Assembly: GCF_030160295.1 (NCBI RefSeq)
Contig: NZ_BSOB01000016.1
Location: forward strand, 1-64,000
Length of the DNA stretch: 64,000 nt
From: Dyella acidisoli
GTDB taxonomy: Bacteria > Pseudomonadota > Gammaproteobacteria > Xanthomonadales > Rhodanobacteraceae
Reading direction: 5' to 3'
The notes beneath the pieces were generated by a model, which saw only the letters and a list, made by a program, of their open reading frames with translations, was not told the origin of the DNA and searched no databases. The translations under genes and the position numbers were made by a program. Positions 1 through 64,000 of this stretch are shown in pieces (within the stretch, counting starts at the first letter, position 1; each line of letters starts with the position of its first letter).

Positions 1-666
1 AACTACGAGGCTGGCCTCAAGACCGTCGTGCCCGAGTACAACCTGCTGTTCAACGCCTCGGCGTACTACTACCGCTACTCGAACCTGCAGTCGTCGGTGC
101 TCAACCCGAATTACTCCGGTTCCGGCGTGCCGTTCTACATGGTGCAGACCTCCGACCAGCATGCGCATGGCATCGATCTGGAAGCGCAATGGCAGCCGAC
201 GGCCAACCTGCGGTTGAACGTCACCAGCGAGTACATCGATGCCACCTATGTGCATGGCACGTCGACCTCGGGCGTAGTGCTGGATGGGCAGCCCACCGGC
301 GAGCCGCTGTTCTCGATGACGGCCGGGTTTGATTACACCTGGCACGGCGTCTACCGCGGCGATCTGGAGCTCAACATGCAGTACGCGTATCGCGGCCACA
401 CGCGCTGCAATGCCGATTCCGAATTCCAGGGCAATTGCTTTGCCACGACGGCGTTCAAGATCGGCACGTCGCAGCAGCGCACCGATGGGCGGCTGGATTG
501 GCATACGCCGGATCAGCGCTGGGGTGTCGGCGTATACGTGAACAACATGTTCAACAAGCGCTACGTGCTGGGCATTGGCAACGACAGCACGAATGATTTT
601 GGGACGCCGTATGCGACCATTACACCGCCGCGTACGTTTGGGGTGGAAATGCGAGCGAGGTTTTGA
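1..666 (+). CDS. TonB-dependent receptor, C-terminal part (5' end outside window)
   Basis: The frame is open from base 1, so this is the last 221 residues of a longer outer-membrane protein. The visible part is rich in alternating aromatic and polar residues of the beta-strand type (for example the NASAYYYRYSNLQ stretch and VGVYVNNMFNKRY near the end). It ends in an aromatic residue (...EMRARF), as outer-membrane barrels do. The pattern N-N-x-F-N-K-R-Y followed by a short final strand is typical of the last strands of TonB-dependent siderophore or oligosaccharide receptors. The plug domain and TonB box are not in the window, so the substrate cannot be read. The downstream aldehyde dehydrogenase starts 6 bases after the stop, so the two may be co-transcribed. 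Confidence 0.85.
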   Translation, partial: NYEAGLKTVVPEYNLLFNASAYYYRYSNLQSSVLNPNYSGSGVPFYMVQTSDQHAHGIDLEAQWQPTANLRLNVTSEYIDATYVHGTSTSGVVLDGQPTGEPLFSMTAGFDYTWHGVYRGDLELNMQYAYRGHTRCNADSEFQGNCFATTAFKIGTSQQRTDGRLDWHTPDQRWGVGVYVNNMFNKRYVLGIGNDSTNDFGTPYATITPPRTFGVEMRARF

Positions 667-672
667 AATGCC

Positions 673-2088
673 ATGAATAAACCTGACCGCCTGGATCTCT
701 CCGTCGAACTCCAACACCTGCGCACCGTGCAGGCACGCGATCCATTGCCGGATTGGCAAACGCGTGCACGCCGCCTGCGCGCTTTGGAGGCCGTGATAAA
801 CCAGCACCGCGATGAAATCGCCGCCGCGATCCAGGCGGATTTCGGCTGCCGTCCGCGCGAAGAAACCGACTTGCTGGAAGTGTTCCCCAGCCTGTCGGCG
901 ATCCGCCACGCACTACGTCACGGCCGGCGCTGGATGAAACCTAAGCGAGCCATGGCGAGCATGGCGTTTCTGCCAGCTAGCACCGCGCTGCATCCGCAAC
1001 CCCTGGGTGTGGTGGGCATCATCGTGCCGTGGAACTATCCGTTGTTTCTTGCCGCCGGACCGTTGGTGGATGCGCTGGCGGCGGGCAATCGTGCGATGGT
1101 GAAGATGAGCGAATACACGCCGCGCTTCTCGCAATTGTTCGCCGAACTGGTCGCGCAGCATTTCCAACCCGACGAAGTGATCGTGGTCAACGGCGATGCG
1201 TCCGTAGGACAAGCCTTTGCAGCGCTTCCATTCGATCACCTGCTGTTTACCGGTTCGACCTCCGTCGGCCATCACGTCATGCGCGCCGCCTCGGCGAACC
1301 TTACGCCGGTCACGCTGGAACTGGGTGGCAAGTCACCGGCCATTCTCGGCCCCGGCGCGCGTTTCGAGCATGCCGTGGAGCGCATCTTGCTCGGCAAGTT
1401 GGTCAATGCCGGACAGACCTGCATCGCACCCGACTATGTGCTGTTGCCGCGCGCGGATGTCACGCGTTTTGCCTCCGTCGCGCGCGAGGCCACGGCGCGG
1501 CTGTATCCGGATTTCGCCAACAGCCGGCAATACGCCAGCATCGCCACGGACCGGCACTATCAGCGCCTGGTTGAACTACGCGATGGCGCAGTGCGCGCCG
1601 GTGCACGCAGTGAGAGTTTGAGCGACACGACGGATCGTGCGGAGCAACGACTGCTTACGCCAACGCTGCTGACCGACGTACGTGATGACATGCCGGTGAT
1701 GCAGGAAGAAATCTTCGGCCCGCTGCTGCCGCTGGTGCCTTACGACACGCTCGATGAAGCGATCGACTATGTATCGCGTCATCCGCGTCCGCTGGCCTTG
1801 TATCTGTTTGAGCAAGACCAGACGCGCATCGACCAGGTGCTTACCCGCACGCATGCCGGCGGCGTCACGCTCAACGACACGCTCTACCACATTGCGCAGC
1901 ATGGCCTGCCGTTCGGCGGCGTGGGGCCGTCGGGCATGGGTGGTTATCACGGTGAAGCAGGATTCCGCACGTTCTCGCATATGAAGCCGGTGTTCCGGCA
2001 AGCGCGGTTCAACGGTGTGGGCTTGTTCAATCCGCCGTATGGGAAGCGGTTCCGGCAGTTACTGGAAATTCTTTTGCGTAGGGGCTGA
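673..2088 (+). CDS. Coniferyl-aldehyde dehydrogenase-like NAD(P)-dependent aldehyde dehydrogenase
   Basis: A 471-residue cytoplasmic member of the aldehyde dehydrogenase superfamily, oxidising an aldehyde to the acid with NAD(P)+. Visible motifs are PWNYP (Asn121, oxyanion), FTGST (192-196, cofactor loop), ELGGKSP (general base Glu216) and NAGQTCIAPDY with catalytic Cys250. The short N-terminus and the GQTCIAPDY variant place it with the coniferyl-aldehyde/class 3 type enzymes rather than betaine-aldehyde dehydrogenases. ATG at 673 lies 6 bases after the receptor stop. The gene ends just before a strong bidirectional terminator. The true substrate (aromatic or fatty aldehyde) is not determined by the sequence. 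Confidence 0.9.
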   Translation: MNKPDRLDLSVELQHLRTVQARDPLPDWQTRARRLRALEAVINQHRDEIAAAIQADFGCRPREETDLLEVFPSLSAIRHALRHGRRWMKPKRAMASMAFLPASTALHPQPLGVVGIIVPWNYPLFLAAGPLVDALAAGNRAMVKMSEYTPRFSQLFAELVAQHFQPDEVIVVNGDASVGQAFAALPFDHLLFTGSTSVGHHVMRAASANLTPVTLELGGKSPAILGPGARFEHAVERILLGKLVNAGQTCIAPDYVLLPRADVTRFASVAREATARLYPDFANSRQYASIATDRHYQRLVELRDGAVRAGARSESLSDTTDRAEQRLLTPTLLTDVRDDMPVMQEEIFGPLLPLVPYDTLDEAIDYVSRHPRPLALYLFEQDQTRIDQVLTRTHAGGVTLNDTLYHIAQHGLPFGGVGPSGMGGYHGEAGFRTFSHMKPVFRQARFNGVGLFNPPYGKRFRQLLEILLRRG

Positions 2089-2106
2089 GCGCGCACTCGG
2101 CCATTA

Positions 2107-2138
2107 AAAAACCTCCTCGCTTGCGCGAGGAGGTTTTT
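2107..2138. terminator. Bidirectional rho-independent terminator
   Basis: A perfect 14-bp stem (AAAAACCTCCTCGC paired with GCGAGGAGGTTTTT) around a 4-base TTGC loop. A-tract on one side and T-tract on the other make it work in both directions. It sits between the convergent aldehyde dehydrogenase and FadL-type genes. Confidence 0.92.
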
Positions 2139-2158
2139 GGATCATCCAGCTCAACCCA

Positions 2159-3574
2159 TCAGAACTTGTAAACCGCCGACAGCGCAAACAGATTGCCTGC
2201 ATCGTCAAACGAGCCCGTGAGCGTATCGTCGGTGGCGCTCGTCACGCCATTGATCGCAGCGCGGTTCACGAAGATGTGCGCGTACGAGGCATTGATCGTG
2301 AAGTGATCGGTTGCCTTGTAGCCCAGACCCACGGACAACAGCTTGCGTGTCTCATCCGGCACGCGTGGCTCGCGGGTAGCTGCGTAGGTCGGGGTTTTGT
2401 CGTAACCGATACCGGAGCGCAGGGTCAGCTTGTCGGTGAGGTAGTAATCACCACCGAACGCGAAGTACCAAGAGTTATGCCAGTTGAACACCTGCGTGCT
2501 GCTGGGCTGCGACGGGTTACCGTAGTTCACCGTGAGGTTCTTGAACACGTCCCACTCGGTCCAGGACAGGTCGGCGCCGAAACCGAATTTGTCCTCTTGA
2601 TGCCAGTAGCTGGCGGTCGCCACGGCTGGCGTCGTGAAGTCGGCCGTGCCGGTGGTGTGCTGGAACGGCAATTGGCTGGTGTTCAAGCCGAGCACGGGCG
2701 CAAGCTGCCCGATCAGGGTCGACACGTTCTGCGGCACGTTGAAGTTGGCGGTGCCTTGCAGTCGGTGTTTGATCTTAGAGCGATAGTTGAAGGAGAAGCG
2801 ATCCTGCGGATCGAGCTTCCAGTACGCACCGACCTGCCAGCCCCAGGCCCAACTGCTGCCGGTAATGCGTGCCAGGCCATCCGTTCCCGGAGGAATCAGT
2901 CCATACACAACGGTCGGCGGCAAGTTCAGCGAAGTGCCCGGTCCGGCCAAACCGAGACCGACGCTGGAGAAGTTGATCGCGTTGGTCAGCGTGGCGCTGG
3001 TGCGCTGTGCGATGGCGCTGGCGCCGAGGCTGAAAGTGTCGGTGACATCGAACGAGGCGGACATGGTGCCGTCCAGCGACTCGAACTTGGAGTAGATCGA
3101 GTTGTAGCGGCCCACCCAATTGTTGTCGTACTCGGTCTTGAAACCGAACGGTACGGTGACGGAAGCACCTACGTGCCAGCGGTCGGACACCTGGGTGGTG
3201 AAGAAGAACGAAGGTACCGGCATGGTGGTGCCGCCATCGCCGCCATTGCTGCCGCCGATCGAATTGCCCAGCACATCATGAGCGGTGCCGGTGAAGTTGG
3301 CGCTGAAGTTGATGGCGGTAACGTCGGCCTGGAAATAGGTGCCCTTCAGATCGCTCATCGCGGCCGGAGCATTGGCCACCACGGAAACGTCGCCACCGGC
3401 GGTCGCCGAGCCGGCATAGGCACGGCCCATGGCTTGCGCAGTGTCTTCCTTCAGCTGGAAGGAACTGGCGTGGGCTTGATGGGGCGCCGCCAGCGCACCG
3501 GCAACGGCCAAGCCCAGTGCGGTCAGGGCAAACGAACGGCCACCGCGGGCGGTGTTACGAAAGAACGTGTGCAT
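2159..3574 (-). CDS. FadL/OmpP1/TodX family outer-membrane hydrophobic-substrate transporter
   Basis: A 471-residue outer-membrane barrel of the FadL family, which passes long-chain fatty acids or other hydrophobic compounds across the outer membrane. A signal peptide with a cut near HQAHA-SSFQ is followed by the family N-terminus: SSFQLKEDTAQAMGRAYAG and the NPA-like V-A-N-A-P-A-A segment. The chain ends in ...FALSAVYKF with a terminal Phe. I chose the ATG at 3574 over the in-frame GTG at 3577, because AGGAG then has 6 rather than 3 bases of spacing. It is isolated between a shared terminator and a long upstream region, so probably monocistronic. With the desaturase and PlsB in this window it fits a fatty-acid theme, but there is no operon link. 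Confidence 0.9.
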   Translation of the reverse strand: MHTFFRNTARGGRSFALTALGLAVAGALAAPHQAHASSFQLKEDTAQAMGRAYAGSATAGGDVSVVANAPAAMSDLKGTYFQADVTAINFSANFTGTAHDVLGNSIGGSNGGDGGTTMPVPSFFFTTQVSDRWHVGASVTVPFGFKTEYDNNWVGRYNSIYSKFESLDGTMSASFDVTDTFSLGASAIAQRTSATLTNAINFSSVGLGLAGPGTSLNLPPTVVYGLIPPGTDGLARITGSSWAWGWQVGAYWKLDPQDRFSFNYRSKIKHRLQGTANFNVPQNVSTLIGQLAPVLGLNTSQLPFQHTTGTADFTTPAVATASYWHQEDKFGFGADLSWTEWDVFKNLTVNYGNPSQPSSTQVFNWHNSWYFAFGGDYYLTDKLTLRSGIGYDKTPTYAATREPRVPDETRKLLSVGLGYKATDHFTINASYAHIFVNRAAINGVTSATDDTLTGSFDDAGNLFALSAVYKF

Positions 3575-3925
3575 CACATGCTCCTGCTTTTCTTTTGGTT
3601 ACTCGCCGAGAGGTCGAACACACCCCTGCGGCTCGGGTCGTAGCGGGGCCTGAGCGGACTAAATTCATACGCGCGTTTGATACCCCTGGCCGGAACTCTG
3701 CCCACTCGATGCAAGCTGTGCAAGTGCGGTTGCAGCATCGAGAACGGGTGATCCTGGGTATGTCCCGGCGGAAAGCTAGCCTCTCTTTTTCTTCCAGGCG
3801 ACCTGCTATCGCACCCACTACGTTTGCCGCTCGCCCCCGCTCCAACCCTTCGCATTTCAGTGACGACGATACTCACTGGTACTGATAACCTTCGGCCCCC
3901 CCTACGACTTTCCGCAGGCATAGCC
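3575..3925. other. Intergenic region between fadL-like gene and ycgL
   Basis: About 350 bases that must carry the divergent promoters of the FadL-type gene (minus) and the YcgL gene (plus). Open frames run through it but none has family features or a ribosome site. I see no strong hairpin, repeat or clear sigma-70 pair. A possible minus-strand AT-rich -10 zone lies near 3660-3685. Confidence 0.4.
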
Positions 3926-4219
3926 ATGCATTGCTTCGTCTACGCCAGCCAGCGCAAGGCCGATACCTATCTATGGTTGGAGCGCAGGGACAACTTCGAC
4001 GTGCTGCCGGCATCGCTGGCGCTGTTGCTGGGTGATCTGCGCTTCGTGCTCGAAGTGGAGCTGCATCCGGACCGGCGCCTGCCGCACGAAGATGTCGATG
4101 TGGTGATGCAGCACCTGCGCACGCAAGGCTGGCATCTGCAACTGCCGCCGCAGGATACGCTGTCTGTGCCTACGTCCACGCATGATCTGCCGCACGCCCC
4201 CAAAGGCGAGGAGGAATGA
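3926..4219 (+). CDS. YcgL domain-containing protein
   Basis: A 97-residue protein with the YcgL fold signature: an N-terminal MHCFVYASQRKADTYLWLER strand, then F-D-V-L-P, and the segment QGWHLQLPPQ near residue 75. The E. coli homologue is small and cytoplasmic. The family function is unknown, with only genetic links to cell envelope and division. The frame is open further upstream, but ATG 3926 gives the family N-terminus; the upstream extension (MPLAPAPTL...) looks non-coding. The acidic tail (KGEEE) is typical of the family. It stands 68 bases before the ankyrin gene on the same strand. Confidence 0.85.
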   Translation: MHCFVYASQRKADTYLWLERRDNFDVLPASLALLLGDLRFVLEVELHPDRRLPHEDVDVVMQHLRTQGWHLQLPPQDTLSVPTSTHDLPHAPKGEEE

Positions 4220-4287
4220 CCGTCGCAGCGATGGCTGTTAACGACTGATTACCGTCTGACACGCTACTGGTTCCTATACTCCCCCGC

Positions 4288-7200
4288 ATGCCACCTATCA
4301 AATCGCGTCACCCCTCCTCCGCGCTCATCTCACTCGCCTGGTTCCTGCCTGGGCTGCTGATGGCCGGCGTCGCCGCTTTCGACGCGCACCCGCTTGCGCT
4401 TATTCCGCTGCTGCTGGCCAATACCTTGACCATGGCGGCGGTGTGCCACGCGATCGGCTTCGATCCGGAGCCGGATTTTTTCCGCACCGTCATGCGGCGG
4501 GGCGCGGCGCATCTGGCGATGTTCACGTGCTACGTCGCATTGGTGTTTTTGCTGATCGCCTGGCCGATGCTGCGCCTCAGCCAGCATCCCACGCTGGGTG
4601 CCAGCCTCTTGCTCGCAGCGGCGCTGGTGGTGGCGTTGATGGCGCTGTGGCGCCTGTGGCCGGCTTTTGCGCTGGTATATGTGTGGGACGACGCGTATCC
4701 CGCGCACGGCCAGGGCGAAGGCTCCTGGCTGTTTACGGCCACCGCACGCAGCGTGGCCTTCGGCCGCCACCTGTCGCGCGAAGAGCATTTTTTCAGCCAT
4801 TTTCTGCCCAGCGCGCTGGCGTTATTGATGCTGTCGTTTTCGGCGATCGCGCTGAGCGGCCTGTACGGCGTGCTGCCATCGGAAATGCGCACCGCCGCAC
4901 TGGTGCTCTATGCCGTGCTGCTGATGCCGCTGGGATGCCTGATCATCGCCAACCGCACCTTGCGCGTCATGCTGTGCGAAAGCCGCCGTCCGCGCCGGCA
5001 GGAACAGGCCAACGAACGAGCCGAACCGGTCATCGCAGTGGCACCGCAGCTGAGCGAGCAGGAACGGACCGCCGGCACGCCTGAACAAGCTCAGGCACTG
5101 CTGGCCGCCGCACGCAGCGGAGACGTCGCGCGTGCGCTCGCGCTGGTGGAAGCCGGCGCTGATGCGAATACCGTTCCCGCGACGAACGATCGCGATCAAC
5201 GCCCAGTACTGATGCTGGCCGCACTGCTGCCGGACACCCGCCTGTTGCGCGCGTTGATCGCCAAGGGCGCCGATGTGAATCGCGCCAGCGGCGGCCTCAC
5301 GCCGCTGCTCGCCGCTACACGTGACAGCTGGCACGGCCGGGCGGATGCAGTCATGACGCTGCTCACTAACGGCGCCAATCCACTTACCACCGATACCGAC
5401 GGCAACACGCCGCTGCATGGCGCTGTGCTCAGCGGCGAGCCGACGGTTGCGGCGATGCTGCTGGATGCCGGTGCGATGATCGATGCGCTCAACAAGAGCG
5501 GGGGTAGCCCACTGTCGATCGCCTGTCGCGCTGCCAACTGGCCGCTGGTGAAATTTCTGCTCGAACGCGGCGCCAAGAGCACCATCCTCCATGGCGAGCC
5601 GGCGCTGGTCGCCGCTGCGGGTATTGCTGATGACGATATCGCCGGCGTGAAGCTGCTGCTCAAGCATCGTGTGGCTGTGAATGCGTTGGATGCACGCCAA
5701 CGCAGCGCCCTGATGGCCGCCGCCGCCGAAGGACACGAACAGATCGCGCGCACACTCTGCGCCGCAAACGCCGACGTAAACCTGGCCGATCAGCATGGCA
5801 GCACCGCACTGATGGAGGCCGCGCGTGCCGGCGCAGTCGGCGTGGTGGCTTTGCTGGCCGACGCGCAGGCGGATGCGCGCGCGCGCGACCAACATGGCCG
5901 CGATGCGCTGACGCTCGCCTGCCAATCGCCTAGCGCGCAAGTCGAAACAGTGCGCGCATTGCTCGCACTCGGTGCCGAACCGAAAGCGCCGGGCGGTGAT
6001 GGCCGCAGCGCACTTGATCACGCCGCCGCCAGCGGTCGCTGGGATCTGGTCGCCCTGCTTGATCCCGATACACCGCTGCCGGCCAGCCTCGATATCGAGG
6101 CAATTTCCGAAGGCGCCGACACACCCGCGCATCTCCTCGATGCACTGCGCTTCGGCCACTGGGCCATCGTTTCCAGTTTCACCCTGCGCGTGCGCGATTG
6201 GTCGCAGGCGCAACTCGCGCAGCTGTATCTGGAATTGACTGAACCAGGTTTGCGCCCCGCGCGCCGCTGGCTGCTCGATCGCGGATTGCAGGCCGAAGCG
6301 CGCTTGCAACCGCAGTTGGTCGATGAGCTGGATAGCGAGCAGCCCACGTTGCCGCCGCTCGGCCGTCGGTTGTTCGACGCGCTGCTATCGCTGCTGCCGG
6401 AAAGCGCCGAGGCCATCGAAGATCTGCTCGATGCCGGTGCCAGTCCTGCCGGCACCGGCTTGCTGGCCCAAACGCTCAACCGCCTGCAGCACACATCTTT
6501 GCTGCCGCTTGCGCTGCTCGAAGGTGGCTCCGACCCGTTCGGCGTGGACGAACGCGAGCGCACGCCGCTGCACCTGGCCACCGCCAATGGTCAACTTGCT
6601 GTATTGCAAGCGCTGCTTGCGCGCGGTTGCGATCCGAATACCCGTGACAGCAGCGGACGCACACCGCTGTTCGCTGCATTGGAGCATGGCGCCAACGCAC
6701 TGCCGCTGGTGCGTGCGCTGGCCGCACATGGCGCGGATGCGGAAGCGATGGATGCGAACGGCGAAACGCCGCTTGGCTTGGCACTGGAACATCCGGAACT
6801 GGAACGCTGGCTCGATTGGAACGGCTGGCAACGCCCGCGCCGTCCGCTGCGCGCAGATGACCTGATCCACGCAGCAACGCTTGGCGCGGACACCGCGGTG
6901 CGCCGTTTGCTGGAACTGGGCTTTGTAGTGGATACGCGCGACAAGCAGGGTGCCACGGCGTTGCTGCATGCCTGCGGGGCCGGCCATCGCGAAGTCGCTA
7001 TGACGTTGATCGACGCGGGCGCGGATATCAGTGCCACCGCCGACAACGGCATGACGCCGCTGGCCGCGGCCGTTGCAGCCCGGCGCGAAGCGCTGGTGGC
7101 ACTCCTGCTCGAACACGGCGCCGCCGTGGACCAACGTTTGCCGAATGACGCCACGGCGCTGATGATCGCCGCCGTGCAAGGCTATCCGGAAATTGCCGAG

Positions 7201-7725
7201 CAATTGCTCGACGCAGGTGCCGACGCGAACGCGGTCGATGCGCGTGGACATAGTGCGCTGCATGCTGCTTCGCAATTTGGTTTCGAACAGAACGACAGCC
7301 TGCGCGCACGGCGTCTGTTCGACGTGCTGCTCAAGCGCAAAGCCGATCCCAATCTTGCCGATGGCGAAGGTAAAACGGCGCTGCTGCTTTTACTCGGTGC
7401 GCATCTGCGCCCCGGCAGCGCCTGCGATCCCACGCATATCGGCGCGCTGCTGCCCGTGCTGCTCGATGCGGGTGCACGTATCGAACACGCCGATCAGCGC
7501 GGCGTTACCGCTCTGCATGCCTGCGCCATGCACGCGCTGCTACCGCCCGCCCGCGTGTTGCTGGCGCGTGGCGCGGATCGCAACGCGGCGGATGCCTTCG
7601 GCCGCACGGCAGCGGATGTTGCGCGGCATTTGGGCCTGATCGACATCGCGCACGAACTGGCCGCGCGCCATAGTGTGATCCCCAGTGTGCGGCAGACCTT
7701 GCGGCAGCCGGCGCAACCCGACTGA
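4288..7725 (+). CDS. Large membrane-anchored ankyrin-repeat protein
   Basis: A 1145-residue protein. The N-terminus holds about six hydrophobic segments (roughly 11-30, 37-56, 74-93, 103-130, 174-194 and 202-222). It is followed by a charged linker and then, from about residue 265 to 1130, long ankyrin-repeat arrays. Many units carry the consensus G-x-T-P-L-H/L-x-A and L-L-x-x-G-A-D-x-N, for example near residues 370-400, 750-780 and 960-990. A less regular stretch at about 600-720 interrupts the array. Ankyrin repeats bind proteins; no enzyme domain is visible. The likely layout is a membrane anchor with a large cytoplasmic scaffold. The partner is unknown. The only near neighbour on the strand is the YcgL gene, which gives no functional clue. 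Confidence 0.85.
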   Translation: MPPIKSRHPSSALISLAWFLPGLLMAGVAAFDAHPLALIPLLLANTLTMAAVCHAIGFDPEPDFFRTVMRRGAAHLAMFTCYVALVFLLIAWPMLRLSQHPTLGASLLLAAALVVALMALWRLWPAFALVYVWDDAYPAHGQGEGSWLFTATARSVAFGRHLSREEHFFSHFLPSALALLMLSFSAIALSGLYGVLPSEMRTAALVLYAVLLMPLGCLIIANRTLRVMLCESRRPRRQEQANERAEPVIAVAPQLSEQERTAGTPEQAQALLAAARSGDVARALALVEAGADANTVPATNDRDQRPVLMLAALLPDTRLLRALIAKGADVNRASGGLTPLLAATRDSWHGRADAVMTLLTNGANPLTTDTDGNTPLHGAVLSGEPTVAAMLLDAGAMIDALNKSGGSPLSIACRAANWPLVKFLLERGAKSTILHGEPALVAAAGIADDDIAGVKLLLKHRVAVNALDARQRSALMAAAAEGHEQIARTLCAANADVNLADQHGSTALMEAARAGAVGVVALLADAQADARARDQHGRDALTLACQSPSAQVETVRALLALGAEPKAPGGDGRSALDHAAASGRWDLVALLDPDTPLPASLDIEAISEGADTPAHLLDALRFGHWAIVSSFTLRVRDWSQAQLAQLYLELTEPGLRPARRWLLDRGLQAEARLQPQLVDELDSEQPTLPPLGRRLFDALLSLLPESAEAIEDLLDAGASPAGTGLLAQTLNRLQHTSLLPLALLEGGSDPFGVDERERTPLHLATANGQLAVLQALLARGCDPNTRDSSGRTPLFAALEHGANALPLVRALAAHGADAEAMDANGETPLGLALEHPELERWLDWNGWQRPRRPLRADDLIHAATLGADTAVRRLLELGFVVDTRDKQGATALLHACGAGHREVAMTLIDAGADISATADNGMTPLAAAVAARREALVALLLEHGAAVDQRLPNDATALMIAAVQGYPEIAEQLLDAGADANAVDARGHSALHAASQFGFEQNDSLRARRLFDVLLKRKADPNLADGEGKTALLLLLGAHLRPGSACDPTHIGALLPVLLDAGARIEHADQRGVTALHACAMHALLPPARVLLARGADRNAADAFGRTAADVARHLGLIDIAHELAARHSVIPSVRQTLRQPAQPD

Positions 7726-7738
7726 TCCACTTCGGCAT

Positions 7739-7766
7739 GTAGGCTGGGATTGTCATCCCAGCCTAC
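7739..7766. repeat. REP-like palindrome (GTAGGCTGGGAT family)
   Basis: A perfect 12-bp inverted repeat, GTAGGCTGGGAT and ATCCCAGCCTAC, around a TGTC loop. It sits at the end of the convergent ankyrin and glycosyltransferase genes and touches the latter's last codons. It resembles the paired elements at 11.8 and 19.1 kb. It may act as a transcription end, though there is no T-tract. Confidence 0.75.
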
Positions 7767-8851
7767 GGCAGCCGTGCAAACTCCACGGGTTCTGCAGCGC
7801 TCGTACGAGCCGGCAACGATCGCCACGCTTCGATCACCTCTTCCGGCGCGATCGCATCGACGCGCGTACGGACAGGTGGTCCACCCAATACGTGGACGGC
7901 TTCAGGCGTGCCGCTGCGCGGTCGCCAATGACTGACCGATCCGTTGCCGAACATCACCACCAGCGGACATCCCATGGCAGCCGCGAGATGTGCCGGCCCC
8001 GTATCCACGGAAATCATGCTGTGTGCCATCGCCAGCACCGCTTTCAGCCGTGACAATGGCAGTTCCTTGGCGACGACTTCCACGCCGGGTTGCGCCATGG
8101 CTGTGCGAATGCTCTCCAGATAAGCGCTCTCCTCCGGTGATCCACACAGCAGGATGCGCGCCTGCGGCAGAAGCGCACGCAACGCCGTGCCGATACGCAC
8201 CCAGTGTTCGATCGGCCAGGATTTATCGTCATCGCTGGCCTTGCGCACGCCGTTCCAGCGCATCGTGCGCTTGTTCGCCGGTTGCAGCAGCACTAGCGGA
8301 TGCCCGGCAAGTCCACGCTGCGCAAGCCACTGGTCGCATTCAGCACGATCCTTCGCACTGACAGCGAATGCGGGTACCGCACTGGTGACGCATGACACGC
8401 TCGCAAAGCGGTCGCTAAAGGCGGCCGGCGTGCTGTCAGCCAGTTCCAGCAAGTGTTCGATCCAGTGGCTACCGGGCGCCAGCGGAATATCGTTGAGAAA
8501 AACGCAGTGGTTGCTGGGAATACTCGCCAGCTTCAGCAGCAAGCGGATGCGCTCCAGCGAACGCGGCTGCGGTTCGCATACGTACACCGGCACGTGCCGC
8601 ATGCGCCGCAGCGCGCGAAGCACGAGCCATTGCTGCGGGCTCAACAGAAACGACCGATGGCGCGATTGCAGCGCGATCACTTCCGCCACGTCAGGGTGGT
8701 CGTGGTAGAGATCCACCGCATAGCTGCCGGTTGCCAACAGTGTGCACGCCTGCCCATAACGCGCGTGCAGGCGGCGCAGCAACGGCTGCAACAGCAACGT
8801 ATCGCCGAGGCGGCCGTAGCGGATGACGAGTGGGTGAAAAAGTGTCGGCAT
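7763..8851 (-). CDS. Glycosyltransferase family 9 (heptosyltransferase-like)
   Basis: A 362-residue GT-B fold glycosyltransferase of the ADP-heptose:LPS heptosyltransferase family. It begins with the donor-fold strand VIRYGRLGDTLLLQPLLRRL. It carries the family C-terminal motif ISVDTGPAHLAAAMGCP (D-x-G-P-x-H), followed by VVMFG. Such enzymes add heptose or a related sugar to the LPS core on the cytoplasmic face of the inner membrane. No other LPS gene lies next to it, so the acceptor is unknown. The ribosome site before ATG 8851 is weak. Confidence 0.85.
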   Translation of the reverse strand: MPTLFHPLVIRYGRLGDTLLLQPLLRRLHARYGQACTLLATGSYAVDLYHDHPDVAEVIALQSRHRSFLLSPQQWLVLRALRRMRHVPVYVCEPQPRSLERIRLLLKLASIPSNHCVFLNDIPLAPGSHWIEHLLELADSTPAAFSDRFASVSCVTSAVPAFAVSAKDRAECDQWLAQRGLAGHPLVLLQPANKRTMRWNGVRKASDDDKSWPIEHWVRIGTALRALLPQARILLCGSPEESAYLESIRTAMAQPGVEVVAKELPLSRLKAVLAMAHSMISVDTGPAHLAAAMGCPLVVMFGNGSVSHWRPRSGTPEAVHVLGGPPVRTRVDAIAPEEVIEAWRSLPARTSAAEPVEFARLP

Positions 8852-9013
8852 GGGAAGCGGTATGCGCTCGTCAACGGTTCACATCAGGCAAGCATGCTTG
8901 CCGACTGCTTACAGGAAACTTACCGCATTTTCTTGCTGTAACACGCAGCGCGAAATGCGATGCGTGTTCTTACCCGACGAAGATAAAAATCGCGTGACGA
9001 TCTACGCCGCGAC

Positions 9014-10873
9014 TCACGCCTTCCCGGATTCAGGCTGCTCGTCATCCGCCACCAACGGCGTATCCTCGTCCGGCCCTTTGTCCGGCGGCGGCGCGATTTC
9101 GGCATCCGCTTCGAACAACTTGTTGAGATCCTCAATGGCTTCGCGAGTGGTTTGCACCAGCTTGGCTTCGTCGTCGTAGACCAGGTATTGCACCTTGAGC
9201 AGCTCGGCATCTTTGTGGCGAAAACGCTCCACCTCGTCCGTGGCTTCTTCCGCACTGAGGCCGAGCGCTTCGAGTGTCTTTCGGCTCATCTTGAGGCTGG
9301 AGAACAGCGTTTCGCGCACCGGCTCCTCGATGCCCAAATCCATCAGTCGCCACACGTGCTGACGGTTGCGCGCGCGGGCAATGACTTTCAGATGCGGATA
9401 TTGGCGACGCACCGTGCGCGCCACGCGCAAGCTAGATTCGGCATCGTCGGTGGCGAGCACGAACACCTCGGCCTTGTCGGCTTGCGCTGCGCGCAGCAGT
9501 TCCGGGCGCGCCGGGTCGCCGTAAAAAATATCGTTGTCGTTGCCGAAGCGGTGCACCATGTCTAGCTGTTCGACCGAATGGTCCAGCGCCACGAAAGGGA
9601 TTTTCCGCGTACGAAGAATGCGCGCAACGATCTGACCCATGCGGCCATAGCCGGCGATGATCACGCGCGGATGCTCGACCGTAATGGTATCGAAGGGGCG
9701 CTTGGGTTCGGCTTTCTTCTTTGCGCCGATCAGCTTGCCGATCGCCGCCACCAGCAACGGCGTCAGCCCCATCGACAACGTGATCGCCAGCACCAGCAAG
9801 GCACCCTGCTGTTCGCCGAGCAATCCTTGATCACTGGCCTGGCGCAGCACCACGAAGGCAAATTCACCACCGCTCGCCAGCAGTACGGCAAGGCGCAAGG
9901 CATCCATGCGATGCAGACGACCCACCGTGAGCCCGAGTGGCCATAGCAACAAGCCCTTTACCAGCAGCAGACCAAACGTCAGTCCCAGCACCAACAGTGG
10001 CGATTGCAGCAACAAGTCGATCCGCATCGACATGCCGACGCTGATAAAGAACAAGCCAAGTAATAAGCCCTTGAAGGGCTCGATGTTCGATTCCAGCTCG
10101 TGACGGTATTCCGAATCGGCCAACAGCACGCCCGCCAGGAACGCGCCGAGTGTCACCGATACGTTGAATTCTTCCATCAACAGCGCAGTACCCATTACCA
10201 CCAGCAACGCGGTCGCGGTCGAGACCTCCACCGAATCGGCGCGTGCCACGAAGCGGAACAGTGGCCGCAACAGATAGCGCCCGCCGATCACCACTGCCAC
10301 GATCACCGCAACGGTACGCAGTGCGGCGAGCGGATCGATACCCTGATGCGAAGACGAGGCCAGCAAAGGGATGGCCGCGATCAGCGGTATCGCCGCCAGA
10401 TCCTGGAACAACAGAATCGCGAACGATTGGCGACCATAAGCGGACGACGCCTCCTTGCGCTCAGTCAGGATCTGCAGACCGAACGCGGTGGAGGACAGCG
10501 CGAGACTGCCGCCAACGATGGCCGCAGCGCTGGGCGCCAAACCAAATCCAAGGTGGGCGATCGCGCCAAGCACGACGCTGGTCCCCAGCACCTGCAGCAG
10601 CCCGGCGCCGAACACCGCATGCCGCATCACCCACAGGCGCTGTGGCGAAAGCTCCAGGCCGATCACGAACAACATCAGCACTACGCCGAACTCGGAGATG
10701 TCGCTGGCACCGCTGGGATCGGCGATCAAACGCAATTCGGCCGGGCCAATCACGACGCCCGCCAGCAAATAGCCAAGCACTGCCCCCAGCCGGAAGCGCT
10801 TGGCAATCGGCACGGCGATCACCGTGGCCAACAGGAATATCACCGCTGTCTGCAGAAAATGATGACTGCCCAC
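9014..10873 (-). CDS. Monovalent cation:proton antiporter-2 (KefB/KefC-like) with TrkA-N domain
   Basis: A 619-residue inner-membrane protein. Residues 1-385 form the CPA2 exchanger domain with about 12 membrane segments, the GYLLAGVVIGP motif and the LFQDLAAIPL motif in the transport core. Residues 400-520 are a TrkA-N/RCK nucleotide-binding domain that begins RVIIAGYGRMGQIVARIL. An acidic tail follows. The family exchanges K+ or Na+ for protons, and glutathione-gated K+ efflux is the best known case. Neither kefF nor kefG lies beside it, so gating by glutathione adducts is not shown. The start is GTG at 10873 with a weak purine-rich site. The nearest gene upstream is divergent. Confidence 0.9.
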   Translation of the reverse strand: MGSHHFLQTAVIFLLATVIAVPIAKRFRLGAVLGYLLAGVVIGPAELRLIADPSGASDISEFGVVLMLFVIGLELSPQRLWVMRHAVFGAGLLQVLGTSVVLGAIAHLGFGLAPSAAAIVGGSLALSSTAFGLQILTERKEASSAYGRQSFAILLFQDLAAIPLIAAIPLLASSSHQGIDPLAALRTVAVIVAVVIGGRYLLRPLFRFVARADSVEVSTATALLVVMGTALLMEEFNVSVTLGAFLAGVLLADSEYRHELESNIEPFKGLLLGLFFISVGMSMRIDLLLQSPLLVLGLTFGLLLVKGLLLWPLGLTVGRLHRMDALRLAVLLASGGEFAFVVLRQASDQGLLGEQQGALLVLAITLSMGLTPLLVAAIGKLIGAKKKAEPKRPFDTITVEHPRVIIAGYGRMGQIVARILRTRKIPFVALDHSVEQLDMVHRFGNDNDIFYGDPARPELLRAAQADKAEVFVLATDDAESSLRVARTVRRQYPHLKVIARARNRQHVWRLMDLGIEEPVRETLFSSLKMSRKTLEALGLSAEEATDEVERFRHKDAELLKVQYLVYDDEAKLVQTTREAIEDLNKLFEADAEIAPPPDKGPDEDTPLVADDEQPESGKA

Positions 10874-10981
10874 GCCTATTTCGCCTGCAAGTTTCTGCGA
10901 TCGATTATTTCACGCGCGGACGGCGTATAGCGCAAATACACGGCTGACGGGCCTGTGTTGGGCGTGCGATGATCCGGCTCC

Positions 10982-11764
10982 ATGAAACGGATCACATGTC
11001 TGCTCGTTCTGTTCGCGCTGCTGTTGGCGTCGTCTGCCTATGCACAATCGGGCATTCCGATCTATGGCTACAAAGTGGTGCATACCTATCCGCATGACAC
11101 CAGCGCGTACACGGAAGGCCTGTTCTACCTCGACGGTTATCTCTACGAGAGCACCGGCACGGAAGGCCAGTCGACCATTCGCAAGGTGGATCTCGCCACC
11201 GGCAAGGTGCTGCAAAAGGTCGAGCTGCCGCCGCCGGATTACGGCGAGGGCATCGTGGCTTGGAAAAACAAGCTGGTCCAGCTCACCTGGCAATCGCAAC
11301 GCGGCTACGTGTACGACCTGCACAGCTTCAAGCGGCTTAGTTCGTTTACCTACCCCGGCGAGGGCTGGGCACTCACCACGGACGGCCGCCGCATCTACAT
11401 GAGCGACGGCACTGCCACCATCCGCGTGCTCGATCCGGAAACGCTTAAGCAAGTCGACAAAATCGACGTCACCGCGATGGGTGAGCCGTTGATCAATCTC
11501 AACGAGCTGGAATGGGTGAAAGGGCAGATCTATGCCAACGTGTGGCTGACCCACAACATCGTGCAGATCGATCCTGCCAACGGCAAAGTGGTCGGCGTGA
11601 TCAATCTCACCGGACTGGCTCCAGACCCGCAGACACTCAGCGATCCCGGCAACGATGTGCTCAACGGTATTGCCTACGACGCGAAACACGATCGGCTGTT
11701 CGTGACCGGCAAGCGGTGGCCGTCGATTTATGAGATCACGTTGACGCCACCTTCCGGCCAATAA
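10982..11764 (+). CDS. Glutaminyl-peptide cyclotransferase (glutamine cyclotransferase type)
   Basis: A 260-residue exported enzyme with a clear signal peptide (MKRITCLLVLFALLLASSAYA). The mature part is a beta-propeller of the plant/bacterial glutamine cyclotransferase type. Hallmarks are YPHDTSAYTEGLFYLDG, LYESTGTEGQSTIRKVDL, YGEGI and LNELEWVKGQIYANVW. It turns N-terminal Gln of exported peptides into pyroglutamate in the periplasm. Length and motif order match the family. It is divergent from the antiporter gene and followed by a paired palindrome, so monocistronic. It belongs to the rich set of exported peptide-processing enzymes in this window. Confidence 0.92.
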   Translation: MKRITCLLVLFALLLASSAYAQSGIPIYGYKVVHTYPHDTSAYTEGLFYLDGYLYESTGTEGQSTIRKVDLATGKVLQKVELPPPDYGEGIVAWKNKLVQLTWQSQRGYVYDLHSFKRLSSFTYPGEGWALTTDGRRIYMSDGTATIRVLDPETLKQVDKIDVTAMGEPLINLNELEWVKGQIYANVWLTHNIVQIDPANGKVVGVINLTGLAPDPQTLSDPGNDVLNGIAYDAKHDRLFVTGKRWPSIYEITLTPPSGQ

Positions 11765-11771
11765 GCCGTGC

Positions 11772-11843
11772 AGGTTGAGGTACAAACCCAAACATCGTTG
11801 TCTCTGTGTAGATATGGCAATGTTGGGGTTTGCACCCCAACCT
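11772..11843. repeat. Paired REP-like element (BIME-like), copy 1
   Basis: Two 24-base arms, 11772-11795 and 11820-11843, are inverted complements at 21 of 24 positions across a 24-base spacer. The right arm is itself palindromic (TTGGGGT-TTGC-ACCCCAA). The same layout recurs at 19080-19149. It lies between the convergent cyclotransferase and LysR genes and reaches the end of the latter. Confidence 0.8.
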
Positions 11844-12714
11844 AGGTGGTCTGCAAGCGCTGTAAAACCAGCTCGGCCAAGCGCGCCACCACGGGTGCTA
11901 GTTCGGCCTCACTGCGATAGAGCGCAAGACCCAGCTTGGGTAGCGCAGGCAGGTTCGCCACCGACGCGTCCAAAGTGCGCACATCATTCGGTAGGCCAAG
12001 CGGTGTACGCACGCTGATGCCCAACCCCGCTTTCACGGCTGCCCAAGTTCCCGCCAAGCTCGCACTGGTGAATGCAATGCGCCACGCGAGACCGGCTCGA
12101 TCCAGTGCATCGATAGCCGCTGTGCGCATCAGGCATGGCGCATCCAACATGACCAGCGGTACCGGTTCACCAGGCTCGTAGGGAAGCTGTCCGGTATCCG
12201 TACCAACCCAACACATCGGCAAGATTTGGACATGCTGGCCATATGGCGGGCGCGGCTCGGTTTCCCAAGCGAGCGCGAGATCCAGTCGGCCCGATTCCAG
12301 CGACTGCATCAGCACGGTGTTGCGCGCGATATGTACTTCCACGCGCAGCTTGGGGTGAGCACGCTTGAAGCGCCCCAGCACTTCGGGAAGCAGGCTTTCA
12401 CCGAAATCCTCCTGCAAGCCCAGTCGCACGCGCCCTTCCAGCTGCACGCCATGCACAGCGGTAGCCGCTTCATCGTTGAGTTCCAGCAGCCTGCGCGCAT
12501 AGCCAAGCATCACTTCGCCCGCCTCGGTCAGCGCCATGCCCCGCCCTGCCTTGCGCAGTAGCGGCGTGCCGGCCTGGTCTTCCAACTTCTTGAGCTGGGC
12601 GCTGACTGCCGAGGTGGAACGACCCAGCCGGCCGGCAGCCTTCGCAAAGCTGCCCAGCTCGATGCCGGTGACAAAGCTGCGCATGACGTCCAGATCGAAA
12701 TGGATACGGCTCAT
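11842..12714 (-). CDS. LysR family transcriptional regulator
   Basis: A 290-residue LysR-type regulator. The winged helix-turn-helix is at residues 5-65 (DLDVMRSFVTGIELGSFAKAA then RSTSAVSAQLKKLE). The effector-binding domain begins at about residue 88 (VRLGLQEDFGESLLPEVL). It is transcribed away from the DUF4865 and tautomerase genes. LysR regulators usually control the divergent neighbour, so it probably regulates them together with its own gene. A symmetric site lies in the shared region at 12730-12757. The inducer is unknown. Confidence 0.93.
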   Translation of the reverse strand: MSRIHFDLDVMRSFVTGIELGSFAKAAGRLGRSTSAVSAQLKKLEDQAGTPLLRKAGRGMALTEAGEVMLGYARRLLELNDEAATAVHGVQLEGRVRLGLQEDFGESLLPEVLGRFKRAHPKLRVEVHIARNTVLMQSLESGRLDLALAWETEPRPPYGQHVQILPMCWVGTDTGQLPYEPGEPVPLVMLDAPCLMRTAAIDALDRAGLAWRIAFTSASLAGTWAAVKAGLGISVRTPLGLPNDVRTLDASVANLPALPKLGLALYRSEAELAPVVARLAELVLQRLQTT

Positions 12715-12729
12715 AGATCATCCTGTTTT

Positions 12730-12757
12730 TCGGGATTATCAATTCACAATTTCCCGA
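12730..12757. promoter_or_regulatory. Candidate LysR operator between divergent genes
   Basis: TCGGGA and TCCCGA form an inverted repeat around an AT-rich 16-base centre (TTATCAATTCACAATT), placed between the LysR start (12714) and the DUF4865 start (12821). LysR sites are AT-rich dyads in this position. The assignment is by position and symmetry only. Confidence 0.45.
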
Positions 12758-12820
12758 TTTTCAGAATCATGCTGAGCCGATACGCTGATGCCGTCAAGCC
12801 TCGCCGCGGAGCGATTCACC

Positions 12821-13390
12821 ATGCTGACCATGCAGTACCGCATCACCCTTCCCGCTGATTACGACATGGCGATCATCCGCAAGCGCATCGCCGACCGCGG
12901 CCATCTCACCGATGATTTGCCACAGCTTGCGTTCAAGGCCTATCTCTACGCCGATCGCCAAGCGCCGTATGCCACCGGACGCGAGAATCGCTACGCACCG
13001 TTCTACCTTTGGCATGACACGCAGGGGATGAACGATTTTCTCGGCGGCGCGGGCTTTGCCGGCGTGATTGCATCGTTCGGCCGACCCGTCGTACGCACAT
13101 GGTCGATGTGGCACACGGAAGCGGTGCCGGACCTGTCCATCGCCACGCATGCAAGCTGCGAAACCGTATCGATTTCCGACTACACCGCGCTAGGCACGGT
13201 ACGCGACACCGAGCACGCAAACGCTCGCGCCGACCTCGATCGCGGCGCCATCGCCGCGATCAGCGCGTTCGATCCGACCAGCTGGACAGCCATGCGCTTT
13301 CGGTTATGGCGTGATATGGCTGGCCTTTCCGGCGAAAACGTGGACATTTACCAAGTCGGGCACATCTCTCAACCTTCTGCAAAGCACTAG
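12821..13390 (+). CDS. DUF4865 family protein
   Basis: A 189-residue protein beginning MLTMQYRITLPADYDMAIIR, the usual DUF4865 start. It continues with a compact alpha/beta ferredoxin-like sequence (FKAYLYADRQ, YAPFYLWHDTQGMNDFL, VRTWSMWH). The frame opens at 12788, but GGAG at 12808-12811 sits 9 bases before ATG 12821 and that start fits the family. DUF4865 has no assigned biochemistry. It often travels with a LysR regulator and a tautomerase, as here. The tautomerase follows 20 bases downstream, so the two form an operon. A role in metabolism of a small aromatic or keto compound is inference from the partner. Confidence 0.88.
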   Translation: MLTMQYRITLPADYDMAIIRKRIADRGHLTDDLPQLAFKAYLYADRQAPYATGRENRYAPFYLWHDTQGMNDFLGGAGFAGVIASFGRPVVRTWSMWHTEAVPDLSIATHASCETVSISDYTALGTVRDTEHANARADLDRGAIAAISAFDPTSWTAMRFRLWRDMAGLSGENVDIYQVGHISQPSAKH

Positions 13391-13410
13391 TCCTCCGAGG
13401 AGAATCCCCC

Positions 13411-13791
13411 ATGCCTCTCGTTCGCATCGCTTTACGCCGCGGCAAATCCCCTGCGTACATCGCCGCGCTTCGCAACGGCATCTACAACGCCATGCGCGAA
13501 AGCTTCAACGTGCCGGAAAACGATCGCTTCATCCTGGTCAGTCAGCATGATGCGGAGGAATTCGACTACGACCCCAACTATCTCGGTATCGCACGCAGCG
13601 ATGATCTGGTGATCGTGCAGATTGCTTGCAACAACACGCGTACGGTGGAGCAGAAGCAGGCGTTCTATCGCAGCGTGGCAGAAAAGCTGACGGCCGATCC
13701 AGGCTTACGACCGGAGGACGTGTTTATCAATTTGCTGGAAACAGCGAAGGAGAATTGGTCGTTTGGAAACGGGATTGCTCAATACGTGTGA
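13411..13791 (+). CDS. Tautomerase family protein
   Basis: A 126-residue member of the 4-oxalocrotonate tautomerase/MSAD superfamily of the longer type. Pro follows the initiator Met (MPLVRIALRRGKS) and becomes the catalytic N-terminal proline. The family middle region DPNYLGIARSDDLVIVQI and the end VFINLLETAKENWSFGNG are present. Such proteins interconvert keto and enol forms or remove halide from haloacrylates. A purine-rich site (TCCGAGGAG) precedes ATG 13411. Its pairing with DUF4865 under a LysR gene suggests one inducible unit. The substrate is unknown. Confidence 0.9.
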   Translation: MPLVRIALRRGKSPAYIAALRNGIYNAMRESFNVPENDRFILVSQHDAEEFDYDPNYLGIARSDDLVIVQIACNNTRTVEQKQAFYRSVAEKLTADPGLRPEDVFINLLETAKENWSFGNGIAQYV

Positions 13792-13814
13792 TCGCAATTC
13801 CCAAGCTACCTCAC

Positions 13815-13841
13815 CGTCATCCAGGCGAAGCCGGGATGACG
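13815..13841. repeat. CGTCATCC palindrome (REP-like)
   Basis: CGTCATCC and GGATGACG pair around a centre that itself pairs (GGC-GAA-GCC). It lies between the convergent tautomerase and hemB genes. A close relative with longer arms is at 32619-32699. Confidence 0.7.
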
Positions 13842-13874
13842 CATGCTTCAATCAAAGCACGTCAGAAAACAAAG

Positions 13875-14897
<1,023 letters not shown>

Positions 14898-15076
14898 CTA
14901 ACGCCGCAGACGCGCCGGCGCTTGGACAGAACGCCGCGTTCAAGACTCAATACGTGAGATGCGTTGATTCAAGAATACGCACCTTAGTTAAACGTCGATT
15001 CGCACATACGCGAGTTCGACACATTCCGTGTGCCATCTTTGGTGGCGCTGTCCCCTCACATTCAAGGAGCTGCGTC

Positions 15077-16600
15077 ATGATTCAGCAGGCCAAGCGCCCA
15101 TCGCACTGGACCACGCCCGAAAGCATGAAGTATCTGGGCCCGCACGATGGCACCGAGCCGATCGATGTGACCGTTGTATTGCGCCGCCGTTCGGATGCGG
15201 CGCCAACGCCTGCGCAATGGCCGCATGCACCGCGTCTGACGCGTGCCGAATTCGGCAATCAGCACGGCGCCAATCCGACCGATGTGGAAAACCTGCGCGG
15301 TTTTGCGCGCCAGCATGGACTCACTGAAACCGGCTGCGACCTGCAGCGCCGTGTGTTGCATCTGCGTGGCGCACCTGCTGCGTTGGAACAGGCATTCGGC
15401 GTGACGCTGGGGAAATACCAGATGGACCATTGCCAGTTCGTCGGCTGCGGTCACGCACCTACGCTGCCGCCAGAGGCGATCGCCGTGCTGGGCCTGGATC
15501 AACGGCCGGTGGCTCAGCCGCATTTCCGCAAGCCGTTGGCACAAACGAGCTCCTCGTACACACCGCCTCAGTTAGGACAGCTCTACAACTTTCCCGCCGG
15601 CACTGACGGCACCGGGCAAACCATCGCCATCATTGAGCTGGGCGGCGGCTATACCAGCAGCGATCTCAGCCAATATTTTTCCAGCCTTGGTATCAGCAAC
15701 CCGCCGAAGGTGGTGGCCGTTTCCGTCGCGGGCGGGCAAAACCAGCCAGGCGGCGGCGATGCTGATATCGAAGTGGGGCTGGATATCGAAGTAGCCGGCG
15801 CACTGGCACCTGGCGCCACCATCGCGGTGTATTTCTCGCCAAACACTGACCAGGGTTTTTACGAAGCGATTTCGCAGGCTGCGCACGACACCACTTATAA
15901 GCCATCGGTGATGTCGATCAGCTGGGGTGGCCCCGAGGACAATTGGAGCAGCCAATCGCGCACCGCCATGGAAACCGCCTTGCAGGATGCGGCGGCGCTC
16001 GGCGTGACCGTCGTTTCCGCGGCCGGCGATAACGGCTCCAGCGACGGCGTGAGCGACGGAAAAGTGCACGTCGATTTTCCAGCTTCCAGCCCATATTCGC
16101 TGGCCTGCGGCGGCACCACGCTGGTCGCCAATGGCCAGACGATTCAGAGCGAGGTGGTGTGGAACGACACCGCCAGCAACGAAGGCGCCACTGGCGGCGG
16201 CGTGAGCATCGAATACCCGCTGCCGACCTGGCAGCAGACCGCCAATGTGCCCACCACGGCAAGCGGCAGCACCGGGCGCGGCGTGCCCGACGTGGCCGGC
16301 AATGCCGATCCTGCAACGGGTTATCAGATCCTGGTCGGTGGCCAGGCGCAGGTGATCGGCGGCACCAGCGCGGTGGCGCCGCTATGGGCAGCGTTGATCG
16401 CACGCTTCAACCAGAAACTGACCAAGCCAGTGGGCGATGTACACGCGGCGATCTATCAGATCGGCGTATCTGCGTTTCGCGATATCACGCAAGGCAATAA
16501 CGGCGCATATCAAGCAGGCCCAGGCTGGGATGCCTGCACAGGGCTTGGCAGTCCAAACGGGCAAGCGTTGCTGGATGCGTTGTCGGCACAGAAAAGCTGA
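15077..16600 (+). CDS. S53 family peptidase (sedolisin/kumamolisin-like) with propeptide
   Basis: A 507-residue serine-carboxyl protease, active at low pH in this family. Residues 25-150 are the pro-kumamolisin activation domain and the catalytic domain starts near 160. Seen are Glu232 and Asp236 in IEVGLDIEVAGALAPG, the oxyanion Asp318 in SAAGDNG, and Ser431 in IGGTSAVAPLWAAL. A C-terminal calcium-site region ends it. AAGGAG at 15064-15069 sits 7 bases before ATG 15077, which decides the start; the frame opens at 14954. No signal peptide is visible at either start, which is unusual for an exported protease, so export may be signal-less or by another route. A hairpin follows the gene. Confidence 0.93.
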   Translation: MIQQAKRPSHWTTPESMKYLGPHDGTEPIDVTVVLRRRSDAAPTPAQWPHAPRLTRAEFGNQHGANPTDVENLRGFARQHGLTETGCDLQRRVLHLRGAPAALEQAFGVTLGKYQMDHCQFVGCGHAPTLPPEAIAVLGLDQRPVAQPHFRKPLAQTSSSYTPPQLGQLYNFPAGTDGTGQTIAIIELGGGYTSSDLSQYFSSLGISNPPKVVAVSVAGGQNQPGGGDADIEVGLDIEVAGALAPGATIAVYFSPNTDQGFYEAISQAAHDTTYKPSVMSISWGGPEDNWSSQSRTAMETALQDAAALGVTVVSAAGDNGSSDGVSDGKVHVDFPASSPYSLACGGTTLVANGQTIQSEVVWNDTASNEGATGGGVSIEYPLPTWQQTANVPTTASGSTGRGVPDVAGNADPATGYQILVGGQAQVIGGTSAVAPLWAALIARFNQKLTKPVGDVHAAIYQIGVSAFRDITQGNNGAYQAGPGWDACTGLGSPNGQALLDALSAQKS

Positions 16601-16608
16601 TAACCAAA

Positions 16609-16633
16609 GCCCCTCTCCCACTGGGAGAGGGGC
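16609..16633. terminator. Hairpin after the sedolisin gene
   Basis: An 11-bp perfect stem, GCCCCTCTCCC with GGGAGAGGGGC, around ACT, 9 bases after the stop. There is no real T-tract. The CCCTCTCC sequence recurs in other palindromes here (59609-59633 and 63868-63900), so it is also a dispersed repeat. Confidence 0.6.
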
Positions 16634-16710
16634 AACCTTATGTCTCTTCGATGCTGGACGAATACGGCAACAACGGGCAGTCTTGTAAGGCTCGTTACCT
16701 CGGATTCCCC

Positions 16711-17730
16711 ATGGATCGCTCCATCGCCTCCCCCACCCTGCTTGCCGACCTTGGCGGTACCAACGTCCGTTTCGCCCTGGCCGACGCTGCATCCGCCGAT
16801 CCGCTGCTGCTGGACAGCGTGCGGCGCTACCGTGTGAAGGATTTCGATACGCTGGCCGACACCATCCGCCAGTACTTCGCCGACACGGGCCACATCGCCA
16901 CGCAGGCGATCATCGCCGCCGCCGGGCGCATCGCCAACGGCGAAACGGTGCAGATCACCAATAATCCCTGGGCGGTTTCCGCGCATGGCCTGCAGGCGGA
17001 ACTGGGCTTTGAGCGTGTGCGCCTGGTGAACGATTTCGCCGCTCAGGGCATGTCCATTCCGTTGCTGCACAGAGATCAACTGCAAGCGGTCGGCAATGTG
17101 TTGCCACCAGAGCACGATCACAAGTCCACGCAGACCTTCGTCGTGATGGGTCCGGGTACCGGCCTTGGCGTGGCCGGTCTGCTGTATCGCCACGGCCACT
17201 GGATCGTGCTGGAAACCGAAGGCGGTCATTCCGGTTTCGCCGCACACACCGCCGAGGATGTGGAAATACTGCATCGTCTCAACGCCCGCTTCGGGCGCGT
17301 GTCGAACGAGCGCATGATTTGCGGCAATGGCTTGGTGAATCTCTATCTGGCGCTCGCCGACATCGCCGGGCAACCCGCGCAGGAATACACACCTGAAGAC
17401 ATCACCGCGCGCGCCACCGATAGCAGCGACGCGTTGTGCGTGCGTACGGTGGAGACGCTGGCCGGCATTTTCGGCAGCGTGGCCGGTGACCTAGTGCTGA
17501 GCCTCGGCGGCTGGGATGGCGTCTATCTCACCGGCGGCGTGCTGAAGATTCTGATGCCGTGGCTGCAACACGGTGGCTTCCGCGAACGCTTCGAAGCCAA
17601 GGGCCGCTTCCGCGACACGATGGAACGCGTGCCGACCATCGCTATCACGCATCCCGAACCGGGCTTGCTCGGCGCTGCGGCGTTGGCGGTGCTGGAGTCA
17701 GGAAGGTCACTGCGACAACATTCAGACTGA
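16711..17730 (+). CDS. glk: Glucokinase
   Basis: A 339-residue bacterial glucokinase that makes glucose 6-phosphate from glucose and ATP. Its ATP phosphate loop is LLADLGGTNVRFALAD at the start. The segments LVNDFAAQGMS and VMGPGTGLGVAGLLY, the glucose-contact segment TEGGHSGFA and the late motif YLTGGVLKILMP are all present. The frame opens at 16651, but the extension is unlike the family; ATG 16711 (MDRSIASPTLLADLGG) is preferred although its ribosome site is poor. The downstream zinc-ribbon protein begins 26 bases after the stop. Confidence 0.93.
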   Translation: MDRSIASPTLLADLGGTNVRFALADAASADPLLLDSVRRYRVKDFDTLADTIRQYFADTGHIATQAIIAAAGRIANGETVQITNNPWAVSAHGLQAELGFERVRLVNDFAAQGMSIPLLHRDQLQAVGNVLPPEHDHKSTQTFVVMGPGTGLGVAGLLYRHGHWIVLETEGGHSGFAAHTAEDVEILHRLNARFGRVSNERMICGNGLVNLYLALADIAGQPAQEYTPEDITARATDSSDALCVRTVETLAGIFGSVAGDLVLSLGGWDGVYLTGGVLKILMPWLQHGGFRERFEAKGRFRDTMERVPTIAITHPEPGLLGAAALAVLESGRSLRQHSD

Positions 17731-17756
17731 AGGCGATTCATATTGGGAAGGACTCC

Positions 17757-18119
17757 ATGAGCGACGTATTTGAAAAACCAATGAATAATCGGCAGCTACG
17801 TGCGGCTGTCGAAGCGCTGCGTTCCAAATTGCGCCTGGCCCAAATGAGTTTGCCCGTGCTCATGCTCGGCCTCTTTCTTGGCTTGGAATTTTCTGATGGC
17901 CCGTTAGCTGGCTCTGCGCCTGATTGGATTCCATGGGTCATTCGGGCTACCGGCGTGCTGACAGCGCTTGCCATGCTCCTGCCCCTGTTGCGATCAAAAT
18001 GTCCAAAATGCAACGGCCGCTATTGCGAGCTATCCGCCATTTTCAACAAACTCAATAACCCTCCACCGTGCGTGTCTTGTGGTTTCGACGCGGACAAGCA
18101 CATTCCCCGTTACGGTTGA
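17757..18119 (+). CDS. Small membrane protein with C-terminal zinc ribbon
   Basis: A 120-residue protein I do not recognise. Two hydrophobic segments (about 32-50 and 62-82) are followed by a Cys4 zinc-ribbon pattern, CPKCNGRYC then CVSCGF. GGGAAGGA lies about 5 bases before ATG 17757, a strong site that fixes the start. The frame is open further upstream, over the glucokinase tail, in a non-coding reading. Context (glucokinase before, HAD phosphatase 10 bases after) suggests a shared transcript but no function. Confidence 0.75.
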   Translation: MSDVFEKPMNNRQLRAAVEALRSKLRLAQMSLPVLMLGLFLGLEFSDGPLAGSAPDWIPWVIRATGVLTALAMLLPLLRSKCPKCNGRYCELSAIFNKLNNPPPCVSCGFDADKHIPRYG

Positions 18120-18129
18120 CACGCACACC

Positions 18130-18813
18130 ATGCCTCGCTCCAACACCGCTTTTTTGTTTGACCTCGACGGCACGCTGATCGACAGCGTCTATCAACACGT
18201 GCTGGCGTGGAAGGAAGCGCTGGACGAAGAAGGCGTGGTGCTGCCGGTGTGGAGCATCCATCGCAAGATCGGCATGAGCGGCGGCCTGTTCACCAACATC
18301 CTGCTGCGTGAAACCGGCCTGGATATCACGCCGGAGCGCATCGAGCGTCTGCAGCAGCGGCACGCGGAAGCCTTCAATCGCCACCACACGCAGGGCTCGG
18401 TGCGACCCTTGCCTGGCGCGCGGGAGTTGCTGGAATTCCTCACCGAAGAAAAGATTCCGTGGGCGATCGCCACCAGCGGCCGCATGCGCACCGCTGCGCA
18501 CAATCTCGCTGCCCTCGGTGTTGATCCGAATGAGGTGCCGGTGGTGACGCGCGACATGGTGCGTCATGCCAAACCCGATCCGGATTTATTCATCGCCGCT
18601 GCCGAGCGGCTGGGCGTGGACATCCATCGCTCGCTGGTGATCGGCGACAGCATCTGGGACATGCTCGCCGCACAGCGTGCGCGTGCGTTGGGCGTGGGCT
18701 TGCTTTCGGGCGGCTATGGCCAGGACGAACTGCAGCGTTCCGGCGCGTTCCGCGTGTACGACGATCCGGCTGACCTTCTCAAGCATGTCGATGAAGTAGC
18801 CGCGCGCGACTAA
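18130..18813 (+). CDS. HAD family hydrolase (phosphatase/phosphoglycolate phosphatase-like)
   Basis: A 227-residue haloacid-dehalogenase superfamily phosphatase. Motif I is LFDLDGTLIDS near residue 10, with the nucleophile as the first Asp. Motif II is the Ser in AIATSGR. Motif III is the Lys in RHAKPDPDLF, and the acidic pair is in VIGDSIWDMLAA. A cap domain between residues 18 and 85 makes it subfamily IA, the group of beta-phosphoglucomutases and sugar-phosphate phosphatases. Next to glucokinase it could act on a sugar phosphate, but this is inference. It starts 10 bases after the zinc-ribbon gene. Confidence 0.9.
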   Translation: MPRSNTAFLFDLDGTLIDSVYQHVLAWKEALDEEGVVLPVWSIHRKIGMSGGLFTNILLRETGLDITPERIERLQQRHAEAFNRHHTQGSVRPLPGARELLEFLTEEKIPWAIATSGRMRTAAHNLAALGVDPNEVPVVTRDMVRHAKPDPDLFIAAAERLGVDIHRSLVIGDSIWDMLAAQRARALGVGLLSGGYGQDELQRSGAFRVYDDPADLLKHVDEVAARD

Positions 18814-18922
18814 GAGCCGCTAAGCGTCGAAGTACGGCGACAGCATCGCCGCGCCGCGCGCGATTCGTCGTTTCAACCACAACATTCAGCCCATCGACGA
18901 TGCTGCGCGTGGAGGTGGCAGC

Positions 18923-19081
18923 GTGTATCTGAGCGGGTTTTCGCCCTTCCCACAAAGTGCATTCGCCATTGCCAATAAATTGCATGACGAAGCCGACGCT
19001 GATTTCAGCAGCGTGCATGGCACGGTGGTGGTGGGCAAGCCGGATTGGGTGCAGGCGAAGCCGGTGGATGAGCAAAGGTAG
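18923..19081 (+). CDS. Possible small protein or remnant of a larger gene
   Basis: GTG 18923 is preceded by GGAGG at 18911-18915 with 7-base spacing, and opens a 52-codon frame ending at TAG 19079. The product starts M-Y-L-S-G-F-S-P-F-P and ends K-P-V-D-E-Q-R. The same frame stays open back to 18824 with high third-position GC, as real genes here show, but with no ATG. It may therefore be the tail of a broken gene. I recognise no family. It lies between the HAD gene and a REP-like pair. Confidence 0.35.
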   Translation: MYLSGFSPFPQSAFAIANKLHDEADADFSSVHGTVVVGKPDWVQAKPVDEQR

Positions 19082-19149
19082 ATTGGGGTGCGAACCACAA
19101 CGTTGGCATGTCTATCAGGGGGACGATGTTGGGGTTTGCACCCCAACCC
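19080..19149. repeat. Paired REP-like element (BIME-like), copy 2
   Basis: Arms 19080-19103 and 19126-19149 are inverted complements at about 20 of 24 positions. The right arm, ATGTTGGGGTTTGCACCCC and on, is the same 23 bases as in copy 1 at 11820. It lies between the small frame above and the helicase stop. Confidence 0.8.
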
Positions 19150-19152
19150 ACA

Positions 19153-22100
19153 TCAACCTGGCGCTAGCAGCGCATCCAGATCGGACTGATCGAAACTCAG
19201 CCTCTCACGCGTACCGCCGCCTTCCAGCACCGCTTCGGCCAATTCCGCCTTGCGTGCTTTCAGTTCTTCGATACGTTCTTCGACCGTGCCTGCCGTGATC
19301 AAGCGGAACACGAACACCGGCTTGTCCTGTCCGATGCGATGGGCACGATCGCTGGCTTGCGCTTCAGCGGCGGGATTCCACCACGGGTCGTAGTGGATGA
19401 CCGTATCGGCGGCGGTAAGGTTGAGGCCTACGCCACCGGCTTTCAGTGAAAGCAGGAACAGCGGTACATCGCCTTCCTGGAAGCGCTGCACTGGCTCAGC
19501 ACGATCGCGCGTTTCGCCCGTGAGCATCACGTAGCTGATGCGATGGCGTTCCAATTCATTCGCGATCAGCTTGAGCATTTCGGTGAACTGCGAGAACAGC
19601 AGCACTTTGCGGCCTTCGGCGAGGAGCGCAGGCAGCATGTCCATCAGCAATTCAAACTTCGCCGAGTCACGCACGCCGCGCGCGGCCTCCAGTTTCACCA
19701 GGCGCGGATCGCAGCACACTTGGCGCAGTTTGAGCAGTGCATCGAGCACCACGATGCCGCTGTGCGCGATACCGCGTTGAGCAATCACCTCGCGCAGTTC
19801 GTCGGCAAGCGACAGGCGCAGGCTTTCGTACAGTTCGCGCTGACGGCCATCGAGCACCACGCGACGAGTGATTTCGGTTTTCGACGGCAGCTCTGACGCA
19901 ACTTGCGACTTGGTTCTGCGCAGGATGAACGGTGCGAGGCGTCGATTGAGGCGCGCCTGACAGTCTTCGTCGCGTTGCTTTTCGATCGGCACGCGGTAGT
20001 GACGACGGAATGCACCTTCGTCGCCGAGCAGGCCCGGCACGGCGAGATCCACTTGCGACCATAGTTCGCCCAGATGGTTTTCCAACGGCGTACCGGTGAG
20101 ACACACGCAGCGTGGCGCACGCAGGGTAAGCGCCGCACGGCGTGCCTGTGTGCGCGGATTTTTCACCTGTTGCGCTTCATCGAACACGATCAGCGAAAAC
20201 GGTTGCTTGCGCAGCGTGACCACATCGCGCGGCAGCAAGGCGTAGCTGGTAAGGATGATGTCCTGGGTGCCGATCTGCGAAAAATCACCGCTACGTTGCG
20301 GACCATGCAGAGCCAGCGCGCGCAACGATGGCGCGAAACGCGCTATTTCTGCGAGCCAGTTGGGAATGAGGCTGGTGGGCACCACGATCAACGCCGGCTG
20401 CTCCAAGGAGCCACGTTCTTTCAACGCAAGCAAGTGCGTAATCAGTTGCAGCGTCTTGCCCAGCCCCATGTCGTCGGCGAGCACGCCGCCGACACCCGCT
20501 TCGGCCAGCGCATTCAACCAGCGCAAGCCTTCACGCTGATAGGGGCGCAGTTCGACCGTGAGGCCTTCGGGGATGGCATCGCTGGCGCGTTCGGCCGCAT
20601 CGCGCAGGCGCGCGGTGAAACCACGCAATTGCTCCGGCGCCTGCAGTTCACCGCCTACCGGAAGCGCCTCAACGATTTCTTCCAGACGACCCGCCTGTAC
20701 GCGCGGCAGGTGCAACTTCTTCTTGGGCTTTTCAAGATATTCGGCAAGCGGCGCCAGCAGGCCACGCAGTTCTTTCAACCGCACCGGCACACGGCGGCGT
20801 TCGTCGACCGGCGCGTACCACACGGCATCTTCCGGCTCGTTCGGCGCAGGACTGAGATTGAGCTGATGTTCGGCCAGCGCTTGCGCTACCGCAGGCAGCA
20901 GGTTTCTGCGCTTGCCTTCGATTTCGATGCCGATTTCCAGATCGAAGGCGTGATCGTCAGCATCCTCGACGGCTTGGCCGTACCAGCGCACGGGACCTTC
21001 CAGCACTTCGAACGGGAAGCTGGGTGCGTATTCGAGCAGAAAACCTTCCGCTTCCAGCTTTGGCCGCAGCGCAAGCCAGCGCGCCGGCGTATTGACTTCG
21101 AGCGCGCCGGCGTGGCCCTTGCCGGGGAACAGCCAGGCGTCTTCCGGCAGGGTGTCAGCCAGATCCCAGGGTAGGCCTTCGGTATCCACCCCCAGCGTGA
21201 GGCCGGCGCGCTCGAGCTGCTCCATGGTGGACAACTCTTCGGCGCGCTTGCGCGCGATTTCGACGAGCTGGCCGTTGCGGATGCGACGCACCAGCGGCTC
21301 ACCGCCGCGTCCCGGCAAACGCTCGCCGGCGTAATCGAAGGCGAGCCGCGCATACGCTAGCGGTGGCGTGCCCGCGGCCAGGCGCGCGTGACGCGTGAGC
21401 GCGTGCAGAGTAAGCACGGGTTTGGGGGCAAGCTCAGCGCGACGCAATTCACCGAACACTTGCGGCAGCGGAATGCGGTGCGCCAAGCGGCTCTGAGGCA
21501 AGGCGCGGCGCAGGGTGCGGCTGTATTCGTGCTTGAGCGGCGGCAGATCCAGCCAGTGGGTTTCTTCCGGATCGGCTTCGAGATGGCCTAGTTCGGCGCG
21601 CTCGGCGTCCAGATACCACAGACCCTCCAGGCGCAGCAGGCGTTGGCTGTGAGGCAACGCCGGCAGCAAACGCTGGCTGCCGTCCTGCTCCAGTTGCCAA
21701 TGCCAGTTGAGCTGGTGCGATTTGCCGCGCGACAGCCGCAGACCGGCGAGACCGCCAAGGAAGCAAGGTGCGGTGTCCAGCATTTCGGCCAGCAATGCGT
21801 TACCGACATGACCGGACAATCGCGCATAGCTGCGCGATTTGCGCAGCGTCTGCGGCAGGCCAAGTACGGAGGTGGCCAGGCGCTGCTCGTGCAAAGTCAG
21901 CACTGCATGCGCGAGCAGTTTGCTTTCCAGCGGCGCAGGACGCGAGAAGCGGCCGTGTTCGACGGGCACCAGAAGCACCGGTGCCGCATCCAGGCGCGCG
22001 TAGGGCGCGCCGTCTTCCGGCATCACCTCGAAGAAGAACCCCAGCACCAAGTGCTCGTGTGCCGGCGACGCAGAGGGCTTGCCCAGCAGCTTGCGCCACG

Positions 22101-22185
22101 TGCTAGGCAGGCTTTCCTCGCGCTCTTCTTCGTTCGAGGCGGAAGGATCGCCTTGCTGGTTCTCGTCCGGTAGGTGCATGCGCAT
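19153..22185 (-). CDS. SNF2/RapA-type DEAD/DEAH-box helicase-like ATPase
   Basis: A 1010-residue Swi2/Snf2 ATPase, a DNA or protein-DNA translocase. Residues 1-520 are a family-specific N-terminal region with no obvious zinc finger (SWIM) motif. Residues 550-1000 hold the motor: Walker A in ADDMGLGKTLQLITHLLAL, DEAQ box in IVFDEAQQVKNPRTQA, LTGTPLENHLGELWSQVDL, then the C-terminal lobe with SLKAGGVGLNLTAADTVIH and QASDRAHRIGQDKPV. Similar orphan SNF2 proteins are common in Proteobacteria. RapA-like RNA polymerase recycling is possible, but the N-terminus does not show the RapA Tudor-like domains clearly. Two in-frame ATGs (22185 and 22179) could start it. It lies downstream of gpsA, separated by a hairpin. 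Confidence 0.9.
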   Translation of the reverse strand: MRMHLPDENQQGDPSASNEEEREESLPSTWRKLLGKPSASPAHEHLVLGFFFEVMPEDGAPYARLDAAPVLLVPVEHGRFSRPAPLESKLLAHAVLTLHEQRLATSVLGLPQTLRKSRSYARLSGHVGNALLAEMLDTAPCFLGGLAGLRLSRGKSHQLNWHWQLEQDGSQRLLPALPHSQRLLRLEGLWYLDAERAELGHLEADPEETHWLDLPPLKHEYSRTLRRALPQSRLAHRIPLPQVFGELRRAELAPKPVLTLHALTRHARLAAGTPPLAYARLAFDYAGERLPGRGGEPLVRRIRNGQLVEIARKRAEELSTMEQLERAGLTLGVDTEGLPWDLADTLPEDAWLFPGKGHAGALEVNTPARWLALRPKLEAEGFLLEYAPSFPFEVLEGPVRWYGQAVEDADDHAFDLEIGIEIEGKRRNLLPAVAQALAEHQLNLSPAPNEPEDAVWYAPVDERRRVPVRLKELRGLLAPLAEYLEKPKKKLHLPRVQAGRLEEIVEALPVGGELQAPEQLRGFTARLRDAAERASDAIPEGLTVELRPYQREGLRWLNALAEAGVGGVLADDMGLGKTLQLITHLLALKERGSLEQPALIVVPTSLIPNWLAEIARFAPSLRALALHGPQRSGDFSQIGTQDIILTSYALLPRDVVTLRKQPFSLIVFDEAQQVKNPRTQARRAALTLRAPRCVCLTGTPLENHLGELWSQVDLAVPGLLGDEGAFRRHYRVPIEKQRDEDCQARLNRRLAPFILRRTKSQVASELPSKTEITRRVVLDGRQRELYESLRLSLADELREVIAQRGIAHSGIVVLDALLKLRQVCCDPRLVKLEAARGVRDSAKFELLMDMLPALLAEGRKVLLFSQFTEMLKLIANELERHRISYVMLTGETRDRAEPVQRFQEGDVPLFLLSLKAGGVGLNLTAADTVIHYDPWWNPAAEAQASDRAHRIGQDKPVFVFRLITAGTVEERIEELKARKAELAEAVLEGGGTRERLSFDQSDLDALLAPG

Positions 22186-22230
22186 GCGATCCCTGGAGCG
22201 ATCAAAACCTTGAGCTTAGCAGCGATCAGG

Positions 22231-22255
22231 GTGCGTACCACAACCGGGTACGCAC
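22231..22255. terminator. Hairpin between gpsA and SNF2 gene
   Basis: GTGCGTACC and GGTACGCAC form a perfect 9-bp stem around a 7-base loop, between gpsA and the helicase gene (both minus strand). No T-tract follows, so termination is uncertain. The sequence partly resembles the left arm at 19080. Confidence 0.5.
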
Positions 22256-22275
22256 ACACTTCGCAAAACGATCGT

Positions 22276-23316
22276 TCAATGCGTTCCGAACAAGCCTTGC
22301 GGGTATTCCGGTTTCTGCTCGCGCGCCATCAGCGCCTTCAAGCCTTCGACCGGCGTGACTTCACCATGCAGCACGGCGCGCACGCCCTTGCTGATAGGAA
22401 GATCCAGGCCGTGCTTGTCGGCCAAACGAATCACCTCGTCAGCCGTCACGACGCTTTCCACCACCTGGCCGATCTGTGCGACGGCTTCGTGAATACCGAT
22501 GCCCTGCCCCAATGCCAGTCCCAGACGACGGTTGCGCGATAGATCACCGGTGCACGTAAGCACCAGGTCACCCAGGCCGGACAATCCCATCAAGGTTTCC
22601 GGCTTCGCGCCGAGCGCCACGCCCAGTCGCAGCATCTCGTTCATGCCGCGCGTGATCAGGCCTGCGCGCGCATTGAGCCCGAGCTGCATGCCGTCGGCCA
22701 CGCCGGTGGCAACGGCCAACACGTTCTTCATCGCGCCACCCAGTTCCGCACCGAGCACATCGTTGCCGGTGTAGGCACGGAAGTTCGGCGCATGCAGCAA
22801 GGTGGCCAGATGCTGTGCGAAAGCCTCGTTCTCCGAATGCACAGTGACGGCGCTGGGCATGCCAGCAGCCACCTCGCGCGCGAACGACGGGCCGGTGATG
22901 ACTGCCGCAGCACGCCCCGGCAGCTTTTGCGCCACCAGTTCATGCAGGAATCGCCCAGTACCCGGCTCGAAACCTTTCGTCGCCCAGGCAATGCTGGCGC
23001 CTGGATCGAGCATGGGCGCGATCTCGTTCAGCATCTCGGCGAAGGCATGGCTGGGCACCACGACCAGCACGGTCGTGGCGCCGCGCACGGCTTTGGCCAG
23101 ATCGGGCTCGAAAGTGAGTCCGGCCGGTAGCTCGAGATCTGGCAGGTAGCGCTGGTTGCGATGACTGGTCGCCATGGCAGCCAGGGCCGCCGCGTCGCGT
23201 CCCCACAAGCGAGTGGGCACGCCATTGCGCGCGGCCAGCGCGGCTAGGGCTGTTCCCCAGGAGCCAGCGCCGAGGACAGCCAGGCCATCCCGATCAACAA
23301 TGGGCTGGTCGGTCAT
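22276..23316 (-). CDS. gpsA: NAD(P)-dependent glycerol-3-phosphate dehydrogenase
   Basis: A 346-residue cytoplasmic enzyme reducing dihydroxyacetone phosphate to sn-glycerol 3-phosphate, the backbone of phospholipids. The nucleotide-binding motif is [19 protein letters not shown]. The other sequence marks are [15 protein letters not shown], the catalytic Lys in [15 protein letters not shown], the substrate segment [18 protein letters not shown], and [14 protein letters not shown]. The start at 23316 ([11 protein letters not shown]) gives the usual length; the frame is open further upstream over secB. Only 20 bases separate it from secB, the same order as in enterobacteria. Its product feeds PlsB, also encoded in this window. 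Confidence 0.96.
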
Positions 23317-23336
23317 GTCAGGACCTGTTCGCTCGG

Positions 23337-23840
23337 TCAGCTGTTGAGCGTAGGCGCCTCGCCGCCGGTCGCCATACGGCGCTGCTGCTCGGCGTACAGG
23401 GCTTCGAAATTGATCGGCTGCAGCAGGAAGGGGGGGAAGCCGCCTTCCTGCACCAGGCTCGAGATCACTTGGCGGGCGTACGGGAAAAGCAGATTCGGGC
23501 AATAGCTGCCGATGATGCCGGCCTGGTCCGCTTCGTTGAAACCGGCGATGCCGAACAAGCCCGCCTGCTGCACTTCCGCCAGATAGGCGGTGCGCTCGTT
23601 GATGGTGCAGGTCAGTGTCAGCGTCAGCACCACTTCGTAAAGGTCGTTGCCCAGGCCGGTGGCGCGCTGGGACAGGTTGAGCTGGACCTGCGGGGCATCG
23701 GTGATTTCGCCAACTTCCTGGAAAATCTGCGGCGCGTTGGGCGCCTCGAAGGACACGTCCTTGACGTAAATCTTCTGCAGCACGAGCTGCGGCTGATTGG
23801 CCTGGCCAGTGGCTTGGCCGTTGGCGGTGATGTCTGCCAT
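23337..23840 (-). CDS. secB: Protein-export chaperone SecB
   Basis: A 167-residue tetrameric cytosolic chaperone that holds secretory precursors unfolded and delivers them to SecA. Family sequences are present: [17 protein letters not shown] near residue 20, [20 protein letters not shown], the SecA-contact acidic region, and [37 protein letters not shown] at the end. It is the first gene of a secB-gpsA unit. Its upstream region holds the large nested palindrome at 23939-24207, which separates it from the divergent rpmB promoter. Confidence 0.97.
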
Positions 23841-23938
23841 GGGTATCCCTCGGTTCGAAAGGCGAAGCGCACGAGGCGCAAAGGAGGGGAATTGTTCCAT
23901 ACATCCCCGTCTGTCGCCATGTCGGCGAATGCCGCTCG

Positions 23939-24207
23939 GGGGCGCGCTAATCCCTTCTGCGTGGGCGTCACCGGCTCTGCCTGTTCGCAGATCACAGGGG
24001 CATCGGCGAAGGCAGACTGGCCGTCTGTCGAGACGATGGACCGAAGAGATGCGGACAGGCAGAGCCGGCCCGAAGGGTGATGTCCAGAAGGCTCGCAGAC
24101 TGCACCGCACGGCTTGAAAAGACAGCCAGTCTTCTCTTCACCGTGCAACACACTCTGCGAGCCTTCTGGACATCATGCCGCCTACGCAGAAGGGATTAGC
24201 GCGCCCC
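23939..24207. repeat. Three-part nested inverted-repeat block
   Basis: Outer arms 23939-23962 and 24184-24207 are a perfect 24-bp inverted repeat (GGGGCGCGCTAATCCC...). Inside lie two further hairpins side by side. One is 23971-23989 with 24050-24068 (19 bp, one mismatch). The other is 24078-24099 with 24154-24175 (22 bp, perfect, TGATGTCCAGAAGG...). Each has its own smaller inner stem, such as CAGAC-TGGCC-GTCTG. Folded, the block forms a three-way junction. No terminal target duplication is visible. Confidence 0.85.
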
Positions 24208-24217
24208 TGGTTACAGA

Positions 24218-24247
24218 TTGCACATTCGGCTGTTTTTACGGGATAAT
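24218..24247 (+). promoter_or_regulatory. Sigma-70 type promoter for rpmB-rpmG
   Basis: A -35 like TTGCAC (24218-24223) and a -10 like GATAAT (24242-24247) with an 18-base spacer. It lies just outside the palindrome block and points toward rpmB. Transcription would start near 24254 and give a leader of about 160 bases. Confidence 0.6.
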
Positions 24248-24412
24248 GTACGGCTCGCCCAAGTTGACCCGGCCATCCGGGCATTCCGCAACGCGATGCG
24301 GACCTCACGACAACGGCGAAAAGCAACACCCTCCAGCATCGCGTGGCGCACAGCGCCGCTGGGCCGATGTCGCCCTGGCCAACGGGCGGTTTACGAATTT
24401 ACGGAGGTCATC

Positions 24413-24649
24413 ATGGCCCGTGTATGCCAAGTCACCGGAAAAGGTGTGCAGACCGGCAACAACGTCTCGCACGCTAACAACAAGACCCGCCGCCGCTGGT
24501 TGCCAAATCTGCATGAGCGCCGGTTCTGGGTTCCCAGCGAAAACCGTTGGGTCAAACTGCGCGTCTCCAACCAGGCGCTGCGCACCATCGACAAGAAGGG
24601 CATCGAGGCCGTGATCGCCGACCTGCGTGCCCGCGGCGAAAAGATCTAA
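24413..24649 (+). CDS. rpmB: 50S ribosomal protein L28
   Basis: A 78-residue ribosomal protein with the family start [20 protein letters not shown] and the segments [20 protein letters not shown] and [16 protein letters not shown]. It is part of the large subunit. ACGGAGG at 24401-24407 with 5-base spacing marks ATG 24413. The frame extends upstream without family sequence. It forms the usual rpmB-rpmG pair, with 11 bases between the two genes. Confidence 0.98.
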
Positions 24650-24660
24650 GGAGCTAAGCC

Positions 24661-24828
24661 ATGTCCAAGAGCAAGAGCGACAAGATCCGTCTGATCTCTT
24701 CGGCCGGCACCGGCCACTTCTACACCACGCAGAAGAACAAGAAGAACACACCGGAAAAGTTCGAGTTCAAGAAGTACGATCCGGTTGTGCGCAAGCACGT
24801 GATCTACAAGGAAGGCAAGATCAAGTGA
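24661..24828 (+). CDS. rpmG: 50S ribosomal protein L33
   Basis: A 55-residue large-subunit protein: [40 protein letters not shown] and [13 protein letters not shown]. No cysteine pairs are present, so this is the zinc-free form of L33. AAGGAG precedes the start by 5 bases. It is co-transcribed with rpmB and followed by two hairpins. Confidence 0.98.
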
Positions 24829-24882
24829 TTCACCGTTAGGTGGGTCATCCCGGCAAAAGTCGGGATCAAGTACCTTCTATTG

Positions 24883-24912
24883 AAAGCCCGCCCTCGAGGC
24901 GGGTTTTCTTTT
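24883..24912 (+). terminator. Rho-independent terminator after rpmG
   Basis: CCCGCC and GGCGGG pair around CTCGA and are followed by TTTTCTTTT. A second small hairpin lies just before it at 24847-24865 (ATCCCGGC-AAAA-GTCGGGAT). It ends the rpmBG transcript. Confidence 0.85.
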
Positions 24913-24956
24913 GCCTGCGCTTGCGGACGCCCATAGCCGTTCCGCATGATCGCCAC

Positions 24957-25505
24957 ATGGACACAGCCGAAGCACTCTTCCCCAGCCTGCTTGGCGAACC
25001 CGCCTGGCGTAGCCTGCCTGAATCGGTACGCCGCATGCATGGCTTCTCGACACGTGTCGTAGCCCGCGGCAAAGCGGATGTGGAAGGCGACAGCAACTTC
25101 CTCTTGAAAACGCTGCGACGAGTGCTCGGATTGCCGTCACCCGGCCCCGGGCAATCGCTGGAGATATGCATCGAGCGTCAAGGCGTGAGTGAAACCTGGA
25201 CGCGACGTTTTGCTCTTGGCCACATGCAATCGACACTGCGACGCGACGCCACATCCACTTATCTGCTCGAACGCCTCGGTCCTGTCACTTTGTGCTTCTC
25301 GTTGCGTCCCGACGCGCACGGCGTGGAGTGGTGTTTGCACGGTGCAAAGGTGTTCGGCATTCATGTGCCACGCGGATGGCTCGGTACGGTTTTGTCGCAC
25401 AGCGGCGAGCGCGATGGACGCTATGCTTTCGCTATCGACACACGTTTGCCGTGGATAGGCCGCCTCGTTGCCTATCGCGGATGGTTGGAGATCGTTGATG
25501 AGTGA
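24957..25505 (+). CDS. DUF4166 domain-containing protein
   Basis: A 182-residue protein with the DUF4166 pattern: LLGEPAWRSLPESVRRMHG at the start, a G-x-A-x-V-E-G-D turn, RRVLGLPSPG, the W-T-R-R-F strand, and a second half of beta strands ending RGWLEIV. The family's function is not established. It is often fused or adjacent to saccharopine-dehydrogenase-like reductases, and one lies two genes away here on the opposite strand. The start at 24957 removes an upstream stretch that overlaps the rpmG terminator. It overlaps the next gene by 8 bases (ATGAGTGA), so the two are translationally coupled. Confidence 0.82.
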   Translation: MDTAEALFPSLLGEPAWRSLPESVRRMHGFSTRVVARGKADVEGDSNFLLKTLRRVLGLPSPGPGQSLEICIERQGVSETWTRRFALGHMQSTLRRDATSTYLLERLGPVTLCFSLRPDAHGVEWCLHGAKVFGIHVPRGWLGTVLSHSGERDGRYAFAIDTRLPWIGRLVAYRGWLEIVDE

Positions 25506-25914
25506 GCGCGCCGCACCGCCCGTAATTGTCTACGACGGTGTCTGCCTGCTATGCAGCCGCTGGGTCCGCTTCCTGCTTCAGCGCGATCATGAAGGGCACT
25601 ACCGCTTTGCATCCATGCAATCGGAGAGCGGTCGCCATTTGCTGCAGACACATGGGCTGGACCCGGACTCGCCGTTTTCGATGCTGCTGGTCGAAGATGG
25701 TCACGGCTATACCGACACCACCGCCATCGCCCGCGTCCTGCGTGGCTTGCCCCGTCGTCGCTGGCATTGGCTTGGCGGGTTGATGTTGTGGATTCCGCGC
25801 ACGCTGCGTGATGTCGCGTATCGCTTCGTAGCACGTCATCGCTATCGCCTGTTCGGGCGTAGTGATCAATGCTTCGTACCTTCACCAGAGCAGCTCTCGC
25901 GCTTCATCACGTAA
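25498..25914 (+). CDS. DCC family thiol-disulfide oxidoreductase-like protein (DUF393)
   Basis: A 138-residue protein of the DUF393/YuxK group, a predicted thioredoxin-fold family. It has the defining motif in VIVYDGVCLLCSRWVRFLL (D-G-x-C-x-L-C) and the later segments RFASMQSESGRHLL and YTDTTAIARVLRGL. The two cysteines suggest redox activity, but the family has no settled substrate. Its start overlaps the DUF4166 stop. Its end overlaps the end of the convergent reductase gene by 8 bases. The three genes look like one functional neighbourhood. Confidence 0.88.
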   Translation: MSERAAPPVIVYDGVCLLCSRWVRFLLQRDHEGHYRFASMQSESGRHLLQTHGLDPDSPFSMLLVEDGHGYTDTTAIARVLRGLPRRRWHWLGGLMLWIPRTLRDVAYRFVARHRYRLFGRSDQCFVPSPEQLSRFIT

Positions 25915-27016
25915 TGGTTTCGAGTTTGGCGTGAATGTCGTAATCCGCGAGCGCAGCCAGCGCCTCCTCCAGGCCGAACAATCCCAGGCACGGCATGGCC
26001 CCGCGGGTTTTGAGCGCACCGCCCGCCTTCTTCCGGGCCAGCACCACCGCAGGCATGGCCGGAATCTGCGGCCCATCTCCTGCCGCCGCATGCAGCGACC
26101 AGCGCATGCGCACCGGTCTTGCGCTTTCATCGACGCCTTGCAAAAGCATCACCATGCCACCTTCGTCGGTACCTTCATGAAGAAACCATTCGCTAATGCG
26201 CCTTAACCGGTGTGCGTGACGCGCCAGGTCTTTGATGACGCCAAGCCGTACGAGCCACGCCAGCAACCACGTGCCGAAATGAAGCCGACGCAACTCCAAT
26301 CCCGCGCGAAACGTTACACGCTGCACACCCACATAGCGCTGAGGGAAAAGTGTGAGATCAGGGACATCGCATAAACCAACCCAACGCGACCCCGACACGA
26401 ACGGCACACGCTTCGTCGATAACCAGCCGTATCCGCTTTGCCATTCGCCATCACGCCAAATCGGAACACGACGCCCGCAATAACCGAGTATCGCAGCCAC
26501 CGTCGCGTCGCCACGAGGCGTACGATTGCCTGGGCTGATGGCGTGATCGATGGACAGCAGCGCAGCGAATCGATCGCGTAAATGATCAACCACCGCACTA
26601 CTCAGCGCCGGCACCGTCGAGGCTCCACTGACCAACAGGCATCCCGCTTCACGAGCTTGTGCGTCCAACCCACCGATGCCCGCAACGAATTCACGCCCAT
26701 CGGCCAGATCCACATAATCGCTGCCGCAAGCAAGACAGGCTTTTGCTACTCGATAGTCCTGCACCTGAAAGGGGCCTGCTGCGTGGATGACGAGGTCGGG
26801 CTTGAGACTGCTCAGCGCGTTGTGGAAGTCGGCAGCTTCAACATCGATCACCACCGTGTGGACAGATGGATCTCCAAGCTCATTCTGCAGATGCTCCAGT
26901 GTCGCTAGCGTGCGTCCGGCAATGGTCAATGCAAACCGAGCGTCATGCGCGAGACGCGCAGCAATGCGCGCGCCGAATACACCGGTTGCCCCAATCAACA
27001 GCACCCTAGTCGCCAT
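25907..27016 (-). CDS. Saccharopine dehydrogenase-like NAD(P)-binding protein
   Basis: A 369-residue protein whose N-terminus is a Rossmann domain (VLLIGATGVFGARIAARLAH, then LTIAGRTLATLEHL). It carries the family segment LVIHAAGPFQVQDYRVAKAC and YVDLADGREFV, characteristic of saccharopine dehydrogenase-like reductases such as trans-acting enoyl reductases. Lysine metabolism is unlikely from context. Related proteins in this order are often fused to DUF4166, which here is separate. It converges on the DCC gene with an 8-base overlap. The substrate is unknown. Confidence 0.85.
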   Translation of the reverse strand: MATRVLLIGATGVFGARIAARLAHDARFALTIAGRTLATLEHLQNELGDPSVHTVVIDVEAADFHNALSSLKPDLVIHAAGPFQVQDYRVAKACLACGSDYVDLADGREFVAGIGGLDAQAREAGCLLVSGASTVPALSSAVVDHLRDRFAALLSIDHAISPGNRTPRGDATVAAILGYCGRRVPIWRDGEWQSGYGWLSTKRVPFVSGSRWVGLCDVPDLTLFPQRYVGVQRVTFRAGLELRRLHFGTWLLAWLVRLGVIKDLARHAHRLRRISEWFLHEGTDEGGMVMLLQGVDESARPVRMRWSLHAAAGDGPQIPAMPAVVLARKKAGGALKTRGAMPCLGLFGLEEALAALADYDIHAKLETIT

Positions 27017-27035
27017 GATGTATTCGCCAATAAAA

Positions 27036-27056
27036 AGCCCGCCGTGAAGGCGGGCT
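27036..27056 (-). terminator. Rho-independent terminator of the desaturase gene
   Basis: AGCCCGCC and GGCGGGCT pair around GTGAA. On the minus strand the stem is followed by TTTTTA. It lies 24 bases beyond the desaturase stop. Confidence 0.85.
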
Positions 27057-27079
27057 CTTGTTGAAACGTCGATGCGCGA

Positions 27080-28276
27080 TCAGACGCCGCTGGCCACCGA
27101 ATAGCCTTTCAACCGCTGTGCAAATTCCTGCAGCGCGCGAATACCGCTCTGCTCAGCCTCAACGATCCATTGTTGCAAACCCTTCAGTGCCTGATCGGCA
27201 CCACGCTGTTCCATCAGCTCAGCAAGGCGGTTGCGGAATTCGCACACTGTATTGAGCACCGGACGCTTGGCCAGCACGGCCTGCATGCGCTCGCGGTTTT
27301 CGCCGTCGAGCCAACGGCCACCGTCGGCGAATGCGCGGCGCAGGCGGCGCGGGATGGACTTGATACCTTCGCCTGCATGCTGCGCTTCGTCACGCAGCGT
27401 GGGGACGATAACGTTGCGGTAGTAATCGGTCATCGCCTGGAAGCGGTGCGTAAGCACAGCTTTCAAGGTTTCGGCATCGGGCAGGTGCACGTTGGGACGC
27501 ACGTCCAACGTGGGCGCCACGCGCAGCACCTTGGCCAGACCCAGCTTGCGCAGCACGCAGATAGCGGCCCAACCGATATCGAATTCCCACTTGCGCAGCG
27601 CGAACTTGGCCGAGCTGGGGAACGCGTGATGGTTGTTGTGCAGTTCTTCGCCACCGATCCAGAATCCCCAAGGAATGAGGTTGGTGGCCGTGTCGGAGCT
27701 TTCGAAGTTGCGATAGCCCCACCAGTGACCGATGCCGTTGACGAAGCCGGCCGCCCAGAACGGAATCCAGACCATCTGCACCGCCCACACGGCGGCACCG
27801 ATCACGCCGAACAGCGCGAGGTTGATGATCAGCATCAGCGCCGGACCCCAGTACGGATGGCCGGTGTAGAGCTTGCGCTCGATCCAGTCGTCCGGCGTGC
27901 CGCGGCCGTACTTTTCCAGGTCTTCCTTCACGTAGCTGGCGTCGCGGTACAGCGACACGCCATCCCAGAACACCTTCTTGATGCCGTAGATCTGGGGGCT
28001 GTGCGGATCTTCTTCCGTCTCCACCTTGGCGTGGTGCTTGCGATGCACCGCCACCCACTCCTTGGTAACCATGCCCGTCGTGAGCCAGCCCCAGAAGCGG
28101 AAGAAATTCGCGATGAGGGGGTGCAGATCGACGCCGCGATGCGTCTGGCAGCGGTGCAGGTAGAGGGTGACGGTGAAGATGGTGATCTGCGTGACCACCA
28201 ACAGATAAACGAGAATCGCCACCCAACCGGCCTGAGTCACCCCGCCGGAAAGGAAATGCAGCACAGCGTCGAGCAT
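27080..28276 (-). CDS. Acyl-CoA/fatty acid desaturase (delta-9 type)
   Basis: A 398-residue integral membrane di-iron desaturase. All three histidine boxes are present: HRCQTH (41-46), HRKHH (78-82) and ELHNNHH (ending at 217). They lie between four hydrophobic segments (near 17-40, 55-75, 145-170 and 170-185). The enzyme introduces a cis double bond into saturated acyl chains, likely to tune membrane fluidity. The C-terminal 120 residues form a charged helical extension beyond the catalytic core. The start at 28276 (MLDAVLHFL) is preferred to the longer frame from 28378. It is divergent from the ABC module. Confidence 0.92.
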   Translation of the reverse strand: MLDAVLHFLSGGVTQAGWVAILVYLLVVTQITIFTVTLYLHRCQTHRGVDLHPLIANFFRFWGWLTTGMVTKEWVAVHRKHHAKVETEEDPHSPQIYGIKKVFWDGVSLYRDASYVKEDLEKYGRGTPDDWIERKLYTGHPYWGPALMLIINLALFGVIGAAVWAVQMVWIPFWAAGFVNGIGHWWGYRNFESSDTATNLIPWGFWIGGEELHNNHHAFPSSAKFALRKWEFDIGWAAICVLRKLGLAKVLRVAPTLDVRPNVHLPDAETLKAVLTHRFQAMTDYYRNVIVPTLRDEAQHAGEGIKSIPRRLRRAFADGGRWLDGENRERMQAVLAKRPVLNTVCEFRNRLAELMEQRGADQALKGLQQWIVEAEQSGIRALQEFAQRLKGYSVASGV

Positions 28277-28421
28277 CGTGGAAAATCCTGATCGTAGAAA
28301 AAACAGTCTAGTCGAGGGTGTCCGTACCCACCAGCATGGTAAGACCCTAGCACTTCGACTTCCGTTAAACCGTGACAAGAAACGGTTGTCTGCCGGATGG
28401 GGTCACCCTGACAATCATGCA

Positions 28422-29174
28422 ATGAACGCGCCTAAACCTGCTTTACCTCCCGTACTGCAACTTGAAGGGGTCACCCGGCGCCGCGCCGGGCGGGCGGCTG
28501 TGTCCGACCTCACCCTGCGCCTGGAAGCCGGCCAAGTCCTTGGGCTGCTTGGCGTCAACGGGGCCGGCAAGTCGACCACCCTGGCCATGGTCGCCGGGGC
28601 TTTGCGACCCGATCGCGGGGCTATTCGACTCCAAGGGCGGGACTTCCTGGAGCAGCCGGAACTGGCCCGCCAGGCCATCGGCTGGCTGCCGGAAGCTGCC
28701 CCGCTATGGCCAGAACTGACCGTCCGCGAACATCTGGAGGCCCATGGCCGCCTGCGGGGGATCGCCGGCGTACGGCTGGACGAAGCCCGCGATGCGGTGC
28801 TCGAGCGCCTGGAACTGAAGAATCTGTCGCGCCGCCTCGCCGGCGTTTTGTCGCAGGGGCAGCGGCAACGCCTCGGATTGGCCTGCGCCATGCTGCATCG
28901 CCCCGCCCTGCTGGTGCTGGATGAGCCCGCCAACGCGCTTGATCCGGTACAGGTCGTCGCCTTGCGCGCGCTGCTGCGCGAGCTGGCTGATGCTGGCACA
29001 GCTGTCATCCTCTCCACGCACCAGCTGACCGAAGTGACAGCGGTCTGCGATCGCGTAGCGATCCTGCATGAGGGTGCGTTGCGCCACGACGCGCCGCTAC
29101 CTGCGGATCAACATGCCGCGCTGGAAAAAAACTTCTTCGATATTGCGATGGCCGGCAGGGCTCAAGCCGCATGA
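28422..29174 (+). CDS. ABC transporter ATP-binding protein (GldA-like)
   Basis: A 250-residue ABC ATPase: Walker A GVNGAGKSTT near residue 45, signature LSQGQRQRLG, Walker B ALLVLDEPANALDP and the switch His in LSTHQLTEV. It energises the permease encoded next, whose ATG overlaps this gene's stop by 4 bases. The three following genes (permease, GldG-like, DUF4340-like) make it part of an ABC-2 module resembling GldAFG/YhaQ-type systems. What it moves is unknown; in Proteobacteria such modules are not tied to gliding. Confidence 0.93.
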   Translation: MNAPKPALPPVLQLEGVTRRRAGRAAVSDLTLRLEAGQVLGLLGVNGAGKSTTLAMVAGALRPDRGAIRLQGRDFLEQPELARQAIGWLPEAAPLWPELTVREHLEAHGRLRGIAGVRLDEARDAVLERLELKNLSRRLAGVLSQGQRQRLGLACAMLHRPALLVLDEPANALDPVQVVALRALLRELADAGTAVILSTHQLTEVTAVCDRVAILHEGALRHDAPLPADQHAALEKNFFDIAMAGRAQAA

Positions 29175-29956
29175 CCTTATTCGCTGTGACGCGGCTGGAA
29201 TTGCGCCGCCTGTTCGTGCGCCCGCTTGGCTGGATCATCGCTGCGCTCGCTCTGGCGGAGCTGGGATGGCGCTTCGCGCTGTTGCTGCAGATTTTTCTGC
29301 TCAATCAGGTAAGGCTTGCGGCCTTGCCAGATGGCCCCGGCTATACCGACCTGGTGGCTGTGCGCTTGTACAGCAGCTTCATCACTGGCAGCCCATTGCC
29401 GTTCGGCATGATCGAACTTGCGTTGCTGCTGGTGCCGTTGCTGACCATGTCTACGCTGGCAAGCGAGCGCAGCGCCGGTACGTTGCCGCTGCTGTTTTCG
29501 ACGGGGCTTTCTTCCTCCCGCATCCTGCTCGGCAAATACCTGGCCGTGCTGATCTGGCTGGCGCTATGGCTGCTACTTGCGCTCGCTATTCCAGTGAGCC
29601 TCGCACACGGCGTAACGCTGGACTGGGGCAAACTTGCTGCCGCCACGCTCGGCACTTTTCTCGCGCTTGCCGTGCTTGGCGCAATCGGCGTCGCCTGTTC
29701 GGCCTTCGCCTCACATTCTGCGGTTGCCGCCGTGGCCGCGCTGATGATCAGCCTGGCGCTCAATTGCATCAACCTCGGCGCGCAGCTTGCCGGCATTAAT
29801 AATGGTTTCATCAACTGGCTAGCGATGAGCACGCACCAGGAAACCTTGTTGCGCGGTCTGGTATCGAGTGCTGACGTGGTGTGGTTTCTGCTGGCCATCA
29901 CCGTAGCGCTCGCACTTGGCACGCAACGCCTGGCGGCAGACAAGGAGCGCGACTGA
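29171..29956 (+). CDS. ABC-2 type permease (GldF/NosY-like)
   Basis: A 261-residue inner-membrane protein with about six hydrophobic segments (15-45, 78-98, 120-143, 150-170, 172-195 and 230-250). It has the ABC-2 family segment L-A-S-E-R-S-A-G-T-L-P-L-L after the second one. It pairs with the ATPase upstream, coupled by a 4-base overlap, and its stop overlaps the GldG-like start by one base. This is the usual membrane half of a GldF-type transporter. Confidence 0.9.
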   Translation: MTLFAVTRLELRRLFVRPLGWIIAALALAELGWRFALLLQIFLLNQVRLAALPDGPGYTDLVAVRLYSSFITGSPLPFGMIELALLLVPLLTMSTLASERSAGTLPLLFSTGLSSSRILLGKYLAVLIWLALWLLLALAIPVSLAHGVTLDWGKLAAATLGTFLALAVLGAIGVACSAFASHSAVAAVAALMISLALNCINLGAQLAGINNGFINWLAMSTHQETLLRGLVSSADVVWFLLAITVALALGTQRLAADKERD

Positions 29957-31281
29957 TGAACGTGTCTTTCATGCGTCGCCTCAATGGATGGCTGTTTGCA
30001 CTGCTGATACTGCTTGGCGCCTGCGCGATCGGCTTTCTCACCGCGCGTCACGATCACGCCGTCGACTGGACTTACAACAGCCGCGTAAGCATGTCGCCGG
30101 AAACGCGCGCTGTGCTGGCAAAACTGGACGGCCCCGTCGACATCATCAGCTATGCAAGCCCGCAAGGCGATCTTCGCCAGACCATCGCTGCAGCGCTACA
30201 GCGCTATCAACAAGCGAAGCCGGATCTGCATCTGAGCTTCGTCGATCCGCAGCAGGATCCCGCGGCCATGCGCAACCTCGGCGTCACCGTCGATGGCGAA
30301 TTGATCTTGCATTATCGCGATCGTCAGCAACGCATGGATACGCTGACCGAACGCAGCTTCACCGATGCGCTGGAGCGCCTGGTGCGCGGCAACGATCGCA
30401 TCGTGGCGTTCGTTACCGGAGATGGCGAGCGTCGTGCCGATGGCCTTGGCAACGCAGACCTTGGCACTTTCGTGTCGCAACTTGAGCAGAGCGGCATGCG
30501 TGCGGTGCCGCTGAATTTCTCGCAAGTTACCAGCGTGCCCGAGCATACGGATCTGGTCGTGCTGGCCGGGCCGCAGGCGGCGCTGGCACCGGGCGCGACG
30601 AAGGCGCTCACCGATTACCTCGCCAGCGGCGGCAATCTGCTGTGGCTAGCTGATCCCGGCAATCTCGACACAAGCCTGCAACCGATCGCAGAAGCGCTCG
30701 CCATTCGCGTGTTGCCGGGTGAATTGGTCGACGCATCTTCCGCGGCGTTGGGACTGAAAGATCCGCGCATGATCGCGCTCGGCGATTATCCGCCCAGCAG
30801 GATTACCCGCGGCTTCACACTCACTACGTTGTTTCCGGAAGTCGCGCCGCTGGCAGAAGTGCGAAAGAGCGATTGGAAGCCCGAACCCTTTCTGCGCTCC
30901 AGTCCGCAAGCCACAACGCAATCACTCAATGGCAGCACAACCGCGTCGCTGAAAGGGCCGCTCGATTTCGGTTTCGCACTCAGTCGCCTGTCGCCTAGCC
31001 CCGCCAAGAGCGAGCAGCGCGTGGCTATCATCGGCAACGGCGATTTTCTTTCTAACAGTTATCTCGGCAACGGTGGCAACCGTGCGCTGGGTGAACGCAT
31101 CTTCGACTGGCTATTGGGTGATGACCAGCTCATCAGCATGCCGCCACGCGGTGCACCCGATCGCGTGCTGACGGTATCGCAGGGAGAACTGAGTCTGTTG
31201 AGCGTCAGCTTCATCGTGCTCATACCACTGTTATTGCTGGTGATCGGCGGCATGATCGCTTGGCGCAGGCGACGCGCATGA
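29956..31281 (+). CDS. GldG family ABC-associated substrate-binding-like membrane protein
   Basis: A 441-residue protein with a membrane segment at each end (about 12-31 and 413-434) and a large domain between them, predicted outside the cytoplasm. Signature regions are YNSRVSMSPETRAVLAKLDG (the GldG N-terminal pattern S-x-x-T-x-x-x-L), VAFVTGDGERR, and LWLADPGNLDTSLQPIAEAL. Such proteins accompany GldA/F-type ABC units; their biochemical role is unclear. ATG 29956 shares its A with the permease stop TGA. The next gene overlaps by 4 bases. Confidence 0.88.
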   Translation: MNVSFMRRLNGWLFALLILLGACAIGFLTARHDHAVDWTYNSRVSMSPETRAVLAKLDGPVDIISYASPQGDLRQTIAAALQRYQQAKPDLHLSFVDPQQDPAAMRNLGVTVDGELILHYRDRQQRMDTLTERSFTDALERLVRGNDRIVAFVTGDGERRADGLGNADLGTFVSQLEQSGMRAVPLNFSQVTSVPEHTDLVVLAGPQAALAPGATKALTDYLASGGNLLWLADPGNLDTSLQPIAEALAIRVLPGELVDASSAALGLKDPRMIALGDYPPSRITRGFTLTTLFPEVAPLAEVRKSDWKPEPFLRSSPQATTQSLNGSTTASLKGPLDFGFALSRLSPSPAKSEQRVAIIGNGDFLSNSYLGNGGNRALGERIFDWLLGDDQLISMPPRGAPDRVLTVSQGELSLLSVSFIVLIPLLLLVIGGMIAWRRRRA

Positions 31282-31772
31282 AGCGGGCTGTGCGTCATCA
31301 ATTGTGGCTTTTTGGTGCAGTGATCGTATTGCTTGCCGCAGCATGGTGGCAGCTGCGAACTGATCAGCACGATGCACCCGGCACGCTGCTGCCATTCCAA
31401 CCAGACAAAGTCACGCATGTAGCTCTGAAAATGGGTAGCGCGCCATCCGAGCACTATGTGAAACGCGGCGAGCATTGGTGGCGCGGCGATTCAGCAACCG
31501 AAACGCGTGCCGATGATCGGCGCCTGGAAGAACTGGTGCGCATCGCTGCCGCCCCAGTACAAAGCTGGCAGCCGGCAAGCAGCTATGACCTGACAAAGAT
31601 TGGCCTGGAGCCATCGCAAGCCAAGCTCGAACTGGACGACGAGACCTTGCGTTTCGGGGCCGCAACTGCGATCGGTCACAATGTTTACGTGCAGGCTGGT
31701 GAGCGCGTAGGTATCGTGTCACTACGCTATATGCCGCGCTCCGCGCAAAGCCAATCCATGCAGGCGCAGTAA
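31278..31772 (+). CDS. DUF4340-like protein, short form
   Basis: A 164-residue protein with one N-terminal membrane segment (about 10-28) and an outside domain that carries the DUF4340 pattern: [18 protein letters not shown], a W-W-R near 60, [10 protein letters not shown] and a final beta-rich region. DUF4340 proteins that follow GldG are commonly about 300 residues or more, so this is roughly half length. The start overlaps the GldG-like stop by 4 bases (ATGA). mutM starts one base after its stop. Probably the last member of the ABC module. Confidence 0.78.
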
Positions 31773-31773
31773 T

Positions 31774-32601
31774 ATGCCCGAACTGCCCGAAGTCGAAACC
31801 ACTCGACGCGGCATCGCACCCCATCTGATTGGCCGCCGCGTTGCGAACGTTATCTTGCGGCGCACGGATTTGCGCTGGCCGATTCCGCGCGAGATCACGG
31901 AACTGTTGCCCGGACAGCGCATCGACGAAGTTGAGCGCCGCGCCAAATATCTGTTGTTGCACACGCATGCCGGCAGCGCTTTGCTACATCTGGGGATGAC
32001 TGGCGTGCTGCGCGTGTTGCCGCCGGATGTGCCACCCGGCATCCACGATCACGTCGATATCAGCCTGGAGCCGCTGCAAGGCGAACGCCCACGCATCCTT
32101 CGTTTTACCGATCCACGCCGCTTCGGTTGCTTGTTATGGCAAGCGCCTGGCACCACGCACGAATTACTCGTAGACCTTGGCCCTGAGCCGCTCACCGATG
32201 CTTTCGATGGCGACTTGCTATGGCAGCGCTCGCTTCACCGCAAGGCTGCGGTGAAGCTGTTCCTGATGGACAACGCGATCGTGGTGGGCGTAGGCAATAT
32301 CTACGCCAGCGAGGCGCTGTTTGCTGCCGGCATCGATCCGCGCCGACCTGCCGGTACCGTCTCACGCGCGCGCTATCAACGGCTTGCCGGTGAGGTGAAG
32401 CGCATTCTTGCCTGGGCGATCGAGCGCGGCGGCACGACATTGCGCGATTTTCTCAATCCGGATGGTGCACCGGGTTATTTTTTTCGCGAGCTGTTTGTGT
32501 ACGGACGCGAAGGCGAGCCGTGCAAGGTGTGTGGCACGGCGATACGACAGCAAGTGATCGGGCAGCGATCGACGTTTTGGTGTCCGAAGTGCCAGAAGTG
32601 A
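31774..32601 (+). CDS. mutM: Formamidopyrimidine-DNA glycosylase
   Basis: A 275-residue base-excision repair enzyme that removes 8-oxoguanine and formamidopyrimidines and nicks the abasic site. It has the catalytic N-terminus [14 protein letters not shown] (Pro2 nucleophile, Glu3) and the Lys in [10 protein letters not shown]. The helix-two-turn-helix is [18 protein letters not shown], and the zinc finger is CKVCG with CPKCQK at the end. It follows the ABC module almost without gap, but is probably functionally unrelated. Confidence 0.97.
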
Positions 32602-32618
32602 TGTAATCCCCAGATGTC

Positions 32619-32699
32619 CGTCATTCCCGCGAAAGCGGGAATCCATTTTGCTCTGGTGTAAAAAAGCGAAGATGGATTCCCGCTTCCGCGGGAATGACG
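32619..32699. repeat. Pair of CGTCATTCCCGCG palindromes in inverted orientation
   Basis: Units 32619-32646 and 32672-32699 are inverted complements at 27 of 28 positions. Each unit contains its own hairpin (TTCCCGC-GAA-AGCGGGAA type). The spacer is 25 bases. The pair lies between the convergent mutM and the unknown gene and could terminate both. The single unit at 13815 is a relative. Confidence 0.85.
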
Positions 32700-32708
32700 A
32701 CCATATGG

Positions 32709-33485
32709 TTACTTATCCATCCCTGGCCAGTAGAACTCAACGTAAGTATTGTTGAATTGCGGATCGTCGAATCCACCACCTAATTCCGCAGTCAGGCCAC
32801 CGAAGATACCGTCGACATCCAGCGCCTGCCCATCGACGAAACGCGCACCCAACGCCTCCAGCTCGATCAACCGCTGGCATAGCGCACCCGCACGATCCGT
32901 TTCGCTTTCCGGCACATTGCGCAGACTAATGTCCGGGCGGCCGAACTTGCGCAAACCGCGCGTGTGCACCCAATAGCGGCCTGCTTCGTCTTCATCGCGC
33001 AGAATCAGTACGTGGTTGCGCAACGGTGCGCCGTCCTTGACCAGATAACGATCGCGCCACTCCGCTGCATCGAACAAGGTAAGAATCTGCGGATCAAGAA
33101 TCGCCACGCCGCCGATGTCGAGCAGGCCCGCTAACACGCCAAGCGTGTCACGCAGATAGCCGGTATCGCCTTGATCCTTGAAGCGTCCGTGCACCACCAG
33201 CACCTGCGGTGCTGCCATGGCTTCTTCGTAGGCTTCCGGCGAATCGTTCTTGAACAGCTCGCCCAGGGGACCTTTCAGCGGATAGCCTTCCCAATCGCGC
33301 AACACATGATGATGATGGCTGCTGAGTTGTACTTCTTCCGGCAAACCATCGCTGCCATAAACCGCGGAAGGTACGCGGGTGGGCTGGAAATTGCCGAATA
33401 CGTAGAACTGCAGGACGATTTCTTCATCGCTGGACTGCCAATGCGGACGCTGCCAGGCCGGGAAATAGATGACCGGATTGCTCAT
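32709..33485 (-). CDS. Uncharacterised 258-residue cytoplasmic protein
   Basis: I do not recognise a family with confidence. The protein has no signal peptide or membrane segment. It reads as two mixed alpha/beta parts: a beta-rich first part (VIYFPAWQRPHW, EIVLQFYVFGNFQPTRVPS) with an HHHH run near residue 60, and a second part with VLVVHGRFKDQG, GVAILDPQILTLFD and RYWVHTRGLRKFGRPDI. The last segment resembles DUF4261-like proteins, but I cannot confirm that. A purine-rich site precedes ATG 33485, and coding character is strong. It sits 29 bases downstream of thymidine kinase on the same strand, so it may share its transcript. Confidence 0.8.
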   Translation of the reverse strand: MSNPVIYFPAWQRPHWQSSDEEIVLQFYVFGNFQPTRVPSAVYGSDGLPEEVQLSSHHHHVLRDWEGYPLKGPLGELFKNDSPEAYEEAMAAPQVLVVHGRFKDQGDTGYLRDTLGVLAGLLDIGGVAILDPQILTLFDAAEWRDRYLVKDGAPLRNHVLILRDEDEAGRYWVHTRGLRKFGRPDISLRNVPESETDRAGALCQRLIELEALGARFVDGQALDVDGIFGGLTAELGGGFDDPQFNNTYVEFYWPGMDK

Positions 33486-33514
33486 GATTGTTCCTTTTAT
33501 GTTGCCAGCCCGGA

Positions 33515-34147
33515 TCAGGGTTTCTCTTCCAGCGGCAAGGAGGGCTGTTTTAGCTCGATACGGCCTTGTCCGCGCGTGATCTTCTTGAACTCGGCACGGC
33601 TCACCGAGACATAACGTTCGTTGCCGCCGATCTCAACTTGCGGCCCTTCGGTAATCGCTCGCCCTTGCTCGTCTACGCGCACCACCATGGTGGCCTTGCG
33701 GCCGGTATGGCAGATGGTTTTGATTTCTTCCAAGCTGTCGGCCCAGGCCAGCAGATAGCAGCTGCCTTCGAACAGTTCGCCGCGAAAATCCGTGCGCAGG
33801 CCGTAAGCCAGCACGGGAATGTTGAGCTCATCGACCACGTCAGTGAGCTGCCACACCTGCGCCTTGCTGAGAAACTGCGCCTCGTCCACGAACACGCAGT
33901 GCAGATCGCCATATGCAGCGATATCCCCTCGCACCGAGGCCAACAGGTCAGTGTGCGCCGTAAAACGCTGCGCCTGCGAACGCAAGCCAATGCGCGAAGC
34001 CACCACGCCCTCGCCGTAGCGATTGTCCAGCGCAGGGGTAAGAATCAGGGTGCGCATGCCCCGCTCGTAATAGTTGTACGCGCTCTGCAGCAAGTTGGTG
34101 GTCTTGCCGGCGTTCATCGACGAATAATAGAAGTAGAGCTTGGCCAT
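33515..34147 (-). CDS. tdk: Thymidine kinase (type II), zinc site partly lost
   Basis: A 210-residue thymidine kinase that makes dTMP in the salvage pathway. It has the P-loop [22 protein letters not shown], the catalytic [13 protein letters not shown] and the lasso/thymidine region [11 protein letters not shown]. In E. coli the four zinc ligands are in ICFCGRK and YVSVCRKHY. Here the same places read ICHTGRK and YVSVSRAEF, so the second Cys, the third Cys and the His are missing. The enzyme may fold without zinc. The start at 34147 ([14 protein letters not shown]) matches the family. Confidence 0.93.
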
Positions 34148-34290
34148 GCGGATCGGCGGGCTTGCGGAATGGCGAATGGTAACCCGGCTGGCTGCCACCG
34201 TGACGGATTGGTTTCAAGCCTGCTCCAGCGGCGCCTGGTTTGCTAGGATCGGTCTTCGCGCTGCACCCAGCTGACCGATTCGACCGACGC

Positions 34291-36273
34291 ATGCTCAACC
34301 CCCAACAACTGGCCGCTGTCGAACACGTCGACAGCCCGCTGCTGGTGCTCGCAGGCGCCGGCTCTGGAAAAACCTCCGTCATTACGCAGAAGATCGCGCA
34401 CTTGGTGCAGCGCCGTAAATTGGCAGCGTCACGCATCGCTGCGATCACCTTCACCAACAAAGCCGCGCGCGAGATGCGCGAACGCGTGAGCAAGTTGGTG
34501 AGTGCTGAAGATGCTCAGGCGCTGACCGTGTGCACGTTTCATGCGTTGGGCCTGAAATTTCTGCAGATGGAACATGCGCGCGCCGGTATGCGCCGCGGCT
34601 TCTCCGTGCTGGACGCCGACGACAGCGAGAACATCGTCAAGGAACTTGCACCCAAGGGCGTCAAGCCAGATGTGCTGTTCGGCCTGCGCAACCTGCTCAG
34701 CCGCGCCAAGAACAGCGGACTGTCTCCCGAAGAAGCGCTGGCCGCCGCACGCAGCCCGCGCGAGCTGGAAGCGGCCACCATCTATGAGCTTTACCAGCAG
34801 CGCCTGACCGCCTTCAACGCGGTAGATTTCGATGATTTGATTCGCTTGCCGCTGCGCATTCTCGAAAGCGACCAGGAATGCCGCGATACATGGCGCGAGC
34901 GCCTGCGCTATCTGCTTGTAGACGAATACCAGGACACCAATGATGCGCAATATCGCCTGCTGAAAGTGCTCGCTGGTGATCGCGGCAGCTTCACGTGCGT
35001 GGGTGACGATGATCAGTCCATCTATGCTTGGCGCGGTGCGAATCCGGAGAACATCGAGCAGCTCGGCAAAGATTGGCCCAGCCTTCGGGTCATCAAGCTG
35101 GAGCAGAACTATCGCTGCGGTCGACGCATTCTGCGTGCAGCCAATCAGCTGATCGCCAACAATCCGCATTTGCACGCCAAGAAACTGTGGAGCGAGCATC
35201 CGGAAGGTGCGCCGATCCGCGTGATCGAATGCAAGGAAGCCGAGCACGAGGCCGAACGCATCGCCGGCATGGCCGCCACCTTGGCGGAAAAGCACAAGGT
35301 GCGCTGGCATGATATGGCGATCCTGTACCGTGGCAACTTCCAGGCACGTCCGCTGGAAAAAGCGCTGCGCCTCGCACGCGTGCCGTATCACCTGACCGGT
35401 GCGCTTTCCTTCCTGGATCGCGCGGAAGTGAAGGATCTGCTCTGTTATCTGCGCCTGCTTACCAATCCCAGCGACGATGCCGCATTTCTGCGCGTGGTGA
35501 ATGTGCCCAAGCGGGAAATCGGCGCCACCACGCTGGAGAAACTTGGGCAGATCGCACAAACGAAACACTGCTCGCTGCTCGAAGCCACCCGCAGCGACAG
35601 CGTGCTACGCCAATTGAGCCCGCGCCCTGCTGCAGCACTGGCATCGTTCTCAGGATTGCTGGATGAACTGCGCAGCGCCTCGCTGCACGAGAGCGCCGCA
35701 GACCTGGTCGATCGCGTGCTGACGCGCACCCAATACGCCGCACACATTGCGGCTGGCACACAGGACGCCTCCCTGCGCGATCGCCGCCTAGGCAATCTGC
35801 GCGAGCTGTCCGACTGGTTCCGCGCCATGCAAAAGGGTGGCAACAGCGCAGGCGATCTTGCCTCGCAGTTGGCCTTGCTCACGCATGCCGATCGCGACGA
35901 ACCCGGCAACGCACTGCGCATGATGACGATGCACGCTGCAAAAGGGCTGGAGTTCCGCTTTGTTTTCATCGTCGGCTGTGAGGAAGGCACGCTGCCGAAC
36001 GACGCCGCAATCGACGAAGGCCGCGTGGAGGAAGAACGCCGCCTGATGTATGTGGGCATTACCCGCGCCAAGGAGTTGCTGACGCTGTCGTGGTCGTCCA
36101 AGACGAAACGCTATGGCGAAATCCACAGCAACCAACCCAGCCGCTTCCTGCACGAACTGCCGCAGGACGATTTGCATTGGGAAGGCAAAGACCTGGAAGC
36201 CGACAAGGAAGCGGTGCGTGAAACCGCCGAATCGCACATGGCGAAGATCGCCGCGATGCTGGCCGGCAACTGA
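34291..36273 (+). CDS. rep: ATP-dependent DNA helicase Rep
   Basis: A 660-residue UvrD/Rep superfamily 1A helicase that unwinds DNA 3' to 5' and helps restart stalled forks. Visible are motif I LVLAGAGSGKTSVITQK, Ia TFTNKAAREM, II LLVDEYQDTND, III GDDDQSIYAWRGANPENI, IV LEQNYRC, V MTMHAAKGLEF and VI VGITRAKELL. ATG 34291 (MLNPQQLAAVEHV) matches the Rep N-terminus; the frame begins 51 bases earlier. The close homologue UvrD is longer, which favours Rep. bluB starts 9 bases after the stop. Confidence 0.94.
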   Translation: MLNPQQLAAVEHVDSPLLVLAGAGSGKTSVITQKIAHLVQRRKLAASRIAAITFTNKAAREMRERVSKLVSAEDAQALTVCTFHALGLKFLQMEHARAGMRRGFSVLDADDSENIVKELAPKGVKPDVLFGLRNLLSRAKNSGLSPEEALAAARSPRELEAATIYELYQQRLTAFNAVDFDDLIRLPLRILESDQECRDTWRERLRYLLVDEYQDTNDAQYRLLKVLAGDRGSFTCVGDDDQSIYAWRGANPENIEQLGKDWPSLRVIKLEQNYRCGRRILRAANQLIANNPHLHAKKLWSEHPEGAPIRVIECKEAEHEAERIAGMAATLAEKHKVRWHDMAILYRGNFQARPLEKALRLARVPYHLTGALSFLDRAEVKDLLCYLRLLTNPSDDAAFLRVVNVPKREIGATTLEKLGQIAQTKHCSLLEATRSDSVLRQLSPRPAAALASFSGLLDELRSASLHESAADLVDRVLTRTQYAAHIAAGTQDASLRDRRLGNLRELSDWFRAMQKGGNSAGDLASQLALLTHADRDEPGNALRMMTMHAAKGLEFRFVFIVGCEEGTLPNDAAIDEGRVEEERRLMYVGITRAKELLTLSWSSKTKRYGEIHSNQPSRFLHELPQDDLHWEGKDLEADKEAVRETAESHMAKIAAMLAGN

Positions 36274-36282
36274 GTTGCAGTC

Positions 36283-36978
36283 ATGAGCGATCACAGTTTT
36301 TCGGATGAGCAGCGCGCGGGCCTGTATCGCGCCATTCACGAGCGTCGCGACGTACGCTCTCAATTCCTGCCCGATCCCATTGCACCGGACGTGCTGGCAC
36401 GCTTGCTCAAGGCGGCACATCACGCGCCTTCGGTCGGCTTCATGCAGCCTTGGGATTTCATCGTCATCGACAGCATCGATGTGAAGCGCGCGGTGAAGGC
36501 GCTCTACGATGATGCGAACGCCGATGCGGCCCAAAATTACTCAGACGAACGCGCAGCGCTATACCGTCGATTGAAGCTCGAAGGTATCGTCGACAGCCCG
36601 ATCAATCTCTGCATCACCTGTGACCGCCAGCGCGGCGGCCCGCACGTACTCGGCCGCCATACGATGCTTGAGACGGATCTCTTCAGCACCTGCCTGGCCG
36701 TGCAGAACCTGTGGCTGGCAGCGCGTGCCGAAGGCATCGGCGTGGGCTGGGTGAGCATCGTCGATCCGGCGCGGCTGGCCGAGACCTTGAAGCTGCCTGC
36801 ACAGGTCTATCCACTGGCTTATCTTTGCCTTGGCTATGTCAGTGAATTCTTGCCCAAGCCGGAATTGGAAATTGCCGGCTGGCGTTCACGCTTGCCGCTG
36901 GAGCAATTGCTTCACGCCAATACGTGGGATGGCAGCATCGATGACCATGCACTGATGGCCGCTATACGCGAACCGTAA
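36283..36978 (+). CDS. bluB: 5,6-dimethylbenzimidazole synthase
   Basis: A 231-residue BluB, a flavin-cannibalising nitroreductase-fold enzyme that makes the lower ligand of vitamin B12 from FMNH2 and oxygen. Family signs are the start YRAIHERRDVRSQFLPDPI, HHAPSVGFMQPWDFIVI, the middle YRRLKLEGI and GRHTMLETDLFSTCLAVQNL. The last third, AEGIGVGWVSIVDP, is typical. No other cobalamin gene and no B12 riboswitch is nearby; it sits directly behind rep. It could serve B12 salvage elsewhere in the genome. Confidence 0.92.
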   Translation: MSDHSFSDEQRAGLYRAIHERRDVRSQFLPDPIAPDVLARLLKAAHHAPSVGFMQPWDFIVIDSIDVKRAVKALYDDANADAAQNYSDERAALYRRLKLEGIVDSPINLCITCDRQRGGPHVLGRHTMLETDLFSTCLAVQNLWLAARAEGIGVGWVSIVDPARLAETLKLPAQVYPLAYLCLGYVSEFLPKPELEIAGWRSRLPLEQLLHANTWDGSIDDHALMAAIREP

Positions 36979-36988
36979 GTCGAACCTT

Positions 36989-37055
36989 TGTAGGTTGGCT
37001 TCATCCCCAACTTGATGACACCTCACCCCAACCTAGAGAGCGCTGGGGTGAGGTG
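36989..37055. terminator. Repeat-derived hairpins between bluB and PKD gene
   Basis: CACCTCACCCCA (37019-37030) pairs perfectly with TGGGGTGAGGTG (37044-37055). Just before it is a GTAGGTTGG...CCCCAAC half element (about 36989-37012) of the same family as the REP-like pairs. It lies between convergent genes and probably ends both. Confidence 0.65.
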
Positions 37056-37065
37056 CACTTGTCGA

Positions 37066-38919
37066 TTACTGCACCGTCAAAGTGACGTCATCCAACACAA
37101 ACGACGTCTGCAGCGAGGCATTTTCCGAACCGGTGAACTTCAAGGTCACGGTCTGGCCAATGTACGAGCCGACGTTATAGCTGTGTACTTGGTAACCCGA
37201 TGCCGCGTTGAGGTTGGAGAACGTTGCCAGCGTGGCCAGCACGGTTCCGCTGCTATTGAGCAGTTGCACCTTCAACGTGTCATGAGCTGCTGTGGTGGTG
37301 GTTTCAGCGGTGTCGATATGCAGATAGAACTGCAAGGTGGCGCTGGTCTTGCCAGACGGAATGCTTACTTTCTGCGAGACCGTATCGGTATGGGTGGTGC
37401 CGTAGCCGTCCAGCCATGCGAACCACGAGCCGCTGTGCGCAACTTCGCCAGAGCAGCTGCTATTGCTGCAAAGCACGCCCGCAGTCATCGACCAGGGCGA
37501 GGCGGAACCGGTCTCGAAGCCGGTATTGCCGAGCAATTGCGAACTACCACCGCCGCTGCTAACGCTGACGGACTTGGTCGCCGAACTGGTCTTACCGCTG
37601 ACGCTATCCTTTACCGTCTCAGTCACACTGTACGTGCCACTTGCTGCATAGGCATGCGACGGACTCTGGGTGGTGGACGTACCGCCATCGCCAAAGGTCC
37701 ACGACCAGGAGTTGATCGTGCCACCGCTGTCGGTGGAACTATCGGTGAAGTTCGCCGTGAGACCACTGGTCACGACGCTGAAGTTGGCCGTAGGCGTGCC
37801 ACCACCACTGCCACCACCGCTCACGACAGGATGCGCGATTTCGCATTGGTTGGTGTCATTGGACCAGGTACTTTGCATCGCAAAGGAACCTGTGCCCATG
37901 CTCACGTTGGCCGATGCACCTTGACCCGAGCTGATCCACGCGCACTCATCGCCGTTTTCCTCTCCGTTGTAACTCCCGCTCTGGTGGTTGGTCCAACCAC
38001 CAGCCGGGTTCTGATCCGTGATCGTTTCTGCGTATTCATGGCCGTTCACGATGGAGAAACCATCGAGGTTGCTGCCAGGATTGACGAAGCCTGCACCGCA
38101 ACTGCTGCCCTGGTCGGACACATAAGGCATGTTGGTGAATGCGATATCACCATAGGGCGAGCTGACACCCTGATCGCCGTTGTAATCGTGCCAAGCACAG
38201 AAACCACCCGTCTGGTAGTTATCGGGATCAGCACCCGTGGGCGACAAGATCACGTACTGCACATAACGGTTGGATGCCGCGGTAGTGTTGCCGAAATGCG
38301 CTGCGGCGTTGATGGCTTCCTGTGCAAGCTGTGCACCGGTTGCCGCAGAAGGTGAGGCTTGCGAGTTGTCGTACCACACGCCGGCAAGTGCCCCACCCGT
38401 GGGATAACCGATCAACGGTGCGCCTGACGGGCAGGACGTTGCACCCGATGCCACCGACGAACCATCGCAATATTGCGTCATCGTGCCTGACCATAATTCA
38501 CCACCCGTGCCCAGGCCTTTGAACATCTGTTGCAGGTAGGGCGCCGCACCGCTGGGGTCATTGGAAAAGTTCGTATTGCCGTTGCTGTCGGTGCTTGAGG
38601 TGCCCCACTGATTTCCATAGAACACCAGATACACCTTGGGTGTACCACTGGTGACGCCGATGCCATCGATACCGCCACCGAAAGATAAAGTCTCCGGACC
38701 AGTCGCCGCTCCTATTTGTGCCAAATAAGCCTTCATTTTCGCGTGTGTTTCACGCGTCGGTACCACACCATGCCGATAGGAATGCCCATAAGCGGGTGAA
38801 TAAGGATTGCTGATTTGCGAGGCAGTATTGTCGGCCGCAAAAGCACTACCAGCGGCCAGTGCAAACAAGCTAGAAACGGCTGCCGTTTTGAGCAGACCGT
38901 ATTTCATATGACCGAACAT
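37066..38919 (-). CDS. Secreted PKD-domain protein with HEYAE metallopeptidase-like motif
   Basis: A 617-residue exported protein. A signal peptide (cut near AFA-ADNTAS, residue 29) is followed by an N-terminal domain of about 340 residues with YLVFYGNQW and paired cysteines. The [16 protein letters not shown] segment (294-309) is followed by NGDECAW. This resembles the H-E-x-x-E plus N-G-D-x-C pattern of EXORDIUM-like proteins. A PKD domain follows (about 375-455, [11 protein letters not shown]), then a Ser/Gly linker and a jelly-roll C-terminal domain ending in DDVTLTVQ. The layout suggests a secreted protease or binding protein acting on polymers. GAGGA lies 6 bases before ATG 38919. Enzyme activity is inference. 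Confidence 0.85.
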
Positions 38920-39373
38920 TTTGTATCCTCAAATTATAGAGAACAAAAGGACCCGCTCTGCGGCCGCCAGGCCACAGCACTTCCGCTTAAGCGGGGGCTT
39001 GTCTTCGCTCCAGATCTATAAAACGAGGCTTTGTCGTATTCCTTGCGTTACCCGCCCCCTCCCACTCCCTACGGGCATACGTTAGGAATGCTTGCGCGTA
39101 AGCCGAAGTCTTCGGCCCATCTCCCTGACAAAGTCGTTCGTCAGATGACCCCTAAATGACGAACCGCGAAAACCTACTTCAAGGCATTTTCAGTTGCAAT
39201 CATATTTAATGACTAGAGGAAAAATTCCTATGGAGAAAACCTTTTCAAAAAGCATTTTCACGGCATTATCACGAATATAAAGTAATATTTTCTTCAAGCT
39301 TACGTGTCGTGTAATTACGCGCCTTCAAGAAAGAACCAGCACTACTTCAAAGTGAGCTGCAGGTCTCGGTAAT
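38920..39373. other. Long AT-varied intergenic region upstream of PKD gene
   Basis: A 454-base region between two minus-strand genes. The part nearest the PKD gene (38983-39164) is GC-rich and full of short palindromes. The far part (39180-39310) is clearly AT-rich, unlike the rest of the window, and may hold the promoter. I see no open frame with coding character in it. Confidence 0.6.
38983..39164 (-). promoter_or_regulatory. Candidate structured 5' leader of the PKD gene
   Basis: Three clear dyads: CCGCTTAAGCGG (38983-38994, perfect 12 bp), GCCGAAG-T-CTTCGGC (39102-39116) and GTTCGTCA with TGACGAAC (39136-39143 and 39157-39164, 8 bp, 13-base loop). All lie in the presumed minus-strand leader. 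I checked it against the c-di-GMP-I aptamer and it does not fit. It may be an RNA leader or a set of operator sites. Confidence 0.35.
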
Positions 39374-40477
39374 TCAAATCAAACGCTGCTGCTCCAGCTC
39401 GCGCTTCAAGTACGCGTAATAGATCGGTGCAGCAACCAAACCCGCCAAACCGAACGCCGCCTCCATCACCAACATCGCAACCAGCAGCTCCCACGCGCGT
39501 GCGCGAATCTGCGTGCCGATGATGCGTGCATTGAGGAAGTACTCCAGCTTGTGGATGACGATAAGAAAACCCAACGAAGCCACCGCCACCCAGATCGACA
39601 CCGAGAGACCCGCAATCGTCACCGCGGTGTTGGAGATCAGGTTGCCGATCACCGGCAGCAAGCCGGCGAGAAAAGTCACCACCACCAGCGTTTTCGCCAG
39701 CGGCACATGGATGTCCATCAGCGGCAGCACGCCGAGCAGGAAGATGCCGGTGGCTATGGTGTTGATCAGCGAAATCTTGATCTGCGCGAACACGATGTTG
39801 TGGAACGCCGCCGCCAGATGATGGCAACGCTCACCCAGCGCCGCCGCCAACGGACCAACCTGATGCGGTGGGCGCGCCCGATTAAGTGCCACCAACGCGC
39901 CAAGCACCAATCCCAGAATGATGTGCACCAGCACACGCGCGGTTTCCTTGCCCACGTTTTGCAGACTCATCGCGTGCTTGCGGGTGAGATCAAGCGCCAT
40001 CACGCGCAGTTCGTCCACGCTATCCGGCAGCCAATTGGTGAGCGATTGCGGTAACTGCTCGCGCGCCTTTTCCACCAGCGGCATCAGTTGCTGTTCCCAG
40101 AGCGCGGCGGGATTGCTGATCTCGTTGCGGAAGAAGCCGACCAACGCCACGATCAGCAACGTCAACAGACCTACCACGATCACGCCAAGCACGGTCACCA
40201 CAACCAAGCGCGCACGCTCACCGGAAATGCGCCGACCGAGCAGCGGCGTCATGGCATGCACCAGTTCGTACACGAGCAGGCCCGCAAGCATTGCCGGCAG
40301 CAGATGCAGCCATAGCACCAGCAACAACGCCAAGGTGGTCAACACGTAACTGGCGATGCGAATGCCGCGGGTGGAAGGAAGGGCTGCGTACACAGGCGCG
40401 ATCCATGGGTAGGGCGTAATACGTGCAAGTCTGTCATAAACTTGCGTAATCCTCTGCGATCCCGTTTCTCTATCCAC
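39374..40477 (-). CDS. AI-2E family transporter (PerM-like)
   Basis: A 367-residue inner-membrane protein with seven to eight hydrophobic segments. The pair at the start is IRIASYVLTTLALLLVLW and AMLAGLLVYELVHAM. The late family region has LVVVTFLAGLLPVIGN and SLGFLIVIHKLEYFLNARIIG, the signature of the UPF0118/AI-2E exporter family. E. coli members export autoinducer-2 or act as Na+/H+ exchangers; others are uncharacterised. It is divergent from the acid phosphatase gene. Nothing here shows AI-2 synthesis, so substrate is open. Confidence 0.9.
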   Translation of the reverse strand: MDRETGSQRITQVYDRLARITPYPWIAPVYAALPSTRGIRIASYVLTTLALLLVLWLHLLPAMLAGLLVYELVHAMTPLLGRRISGERARLVVVTVLGVIVVGLLTLLIVALVGFFRNEISNPAALWEQQLMPLVEKAREQLPQSLTNWLPDSVDELRVMALDLTRKHAMSLQNVGKETARVLVHIILGLVLGALVALNRARPPHQVGPLAAALGERCHHLAAAFHNIVFAQIKISLINTIATGIFLLGVLPLMDIHVPLAKTLVVVTFLAGLLPVIGNLISNTAVTIAGLSVSIWVAVASLGFLIVIHKLEYFLNARIIGTQIRARAWELLVAMLVMEAAFGLAGLVAAPIYYAYLKRELEQQRLI

Positions 40478-40485
40478 GGTGTTTC

Positions 40486-41379
40486 ATGATCAAGTCCCTG
40501 CCCGTTCTGTTGGGCACGTTGCTCCTGCTTTGTGGTTGCGCCAGCCAGGCGCCGCATTCGGCTGCTCCCGCTTCGACTGCAACCGCAGCGGCACCAGCAG
40601 CTACCGTTTCTGCCGACGACAACCTCAACGCTGTCGCCTGGACGCAGACCGCGCTCGAACACGACTTGATCTATCAGGAAACCTTTCGCAGCGCGCAATC
40701 GCAATTGCTGATGGCACTGAAAGACAAGAACTGGGATGCCTTGCCTAGCGAGGATCGCGTCACGCCGTACAAGAACCTGAAGCCTGCTGTGATCCTGGAC
40801 ATCGATGAGACCGTGCTCGACAACTCACCCTACCAGGCACGCTTGATCCGCAAGGGCGGTGAGTTCAACGAAGCCGACTGGGCTGCGTGGTGCAAGGAAG
40901 AGCGTGCACGCGCCATGCCCGGTGCTGTGGCGTTCACGCAGTTTGCAGCCAAGCACGGCATTGCAGTGATCTACATTTCCAATCGCGCGCAGGATCTGGA
41001 TGCCGCCACACTCAGCAATCTACGCAAGGTGGGCTTACCTGTATCCAGTCCCGATGCTTTCCTCGGCCTTGGCACCTTGCTGCCTGGCTGCGATCAAGTG
41101 GGCACTGAGAAGAACTGCCGCCGTCAACTTGTCGGCCAGCACTATCGTGTACTGATGCAGTTCGGCGACCAGCTCGGGGATTTCGTCACCGTGTTCGCGA
41201 ACACGGCCACCGGCCGGGCTCAAGCTATGGCACCCTATAAAGACTGGATCGGCACCCGCTGGTTCGTGCTCCCCAATCCCACCTATGGTTCATGGGAGCC
41301 GGCTCTGTTCAACAACGAGTGGAGCATGCCGCGCGATCAGCGCCACCAACAGAAGATCCAAGCTCTACGGATTGAATAA
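40486..41379 (+). CDS. Acid phosphatase/5'-nucleotidase, lipoprotein e(P4) family
   Basis: A 297-residue HAD phosphatase of class C, anchored to the outer membrane as a lipoprotein. The lipobox is LLLCGC with the lipid Cys at about residue 18. The active site DxDxT is ILDIDETVLDNSPYQARL, with the family segments AAWCKEERARAMPGAV, IYISNR and the acidic FGDQLGDF. In Haemophilus the e(P4) protein removes phosphate from NMN and nucleotides before uptake. An 80-residue Ala/Thr-rich stretch follows the lipid Cys. A terminator and a long palindrome follow the gene. Confidence 0.92.
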   Translation: MIKSLPVLLGTLLLLCGCASQAPHSAAPASTATAAAPAATVSADDNLNAVAWTQTALEHDLIYQETFRSAQSQLLMALKDKNWDALPSEDRVTPYKNLKPAVILDIDETVLDNSPYQARLIRKGGEFNEADWAAWCKEERARAMPGAVAFTQFAAKHGIAVIYISNRAQDLDAATLSNLRKVGLPVSSPDAFLGLGTLLPGCDQVGTEKNCRRQLVGQHYRVLMQFGDQLGDFVTVFANTATGRAQAMAPYKDWIGTRWFVLPNPTYGSWEPALFNNEWSMPRDQRHQQKIQALRIE

Positions 41380-41512
41380 TTTCAATCACTTACTTGATCT
41401 TACTTAAAGTATTGCTTGAAGTTGAGAAGGGCTTTATCATGAGCTCGCCAACCCTGCTGACCTCCAAATATCTGCGGGCAAGGCCATTTCCCTTCCGGCG
41501 ATGCCGGCATGA

Positions 41513-41547
41513 CCCTGCGAGGCCCAACGCCCGCGGGGTTTTCTTTT
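41513..41547 (+). terminator. Rho-independent terminator downstream of acid phosphatase
   Basis: CCCTGCG and CGCGGGG pair (one G-T pair) around a 12-base loop, followed by TTTTCTTTT and, after GGG, another T-run. Confidence 0.7.
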
Positions 41548-41558
41548 GGGTTTTTTTG

Positions 41559-41717
41559 AGAGCCTGTCTAGGGGTTTCGCGTGGCCCGCGCCGGCTCTGT
41601 TTGCCCGCAACCCCGCGTCCTCACTCGGTTACGTATCGACATATGCGCCCTCGTTCCTCCTTGGCTTGCGGGCAAACAGGGCCGGCGCGGGCTACGCGAA
41701 ACCCCTAGACAGGCTCT
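41559..41717. repeat. Long palindrome with 52-base arms
   Basis: Arms 41559-41610 and 41666-41717 are inverted complements at 50 of 52 positions (outer end AGAGCCTGTCTAGGGG, inner end GCCCGCAA). The 55-base centre (41611-41665) has no coding sign. No transposase is present and no target duplication is obvious. It could be a MITE-type element or a very stable hairpin. Confidence 0.9.
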
Positions 41718-41802
41718 AAGATGCACCGCGCCCCGCCGTATGGCGCCGCCTTTTTGCCCTGCCTGGATGGCATGCTACCGCCCCTCCCACGTGAGAGATT
41801 CC

Positions 41803-42780
41803 ATGCGTTTTCAAATGTTTAGGCATTGCCTGCCTTTTCTGGCGCTGCTCGTGCTGGCCGCCTGTCACAACAAAGAAGAAGCCACCGCAGCACCGGGCGG
41901 CGCCACGCCGGAAGCGGCCGTGCAGCAATCTGTGACCCTGATCAAGGCCGGTGATTTCGATGGCTTCTGGAAGCACGCCCTGCCCCCGGCCGACTACGCC
42001 AACCTGCGCACCGACTGGACGCACCCGCGCCCCGATCAACGGCCGATCACCGATGAAGATCGCGCCCGCTTCGCCCAGGCCGTCAAGCAGCTCACCGCGC
42101 CCAATGCGGAAACCACGCTGTATGACCAGCTCAAGCCCAAGCTGACGCAGATGGAGCAGCAGTACCACGATCAGTTGCCGGTGATGATCGGCATCGGCCA
42201 GGCCATCCTCACCACCGGCATCGCACAGAACAAGACGATGACGGAGAACCAGAAGCAGCAGATGCGCGACGCTCTCAACGTCATGCTGCCGTGGGCTCAG
42301 CAGACGCCTTGGTTCGACCAGGACAAAGCCAAGCAAGCCGTCGGCGTAGTGGTGACCAGCGCGCGTCAGCTCGACCTGAAAACACCGGATCAATTGCAAA
42401 GCATGGATTTCGACACTGCGATGAAGAAGTACGCCACCGCGTACCAGGGTATCAAGCAGTTGCTGGTGATCTACGGTCTTTCCGTCGACGACACACTGGA
42501 CTCGGTAAAAGTCAGCACCGTCGGCATCGATCATGGCCACGCCCATGTGAAGATCGACTACACCTTGCTCGGCAAGCCACTGAGCAGCGACTCGCAACTC
42601 GTGCTGGTCGATGGCCGCTGGTATAGCCAGGACCTGCTCGACAGCGAACGCGCGCAACACGAACAGCTCATGCATCCGCCTGCGCCTGCTGGCAGCAGTA
42701 CAGCGCCGGCACTGTCGGGGAGCATGCAGCCACCGGCCAGCAATGCCTCCACCGGCACGACGCTGGCCGCCAAGCCCTGA
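41803..42780 (+). CDS. Uncharacterised lipoprotein
   Basis: A 325-residue protein with a lipobox (FLALLVLAAC, lipid Cys at about residue 19). It has a helical body and a tail rich in Pro, Ala, Ser and Thr (from about residue 285). The body contains EAAVQQSVTLIKAGDFDGFW near residue 38, a pattern seen in small lipoproteins with a DUF4878/SnoaL-like fold, and the beta strands HAHVKIDYTLLG then SQLVLVDGRWYSQDL. I cannot name the family. The start at 41803 is fixed by the signal peptide. It lies 27 bases before plsB and is probably co-transcribed with it. Confidence 0.8.
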   Translation: MRFQMFRHCLPFLALLVLAACHNKEEATAAPGGATPEAAVQQSVTLIKAGDFDGFWKHALPPADYANLRTDWTHPRPDQRPITDEDRARFAQAVKQLTAPNAETTLYDQLKPKLTQMEQQYHDQLPVMIGIGQAILTTGIAQNKTMTENQKQQMRDALNVMLPWAQQTPWFDQDKAKQAVGVVVTSARQLDLKTPDQLQSMDFDTAMKKYATAYQGIKQLLVIYGLSVDDTLDSVKVSTVGIDHGHAHVKIDYTLLGKPLSSDSQLVLVDGRWYSQDLLDSERAQHEQLMHPPAPAGSSTAPALSGSMQPPASNASTGTTLAAKP

Positions 42781-42807
42781 GCCGGGTGTAAGGCCGAACG
42801 CTAAACT

Positions 42808-45471
42808 ATGCAGATGCCGACTATGACGACCGCGGAATCAACCTACCGCAGCCGCGCCCCCTGGTGGTTCAACCTCGCCGGGCACCTGCTTGAACCCTGG
42901 GTACGCATTCGCCGCGATCCAGCCGAACCTGCCAGCTTGCTGCTGCAGGGCGATGCGCCCGTTTGCTACGCGATCGAGCGTGACGGCTTTTCCGACGCGC
43001 TGATCCTGGATCGTGCCTGCCGCGAGGCCGGCTTGCCCAGTCCGATGCAACCGTTGCCATTCACTCGTCGCCGCCGTTCGGTGTTCGCGCTCGCACGTCG
43101 CGACGGCTGGCTGTTCGGCCGCAATCGCAAGCGTTCGCCAAACGAACCGTTCGGCCAACTGGTGCGCGCGCTGGAGGGCTTCCCGGATCGCGACATCCAG
43201 ATCGTGCCGGTATCGATCTATGTCGGCCGCGCGCCCACGCGCGAGTCCGGCTGGTTCAGCGTGCTGTTTTCGGAAAACTGGGTGATGGTCGGCCGTTTCC
43301 GCCGCATGCTCGCGCTGCTGCTCAATGGCCGCGACACGGTAGTGCATTTCTCCGCGCCGGTATCGCTGCGCACGGTGCTGAAAGAAGAAGAAGACGTACA
43401 GCCGGAGCGCTTCGCGCGCAAGATGGCGCGCGTGATGCGCACGCACTTCCGTCGCATCCGCGCGGCAGTGATCGGCCCCGATCTTTCGCACCGACGCACC
43501 GTGGTCGACGCCGTGCTCAACGCCGAACCCGTGCGCGCCGCGATCACCTCCACCGCTGCCAAGGAAAACATCAGCTATGCGAAAGCGTGGGAACGCGCGC
43601 ATAAGATGATGATGGAGATCGCTGCGGATTATTCGCACCCCGTAGTCCGCTCGGCTTCGTTCCTGCTGCGCAATTTCTGGAACAAGCTCTACGATGGCAT
43701 CACCATGCATCACTTCGACAAGGCCCGCGCCGCCGCGCCGGGTTACGAAGTGGTGTACGTACCCAGCCATCGCAGCCATGCGGATTACCTGCTGCTGTCC
43801 TATCAGTTGAACGCGTCCGGCGTAGTGGTACCGCACATCGCCGCCGGCGTGAATCTCAACCTGCCGCTGATCGGCCCGATTCTTCGTCGCGGCGGCGCGT
43901 TCTTCCTGCGCCGCAGCTTCAAAGGCAATGCGCTGTATTCGGTGGTGTTCAACGAATACGTCGCGCAGCTGATCGACCGCGGCGTGCCGATCGAATACTT
44001 CATCGAAGGTGGACGCTCCCGCACCGGCCGCCTGCTCGCACCACGCGCCGGCATGCTGGTGATGACCGTGCGCGCCTTCCTGCGCGCGCCGCGCCGTCCC
44101 GTGCTGTTCCAGCCCGTGTACATCGGCTACGAAAAGCTGATGGAAGGCAAGAGCTACATCGGCGAGCTTTCCGGCAAGCCGAAGGAGAAGGAATCCCTGA
44201 TCGGGCTGCTCCGCGGCCTGGGCGTGTTGCGCCAGCGTTACGGCCACGTCTCACTGAACTTCGGCGAGCCGATCGAATTGACGCCGCTGCTCGATGCCGC
44301 CAGCAGCCAATGGCGCGAAACCACTGCCGATCCGAGCGTCAAACCGGAATGGCTGAGCGGTGTGGTCGATCAGCTTGCGGAAAAAATCCAGATCAACATC
44401 AACCGTGCAGCGGACGTCAATCCGATCAACCTGCTAGCTCTGGCGCTGCTGTCCACGCCCAAACACGCGATGGCGGAAAACGATCTGCTGGCGCAGCTGG
44501 ATCTCTTGAAGGCACTGCTCGAAGAACTGCCATATTCCGATCGCATGACACTCACGCCGCTGGCGCCGGACGCGATCCTCGCCTACGGCGAACAGATGGG
44601 TTGGATCACGCGCGTACGTCATCCGCTCGGCGACGTGCTGACGGTAGAAGGCGAACCTGCCGTACTGCTGAGTTATTTCCGCAACAACGTATTGCACCTT
44701 ACGGCTGCCGCCGCATGGGTGGCCTGCTGCTTCCTCAACAATCGCCGCATGTCACGCGCTTCCGTGCTGCGTCTAGGCCGCATCATCTATCCCTTCATCC
44801 AGGGCGAGCTGTTCCTCCCCTGGGACGCCGAAGGTTTCGGCGTGCAATTGCAAGCCACCATCGATTTCTTCGTGCGCCGCGGCCTACTGGAAGCCGTCGG
44901 TGAAGGCCGCGTGCTCGAACGCGGACCTGGCCAGGACGACGCGGCTTATCAATTGAAGACAATCGCACGCAGCCTGATCCAAGCATTCGAACGCTACTAC
45001 ATTGCCATCGCCGCACTGGTGAAAAACGGCCCGCACACCATCACCGCCTCCGAACTGGAAACCGTGTGCACCCTTACCGCCCAGCGCCTGAGCCTGCTCA
45101 GCGAACCACTGGCACCGGAATTCTTCGACAAAGCCCTGTTCCGCGGCTTCATCCAGAAACTGCGCGAGCGCCGCATTGTGTGGACCGACACCGACGGCAA
45201 GCTCGACTACGACAGTGGACTGGAAGACATGGTGCGCGACGCACGCGTGATCCTCGCACGTGAAATGCGTCATTCCATTCTGAAGATCACGGGCAGCGAA
45301 GAGAAAGAAACACTTCGCACCACTTCGGAAGCGGAGCAAGCTCCCGCTACGCAGGCGCCTGCATCGGCGTCATCCGAACCTATGAATACCGGCGAAGAGT
45401 TGCATGAGCGGCATGTGATCGCCGAGCACCGCGAGCATGAGCACATGCCGGTGGAGCACGATAAAGATTAA
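42808..45471 (+). CDS. plsB: Glycerol-3-phosphate 1-O-acyltransferase
   Basis: An 887-residue inner-membrane-associated enzyme that transfers the first acyl chain onto glycerol 3-phosphate, starting phospholipid synthesis. The acyltransferase motifs are VPSHRSHADYLLLSYQLN (H321-x4-D326), FFLRRSFKGNALY, YFIEGGRSRTGR and the later VLFQPVYIGYEKLM. The C-terminal part is helical, and the last 55 residues are an acidic, low-complexity tail. Its substrate is made by GpsA, encoded at 22-23 kb. A diverged copy of its last 110 codons lies at 49.1 kb. Length is slightly above the E. coli enzyme (807). Confidence 0.95.
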   Translation: MQMPTMTTAESTYRSRAPWWFNLAGHLLEPWVRIRRDPAEPASLLLQGDAPVCYAIERDGFSDALILDRACREAGLPSPMQPLPFTRRRRSVFALARRDGWLFGRNRKRSPNEPFGQLVRALEGFPDRDIQIVPVSIYVGRAPTRESGWFSVLFSENWVMVGRFRRMLALLLNGRDTVVHFSAPVSLRTVLKEEEDVQPERFARKMARVMRTHFRRIRAAVIGPDLSHRRTVVDAVLNAEPVRAAITSTAAKENISYAKAWERAHKMMMEIAADYSHPVVRSASFLLRNFWNKLYDGITMHHFDKARAAAPGYEVVYVPSHRSHADYLLLSYQLNASGVVVPHIAAGVNLNLPLIGPILRRGGAFFLRRSFKGNALYSVVFNEYVAQLIDRGVPIEYFIEGGRSRTGRLLAPRAGMLVMTVRAFLRAPRRPVLFQPVYIGYEKLMEGKSYIGELSGKPKEKESLIGLLRGLGVLRQRYGHVSLNFGEPIELTPLLDAASSQWRETTADPSVKPEWLSGVVDQLAEKIQININRAADVNPINLLALALLSTPKHAMAENDLLAQLDLLKALLEELPYSDRMTLTPLAPDAILAYGEQMGWITRVRHPLGDVLTVEGEPAVLLSYFRNNVLHLTAAAAWVACCFLNNRRMSRASVLRLGRIIYPFIQGELFLPWDAEGFGVQLQATIDFFVRRGLLEAVGEGRVLERGPGQDDAAYQLKTIARSLIQAFERYYIAIAALVKNGPHTITASELETVCTLTAQRLSLLSEPLAPEFFDKALFRGFIQKLRERRIVWTDTDGKLDYDSGLEDMVRDARVILAREMRHSILKITGSEEKETLRTTSEAEQAPATQAPASASSEPMNTGEELHERHVIAEHREHEHMPVEHDKD

Positions 45472-45479
45472 CCCTCTTT

Positions 45480-45513
45480 GGTTGCGCACGAATTCTGCTA
45501 TTCGTGCGCAACC
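45480..45513. terminator. Hairpin between plsB and the autotransporter gene
   Basis: GGTTGCGCACGAAT and ATTCGTGCGCAACC form a perfect 14-bp stem around TCTGCT, 9 bases after the plsB stop and before the convergent gene's stop. There is no T-run, so termination may depend on the stem alone. Confidence 0.65.
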
Positions 45514-45522
45514 ATGACGTGA

Positions 45523-48500
45523 TCAGAAGCGATACCTTGCGCCAGCACTGAATACCGCCGCCTTGGTTCCGCCACCCGCAATCTGACCATCCAGATTGAC
45601 GAACCACGACCACTGATTGTTCAACACGGCGTTCAGGCCCGCGCCGATCCAACCGCTGTTCCGTGGCGAGTTCACGCCTTCCAGTTCGAACGTCGCGTTC
45701 GGTGCACCTGCATAGGCCGCGGTGAATCCAAGATTACGCCCGCTGAGCAACCGCTGGTACAAGGCAAATCCCTTTAGCGCGACCTGGCCCGTACCCCAAT
45801 TCCAGCGATAACCCAGGCGTGCACCGACTTGCGCATAGCTCTGGTTGAAGTCGTGGCTCGCCGCAGCGATACCGAAGCCACCAGCACCTTGCTCCGCAAT
45901 GGCGCCACGGCGCAAATATTCATCTCCCGCGGACACGAACGGTGTAGTGGTCCACGCATTCGACTTCGCGTCATAACCCATTTCCAGATAAGCCGACGTC
46001 ATCTTGTCGTTGCGCGAGCTGTTGATCGCCGCCGGCACAGTACCCAACACTCCCCAGCGGCTCGTGTCAGTGTGAATCCAATCCTCACCGATGCGACCCG
46101 ACAGATAGGCATTACCCATGTCGTACTTGGCATACAGCATCACGCCCGTGCCGCGCGAAGTATTGTTGCCGCCCTGCATGGAGTATCGCGAACTCAGACG
46201 ATCCCAATCCAGGCCAAGTCCCAGCGCGAAATGCTCCGCCAGCTTGACGTCGTAACCGGCAACGGACCCACCACCGCTATAGCTACCCGTGGCATAGCCC
46301 GACCGGGCGATGTCGCCATCTGCACCTGTTCCCTGAAACCATGCGCCTTGGGTTGAATGATCCTCGCCGAGATCAGCAAGGCGATCGGCCACCGTGCGGT
46401 TGACGATGCCAGCCTGCTGGAAGGTCAAACCTTGAGATGAAGCCAGCAACTGGCCTGAAAGGCTGTTGATCGAAGCTGCGGCCTGCGCAAAAGAACTGAC
46501 ATGTAGAAAATCACCCGCTGCATCAAGAAATGTCTGGTGCGACGAGGGATCGGTCACTGCCCATTGATTGGCCTGCAGCAACGCCGTTTGAATGTGCTGC
46601 GCAGTTTGCTGCGTAGTTGCTACTGCGGGCATGGCAGCCTGTGCAACCGCGGCAACCGACGCCTGACTGAGGCTCACATCTATCTGTGTAGTGGTGTAAG
46701 AGAGTGTGCCACTGGTATAGACGCTGCCACTGACACCAAGCGACCCAAATGTGCCCAGCACGCCACCGTTCGCCTGCAGCACCAGCTCCTGGGTCTGTGG
46801 CGTGTAGCCACTGGGTACATCAACGATGAGGGATGACTTGTTCAACGTAGCCACCCCTGAAATTTTCAAGGGATCACCCACTGTTATCATCGTATTGGTC
46901 ACTGGCCCGTTAGCCTGCGCAGGAACCACGGTGTAGTTGCCGTTGATCTGCAATCCGGCGACGCTCGACGTAGCAACCATGCCGCTATTTACAACGTTGC
47001 CGTTGATGGCATTCCCGGCATCAACCGTAAACAGTTGCCCTTGCTGGTTGACGGTAACGTTTGAATTCAGAACACCATCGACAACAAGGTAACCACCATT
47101 GACAATGGTGTTTCCGGCCGAAGTAGTGGTACCAGTGCTTACGTAAAGCGAACCTCCATTTACGACGATGCCGCTGATGTTGTTCTGCCCGCTCAAAGTA
47201 AGATTTCCAGCACCATCCAACTGCAGCGAGCCACTGCCGCTCAGATTGTTGGAAAAAATCGCCAACTGGTTGGCTGGGATATTGACATCGAACACGCCCC
47301 AATTGAGCTGCCCCGGGCCGTTAACTGCCGCCTGGGCATTCACCAAGCCGTAGCCGTAGTAATCAGGACTGCCCAGGTTAGTGGCTGTACCTAGCAACGT
47401 TTCCTGCACATTTGTAGGGGTAAAAAACGGAAAAGCCTGCCAAACCAATGCTGCAACACCGCTCACGACTGCCGCCGATCCTGACGTGCCATCTCCTGCG
47501 CCAGTCTTGAACCCTGTATTGGCTACAGGGGAAACATAAATGTATCCAGGCGCTGCCAAGCACCATGGCGCAGCAACGCCGCACGCATTGGACGTAGCTG
47601 CCGTATCGAGCCCCGTTACCTGGCCGCTTGCATTCAATGCAACGTTCACCACAGCGAGCCAATTCTTTTGCAGACTTGGTTCGTAATACGGCAATCCCGC
47701 TTCAATACTAGGTTGCGACATGCCTTGATTGCCCGCCGCCCATACCATCAACTGACCATTGGTGGCGGTTGATTGAAAAATCGCGTACCTCCCAGTCACC
47801 TGCGGATCCGATGCACCGACCGCAGTGATGGATGTGCTGCTGCCGTAGGAGTTGTTGATCAGCTTGACACCTTGCGCAGTCAGATCGGCCAGCGCCTGCG
47901 GAATGAGGCTGATACTGACATTGCCCGTACTATCACCGACCCTGGCGATGTACAGCGATGATTGCGGCGCCACGCCGCCATAGAAAGGATTGCCACCTGA
48001 GCCATTGGCATTCGCCGTACCGCCGATGATTTCCGCCATCAGGGTTCCATGACCATCCGTATCCTGCGGCGTGGTGTTGCTGGGATCGACATAATCCTTG
48101 AACCAGCTGATGCGATTGACCAGTGCGGAGTTAGTCGCCTGCGCACCGCTATCCAGGATTCCAACTTTCACTCCTTGCCCTTGGTTGCCGGTCACACTTT
48201 GTGCATTCACCCAGGCGAGCGGGACGTTCTCTGGGTCGAGCTGCGCACGCAGCGGGGTGTACAAAGGAATGGCAGGCGTGGGCAGTGGCGTGGGGCTGCC
48301 GGTCAGCGTCGTTGGTGCCGGCCCTGGCGAGGGAGTTGGGGCTGGCGTCGGCGCGGGTGTTGGCGCTGGAGCGGGAGCTGGCGTCGGTGTAGGAGTCGGA
48401 GTGGGGGTTGGTGTGGGCGTCGGAGCCGGCGTTGGCGTAGGCACCGGTGATGCCGTTGATGGACGCACGTTTCCATTGCCGCCACCGCCGCCTCCGCATG

Positions 48501-48567
48501 CGGTCAATGAGGCCGCCAAGGCGATTGCAACGGAAAAAGCCAGTACGTTGTGACGGTTGAAGCTCAT
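45523..48567 (-). CDS. Lipidated subtilase autotransporter (NalP/SphB1-like)
   Basis: A 1014-residue type V secreted serine protease. A lipoprotein signal ends in LTAC (lipid Cys24), followed by a Gly run and a Pro-Thr-Ala repeat (about 42-99). The S8 catalytic residues are Asp139 ([11 protein letters not shown]), His173 ([15 protein letters not shown]) and Ser362 ([16 protein letters not shown]). A beta-helix-like, Gly/Asn-rich passenger covers about 430-700. The C-terminal barrel begins near residue 750, after [16 protein letters not shown], and ends SAGARYRF. Lipidated subtilase autotransporters such as NalP and SphB1 process other surface proteins. GGGAG lies 8 bases before the ATG. GC content looks lower than that of plsB. 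Confidence 0.94.
48330..48460 (-). repeat. Coding Pro-Thr repeat (minisatellite-like)
   Basis: A stretch of imperfect six-base units encoding Pro-Thr and Pro-Ala on the minus strand, in the linker between the lipid anchor and the protease domain. Such units can gain or lose copies by slippage. Confidence 0.8.
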
Positions 48568-49081
48568 GACGATCGCTCCCTGCCTGGGGTAAATGCACGC
48601 CGCGTGGGTACACGCTGACGCATGCGACTTCGGTGTCGGTACAAAGAGAAAGGCGCAGCTTTAGATCAGCGCAGAGGAATGCGCCGGGCTGCTTTCGGAT
48701 TCGGAGGAAACGACGAGAAAGGCAATGTCAGCCTTAAGAAAGCATGTTCCAGCTGACCTGCGTAAACATTCGGATTTGTCATCGATCCATCGCCCCTGAG
48801 TTGGAATGAAGACAGCGACATGTAGTCATCTGCCCACTTTCCAGAAGCCTTCGCTAAGAGTCATCCATCATCGCCAACAGCACAGCGTGCTGGCGGTTTG
48901 ATCAAATGCGAGCGGCGTTGATGCACCGCTTGGTCCCCTTGACGCAGCGCGACGCTTGCGCATCGGCTAAAGCCCCTGTTTCACACGGCATGCTACGACA
49001 TTTTTGGATTGCAGAGCATAGACCGGTCGTCCCGACAAGGTGACCATGAGTCTTTGTGTCTCGCATGAATTTGCGAATGAT
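48568..49081. other. Intergenic region upstream of the autotransporter
   Basis: About 510 bases that hold the presumed minus-strand promoter of the autotransporter and, near 49080, the edge of the duplicated plsB tail. A small hairpin CAGCAC-AG-GTGCTG type is near 48890. I see no gene in it. Confidence 0.5.
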
Positions 49082-49560
49082 AGTTGCACACAGTCTGATC
49101 CGGGCGTCCGAGTGCTACTACATTGCCATCGCCGCAGTGGTGAAAAGTGGCCCGCACACCAACATCGCTTTCGAACTGGAAAAGGTCTGCACGCAAACTG
49201 CCCAGCGCCTGAGCCTGCTCAGCGAACCGCTGGCACCGAAATTCTTCGACAAAGCTCTGTTCCGCGGCTTCATCCAGAAACTGCGCGAACGCCGCATTGT
49301 GTGGATCGACACCAACGGCAAACTCGACTCTGATACCGCACTGGAAGATATGGCGCGCGACGTACGCGTGATCCTCGCACGCGAAATGCGCCACTCCATT
49401 CTGAAGACCACGCGCAGCGAACAATAAGAAACGCCACGCGCGGTGACCGAAATCGAACATACGACCACAGCATCCGAACAGACGCCTGTCTCAACTGAGC
49501 CCTTGAACACCAGCGAGGAACTGCACGAGGGATATGTAGCCGACTCTTCTAAACAGGTAA
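49082..49560 (+). pseudogene. Decayed duplicate of the plsB 3' end
   Basis: The translation from 49110 to 49427 is the PlsB C-terminus again: about 85 of 103 aligned residues are identical by eye (YYIAIAA, AQRLSLLSEPLAP, FFDKALFRGFIQKLRERRIV, EMRHSILK). The match begins near 49082, in a region corresponding to PlsB residue 721. The copy has no catalytic domain and no upstream plsB part. A stop at 49425 cuts it before the tail. The tail's own remnant (PLNTSEELHEGYV) continues from about 49443 in another frame. It therefore cannot make an acyltransferase. Confidence 0.85.
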
Positions 49561-49817
49561 AAACATCTCACGGCGCTTATACGCCAGCTTTACTGCGCGT
49601 TTGTAAGCCTCAACATCCGCTTCGCACGAACGAAGCGGATGGTCCGGAAAAACCGAGATGGCGACGAGAGCGGCATAGAGAAACCTGAGCTGGTGCTCGT
49701 CAGCACCTACTCTGGAGCTAAAGATGTTGCGTAGTTGCACTGTCGGACCACAGTGATGGCATGTACATGTCGTGGCTCGTCTTCGAAAGCCAAGCCGTAT
49801 CAACCGGAGACATGAAA

Positions 49818-49979
49818 ATGGCCGAGAAAACCAAGGAACTCCCTGCGAACAATGAACTTGTTCGGCAGGTCGAAACCATTCTGAAGACAACGATTGAAGA
49901 AAAAGAACACATCAAATTGTCACCAAACGAGCCAGTCACATTGAAACTGCAAAATCACAAAATGTACTGGGTCCAATAG
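49818..49979 (+). CDS. Possible 53-residue small protein
   Basis: ATG 49818 follows GGAGA (49805-49809) at 8 bases. The frame encodes MAEKTKELPANNELVRQVE then T-T-I-E-E-K-E-H and ends H-K-M-Y-W-V-Q. It is helical and charged, without signal peptide, and has lower GC than neighbours. I recognise no family. It may belong to the same acquired stretch as the autotransporter. Confidence 0.45.
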   Translation: MAEKTKELPANNELVRQVETILKTTIEEKEHIKLSPNEPVTLKLQNHKMYWVQ

Positions 49980-50098
49980 AGGCGCCAAATCCGCATATCA
50001 CCGCGTCAACCGCCCTCTGCACATGGTTTATCGCCTTCATCTGCAGAGGGCGCTGCAGCAGTTCATAGTCTGCAGCCTTCAGAATTCCATGGGCGTTG

Positions 50099-51025
50099 TT
50101 ATTTCAGGACACCCTCGCCTAGCGTCTTTCCATTGACCGTCGCGCCATACAATGAATCTGGCGTGTCGTGATACGCCTTGCGGGTTTCCTCGATGGAGCC
50201 ATGGAAACGCGGATCCTGCGGACGCTCGTGACCATTCATGAAGTACGCCACGTCCCACGCATCCTGATCGGTCAGCGTATTGCCACGACTCAAGGGCATG
50301 TTGGCCTTGATGAAACCGGCAGCGTTGTCGAGTCGTTCCATGCCGGCGCCCCAGTTGAAGGATTGCGGCCCCCATAGCGGAGGAAAAACAGTACGGCCGG
50401 CTGCTTGCTGGCCTTGGCCATTGTCGCCGTGGCACAGCGCGCAGTCGCGCTTGAAGACGGATTCGCCACGCGCGTAATCTGGAGCCTGCGCGGGCTTTGG
50501 CAATTTCGGATAGCCATGACCGAGAGGCGCGACGCCGATCGATTCGCCTTTGGACATCCAATACGCGTACGCCTCCAACGCGACCAGCACGTCATCACCA
50601 AGCGGTGGCGCCTTGCCGTTCATGCTGTACTGGAAGCAGCCCTGCAGGCGTTCGGCGAACGTATTCACGTGATGATTCTTGCTGCGGTAAGCGGGATACA
50701 TGGGATACGCGCCCCACAGTGGTGCGGATTGCGCAAGGCGGCCCGCATCAAGATGGCAGTTCTCGCAACTTAGTTGATTGCCGACGTAGCCCTTGGCGTA
50801 GCGGCCCGTGTCGATGAAGATCTGTCGACCTAGCGCGATCTGTTTGCCGAAGTCGTCGCTCGGAATCGAGGAATCTGCAGGTGGCTCGAAACCGCTCGCG
50901 TGCTTCGGCGATGTTGCCGCGGCGGCGGGTTCATTCGCTACCGATGGTGCGGCTTGCTGCGCCTTTTGATTGCATGCGGCGAGCAGGAACAACGCTCCTA
51001 TCATCATCCATGGTGACGGCTTCAT
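50099..51025 (-). CDS. tsdA: TsdA-like thiosulfate dehydrogenase, diheme cytochrome c lipoprotein
   Basis: A 308-residue diheme c-type cytochrome of the TsdA family, which joins two thiosulfates into tetrathionate (or the reverse). Heme sites are CENCH (87-91) and CALCH (195-199). The TsdA pattern is close: NCHLDAG, RLQGCFQYSMNGK, where Cys130 matches the Cys axial ligand of heme 1, then FPPLWGPQSFNWGAGMERLD and KANMP (Met243, candidate heme 2 ligand). A lipobox (FLLAAC, Cys18) suggests anchoring in a membrane facing the periplasm. The start is at 51025, overlapping the previous gene by 4 bases. It is the last gene of the four-gene operon. Substrate is inferred from the family. Confidence 0.85.
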   Translation of the reverse strand: MKPSPWMMIGALFLLAACNQKAQQAAPSVANEPAAAATSPKHASGFEPPADSSIPSDDFGKQIALGRQIFIDTGRYAKGYVGNQLSCENCHLDAGRLAQSAPLWGAYPMYPAYRSKNHHVNTFAERLQGCFQYSMNGKAPPLGDDVLVALEAYAYWMSKGESIGVAPLGHGYPKLPKPAQAPDYARGESVFKRDCALCHGDNGQGQQAAGRTVFPPLWGPQSFNWGAGMERLDNAAGFIKANMPLSRGNTLTDQDAWDVAYFMNGHERPQDPRFHGSIEETRKAYHDTPDSLYGATVNGKTLGEGVLK

Positions 51026-51684
51026 GGCTGCGCCTCCTTCACCGTCGAAGCAGGCTGCGCTGCATACCACGCACTGATCGCCGCGATATCTGCCTCGCTC
51101 AGCTTGCTCGTGACGGTTTGCATCAGTTGCAGCGGATCGTTGTGTCGCGCACCCTGCTTCCATGCATGCAACGCATTGCTGATATAGAGCACCGATTGCC
51201 CGGCCAACGGCGGAAAGTGATCACCTACGCCGCCGCCGCTGGGACCATGGCATTGTTCGCACGCAGGCAAGCCGTTCGGCCAACGTCCACGTGTGGCCAG
51301 TGTTTGCGCAACGTGCGCGGCTTCACCATCCGGTGTCTTTACAGGTGGCGCCGACGGCACAGGCAACTTGCTGTAATACTCCGCCACCGCATCACGCTCC
51401 GCATCGGTCAAGCTCATCACGACGGGTTGCATGGTGGCGTTGCTGCGGGAGCCGTTGGCGAAATCTTCCAATTGCTTGCGCAAATACGCCTGCGGTAATC
51501 CTGCAAGGCGCGGAAAGCCCGCCGCTGCCTGCCCGCCACCATCGGCACCGTGACACGCCATGCACGGCGCCGCGCCGTGGCCGTTTCCTTGCTGTGCGAT
51601 CGTGGCACCGTCCGGTGTACCTGCCAAAGCGCTCTTTGCGATCAGCACGCAGCATGCAAGCAAAACCAAGCGCAACGAGTTCAT
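51022..51684 (-). CDS. TsdB-like diheme cytochrome c (c4 type)
   Basis: A 220-residue periplasmic cytochrome. A signal peptide (cut near SALA-GTPDG, residue 21) is followed by two cytochrome c domains with heme sites CMACH (41-45) and CEQCH (142-146). Each domain has a possible Met ligand downstream, as in MQPVVMSLTDAERDAVAEY and TVTSKLSEADIAAIS. TsdB, the electron acceptor of TsdA, is such a c4-like protein and is commonly encoded beside it. Overlaps of 4 bases with both neighbours imply tight coupling. It would carry electrons from TsdA to the oxidase side. Confidence 0.85.
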   Translation of the reverse strand: MNSLRLVLLACCVLIAKSALAGTPDGATIAQQGNGHGAAPCMACHGADGGGQAAAGFPRLAGLPQAYLRKQLEDFANGSRSNATMQPVVMSLTDAERDAVAEYYSKLPVPSAPPVKTPDGEAAHVAQTLATRGRWPNGLPACEQCHGPSGGGVGDHFPPLAGQSVLYISNALHAWKQGARHNDPLQLMQTVTSKLSEADIAAISAWYAAQPASTVKEAQP

Positions 51685-52631
51685 GGTTGCGCCGGCTGGA
51701 AGCCGTACTTGCGATAGATCTCCTGTGCGTCGGCAGTAGCCATAAAGGCGAGGAAGTCCTTGGCCGCCTGCTCGTGCGGCGCATCCTTCATGCGCGCTGC
51801 GGTATAGGTTGCGGTGACGTTCTGTTCCGCCGGTATCGCGATCGTTTCCACCGGGCGATGCAGAATCTGCTGCTGGAAATACGCTTCGGTCGACCACACC
51901 GGCGCGGCGTCGGACTCGCCTTGCAATACGCGCAAGGGCGATTCGCGGTGATGGATGCGCGTGAGATAAGTGCTGCCATCCTTCACTTTGCCATCCATGA
52001 TCGCGTGATCCAGCGCGTCACCGCCCGCTTTGCGATAACTTGCCTCGATCTGCTTGGCAATGCCTTCCCACTGCGGATTGGGCATGCTCACGCGCACGTC
52101 GGCACGACCGAGATCCTTCAAGCCTTCGACGTGTTTGGGATTGCCCTTCGCCACCATGATCGCCAGCGGATTGCGCGCGTAGTCGACCGTATCGGCAAAC
52201 CAGCCACGCTGCTTCTGCAACTCCGCGATGGAGCTCTTGCCGTTGGTGAAGATATCCGGCTTCAAGGCAACGCGCAGATTGCCCATCACCAGTGAACCTG
52301 TCTCAATCTGCTTGGCAAGGATGCCCGGTGGAAGCGTCTCGACGAACACACGCTGGTACTGCGGATAGCGTTGTTTGAACGCTTCCACCAGATCGTGCAC
52401 CACCATGAACTGGTTGCCAGCGAAGAACACAGTGAGCTGCGGATCGACGATATCGCCATGCAGATCCGCAATCGCATCAAATGGCGGCACCGAAAAGGAG
52501 ACGCCTCCCGCCGGCGGCGGATTCCACGGCGGCAGATAATCCTGCTGAGCGGCGTTCACCACGCCGCAAGCGACAGCCAGCAGAGCAGCCAGCGACACGC
52601 ATCGCCGGCAACGTTTCCAAGCTAGCAACAT
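51681..52631 (-). CDS. Periplasmic solute-binding protein (PBP type II-like)
   Basis: A 316-residue exported protein with a signal peptide (cut near NAA-QQDYLP). The body resembles type II periplasmic binding proteins of the molybdate/sulfate kind: DPQLTVFFAGNQFMVVHDLV, VSMPNPQWEGIAKQIEASY, AAPVWSTEAYFQQQI and a C-terminal AAKDFLAFMATADAQEIYRK. No permease or ATPase is nearby, so it may sense or store a ligand rather than feed an ABC transporter. It lies between the DsrE-like and TsdB-like genes, which suggests a sulfur anion, but this is inference. Its stop overlaps the next ATG. Confidence 0.82.
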   Translation of the reverse strand: MLLAWKRCRRCVSLAALLAVACGVVNAAQQDYLPPWNPPPAGGVSFSVPPFDAIADLHGDIVDPQLTVFFAGNQFMVVHDLVEAFKQRYPQYQRVFVETLPPGILAKQIETGSLVMGNLRVALKPDIFTNGKSSIAELQKQRGWFADTVDYARNPLAIMVAKGNPKHVEGLKDLGRADVRVSMPNPQWEGIAKQIEASYRKAGGDALDHAIMDGKVKDGSTYLTRIHHRESPLRVLQGESDAAPVWSTEAYFQQQILHRPVETIAIPAEQNVTATYTAARMKDAPHEQAAKDFLAFMATADAQEIYRKYGFQPAQP

Positions 52632-52643
52632 GATCGATCCTTC

Positions 52644-53180
52644 TTACAACGGCATCAGGGCGTAACCCTGCTGCTGCAGCTCGGTGATGGTGGTGAGCGC
52701 GGCCAAGCTGAGCGTCACATCTTTCGACGCCCATTCGTTCGCATAGTGATGCTCAGCCATCGCCTGCCCGCACACCGCGACGTCGATGCCGGCCTTGCGC
52801 AATTGCGCAATCACCGGAAGGTTGGGATTGGCCACGCCAAATTGCGCCTTGTAATGCTCGTCGTCGAGCACCAGCGGTGTGGCTTGCCCATAGGCCACTG
52901 CAACAAACTTGAGATGATCCAGCGGCACGCCAGCGGATGCGTAGAGGTTGACCGTGCGCGCCACACGCTCCAGCGCGGGGTTGATCTGGTCGGGCTTATC
53001 GCTGGCCTTGGTCAACGAAAACACCACTTTGTAGGTCGCTGCCGGATCGGGCTGATAGGCCGCCTTGGGCAGCGGATGGTAATTGCCAGCCGCGGTGATC
53101 GGTTGCGTCGGCGCACTTTGCACAGCAGCAGCGCAACCAAGCAGACCGACGATACAGAAAAACGGAATCGAACGTTTCAT
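52644..53180 (-). CDS. Exported DsrE-family protein
   Basis: A 178-residue protein of the DsrE/DsrF-like fold with a signal peptide ([20 protein letters not shown]), cut near QSA-PTQP. The core shows [47 protein letters not shown] and, near residue 137, a single Cys in [13 protein letters not shown], the usual position of the sulfur-carrying Cys of DsrE-type proteins. Cytoplasmic DsrE proteins shuttle sulfane sulfur; a periplasmic one here, ahead of a PBP and TsdBA, is unusual. It heads the operon, divergent from ubiE. Confidence 0.85.
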
Positions 53181-53305
53181 GCCCCAGCCCCTTTGCGGAA
53201 GTTGGCCGCAAGGCTACGCCGGCCGAGGCCATCAGACCACTGCATGTTGCCTATATGACGGATAAGCCAGCTTTATCGTCGCGCGTCATCCTGTACCATT
53301 CGCGC

Positions 53306-54055
53306 ATGAGCGAGCAGCCCACCACCCATTTCGGTTTCCGCGACGTGCCGGTCACGGAGAAGCAAAAGCTGGTCGGCCAGGTATTTACCTCGGTCGCCCA
53401 CAACTACGACCTGATGAACGACCTGATGTCGTTCGGCATCCATCGCCTATGGAAGCGCCATTTCGTGGCCATCAGCGGCATCCGCCGCGGCGACCGCGTA
53501 CTGGACCTTGCTGGCGGCACCGGCGACATCGCGGCGCTGATCAAGCCGGTCGTGGGCGAGAGTGGCGAAGTGATCGTGGGTGATATCAATGCAGCCATGC
53601 TCAACGTGGGCCGCGACCGGCTCACCGATCGTGGACTGGTCGGCGGCCTGCGCTGGACGCAATTGAATGCCGAAGCACTGCCCTTTCCTGACAACAGCTT
53701 CGACGCTGTGACCATGGCCTTCGGCCTGCGCAACGTGACCGACAAGGACAAGGCACTGGCGGACATCTGCCGCGTGCTCAAGCCGGGCGGTCGCGCGCTG
53801 GTGCTGGAGTTTTCCAAGGTGCGCAACGAGCTGTTCAGCAAGCTCTACGATTTCCATTCGTTCCAGGTGCTGCCGAAGCTGGGAAGGTTGTTCGCCAGTG
53901 ACGCGGACAGCTACCAATACCTGGCCGAATCGATCCGCAAGCATCCGGATCAGGAAACGCTCAAAGCCATGATGGAGCGCGCGGGTTTCGAGCGTGTTGA
54001 AGTGCGCAACCTCAGCAACGGGATCGTGGCGATTCATCGCGCTTACAAGCTCTGA
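53306..54055 (+). CDS. ubiE: Bifunctional demethylmenaquinone/ubiquinone methyltransferase
   Basis: A 249-residue SAM-dependent methyltransferase that acts at the C-methylation step of ubiquinone (and menaquinone) synthesis. Family sequence is [39 protein letters not shown], the SAM motif [32 protein letters not shown] and [17 protein letters not shown] 53306 ([10 protein letters not shown]) fits the family; the frame begins 51 bases upstream. It is a single gene, and a short remnant of an outer-membrane protein follows on the other strand. Confidence 0.97.
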
Positions 54056-54068
54056 GCTTGCATCGACG

Positions 54069-54146
54069 TTAGAACGTGATGCCCACCAGCAACATGTTCT
54101 CGCCACGATTGGGCATATGCAGAAACGCATTCGAGCTTCGGTTGTT
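54069..54146 (-). pseudogene. Remnant of a PagL/acyloxyacyl hydrolase-like C-terminus
   Basis: A 26-codon minus-strand frame with the ending SSNAFLHMPNRGENMLLVGI then T-F-stop. It resembles the C-terminus of lipid A 3-O-deacylase PagL-type barrels (H/S-S-N-A ... P-N-x-G-x-N ... F). A stop (54147-54149) directly precedes it, and nothing coding lies upstream. It is either a remnant or chance. Confidence 0.4.
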
Positions 54147-54205
54147 CTAGAAAAGCGAAGATTTCGCTAGTCGCCTCGCGACATGGGCGAGCGAGAAGCG
54201 CAGCA

Positions 54206-54895
54206 TCACGCCGCGCGCAGATCCTGCAGCAAGCTGCCCTGACGCAGCGTTTCTTCTTCGTGATCAGGATCGCGCCAGGTTTCTTTCAAGGCAGCGTCGT
54301 ACCAACGACGCATGGACGGCAAAGCCAGCATGCGCTGCACATACGCTTGCGAGGTCTCATCGATGGGAAGGTGGTAGCTCTGCAGACGGAACACGACTGG
54401 CGCATAGAACGCGTCCACTGCCGTGAAAGCAGTGCCGGCTAGATAAGGGCCGCCGAAGCGTTTCAATCCTTCGTGCCAAAGCTCCTGCACGCGTGCGATA
54501 TCCCGCGACAGCGCCGGTGAAATCGTGTGCAATTGCAAGCGAATACCGCAATTCATGGGACATTGCGAACGCAGTTCCTGAAAACTCGAATGCATTTCCG
54601 CCGCGACACTGCGCGCCCATGCTCGGGTGCGTGCATCGGCCGGCCATACGGCAGCATGATGCTCCGCCAGATATTCGGCGATCGACAACGAGTCCCATAC
54701 CACCGTATCGCCATCGTGCAGGCATGGCACTTTGCCGGTAGGCGAAAACTCGCGGAACGCATCCCAGCTCGATGACGTGCCGCCCTGAAACGGCGTCAGC
54801 TTTTCCTCAAACGGAATACCCAGTTCCGTCAGCAGCACCCACGGACGCAGCGACCAGGAAGAGTAATTCTTGTTGGCAATGTAGAGCGTATACAT
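54206..54895 (-). CDS. Glutathione S-transferase
   Basis: A 229-residue cytosolic GST. The thioredoxin-fold half starts MYTLYIANKNYSSWSLRPWV, with the glutathione site GKVPCLHDGDTVVWDSLSIAEYL (cis-Pro and Asp/Ser). The helical half contains WARSVAAEMHSSFQELR and the dimer and substrate region. The start at 54895 is preferred to ATG 54901, since GAGGG then has 6-base spacing; with the first ATG it would touch the start. Substrate unknown; detoxification is the common role. Confidence 0.93.
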   Translation of the reverse strand: MYTLYIANKNYSSWSLRPWVLLTELGIPFEEKLTPFQGGTSSSWDAFREFSPTGKVPCLHDGDTVVWDSLSIAEYLAEHHAAVWPADARTRAWARSVAAEMHSSFQELRSQCPMNCGIRLQLHTISPALSRDIARVQELWHEGLKRFGGPYLAGTAFTAVDAFYAPVVFRLQSYHLPIDETSQAYVQRMLALPSMRRWYDAALKETWRDPDHEEETLRQGSLLQDLRAA

Positions 54896-54931
54896 GCGCA
54901 TCCCTCTTTGCGTTCGATGTGCTTGTCGAAT

Positions 54932-55855
54932 TCAACACTCTTTTGCCGCAACCGTCTCGGCAGACACCGTCCTTGCCGGTACACGCCGCTTCGTGTTGGC
55001 CAGGGCCACACCACCCACCGTGATCGCGCCGCCGACCAAGGTCAACCAGCCCGGCTGCTCGCCCAGCCATACCCAGCCGATCAACACCGCGATCGGCGGC
55101 GAGAAGTAGATGAAGCTGGATACCTGCGAAGCCGATGCGCGCCGCAACGCTGCGTTCCAGGTGAGATAGCCCACGAAAGTCGGTGCAATACCCAGCCACA
55201 CCAGCGCGGCGATGTGCGACCACGGCGCTACCACCAAAGCGTGCGGCAGCCCAAGACCGAACGGCGCTGCACCCAGCGTGCCGGCGATGAAAGCAAATGT
55301 AGTAACGCCGATCATGTCATTGCGCACGAACAGCGGCTTCTGTCCCACGAAAAAAATCGCCGAGGCAAGCACGCTCACCAGCACCAGTGCAGCCATCGGC
55401 TGGAAGCGCACTTCCTTGCCGCTGGTGAGCACCACCAGCACCACGCCGAACAACGCCACACCCAGGCCGATTGCGCTGCGCAGGCTGATGCGTTCGCCAA
55501 TCCAGAATGCGGACAGCGCGGCGGTTACGGCCGGCACCAGGGAGATCAGGATCGACGCCGTACCGCTGGCGATGCGTGTTTCCGCGTAGTTGAGGCACAG
55601 GTGGTAAACGGTAAGGCCGATCACGCCCAGCACGGCGAGCTGCAGCCAATCGCTACGCCGCGGCAGCGGCGAACGCCTGGCCAAAAGCAACATTACGAAA
55701 CACAGCGCACCGATGGCGAGCCGTGCTAGCGCCACTTCGCCCGGCGTGAACGAAGCCAGTGCATACGCGATGGCCGCATAGGCGGATGACCAGGTCAGTA
55801 GAGCAATAGCAATATAGGTAAGCGCACGCCCATCAAGGCGTTCAGAGGTATCCAT
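54932..55855 (-). CDS. EamA/DMT family transporter
   Basis: A 307-residue inner-membrane protein of the drug/metabolite transporter superfamily with ten hydrophobic segments in two homologous halves. It opens LTYIAIALLTWSSAYAAIA, with the EamA pattern VALARLAIGAL near residue 40 and a second repeat after about 160 (AIFFVGQKPLFVRNDMIG). It is divergent from the Lrp/AsnC gene, which likely regulates it; such pairs often export an amino acid. Substrate unknown. Confidence 0.92.
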   Translation of the reverse strand: MDTSERLDGRALTYIAIALLTWSSAYAAIAYALASFTPGEVALARLAIGALCFVMLLLARRSPLPRRSDWLQLAVLGVIGLTVYHLCLNYAETRIASGTASILISLVPAVTAALSAFWIGERISLRSAIGLGVALFGVVLVVLTSGKEVRFQPMAALVLVSVLASAIFFVGQKPLFVRNDMIGVTTFAFIAGTLGAAPFGLGLPHALVVAPWSHIAALVWLGIAPTFVGYLTWNAALRRASASQVSSFIYFSPPIAVLIGWVWLGEQPGWLTLVGGAITVGGVALANTKRRVPARTVSAETVAAKEC

Positions 55856-55974
55856 GGTCGATCCCGTTGGGGGCAGGAATAGTTGAAATCCTAGTCTTGA
55901 GCCCGCGACCGAGGAATAATGGATCCGAAGTCCTTCCGCATGTTTCGCTAACGATCAAAATATCTTTGACTCTT

Positions 55975-56475
55975 ATGACCTACGAATCGAAACCCGAATG
56001 GGATGGCAAGGATTGGCAGCTGCTCGAAGCCCTGCAACAGGATGCACGCATCGGTTACGCGGAACTGGGCCGCAAGGTGCGCCTTTCTGCTCCTGCCGTG
56101 GCTGAGCGCGTCAAGCGTCTTGAAGAAGCCGGCGTCATCACCGGCTATCGCGCCATGGTTGAGCCCAAGCGCATGGGCTTTGGCATCGAGGCGATGGTGC
56201 GATTGCGCTGCGACGGCGGCACGTGTTCGCGTATCGGCAAAGTGGTCGCGGATGTACCTGAGGTACTGGACTGCCGCCGCCTCGCCGGCGAGGATTCCGC
56301 CCTGCTGCGCGTCGTGGCAATGTCGATCGAGCATCTGCAGTCCGTGCTTGATCGCTTGCTGAAGCTCCATCCGAGTATCAGCACCACGACGCTGATCGTT
56401 TTGCAGACGCCGCATGCGAATCGCACCATCACGCGAAGCATGTGGGATATGGCCCGCGCGCTTTCTAACGACTGA
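55975..56475 (+). CDS. Lrp/AsnC family transcriptional regulator
   Basis: A 166-residue regulator with a winged helix (KDWQLLEALQQDARIGYAEL then SAPAVAERVKRLEEAG) and a RAM effector domain (about 70-150) with a C-D-G-G-T-C run. The start at 55975 is chosen for the family N-terminus; the frame opens earlier. It is divergent from the EamA gene with 119 bases between, and probably controls it in response to an amino acid. Downstream is a proline iminopeptidase on the same strand, 33 bases away. Confidence 0.92.
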   Translation: MTYESKPEWDGKDWQLLEALQQDARIGYAELGRKVRLSAPAVAERVKRLEEAGVITGYRAMVEPKRMGFGIEAMVRLRCDGGTCSRIGKVVADVPEVLDCRRLAGEDSALLRVVAMSIEHLQSVLDRLLKLHPSISTTTLIVLQTPHANRTITRSMWDMARALSND

Positions 56476-56508
56476 GCGCCACTTTCCAAACCAGGGACCC
56501 CAACTTTC

Positions 56509-57459
56509 ATGCGCACGATGTATCCCGAGATCGAGCCCTATCGCACGCATCGCATCGCGGTGGACAGCAGGCACACGCTTTACGTGGAAGAATGCGGCAA
56601 CCCGCAGGGGCTGCCGGTGATCTTTCTGCACGGCGGACCCGGCGCGGGCTTGTCTCCCTATCATCGACGCTTCTTTGATCCGGCGCGCTACCGCATCATC
56701 TTGTTCGATCAGCGCGGTGCGGGACGCTCTATACCTTTTGCCGATCTCACTGACAACACCACCTGGCATCTCGTTTCCGACATCGAAACCATTCGCGAAC
56801 AAATGAGTGTGGAGCGTTGGGTCGTGTTCGGCGGCTCGTGGGGTTCTACGCTGGCACTGGCTTATGCACAAACCCATCCGGAACGCGTGCTCGGCCTCGT
56901 CTTGCGCGGCATTTTTCTTTGCCGGCCGGAAGAAATCCGCTGGTATTACGAGGAAGGCGGTGCATCGTGGATTCTGCCTGAGAAATGGCAGCGCTATGTT
57001 TCAGCGATACCACCCGAAGAACGCGGCAACATGCTCGACGCCTACTGGAAACGCTTAACCAGCGACGACGAAAACACGCGACTGGCAGCAGCCACCGCCT
57101 GGGGCGCATGGGAGGGCGGCGGCATCACGCTGGAAGAAAGCCCCGAAACCGAAGCCAGTTTTGCCGCGCCTGAAGTCGCACTCAGCCTCGCCCGCATCGA
57201 AGCCCATTACTTCCGCAACCATGGCTTCTTCGAACCGGGCCAGTTGTTGCGTGACGCAAGCAAACTGCGGCACATCCCCACCACCATCGTGCATGGCCGC
57301 TACGACATCATCTGTCCGGTGAAGAACGCCGTCGACTTGGCCGCCGAATGGCCGGAAGCCGAGTTCCACGTAGTGGTCGCCGGGCACGCCGCATCGGAAC
57401 CCGCGATCGTGGACGTGCTCGTGCAGGCAACGGATCGGCTTGCCGATCGCTACGTTTGA
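56509..57459 (+). CDS. pip: Proline iminopeptidase
   Basis: A 316-residue alpha/beta-hydrolase (peptidase family S33) that removes N-terminal proline from peptides. It has the oxyanion motif FLHGGPGAGLSPYHRRFFD, DQRGAGRS, the nucleophile Ser in FGGSWGSTLALAYAQ and the Asp and His of the charge relay in VHGRYDIICPVKNA and VVAGHAASEP. Cytoplasmic by lack of signal. It could share a transcript with the Lrp-type regulator. A second ATG three codons on (57-like family start MYPEIEPY) is also possible. Confidence 0.95.
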   Translation: MRTMYPEIEPYRTHRIAVDSRHTLYVEECGNPQGLPVIFLHGGPGAGLSPYHRRFFDPARYRIILFDQRGAGRSIPFADLTDNTTWHLVSDIETIREQMSVERWVVFGGSWGSTLALAYAQTHPERVLGLVLRGIFLCRPEEIRWYYEEGGASWILPEKWQRYVSAIPPEERGNMLDAYWKRLTSDDENTRLAAATAWGAWEGGGITLEESPETEASFAAPEVALSLARIEAHYFRNHGFFEPGQLLRDASKLRHIPTTIVHGRYDIICPVKNAVDLAAEWPEAEFHVVVAGHAASEPAIVDVLVQATDRLADRYV

Positions 57460-57561
57460 CCCGAGCATCGCATCATGGCCAAGGACATCACCGTGTATGC
57501 GTGGCAACCATCTTCTGACTTATGGTCGCCAAGCCAACGCTGAGCGGGTGAACACAAGCAC

Positions 57562-57592
57562 CCACCTCCGCCACGGGCCAAGGCGGGGGTGG
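57562..57592. terminator. Hairpin between pip and M1 peptidase genes
   Basis: CCACCTCCGCC and GGCGGGGGTGG pair (one wobble) around a 9-base loop. No T-run. It may stop the pip transcript or form the leader of the next gene. Confidence 0.5.
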
Positions 57593-57636
57593 CGATGGCA
57601 TACTCGCCGCTCCCGATTCCCCATGGAAGCCGCACG

Positions 57637-59487
57637 ATGTCTCCGCTTCGTACCCTGGCCCTCGGCGCCCTGCTCCTGCCGGTGGCGGCCTATGCCAACG
57701 ATCCGTATTCCTATGCCCAGCCCGACGAGGTGCGCGTCAACCATCTCGATCTCAAGCTGAAGATCGACTTCCCGCAGAACAAGCTGGATGGCCAGGCCAC
57801 GCTGACGTTGGACTGGAAGGATCCCAAGGCCGATACCCTGGCGCTGGATACGCGCGATCTGAACATCGCCAGCGTCGAATCGATCGATACCAATGGCAAG
57901 CCATCGGCGCTGCAATACGCGCTGGCACCGCGCGACAAGCAGTTGGGCAGCAAGCTCACGATCCAGGCGCCGCAGCATCCACGCAAAGTGCGCATCGTCT
58001 ACAGCACGTCACCCGGCGCCACGGGCCTGCAATGGCTGCCACCTGCGCAGACGGCCGACAAGAAGCAGCCTTTCATGTTCTCGCAATCCGAATCCATCCA
58101 TGCGCGCTCCTGGGTGCCGCTGCAGGATTCACCAGCGATCCGCTTTACTTATGACGCCGAGGTGATCGCTCCCAAGGACACTCGCGTGTCGATGAGCGCA
58201 CCGAACGATCCAGTGCATGCGTTGAATGGTGATTTCAGTTTCAAGCAGACGCATCCGATTCCGTCTTACCTGTTGGCGATTACGGCGGGTGATCTGTCCG
58301 TGAAGCAAACCGGTCCGCGCTCGGCCGTCTACGCGGAGCCTTCCGTCGTAGGCAAGGCAGCACACGAGTTCGAAGACACAGAGAAGATGATCAAGACCGC
58401 GGAGCAGCTCTACGGTCCGTACCGCTGGGGCCGCTACGACTTGCTGGTGCTGCCGCCGAGCTTTCCTTACGGCGGCATGGAAAACCCGAACATGACCTTC
58501 GCGACGCCGACGGTACTGGTGGGCGACAAGAGCCTGGTTTCGCTGGTGGCGCATGAGCTGGCGCACTCCTGGTCGGGCAACTTGGTGACGGCTGCATCGT
58601 GGCGCGACATCTGGCTCAACGAAGGTGTAACCACATACGTGCAAGGCCGCATCACCGAGGCGCTGTATGGCAAGCGTCAGGCGGATGAGGAAACGCTGCT
58701 GGACGTCCACACACTGCAACGCGAAGTCGGCAAGCTACCGGCGAATGCACAACGATTGGCACCGCCGCCAGGGGACATCGATGCGGACGACACGCTTTCC
58801 GACGTCGCCTACAACAAGGGTTCGTGGTTTCTGCGCACACTTGAGCAGCGCTTCGGTCGTGACACCTTCGACAATTATCTGAAGGGCTATTTCAATCACT
58901 TCGCTTTCCAGAGCATCACCACCGAACAGATGCTCGATTACTTGAAGCCGAACCTGATCGACAAATATCCCGGCAAGATGAGCTGGGACGAAGTGAAGGA
59001 ATGGGTGTACGACGCTGGCATTCCCAAAAACGCGCCGATTCCCGATTCGCCGCGCTTCGACGCCATCGACAAAGAACGCACTGCTTTCCTCGGCGGCACA
59101 TTGACCGCCGAAAAGCTCGACGCAAAGGATTGGAACACACAGGAATGGATGTACTTCCTCGACGGTATGCCGGACGCGCCTGCGCTGGACAAGATGCAGC
59201 AACTCGACACGGCCTGGCATCTCACCGGCACACCCAATGCCGAAATCGGCATGCGCTGGTATGTGCATGCCATCGGCGCCGGCGACAAGGCTGCGTGGCC
59301 CGCCGCAGCGGAACATATGACGCGTATCGGCCGTCTGTACCTGACCATGCCGGTCTATCGTGCATTGAGCAAAACGCCGGATGGTTTGGCGTTTGCCCAG
59401 CAGGTTTATAACAAGGCGAAGAGCGGTTATCACCCGTTGACGCAGCAGGCGGTGGAAGCGCAGTTTGCGAAGGCTGGAAAACACTAG
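57637..59487 (+). CDS. M1 family metallopeptidase (aminopeptidase N-like)
   Basis: A 616-residue exported zinc aminopeptidase. Signal peptide MSPLRTLALGALLLPVAAYA, then an N-terminal beta domain (about 30-215), the exopeptidase motif GGMEN (279-283) and the zinc motif HELAHSWSGNL with His306, His310 and Glu329 (HEXXH-x18-E). A leukotriene-A4 hydrolase-type C-terminal helical domain follows after about 480. It cuts single amino acids from peptide N-termini, probably in the periplasm. The start at 57637 is set by the signal peptide. It is convergent with nothing; the hydrolase gene follows on the same strand. Confidence 0.94.
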   Translation: MSPLRTLALGALLLPVAAYANDPYSYAQPDEVRVNHLDLKLKIDFPQNKLDGQATLTLDWKDPKADTLALDTRDLNIASVESIDTNGKPSALQYALAPRDKQLGSKLTIQAPQHPRKVRIVYSTSPGATGLQWLPPAQTADKKQPFMFSQSESIHARSWVPLQDSPAIRFTYDAEVIAPKDTRVSMSAPNDPVHALNGDFSFKQTHPIPSYLLAITAGDLSVKQTGPRSAVYAEPSVVGKAAHEFEDTEKMIKTAEQLYGPYRWGRYDLLVLPPSFPYGGMENPNMTFATPTVLVGDKSLVSLVAHELAHSWSGNLVTAASWRDIWLNEGVTTYVQGRITEALYGKRQADEETLLDVHTLQREVGKLPANAQRLAPPPGDIDADDTLSDVAYNKGSWFLRTLEQRFGRDTFDNYLKGYFNHFAFQSITTEQMLDYLKPNLIDKYPGKMSWDEVKEWVYDAGIPKNAPIPDSPRFDAIDKERTAFLGGTLTAEKLDAKDWNTQEWMYFLDGMPDAPALDKMQQLDTAWHLTGTPNAEIGMRWYVHAIGAGDKAAWPAAAEHMTRIGRLYLTMPVYRALSKTPDGLAFAQQVYNKAKSGYHPLTQQAVEAQFAKAGKH

Positions 59488-59517
59488 CGCTCGGCTCAAA
59501 CTTGCCGTAGTCAACTT

Positions 59518-59633
59518 CCTCCCTGCGTGTAGTAGGGAGTGTCGGGTGGGGCGAAGCAACCTCGCGATGAATTCAACATTACGACAAGCTCAAACAACCC
59601 CACCCCAGCCCTCCCCTGCCAAGCAGGGGAGGG
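59518..59633. repeat. CCCTCCCC palindromes before the hydrolase gene
   Basis: CCCTCCCCTGC (59609-59619) and GCAGGGGAGGG (59623-59633) pair perfectly around CAA. A smaller CTCCCT...AGGGAG dyad lies at about 59518-59540. The same kind of sequence occurs at 16609 and near 63870. Confidence 0.75.
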
Positions 59634-59664
59634 AGCAACGTCTCGCATTGCTTGGAAAAAACCA

Positions 59665-60645
59665 ATGAATACCAGCTCCACCCGCCCCCTCTGGCAACGC
59701 TTGCTGATCCGCCGCTTGAAGTTCCTCGGCATCCTCGCCGCGCTGATCATCGTGGTGCTGGGCGGCAGCTATGCCTTCGCGCCGCAATGGCTGCTTCAGG
59801 CCAAGACCTGGCATGAAGTGATGAATGCGCAACTGGAAAAGCGCGCAGTGCAAGCCGGCGATACGCGTTGGGTGTACTACGAAGGCGGCCAGGGCCCGAC
59901 CATCGTACTGGTGCATGGTTTCGCCGCACGCAAGGAGGTGTGGCTGAAGGTGGCGCCGCTGCTCACCGCGCATTTCCACGTGGTGATCCCCGACCTGCCC
60001 GGCTGGGGTGAGTCTTCGCGCAATCCTGGCGCTAGCTACAACATCGACAACCAGGCTGATCGCCTGAACGATTTCATCCAGACATTGCACCTGCAACATG
60101 CATTGATCGTTGGTCATTCGATGGGTGGTGCCATTGCCGGCACGTACGCAGCCGAACACCCGCAAGACGTAGCGCAGCTGGCATTGATCGATTCTTTCGG
60201 CCTGCAGTTCAAGGAGAACGCATTCGCCAAGGAAGCCATGAGCGGCAAGGATCCATTCGTCTACGACGACCGTGCCGGTTTCGCGCGTGCCAATGCCTGG
60301 GCCTTCGAGAAGGTGCCTAATATTCCCGGGCGCTTCATTGACGTATTCGTGCAAGACAACGTCAAGAACCGCGCCTTCATCGACAATACCTTCAATGAGC
60401 TGCGCGAAAATTCACAGGTGCTCTCGCTACAGACGCGGCTCGACAAGCTCACCATGCCGGTGCTCGGCATGTGGTGCCATGACGACAAGATCATCGATAT
60501 TTCCGCATTGGAAAGCCTGCGCAGCGGCCTCGCGCATGCACCATCGATCAGCACCAGCATTATGAATGGTTGCAACCACATGCCGCAGATGGAAAAACCC
60601 GAAGCATTCGCGCAGGTGCTGACCAGCTTCATGCTGGCGCATTGA
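59665..60645 (+). CDS. Alpha/beta hydrolase, membrane-anchored
   Basis: A 326-residue alpha/beta-hydrolase with one N-terminal membrane segment (about 20-38). The core shows VLVHGFAARKEVWLKVAPLL, DLPGWGES, the nucleophile elbow VGHSMGGAIAGTYAAEHP, the acid in GMWCHDDKIID and the His in GCNHMPQMEKP. It resembles bacterial lipases/esterases of the triacylglycerol-lipase-like type. The start at 59665 avoids the repeat that lies in the upstream open frame. The GFA gene starts 4 bases after its stop region. Confidence 0.9.
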   Translation: MNTSSTRPLWQRLLIRRLKFLGILAALIIVVLGGSYAFAPQWLLQAKTWHEVMNAQLEKRAVQAGDTRWVYYEGGQGPTIVLVHGFAARKEVWLKVAPLLTAHFHVVIPDLPGWGESSRNPGASYNIDNQADRLNDFIQTLHLQHALIVGHSMGGAIAGTYAAEHPQDVAQLALIDSFGLQFKENAFAKEAMSGKDPFVYDDRAGFARANAWAFEKVPNIPGRFIDVFVQDNVKNRAFIDNTFNELRENSQVLSLQTRLDKLTMPVLGMWCHDDKIIDISALESLRSGLAHAPSISTSIMNGCNHMPQMEKPEAFAQVLTSFMLAH

Positions 60646-60648
60646 TCA

Positions 60649-61056
60649 ATGGCAGCGCCAATGCAAGCATTCGAAGGTTCCTGTCACTGCGGAGCGGTTC
60701 GTTTTCACATAACGGCAGTCGTTACGGAGCTGACAACCTGCGATTGTTCGTTATGCAAAATGCGCAACGCATTGATGCTCAAGGTGCCGGAGCATGCCCT
60801 GACAATACGGCAAGGCGAGCACGCGCTCACGCTGTATCAATGGAATACGCATCGTGCCAAGCACTATTTTTGCAAGCACTGTGGCATCTACGTGTTTCAT
60901 CGTAAACGCGCTGCACCCGATCATTTCGGTGTCAACGTGTTCTGCTTAGAAGGGTTCGATCCGGCTTCGGTATCTGTGCGTGCCACCGAAGGCGCCAGCA
61001 TGACCATCGAGGATCCTGCCGCACGTCCCGAATGGCCGGGTCCTCGTCAAATGTAA
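60649..61056 (+). CDS. GFA family protein (glutathione-dependent formaldehyde-activating-like)
   Basis: A 135-residue zinc protein with the GFA Cys pattern: C-H-C (12-14), C-D-C-S-L-C (31-36) and C-K-H-C (75-78). Segment order (GSCHCGAVRF, TTCDCSLCKMRN, HYFCKHCGIYVFHRK) matches the Mss4-like GFA fold. The founding member adds formaldehyde to glutathione; most others, this one likely too, lack a proven reaction. It is 3 bases from the hydrolase stop, so co-transcribed. A hairpin overlaps its stop codon. Confidence 0.9.
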   Translation: MAAPMQAFEGSCHCGAVRFHITAVVTELTTCDCSLCKMRNALMLKVPEHALTIRQGEHALTLYQWNTHRAKHYFCKHCGIYVFHRKRAAPDHFGVNVFCLEGFDPASVSVRATEGASMTIEDPAARPEWPGPRQM

Positions 61057-61090
61057 GTCAGGGTGAAAATCGCACCTCGCCCTGACTTAC
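61053..61090 (+). terminator. Hairpin at the GFA gene stop
   Basis: GTAAGTCAGGG and CCCTGACTTAC pair perfectly (11 bp). The stem includes the stop codon, and a weak T-containing stretch (ATTGTTAT) follows. Confidence 0.6.
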
Positions 61091-61147
61091 ATTGTTATCG
61101 CATGACGTTACTGTCTCATATGTGCAAGGCGCTGGGCCGCAACCCGC

Positions 61148-61873
61148 TTAACCAGCCAGCTTGGACGACGCCATTTCTTCGGTAAAGCGCTGAGAGCGGA
61201 TGCCTTTGCTGTCGTAGTATTCCTCGACCGACTTCACGAAGCGCTTTTGCTCTGGCACATACCAGAATGCCTTGTAGAGCCGACCGCTGATGGTGCGCGG
61301 TGTCACACGCACATTTTGTGAGGCCATCGTGACATCGCCGGGCGTCACCACAGCGCCAGAACCGTGGACAATGGCGGGAGCCAGCACAGCCGTCCACTGA
61401 CCTTCAGCCTCGATCTTTATGGCTTTGAACTTGCCTGCCGGCACTTGCACGTCTTCCCATCCCCTTACGACATAGTCGTTGTGGAAGGTTTCACGAGTAT
61501 GCGCCCGGTTGGGATTCATCTCGGCATAGTCCACCGTCCATTTCTTGCCTTCCCGCAAAGGAAACGCAAGCGGGCGATTGACGATTTCCTGCGTGCCGTT
61601 GATGTCGCGCGAACGGCTCCAATCTTTACCAACAATCTTTTCAACGGGCGCCTGTGCAGAGCCATCCTCCTTGACGCTAATCAACATGTCGTCGCTATCG
61701 ACGCGTTCGACAGTAACAATCTGGTCTTTACGACTGAATCCTTGCTGCCCGGTTTCCACCGTGTCGGTAAACACCCAGCTGTCACCCGCCCTCAACGGCG
61801 GCACATCGACCGATTGGGCGTAAACCGAGCCTCCGCACAAACCAAGCATTGCAACCAACAACCGTCTATACAT
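61148..61873 (-). CDS. Uncharacterised exported protein
   Basis: A 241-residue protein with a signal peptide (MYRRLLVAMLGLCGGSVYAQ). The mature part is beta-rich and reads like a DUF3108-type periplasmic protein, as in AGDSWVFTDTVETG, PLREGKKWTVDYAEMNPN, the segment VQVPAGKFKAIKIEAEGQW and FWYVPEQKRFVKSVEEYYD. That resemblance is by pattern only. GGGGAAGG with 3-base spacing precedes ATG 61873. No operon partner is clear. Confidence 0.78.
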   Translation of the reverse strand: MYRRLLVAMLGLCGGSVYAQSVDVPPLRAGDSWVFTDTVETGQQGFSRKDQIVTVERVDSDDMLISVKEDGSAQAPVEKIVGKDWSRSRDINGTQEIVNRPLAFPLREGKKWTVDYAEMNPNRAHTRETFHNDYVVRGWEDVQVPAGKFKAIKIEAEGQWTAVLAPAIVHGSGAVVTPGDVTMASQNVRVTPRTISGRLYKAFWYVPEQKRFVKSVEEYYDSKGIRSQRFTEEMASSKLAG

Positions 61874-62015
61874 TTGCCTTCCCCTGGTTTTTGTAACTAA
61901 GGAAAGTCTATTGAACTGTCCAAGGCTGGGGAAGCATAAGACTGCTCGCAAGCGCAATCGCAAATCTTTACGGGAGCCTCTGCGAGAAAGGGCGCAATCT
62001 GCAGCCGTCACGAAT

Positions 62016-62594
62016 TCAAAGCACCCATGGCACAAGCGCTTTGACGTGTTCCATATAGTGACGATATTGATTGCCGAACAATTCGCACAGCCATTGCTCT
62101 TCGAGCCGAAGCTTGCGCCAGAACGCGATCGCCAAGATCGCAGTGCCAAGCAGTACACGCCATTCGCCGATGGCAAGCCCGTTGCCGAAATAGGCGAGCA
62201 GCAGACCGGTGTAAATCGGATGCCGCACGAAACGATAGGGACCGCGCATGATCAGCTCGTGATCCTGCTTGAGCTGCACGATGCCGCTCCAGTTTCGCCC
62301 TAGCACCACGCGCGCCCAGCAGGTGAGAGCCAAGCCTATTAAGGTGAGACCGAACCCCAGCCATGCGATCCATGCCTGATCCGGCACGAAGCGTTCGTTG
62401 AGGAACGTGCGATCGAGCCCAGCAAATCCGCGCAACAAGAGCACAGCCAGCATGAGGAGCAATATGTGCCGACTCCAGCGCGAACTGTATGACTCGACGC
62501 GGGCCGCGGCTTTGACACGCAACGCACTGATGCCCCAATAGGCAAGCCACAGCATCCACACGGCGACGAACAGCTGATCGAGCGATGGCGACAT
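62016..62594 (-). CDS. Isoprenylcysteine carboxyl methyltransferase (ICMT) family membrane protein
   Basis: A 192-residue integral membrane methyltransferase-like protein with four to five hydrophobic segments. The conserved C-terminal part is LIMRGPYRFVRHPIYTGLL, then a Glu after the last segment (RLEEQWLCELFGNQYRHYME). The family binds SAM with this part. In bacteria its substrate is mostly unknown. It follows the YCII gene by 6 bases, so an operon with it is likely. Confidence 0.9.
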   Translation of the reverse strand: MSPSLDQLFVAVWMLWLAYWGISALRVKAAARVESYSSRWSRHILLLMLAVLLLRGFAGLDRTFLNERFVPDQAWIAWLGFGLTLIGLALTCWARVVLGRNWSGIVQLKQDHELIMRGPYRFVRHPIYTGLLLAYFGNGLAIGEWRVLLGTAILAIAFWRKLRLEEQWLCELFGNQYRHYMEHVKALVPWVL

Positions 62595-62600
62595 CGTCGC

Positions 62601-62903
62601 TTAACCCTGTTGCGGCAACACGGCCCGCATTGGGTGAAATTCGAAGCGAAAGCCTCGTTGAGCCTTCATGACCGGATCGTCATCGATCAGCGGCGCAGGT
62701 TCCGCACCGTCCGGCAACTGCATGACGAGAATGCCATAGGCTTCCGTAGGGTCCATCACCGGCCCGAACACGACGACATGCCCTTTGCCCATCTGCTCGC
62801 GCCAATAATCCGCATGCGCTTTCATCAGCACCATTTCCTCCGGCGTGATGTCGGCGGGAAACGTAGCGCGGGGGCTGTGCAACTTGCAGAAGAAATAGTG
62901 CAT
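62601..62903 (-). CDS. YCII-related protein
   Basis: A 100-residue YCII/YciI-type small protein, a ferredoxin-like alpha+beta fold. The family core is visible as YFFCKLHSPRATFPADI, HADYWREQMGKGHVVVFGPV and DPTEAYGILVMQLP, with the conserved His-Asp pair near residues 30-60. Enzyme function is unproven for most members. ATG 62903 has a fair site; the ICMT gene follows. Confidence 0.88.
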   Translation of the reverse strand: MHYFFCKLHSPRATFPADITPEEMVLMKAHADYWREQMGKGHVVVFGPVMDPTEAYGILVMQLPDGAEPAPLIDDDPVMKAQRGFRFEFHPMRAVLPQQG

Positions 62904-62949
62904 GCCATTTATCCTGAAAATGCGTTGCGCCGCGTCGACGGGCTGATCG

Positions 62950-63717
62950 TCAATCGGCGACGTCGGCGATCAACCTGTCCAGCTCAGCTTTCAACAATGC
63001 GCCGTTCTGACGCAGCCAGTCGCGTTGTTCGCGCCAGTCCGGAAAAATCGATTCCACGTGCGCCCAAAAACGCGGCGAGTGGTTGCGCACTTTCAAATGG
63101 CACAACTCATGCGCCAGGACGTAACGCAGCGCTGCCGGTGGCGCGAGTGCGAGTGCAAGATCCAGATTGATGCGATCGCGCGTATCGAGGCTGCCCCACA
63201 GGCTCTTCATCGGGCGGATGCGCAGTGCCGTCGGTGCGAGGCCAAGCTGCGGTACGTAACCAGCAAGCCAGCGAGATACGTCGCGGCGAATCTGCGTTTC
63301 GAAATACGAAGCAAGCAAACCACGCGCGACCGGCAATGCCCGACTATTCGGGCGCGGAATCTCCAGCGTGATGCCACTTTCCTGGGCCACCACGCGGGGA
63401 TACGCGCCTTCCGCCCAATCCAGCACCGTGGTTTCACCGCGCAGGGGAAATTCGATCGACGTGCCGACACGCAATGGCGGCAACGGCTCGATGACCAGAT
63501 TCAGCTCGCCGAGTTTCCGCTCCAGCCAATCGGCGTTGTGACGCAAAAACGCGTTCACCTGCGAAGGGTGCGTCCCTTGCGGGTAAGTGACGCGCGCACC
63601 CTTCGTCGACACCGTCAGACGCAATCGTCGCGCCCGCGGATGCGAAGCTTTGAGCACACGAATGGTGTTGCCGCTGGGTGTTGCCAACTCCAGCCAGTCG
63701 CCGTCGAGATACGCCAT
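62950..63717 (-). CDS. YgjP-like (DUF45) metallopeptidase
   Basis: A 255-residue protein of the YgjP/M48-like DUF45 group. The zinc motif is HELCHLKVRNHSPRFW (His203, Glu204, His207 and a third His213), and the preceding segment RIRPMKSLWGSLDTRDRINL is characteristic. Members are predicted to cut proteins; one archaeal and bacterial group is linked to type I restriction neighbours, but none is seen here. The start at 63717 is used because AAAGG then has 7-base spacing and the frame begins only 18 bases earlier. Confidence 0.9.
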   Translation of the reverse strand: MAYLDGDWLELATPSGNTIRVLKASHPRARRLRLTVSTKGARVTYPQGTHPSQVNAFLRHNADWLERKLGELNLVIEPLPPLRVGTSIEFPLRGETTVLDWAEGAYPRVVAQESGITLEIPRPNSRALPVARGLLASYFETQIRRDVSRWLAGYVPQLGLAPTALRIRPMKSLWGSLDTRDRINLDLALALAPPAALRYVLAHELCHLKVRNHSPRFWAHVESIFPDWREQRDWLRQNGALLKAELDRLIADVAD

Positions 63718-63867
63718 GGTCCTGCCTTTCAACACTGCCCCCAGGGCCGCGGGGATGGCCTGGGCACAGGCAGAATGTGGGGTGCCGGGGCTTCGCGCAA
63801 GGGCTTTTTTACCCGATCTGCGGGAAGCGCGATCTGGTGCGCGTCTCAGGGGGCATGGGACGGTTTC

Positions 63868-63905
63868 TACCCCCCCTCCCCTCCGGGGAGAGGGCTGGGG
63901 TGAGG
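63868..63905. repeat. CCCCTCACCC palindrome at the window end
   Basis: CTCCCC and GGGGAG pair closely around TCC, inside a longer CCCCCTCCCC...GGCTGGGGTGAGGGG unit. The last bases of the window (ACCCCCTCACCC) begin another one. The rest of 63718-64000 shows no gene on inspection. Confidence 0.6.
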
Positions 63906-64000
63906 GGTCAAGGCTTGCCGGGAGCCCTATTGGTACGGAGGGTGTGCTAGCTGAATCTCGCGTCTGAACCTGGCATCTGGCGAGGTTTACCCCCTCACCC

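Follow-up and report, generated by a model that had tools for sequence, protein, structure and literature searches.

An exported DsrE-family protein and an orphan solute-binding protein as candidate accessories of tetrathionate-forming thiosulfate oxidases

Introduction

To our knowledge, little is understood of how periplasmic oxidases are supplied with thiosulfate and relieved of tetrathionate, or of how the sulfur then moves inward. The window analysed here, a stretch of 64,000 nucleotides from Dyella acidisoli, raises this question in a concrete form. Its minus strand harbours, at 50099-53180, a four-gene operon that codes for an exported DsrE-family protein, a solute-binding protein (SBP), a TsdB-like cytochrome c4 and TsdA. 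The original prediction, made from the DNA letters alone, tied the first two proteins to TsdA while placing them outside the textbook thiosulfate dehydrogenase system. We asked what these two proteins might do, and whether they are peculiar to TsdA.

Results

Organization of the operon

The four minus-strand open reading frames were all found where they had been predicted, in the order DsrE-SBP-TsdB-TsdA. The DsrE-family protein (178 aa, 52644..53180, minus strand) carries a PF02635 domain and a signal peptide assigned by eye to residues 1-23. After a gap of 12 nt comes the gene of the orphan periplasmic SBP (316 aa, 51681..52631, minus strand), an SBP_bac_11 protein (PF13531, E=1.2e-44). The TsdB-like diheme cytochrome c4 (220 aa, 51022..51684, minus strand) was identified by its match to the N-terminal part of 5lo9, and the TsdA-like diheme thiosulfate dehydrogenase (308 aa, 50099..51025, minus strand) by its matches to 5lo9 and 4wq7 and by its residues. 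As predicted, the last three genes overlap by 4 bases, with a shared ATGA at 51681..51684 (SBP/TsdB) and 51022..51025 (TsdB/TsdA), both on the minus strand; the former overlap suggests translational coupling. All 12 nearest loci (L021-L031 and L050) have the overlap start codon at both junctions, GTG being used once at SBP/TsdB, and the distant loci L061, L086 and L090 have no start codon at the SBP/TsdB 4-base overlap.

The presumed promoter region lies between dsrE and the divergent ubiE gene (53181..53305, with ubiE taken by eye to start at 53306). A conserved stretch of 153 bases, part of which is the ubiE N-terminus, shows a mean column identity of 74% over 12 aligned loci. A scan for sigma-70-like promoters yielded 0 matches, and shuffled sequences gave 1.0 on average. 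A LysR-like gene divergent to DsrE adjoins the loci of several relatives; no such gene is present beside the window operon.

The cytochromes form a TsdBA pair

Domain profile searches revealed cytochrome c domains in both the TsdB-like and the TsdA-like proteins and a SoxA-TsdA domain in the latter (PF21342, E=4.7e-10), and each protein harbours two CxxCH motifs. TsdA thus combines the features of its family, a SoxA/TsdA cytochrome domain, a second cytochrome c domain and two CxxCH motifs, and TsdB those of its own, a c4-type diheme cytochrome encoded immediately upstream of tsdA. The closest solved structure for both is 5lo9 (TsdA part, E=5.8e-83; TsdB part, E=4.1e-39), a TsdBA fusion from M. 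purpuratum (PMC9237845), and TsdA also matches A. vinosum TsdA (4wq7, E=3e-52). For the TsdB-like protein, which has Met residues at positions 85, 90 and 188, the next matches after the N-terminal part of 5lo9 are cytochromes c4, and we presume that it serves as the electron acceptor of TsdA. By eye, a lipobox-like LLAAC18 stretch is visible in TsdA.

Cys130 (heme 1) and Lys240-x-Asn242-Met243 (heme 2) of TsdA align with Cys138, Lys252, Asn254 and Met255 of CjTsdA, and Cys130, Asn242 and Met243 are invariant in 19/19 aligned TsdA relatives. Alignment with known TsdAs thereby designates Cys130 as the probable distal ligand of heme 1 and Met243 as a probable ligand of heme 2, which agrees with the predicted TsdBA identity and axial ligands. 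The window operon resembles the TsdBA of Marichromatium purpuratum (5lo9) and A. vinosum TsdA (4wq7) in both cytochromes, the TsdB-TsdA order, the Cys heme ligand and the heme 2 Met, but, compared with 5lo9, its cytochromes are separate, unfused proteins, and their genes are preceded by those of the exported DsrE and of the overlapping SBP.

The SBP is related to oxyanion-binding proteins

Sequence profiles relate the SBP to binders of sulfate, thiosulfate and molybdate, namely CysP, Sbp, ModA and SubI, with the SubI sulfate-binding protein as the best PDB profile match (E=2.5e-13). A structure model built from 19 rows (the window and related loci), with a middling pLDDT of only 69.8, retrieved ModA/SubI-type binding proteins in Foldseek searches (E down to 5e-13, TM 0.4-0.5). 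Beyond this common fold and distant sequence kinship, the window SBP differs from CysP, Sbp, SubI and ModA in several respects. It falls below every curated cut-off for transport SBPs (31 bits versus 308 for CysP; 31.7 versus 62.5 for modA), and it retains many invariant residues of its own, including a His-His-Arg motif (alignment A1, 30 rows). Moreover, no ABC permease or ATPase was found among the window neighbours scanned (TsdBA, DsrE, UbiE, GST, EamA, an AsnC-type regulator and an autotransporter). 

The exported DsrE-family protein has a single mature Cys

The DsrE assignment is well above the gathering cut-off (PF02635, E=1.8e-10; 41.4 bits versus 22.7). As had been claimed, Cys137 (Cys114 of the mature form) is the sole Cys residue of the mature protein, Cys9 and Cys16 being located within the signal peptide, and it is identical in 25/25 aligned DsrE proteins (alignment A2, 25 rows). 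Cys16, a possible lipobox Cys, is missing from several relatives outside the genus. A model built from 16 rows (the window and related loci; pLDDT 82.6) predicts Cys137 to lie at the end of a strand that precedes a helix, and the model resembles 1l1s (titled unknown function, E=1.5e-4) and 3mc3 (DsrE/DsrF-like, E=1.7e-4), with TM values of ~0.5. The protein does not fit the DsrEFH or DsrE3A-TusA systems, as it has a signal sequence (by eye) and no DsrF, DsrH or TusA partner among the operon genes. No DsrE relatives were found among viral contigs. Some relatives adjoin DsbD/DsbG or TlpA/DsbC genes.

Co-occurrence with TsdA holds within the family

Among 37 genomes of the family, 21 encode TsdA, and close homologues of both DsrE and the SBP are present in 20 of these 21 but in 0/16 others; the exception, G020, has kept TsdBA and has no close SBP. 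The association predicted with TsdA therefore holds within the family and is lost at the level of the class. TsdA (E<1e-60) is encoded by 31 genomes of the class-wide sample; one of them, the window's own, has a close SBP, and two have a close DsrE, in one case on another contig. When the four-gene order was sought elsewhere, 15 of the 77 public TsdA loci proved to carry it in full, as did four further loci of the family (L206-L209), a recurrence beyond chance, and neither DsrE nor SBP was found in the DNA fetched for 58 of the 77, some of which end at contig edges. A close DsrE was sampled in 14 genomes, and the SBP lies next to it in only 5.

The same genes are also grouped on a Komagataeibacter plasmid, in the metagenome-assembled genomes L061, L086 and L090, and in a genome of another class (G442), and a TsdA-type protein, DsrE and SBP occur together in Hymenobacter (Bacteroidota). 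A lack of joint conservation or of a heme-ligating Cys had been named as what would speak against the original prediction; as far as the analyses went, the four genes are conserved together in the family and Cys130 is present. An apparent SBP-TsdB fusion in a family genome (G027, locus L208, one 569-aa frame) was rejected as a frameshift, real or due to sequencing, because the ordinary C-terminus of the SBP is found in another frame and TsdB retains, inside the apparent fusion, a stretch resembling a signal peptide. It provides no evidence for a physical SBP-TsdB linkage.

SBP and DsrE also accompany other thiosulfate oxidases

We determined locus contexts by tblastn with 28 named queries, as longest-ORF gene calling was unreliable in G+C-rich loci. 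Beside relatives of the SBP we found three thiosulfate oxidases that form tetrathionate and are unrelated to one another, namely TsdBA, DoxDA and a Tat-exported, AFE_0042-type dehydrogenase; DsrE relatives accompany the first two. In the DoxDA proteins beside the SBP, both the DoxD and DoxA domains are present (6/6 scanned), and the AFE_0042-type neighbours pass the ThioSDhTetH 'thiosulfate dehydrogenase' cut-off in 10/10 cases scanned of the 17 references listed. The order TSD-SBP-DoxDA is found on Acetobacter and Gluconobacter plasmids. Thus, DsrE and the SBP are not TsdA-specific accessories: their predicted pairing with TsdBA stands in the family, but both are also found beside DoxDA, and the AFE_0042-type dehydrogenase is a further neighbour of the SBP.

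Three genomes of the window's genus harbour one DsrE-SBP pair beside TsdBA and a second beside DoxDA. Recent duplication of the window's pair was rejected as the origin of the second, since the two SBPs fall on either side of a long, fully supported branch. The best SBP tree implies at least four changes of oxidase partner, two of which, involving DoxDA, are forced by well-supported branches. On the window SBP's side of the tree only TsdA-type enzymes, or none, are found, and the exchange of oxidases is seen on the opposite side.

The association is not universal. No such oxidase was found beside the SBP in 5 of 13 sampled SBP genomes, and five further loci of weaker SBP relatives (37-41%) yielded no partner (four searched with the 28 queries, one with the four window proteins). 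Around the full DoxD matches (E<1e-20, seven genomes of the class sample), neither SBP nor DsrE was found in the DNA fetched, short in some cases, for 4/7. In the annotation of islands around some relatives, we noted YeeE, MBL hydrolase, FAD/NAD(P) oxidoreductase, TauE/SafE and cbb3-type oxidase genes.

The window's own genome has no DoxD match (PF04173, E<=0.001), and its best SoxB score is 30.9 bits versus a cut-off of 550. Two half-size YeeE matches, barely above cut-off, are encoded there next to genes for an MBL hydrolase and an ArsR regulator.

Discussion

Building on the observed gene content, conservation and residues, we tentatively propose, at close to even confidence, that the operon mediates periplasmic, tetrathionate-forming thiosulfate oxidation by TsdBA, in which the SBP would bind a sulfur oxyanion and Cys137 of DsrE would take up a thiosulfonate. 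In the periplasm, the SBP may bind thiosulfate or tetrathionate, which it would give to, or receive from, the oxidase. In a step supported by homology and residues, TsdA would join two thiosulfates into tetrathionate at the Cys130-ligated heme, and electrons would flow from heme 2 (Met243) via TsdB to the respiratory chain. Cys137 of the exported DsrE might then react with tetrathionate to form a Cys-S-thiosulfonate and carry it to an acceptor, possibly the YeeE-type transporter whose gene lies at another locus of this genome.

That cargo is proposed by analogy with Metallosphaera cuprina DsrE3A, whose tetrathionate chemistry we took as a model; according to an excerpt of PMC4175335, it forms Cys-S-thiosulfonates with tetrathionate and does not react with thiosulfate. 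The two proteins share the DsrE family and a reactive or conserved Cys, but the analogy crosses domains and compartments: DsrE3A is archaeal, is encoded with TusA and Hdr genes and has two reactive Cys residues, whereas the window DsrE is exported, with one Cys and no TusA in the operon. For the SBP, the closest known parallel is the tsd-sbp-doxDA cluster of Acidithiobacillus ferrooxidans (AFE_0041-0050), in which an orphan sulfate/molybdate-type SBP, likened to ours by description, is likewise encoded beside tetrathionate-forming oxidases. The original prediction needs amending in this respect, as an SBP had been described before in a cluster for thiosulfate oxidation. The A. ferrooxidans cluster names no DsrE, the window operon has neither TSD nor DoxDA, and Acidithiobacillus encodes no TsdA homologues, according to an excerpt of PMC6335251. 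Expression data excerpted for A. ferrooxidans give AFE_0043, the SBP gene beside doxDA, as higher on sulfur and the second copy, AFE_0049, as unchanged. In the open-licence literature (titles and abstract starts), we found no report that joins an exported DsrE or a window-type SBP with TsdBA.

Other explanations account for parts of these data. TsdA is bifunctional, and its heme 2 Lys-x-Asn-Met is as in the C. jejuni enzyme, which has been investigated as a tetrathionate reductase. The operon might therefore serve mainly in reduction or protection: TsdA would reduce tetrathionate with electrons from TsdB, and toxic tetrathionate or thiosulfonates would be bound and removed by the SBP and DsrE. 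We consider this improbable: the same Asn occurs in 19/19 relatives and in 5lo9 and is thus no marker of a reductase, and in sister loci the accessories are found with DoxDA and the AFE_0042-type enzyme, both of which have been described as oxidising thiosulfate, and with cbb3-type oxidase genes. A maintenance role, with the SBP aiding cytochrome folding or docking and DsrE repairing blocked Cys residues, appears improbable too. Both proteins also accompany DoxDA, for which we know of no Cys-ligated heme, both are absent from 58/77 TsdA loci, and the SBP keeps the sequence and fold signals of a binding protein and many invariant residues. Nevertheless, such a role would suit the SBP-TsdB overlap in the 12 nearest loci and the Dsb-type or TlpA genes beside some DsrE relatives, and the Cys heme ligand could conceivably become blocked by a dead-end thiosulfonate, as TsdA catalysis runs via a Cys-S-thiosulfonate intermediate, according to an excerpt of PMC4423706.

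A role of the SBP in sensing or scavenging sulfate, thiosulfate or molybdate for sulfur assimilation, with a place in the operon by chance, is quite improbable: its kin are transport SBPs, and two orphan cases in one genus have a branched-chain-type ABC transporter nearby (by eye), but the missed cut-offs, the scanned neighbours devoid of ABC genes and the repeated pairing with three thiosulfate oxidases argue otherwise. Mere co-inheritance within the family, to which most full four-gene cases belong, would fit the class-wide counts of SBP and TsdA, yet it is very unlikely given the recurrence of the grouping in other classes and phyla and the at least four partner changes.

Returning to thiosulfate oxidation assisted by both proteins, the SBP is retained although its partner oxidase changes among three enzymes that are unrelated, which points to a step that they have in common; the SBP, and to some extent DsrE, would then be optional accessories of several tetrathionate-forming oxidases. 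A bolder and more doubtful extension is that the orphan SBP delivers substrate or product to whichever of these three non-homologous enzymes is present, and that the exported DsrE serves in the periplasm as a thiosulfonate carrier, by which tetrathionate formation outside would be coupled to sulfur import and oxidation inside. The question can be addressed with small soluble proteins. The recurrence of the SBP gives a hint as to the role of its counterpart in the A. ferrooxidans tsd-doxDA cluster, and accessories that recur beside unrelated thiosulfate oxidases hint that there may be a shared sulfur-handling step outside the cell membrane.

Operon layout and identity of the cytochromes

The genes for the exported DsrE-family protein, the orphan solute-binding protein (SBP), the TsdB-like cytochrome c4 and the TsdA-like diheme cytochrome lie at 50099..53180 on the minus strand, as originally predicted. 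The expected 4-base overlaps of the last three genes were found as an ATGA common to the SBP-TsdB and TsdB-TsdA junctions, and 12 nt separate the end of the DsrE gene from the SBP gene. Domain scans matched DsrE to PF02635 (E=1.8e-10) and the SBP to SBP_bac_11 (PF13531, E=1.2e-44), and revealed two cytochrome c domains in the TsdB-like protein and a SoxA/TsdA domain plus a cytochrome c domain in the TsdA-like protein. The numbering of Cys130 and Met243 (TsdA) and of Cys137 (DsrE) is correct in the translated sequences. The nearest named TsdA loci are those of Dyella species (77-84% identity). Also on the minus strand, window positions 45523-48567 encode a subtilase autotransporter (Peptidase_S8 and autotransporter domains) in which a long Pro/Thr-rich linker follows the signal region.

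TsdBA is a textbook system. The proposed TsdA/TsdB pairing, with Cys and Met at predicted ligand positions, is supported: TsdA matches the C-terminal part of the TsdBA fusion 5lo9 (E=5.8e-83) and Allochromatium vinosum TsdA (E about 1e-52), TsdB hits 5lo9 in its N-terminal part (E=4.1e-39), and Cys130, Asn242 and Met243 are invariant in 19/19 aligned relatives, from Pseudomonadota to Hymenobacter. By motif, these residues match Cys138, Asn254 and Met255 of Campylobacter jejuni TsdA, whose roles have been measured (PMC5146829). Because of the 5lo9 matches, the invariant residues and this correspondence, assignment of the cytochromes as a TsdBA pair is well supported; the corresponding activity is predicted, and we infer an oxidative direction.

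Conservation of the four genes

In a family set of 37 genomes (the window's own, 15 of the genus and 21 others), TsdA was found at E<1e-100 in 21, of which 20 harbour DsrE (E<=4.1e-63) and 20 the SBP (E<=4.2e-68). In the other 16, DsrE gave no match at E<=0.001, and the SBP matches were all weak (E>=9e-8). The exception, G020, keeps TsdBA without a close SBP and has a distant DsrE (35%) just downstream. In another genome, G027, the SBP gene is apparently frameshifted near its 3' end, reading into TsdB in one frame (locus L208, ~8640-8960).

Among 77 public TsdA loci, several of which are by coordinates the same places as sampled genomes (e.g., L031 and G034), 15 have all four genes in order, 4 have SBP-TsdB-TsdA without a DsrE match, and 58 have neither accessory within the fetched DNA, some ending at contig edges. 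A start codon lies inside the 4-base overlap at both junctions in 12/12 nearest loci (L021-L031, L050), two of which are MAG contigs labelled Lysobacterales and Eremiobacteraeota; it is absent from the SBP/TsdB junction of MAG loci L061, L086 and L090. The contig labelled Candidatus Eremiobacteraeota (L026) has a four-gene operon resembling that of Dyella (72-86% identity), and its label probably reflects mis-binning.

Close kin are not independent, and recurrences outside them therefore weigh more than family counts. In the class sample (274 genomes), TsdA occurs at E<1e-60 in 31 genomes, with a close SBP in the window's genome only. The predicted co-occurrence thus held within the family (close DsrE and SBP in 20/21 versus 0/16) and failed across the class sample, where, by genome count, the SBP does not follow TsdA.

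Accessories beside three oxidases

Pooling the class sample with a phylum sample (354 genomes) yielded 13 genomes with the SBP at E<=1e-60. It adjoins TsdBA, DoxDA or an AFE_0042-type gene in 8 (the window's own G000, and G067, G099, G177, G442, G477, G508 and G638); none of the three oxidases was found beside it in G215, G321, G334, G381 and G601. In G215, no signal peptide is visible in the frame called for the SBP (L193, 7862-8686), and a weak DsrE match adjoins this gene. Beside weaker SBP relatives (37-41%), a partner was absent at L195, L196, L198 and L203 (28 queries) and at L197 (the four window proteins as queries). In the class sample, 3/6 close SBPs adjoin DoxDA, and neither SBP nor DsrE was seen near DoxD in 4/7 genomes with a full DoxD match. 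DsrE (E<=1e-20) was found in 14 pooled genomes and has an adjacent SBP in 5, contexts being covered for all but G526, G602 and G663; in G574 its gene shares an island with YeeE, MBL hydrolase and FAD/NAD(P)-oxidoreductase-like genes.

The order DsrE-SBP-TsdBA recurs on a Komagataeibacter plasmid, where one extra SBP is interposed and cbb3-type oxidase genes follow, in MAGs L061, L086 and L090, in G442, and in G477, where two contigs are assumed to form one locus. Hymenobacter plasmids (Bacteroidota) encode a TsdA-type cytochrome together with a distant DsrE at 21% identity and two SBPs, one of them 57-62% identical. G099 and G177 carry DsrE-SBP-DoxDA, and three genomes of the window's genus have this order at a second locus (G006:C16, L237; G011:C10, L238; G015:C36, L239). 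An additional SBP (SBP2) is present at L238 and L239, the latter also having a second DsrE in tandem. Shorter second SBP_bac_11 proteins (SBP2) also recur at L098 (8655-9425), L211 (9857-10630) and L217 (7262-8026). A Paraburkholderia fungorum plasmid (L210, record 375000-402000) carries a sulfur island with two TsdBA sets, two such SBPs, two DsrE, a cbb3-type oxidase, a YeeE pair, FAD/NAD(P) oxidoreductase, MBL hydrolase, TauE/SafE, TlpA and DsbC.

At other loci a Tat-exported protein precedes the SBP. It is accompanied by TsdBA in Paraburkholderia/Burkholderia, Methylobacterium, Bosea, Bradyrhizobium and G638, and by DoxDA on Acetobacter/Gluconobacter plasmids and in G067. It exceeds the curated NCBIfam ThioSDhTetH 'thiosulfate dehydrogenase' cut-off in 10/10 scanned proteins, of 17 references listed; given this family name and the common Tat-SBP-DoxDA order, we equate it with the AFE_0042 type, a putative assignment. 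AFE_0042 was named by Kikumoto et al. 2013 (cited in PMC6335251) and, according to the citing paper, does not reduce ubiquinone or cytochrome c (PMC6335251). Both DoxD and DoxA domains are present in 6/6 scanned DoxDA proteins. DsrE and SBP are not TsdA-specific, and from these contexts the SBP stays while the adjoining oxidase switches among three unrelated enzymes.

In a tree of 39 SBPs, a long branch (100/100) separates 15 rows including the window (TsdA-type neighbour 13, none 2) from 24 rows (TsdA-type 14, DoxDA 7, none 3). The TsdA label of L255 comes from a cytochrome 2.5 kb away with a weak TsdA domain, and that of L099 from TsdBA in divergent orientation. The best tree implies at least 4 oxidase changes; well-supported branches alone force 2 DoxDA changes. 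DoxDA-linked proteins occupy two places in the DsrE tree (34 rows). Tree details are unsure because several branches are long.

Possible roles of the accessories

The SBP's sequence kin bind sulfate, thiosulfate or molybdate, and a model of middling quality suggests a ModA/SubI-type fold. The protein missed every curated transport cut-off, and no ABC genes were found among the window neighbours scanned. Sbp and ModA have binding sites without charged side chains; the invariant residues of the SBP include His-His-Arg (mature 199-201, 30/30 aligned).

DsrE has the anticipated signal peptide, recognized by eye, and one invariant Cys, which its model places at a strand-helix junction. In Metallosphaera cuprina, DsrE3A forms Cys-S-thiosulfonates with tetrathionate but not with thiosulfate (PMC4175335), and TsdA acts through a Cys-S-thiosulfonate (PMC4423706), making thiosulfonate transfer a chemically plausible role for an exported DsrE beside tetrathionate-forming enzymes. 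The window's own genome lacks SoxB over cut-off and any DoxD match. Its ArsR regulator, MBL hydrolase and two half-size YeeE matches (G000:C5:338835-340915; L263 6836-8916) likely form a persulfide/thiosulfate handling operon, in which the YeeE matches might provide an inward route.

Relation to described systems

The Acidithiobacillus ferrooxidans cluster (TAT-signal protein, periplasmic SBP, doxDA) was reported in 2008 in a paper that also notes similar organization in Gluconobacter oxydans (PMC2621215). AFE_0043, the SBP gene of this cluster, is higher on sulfur (PMC2754497), and a 2019 paper depicts the cluster as tsd, sbp, doxDA, rhd (PMC6335251). Thiosulfate oxidation is known in Dyella thiooxydans; the paper on its genome makes no mention of these genes (PMC4919399). 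As far as the literature was searched, three aspects appear new: TsdBA operons that include this SBP and an exported DsrE, oxidase exchange next to the same accessories, and TsdBA and DoxDA arrangements within one genus.
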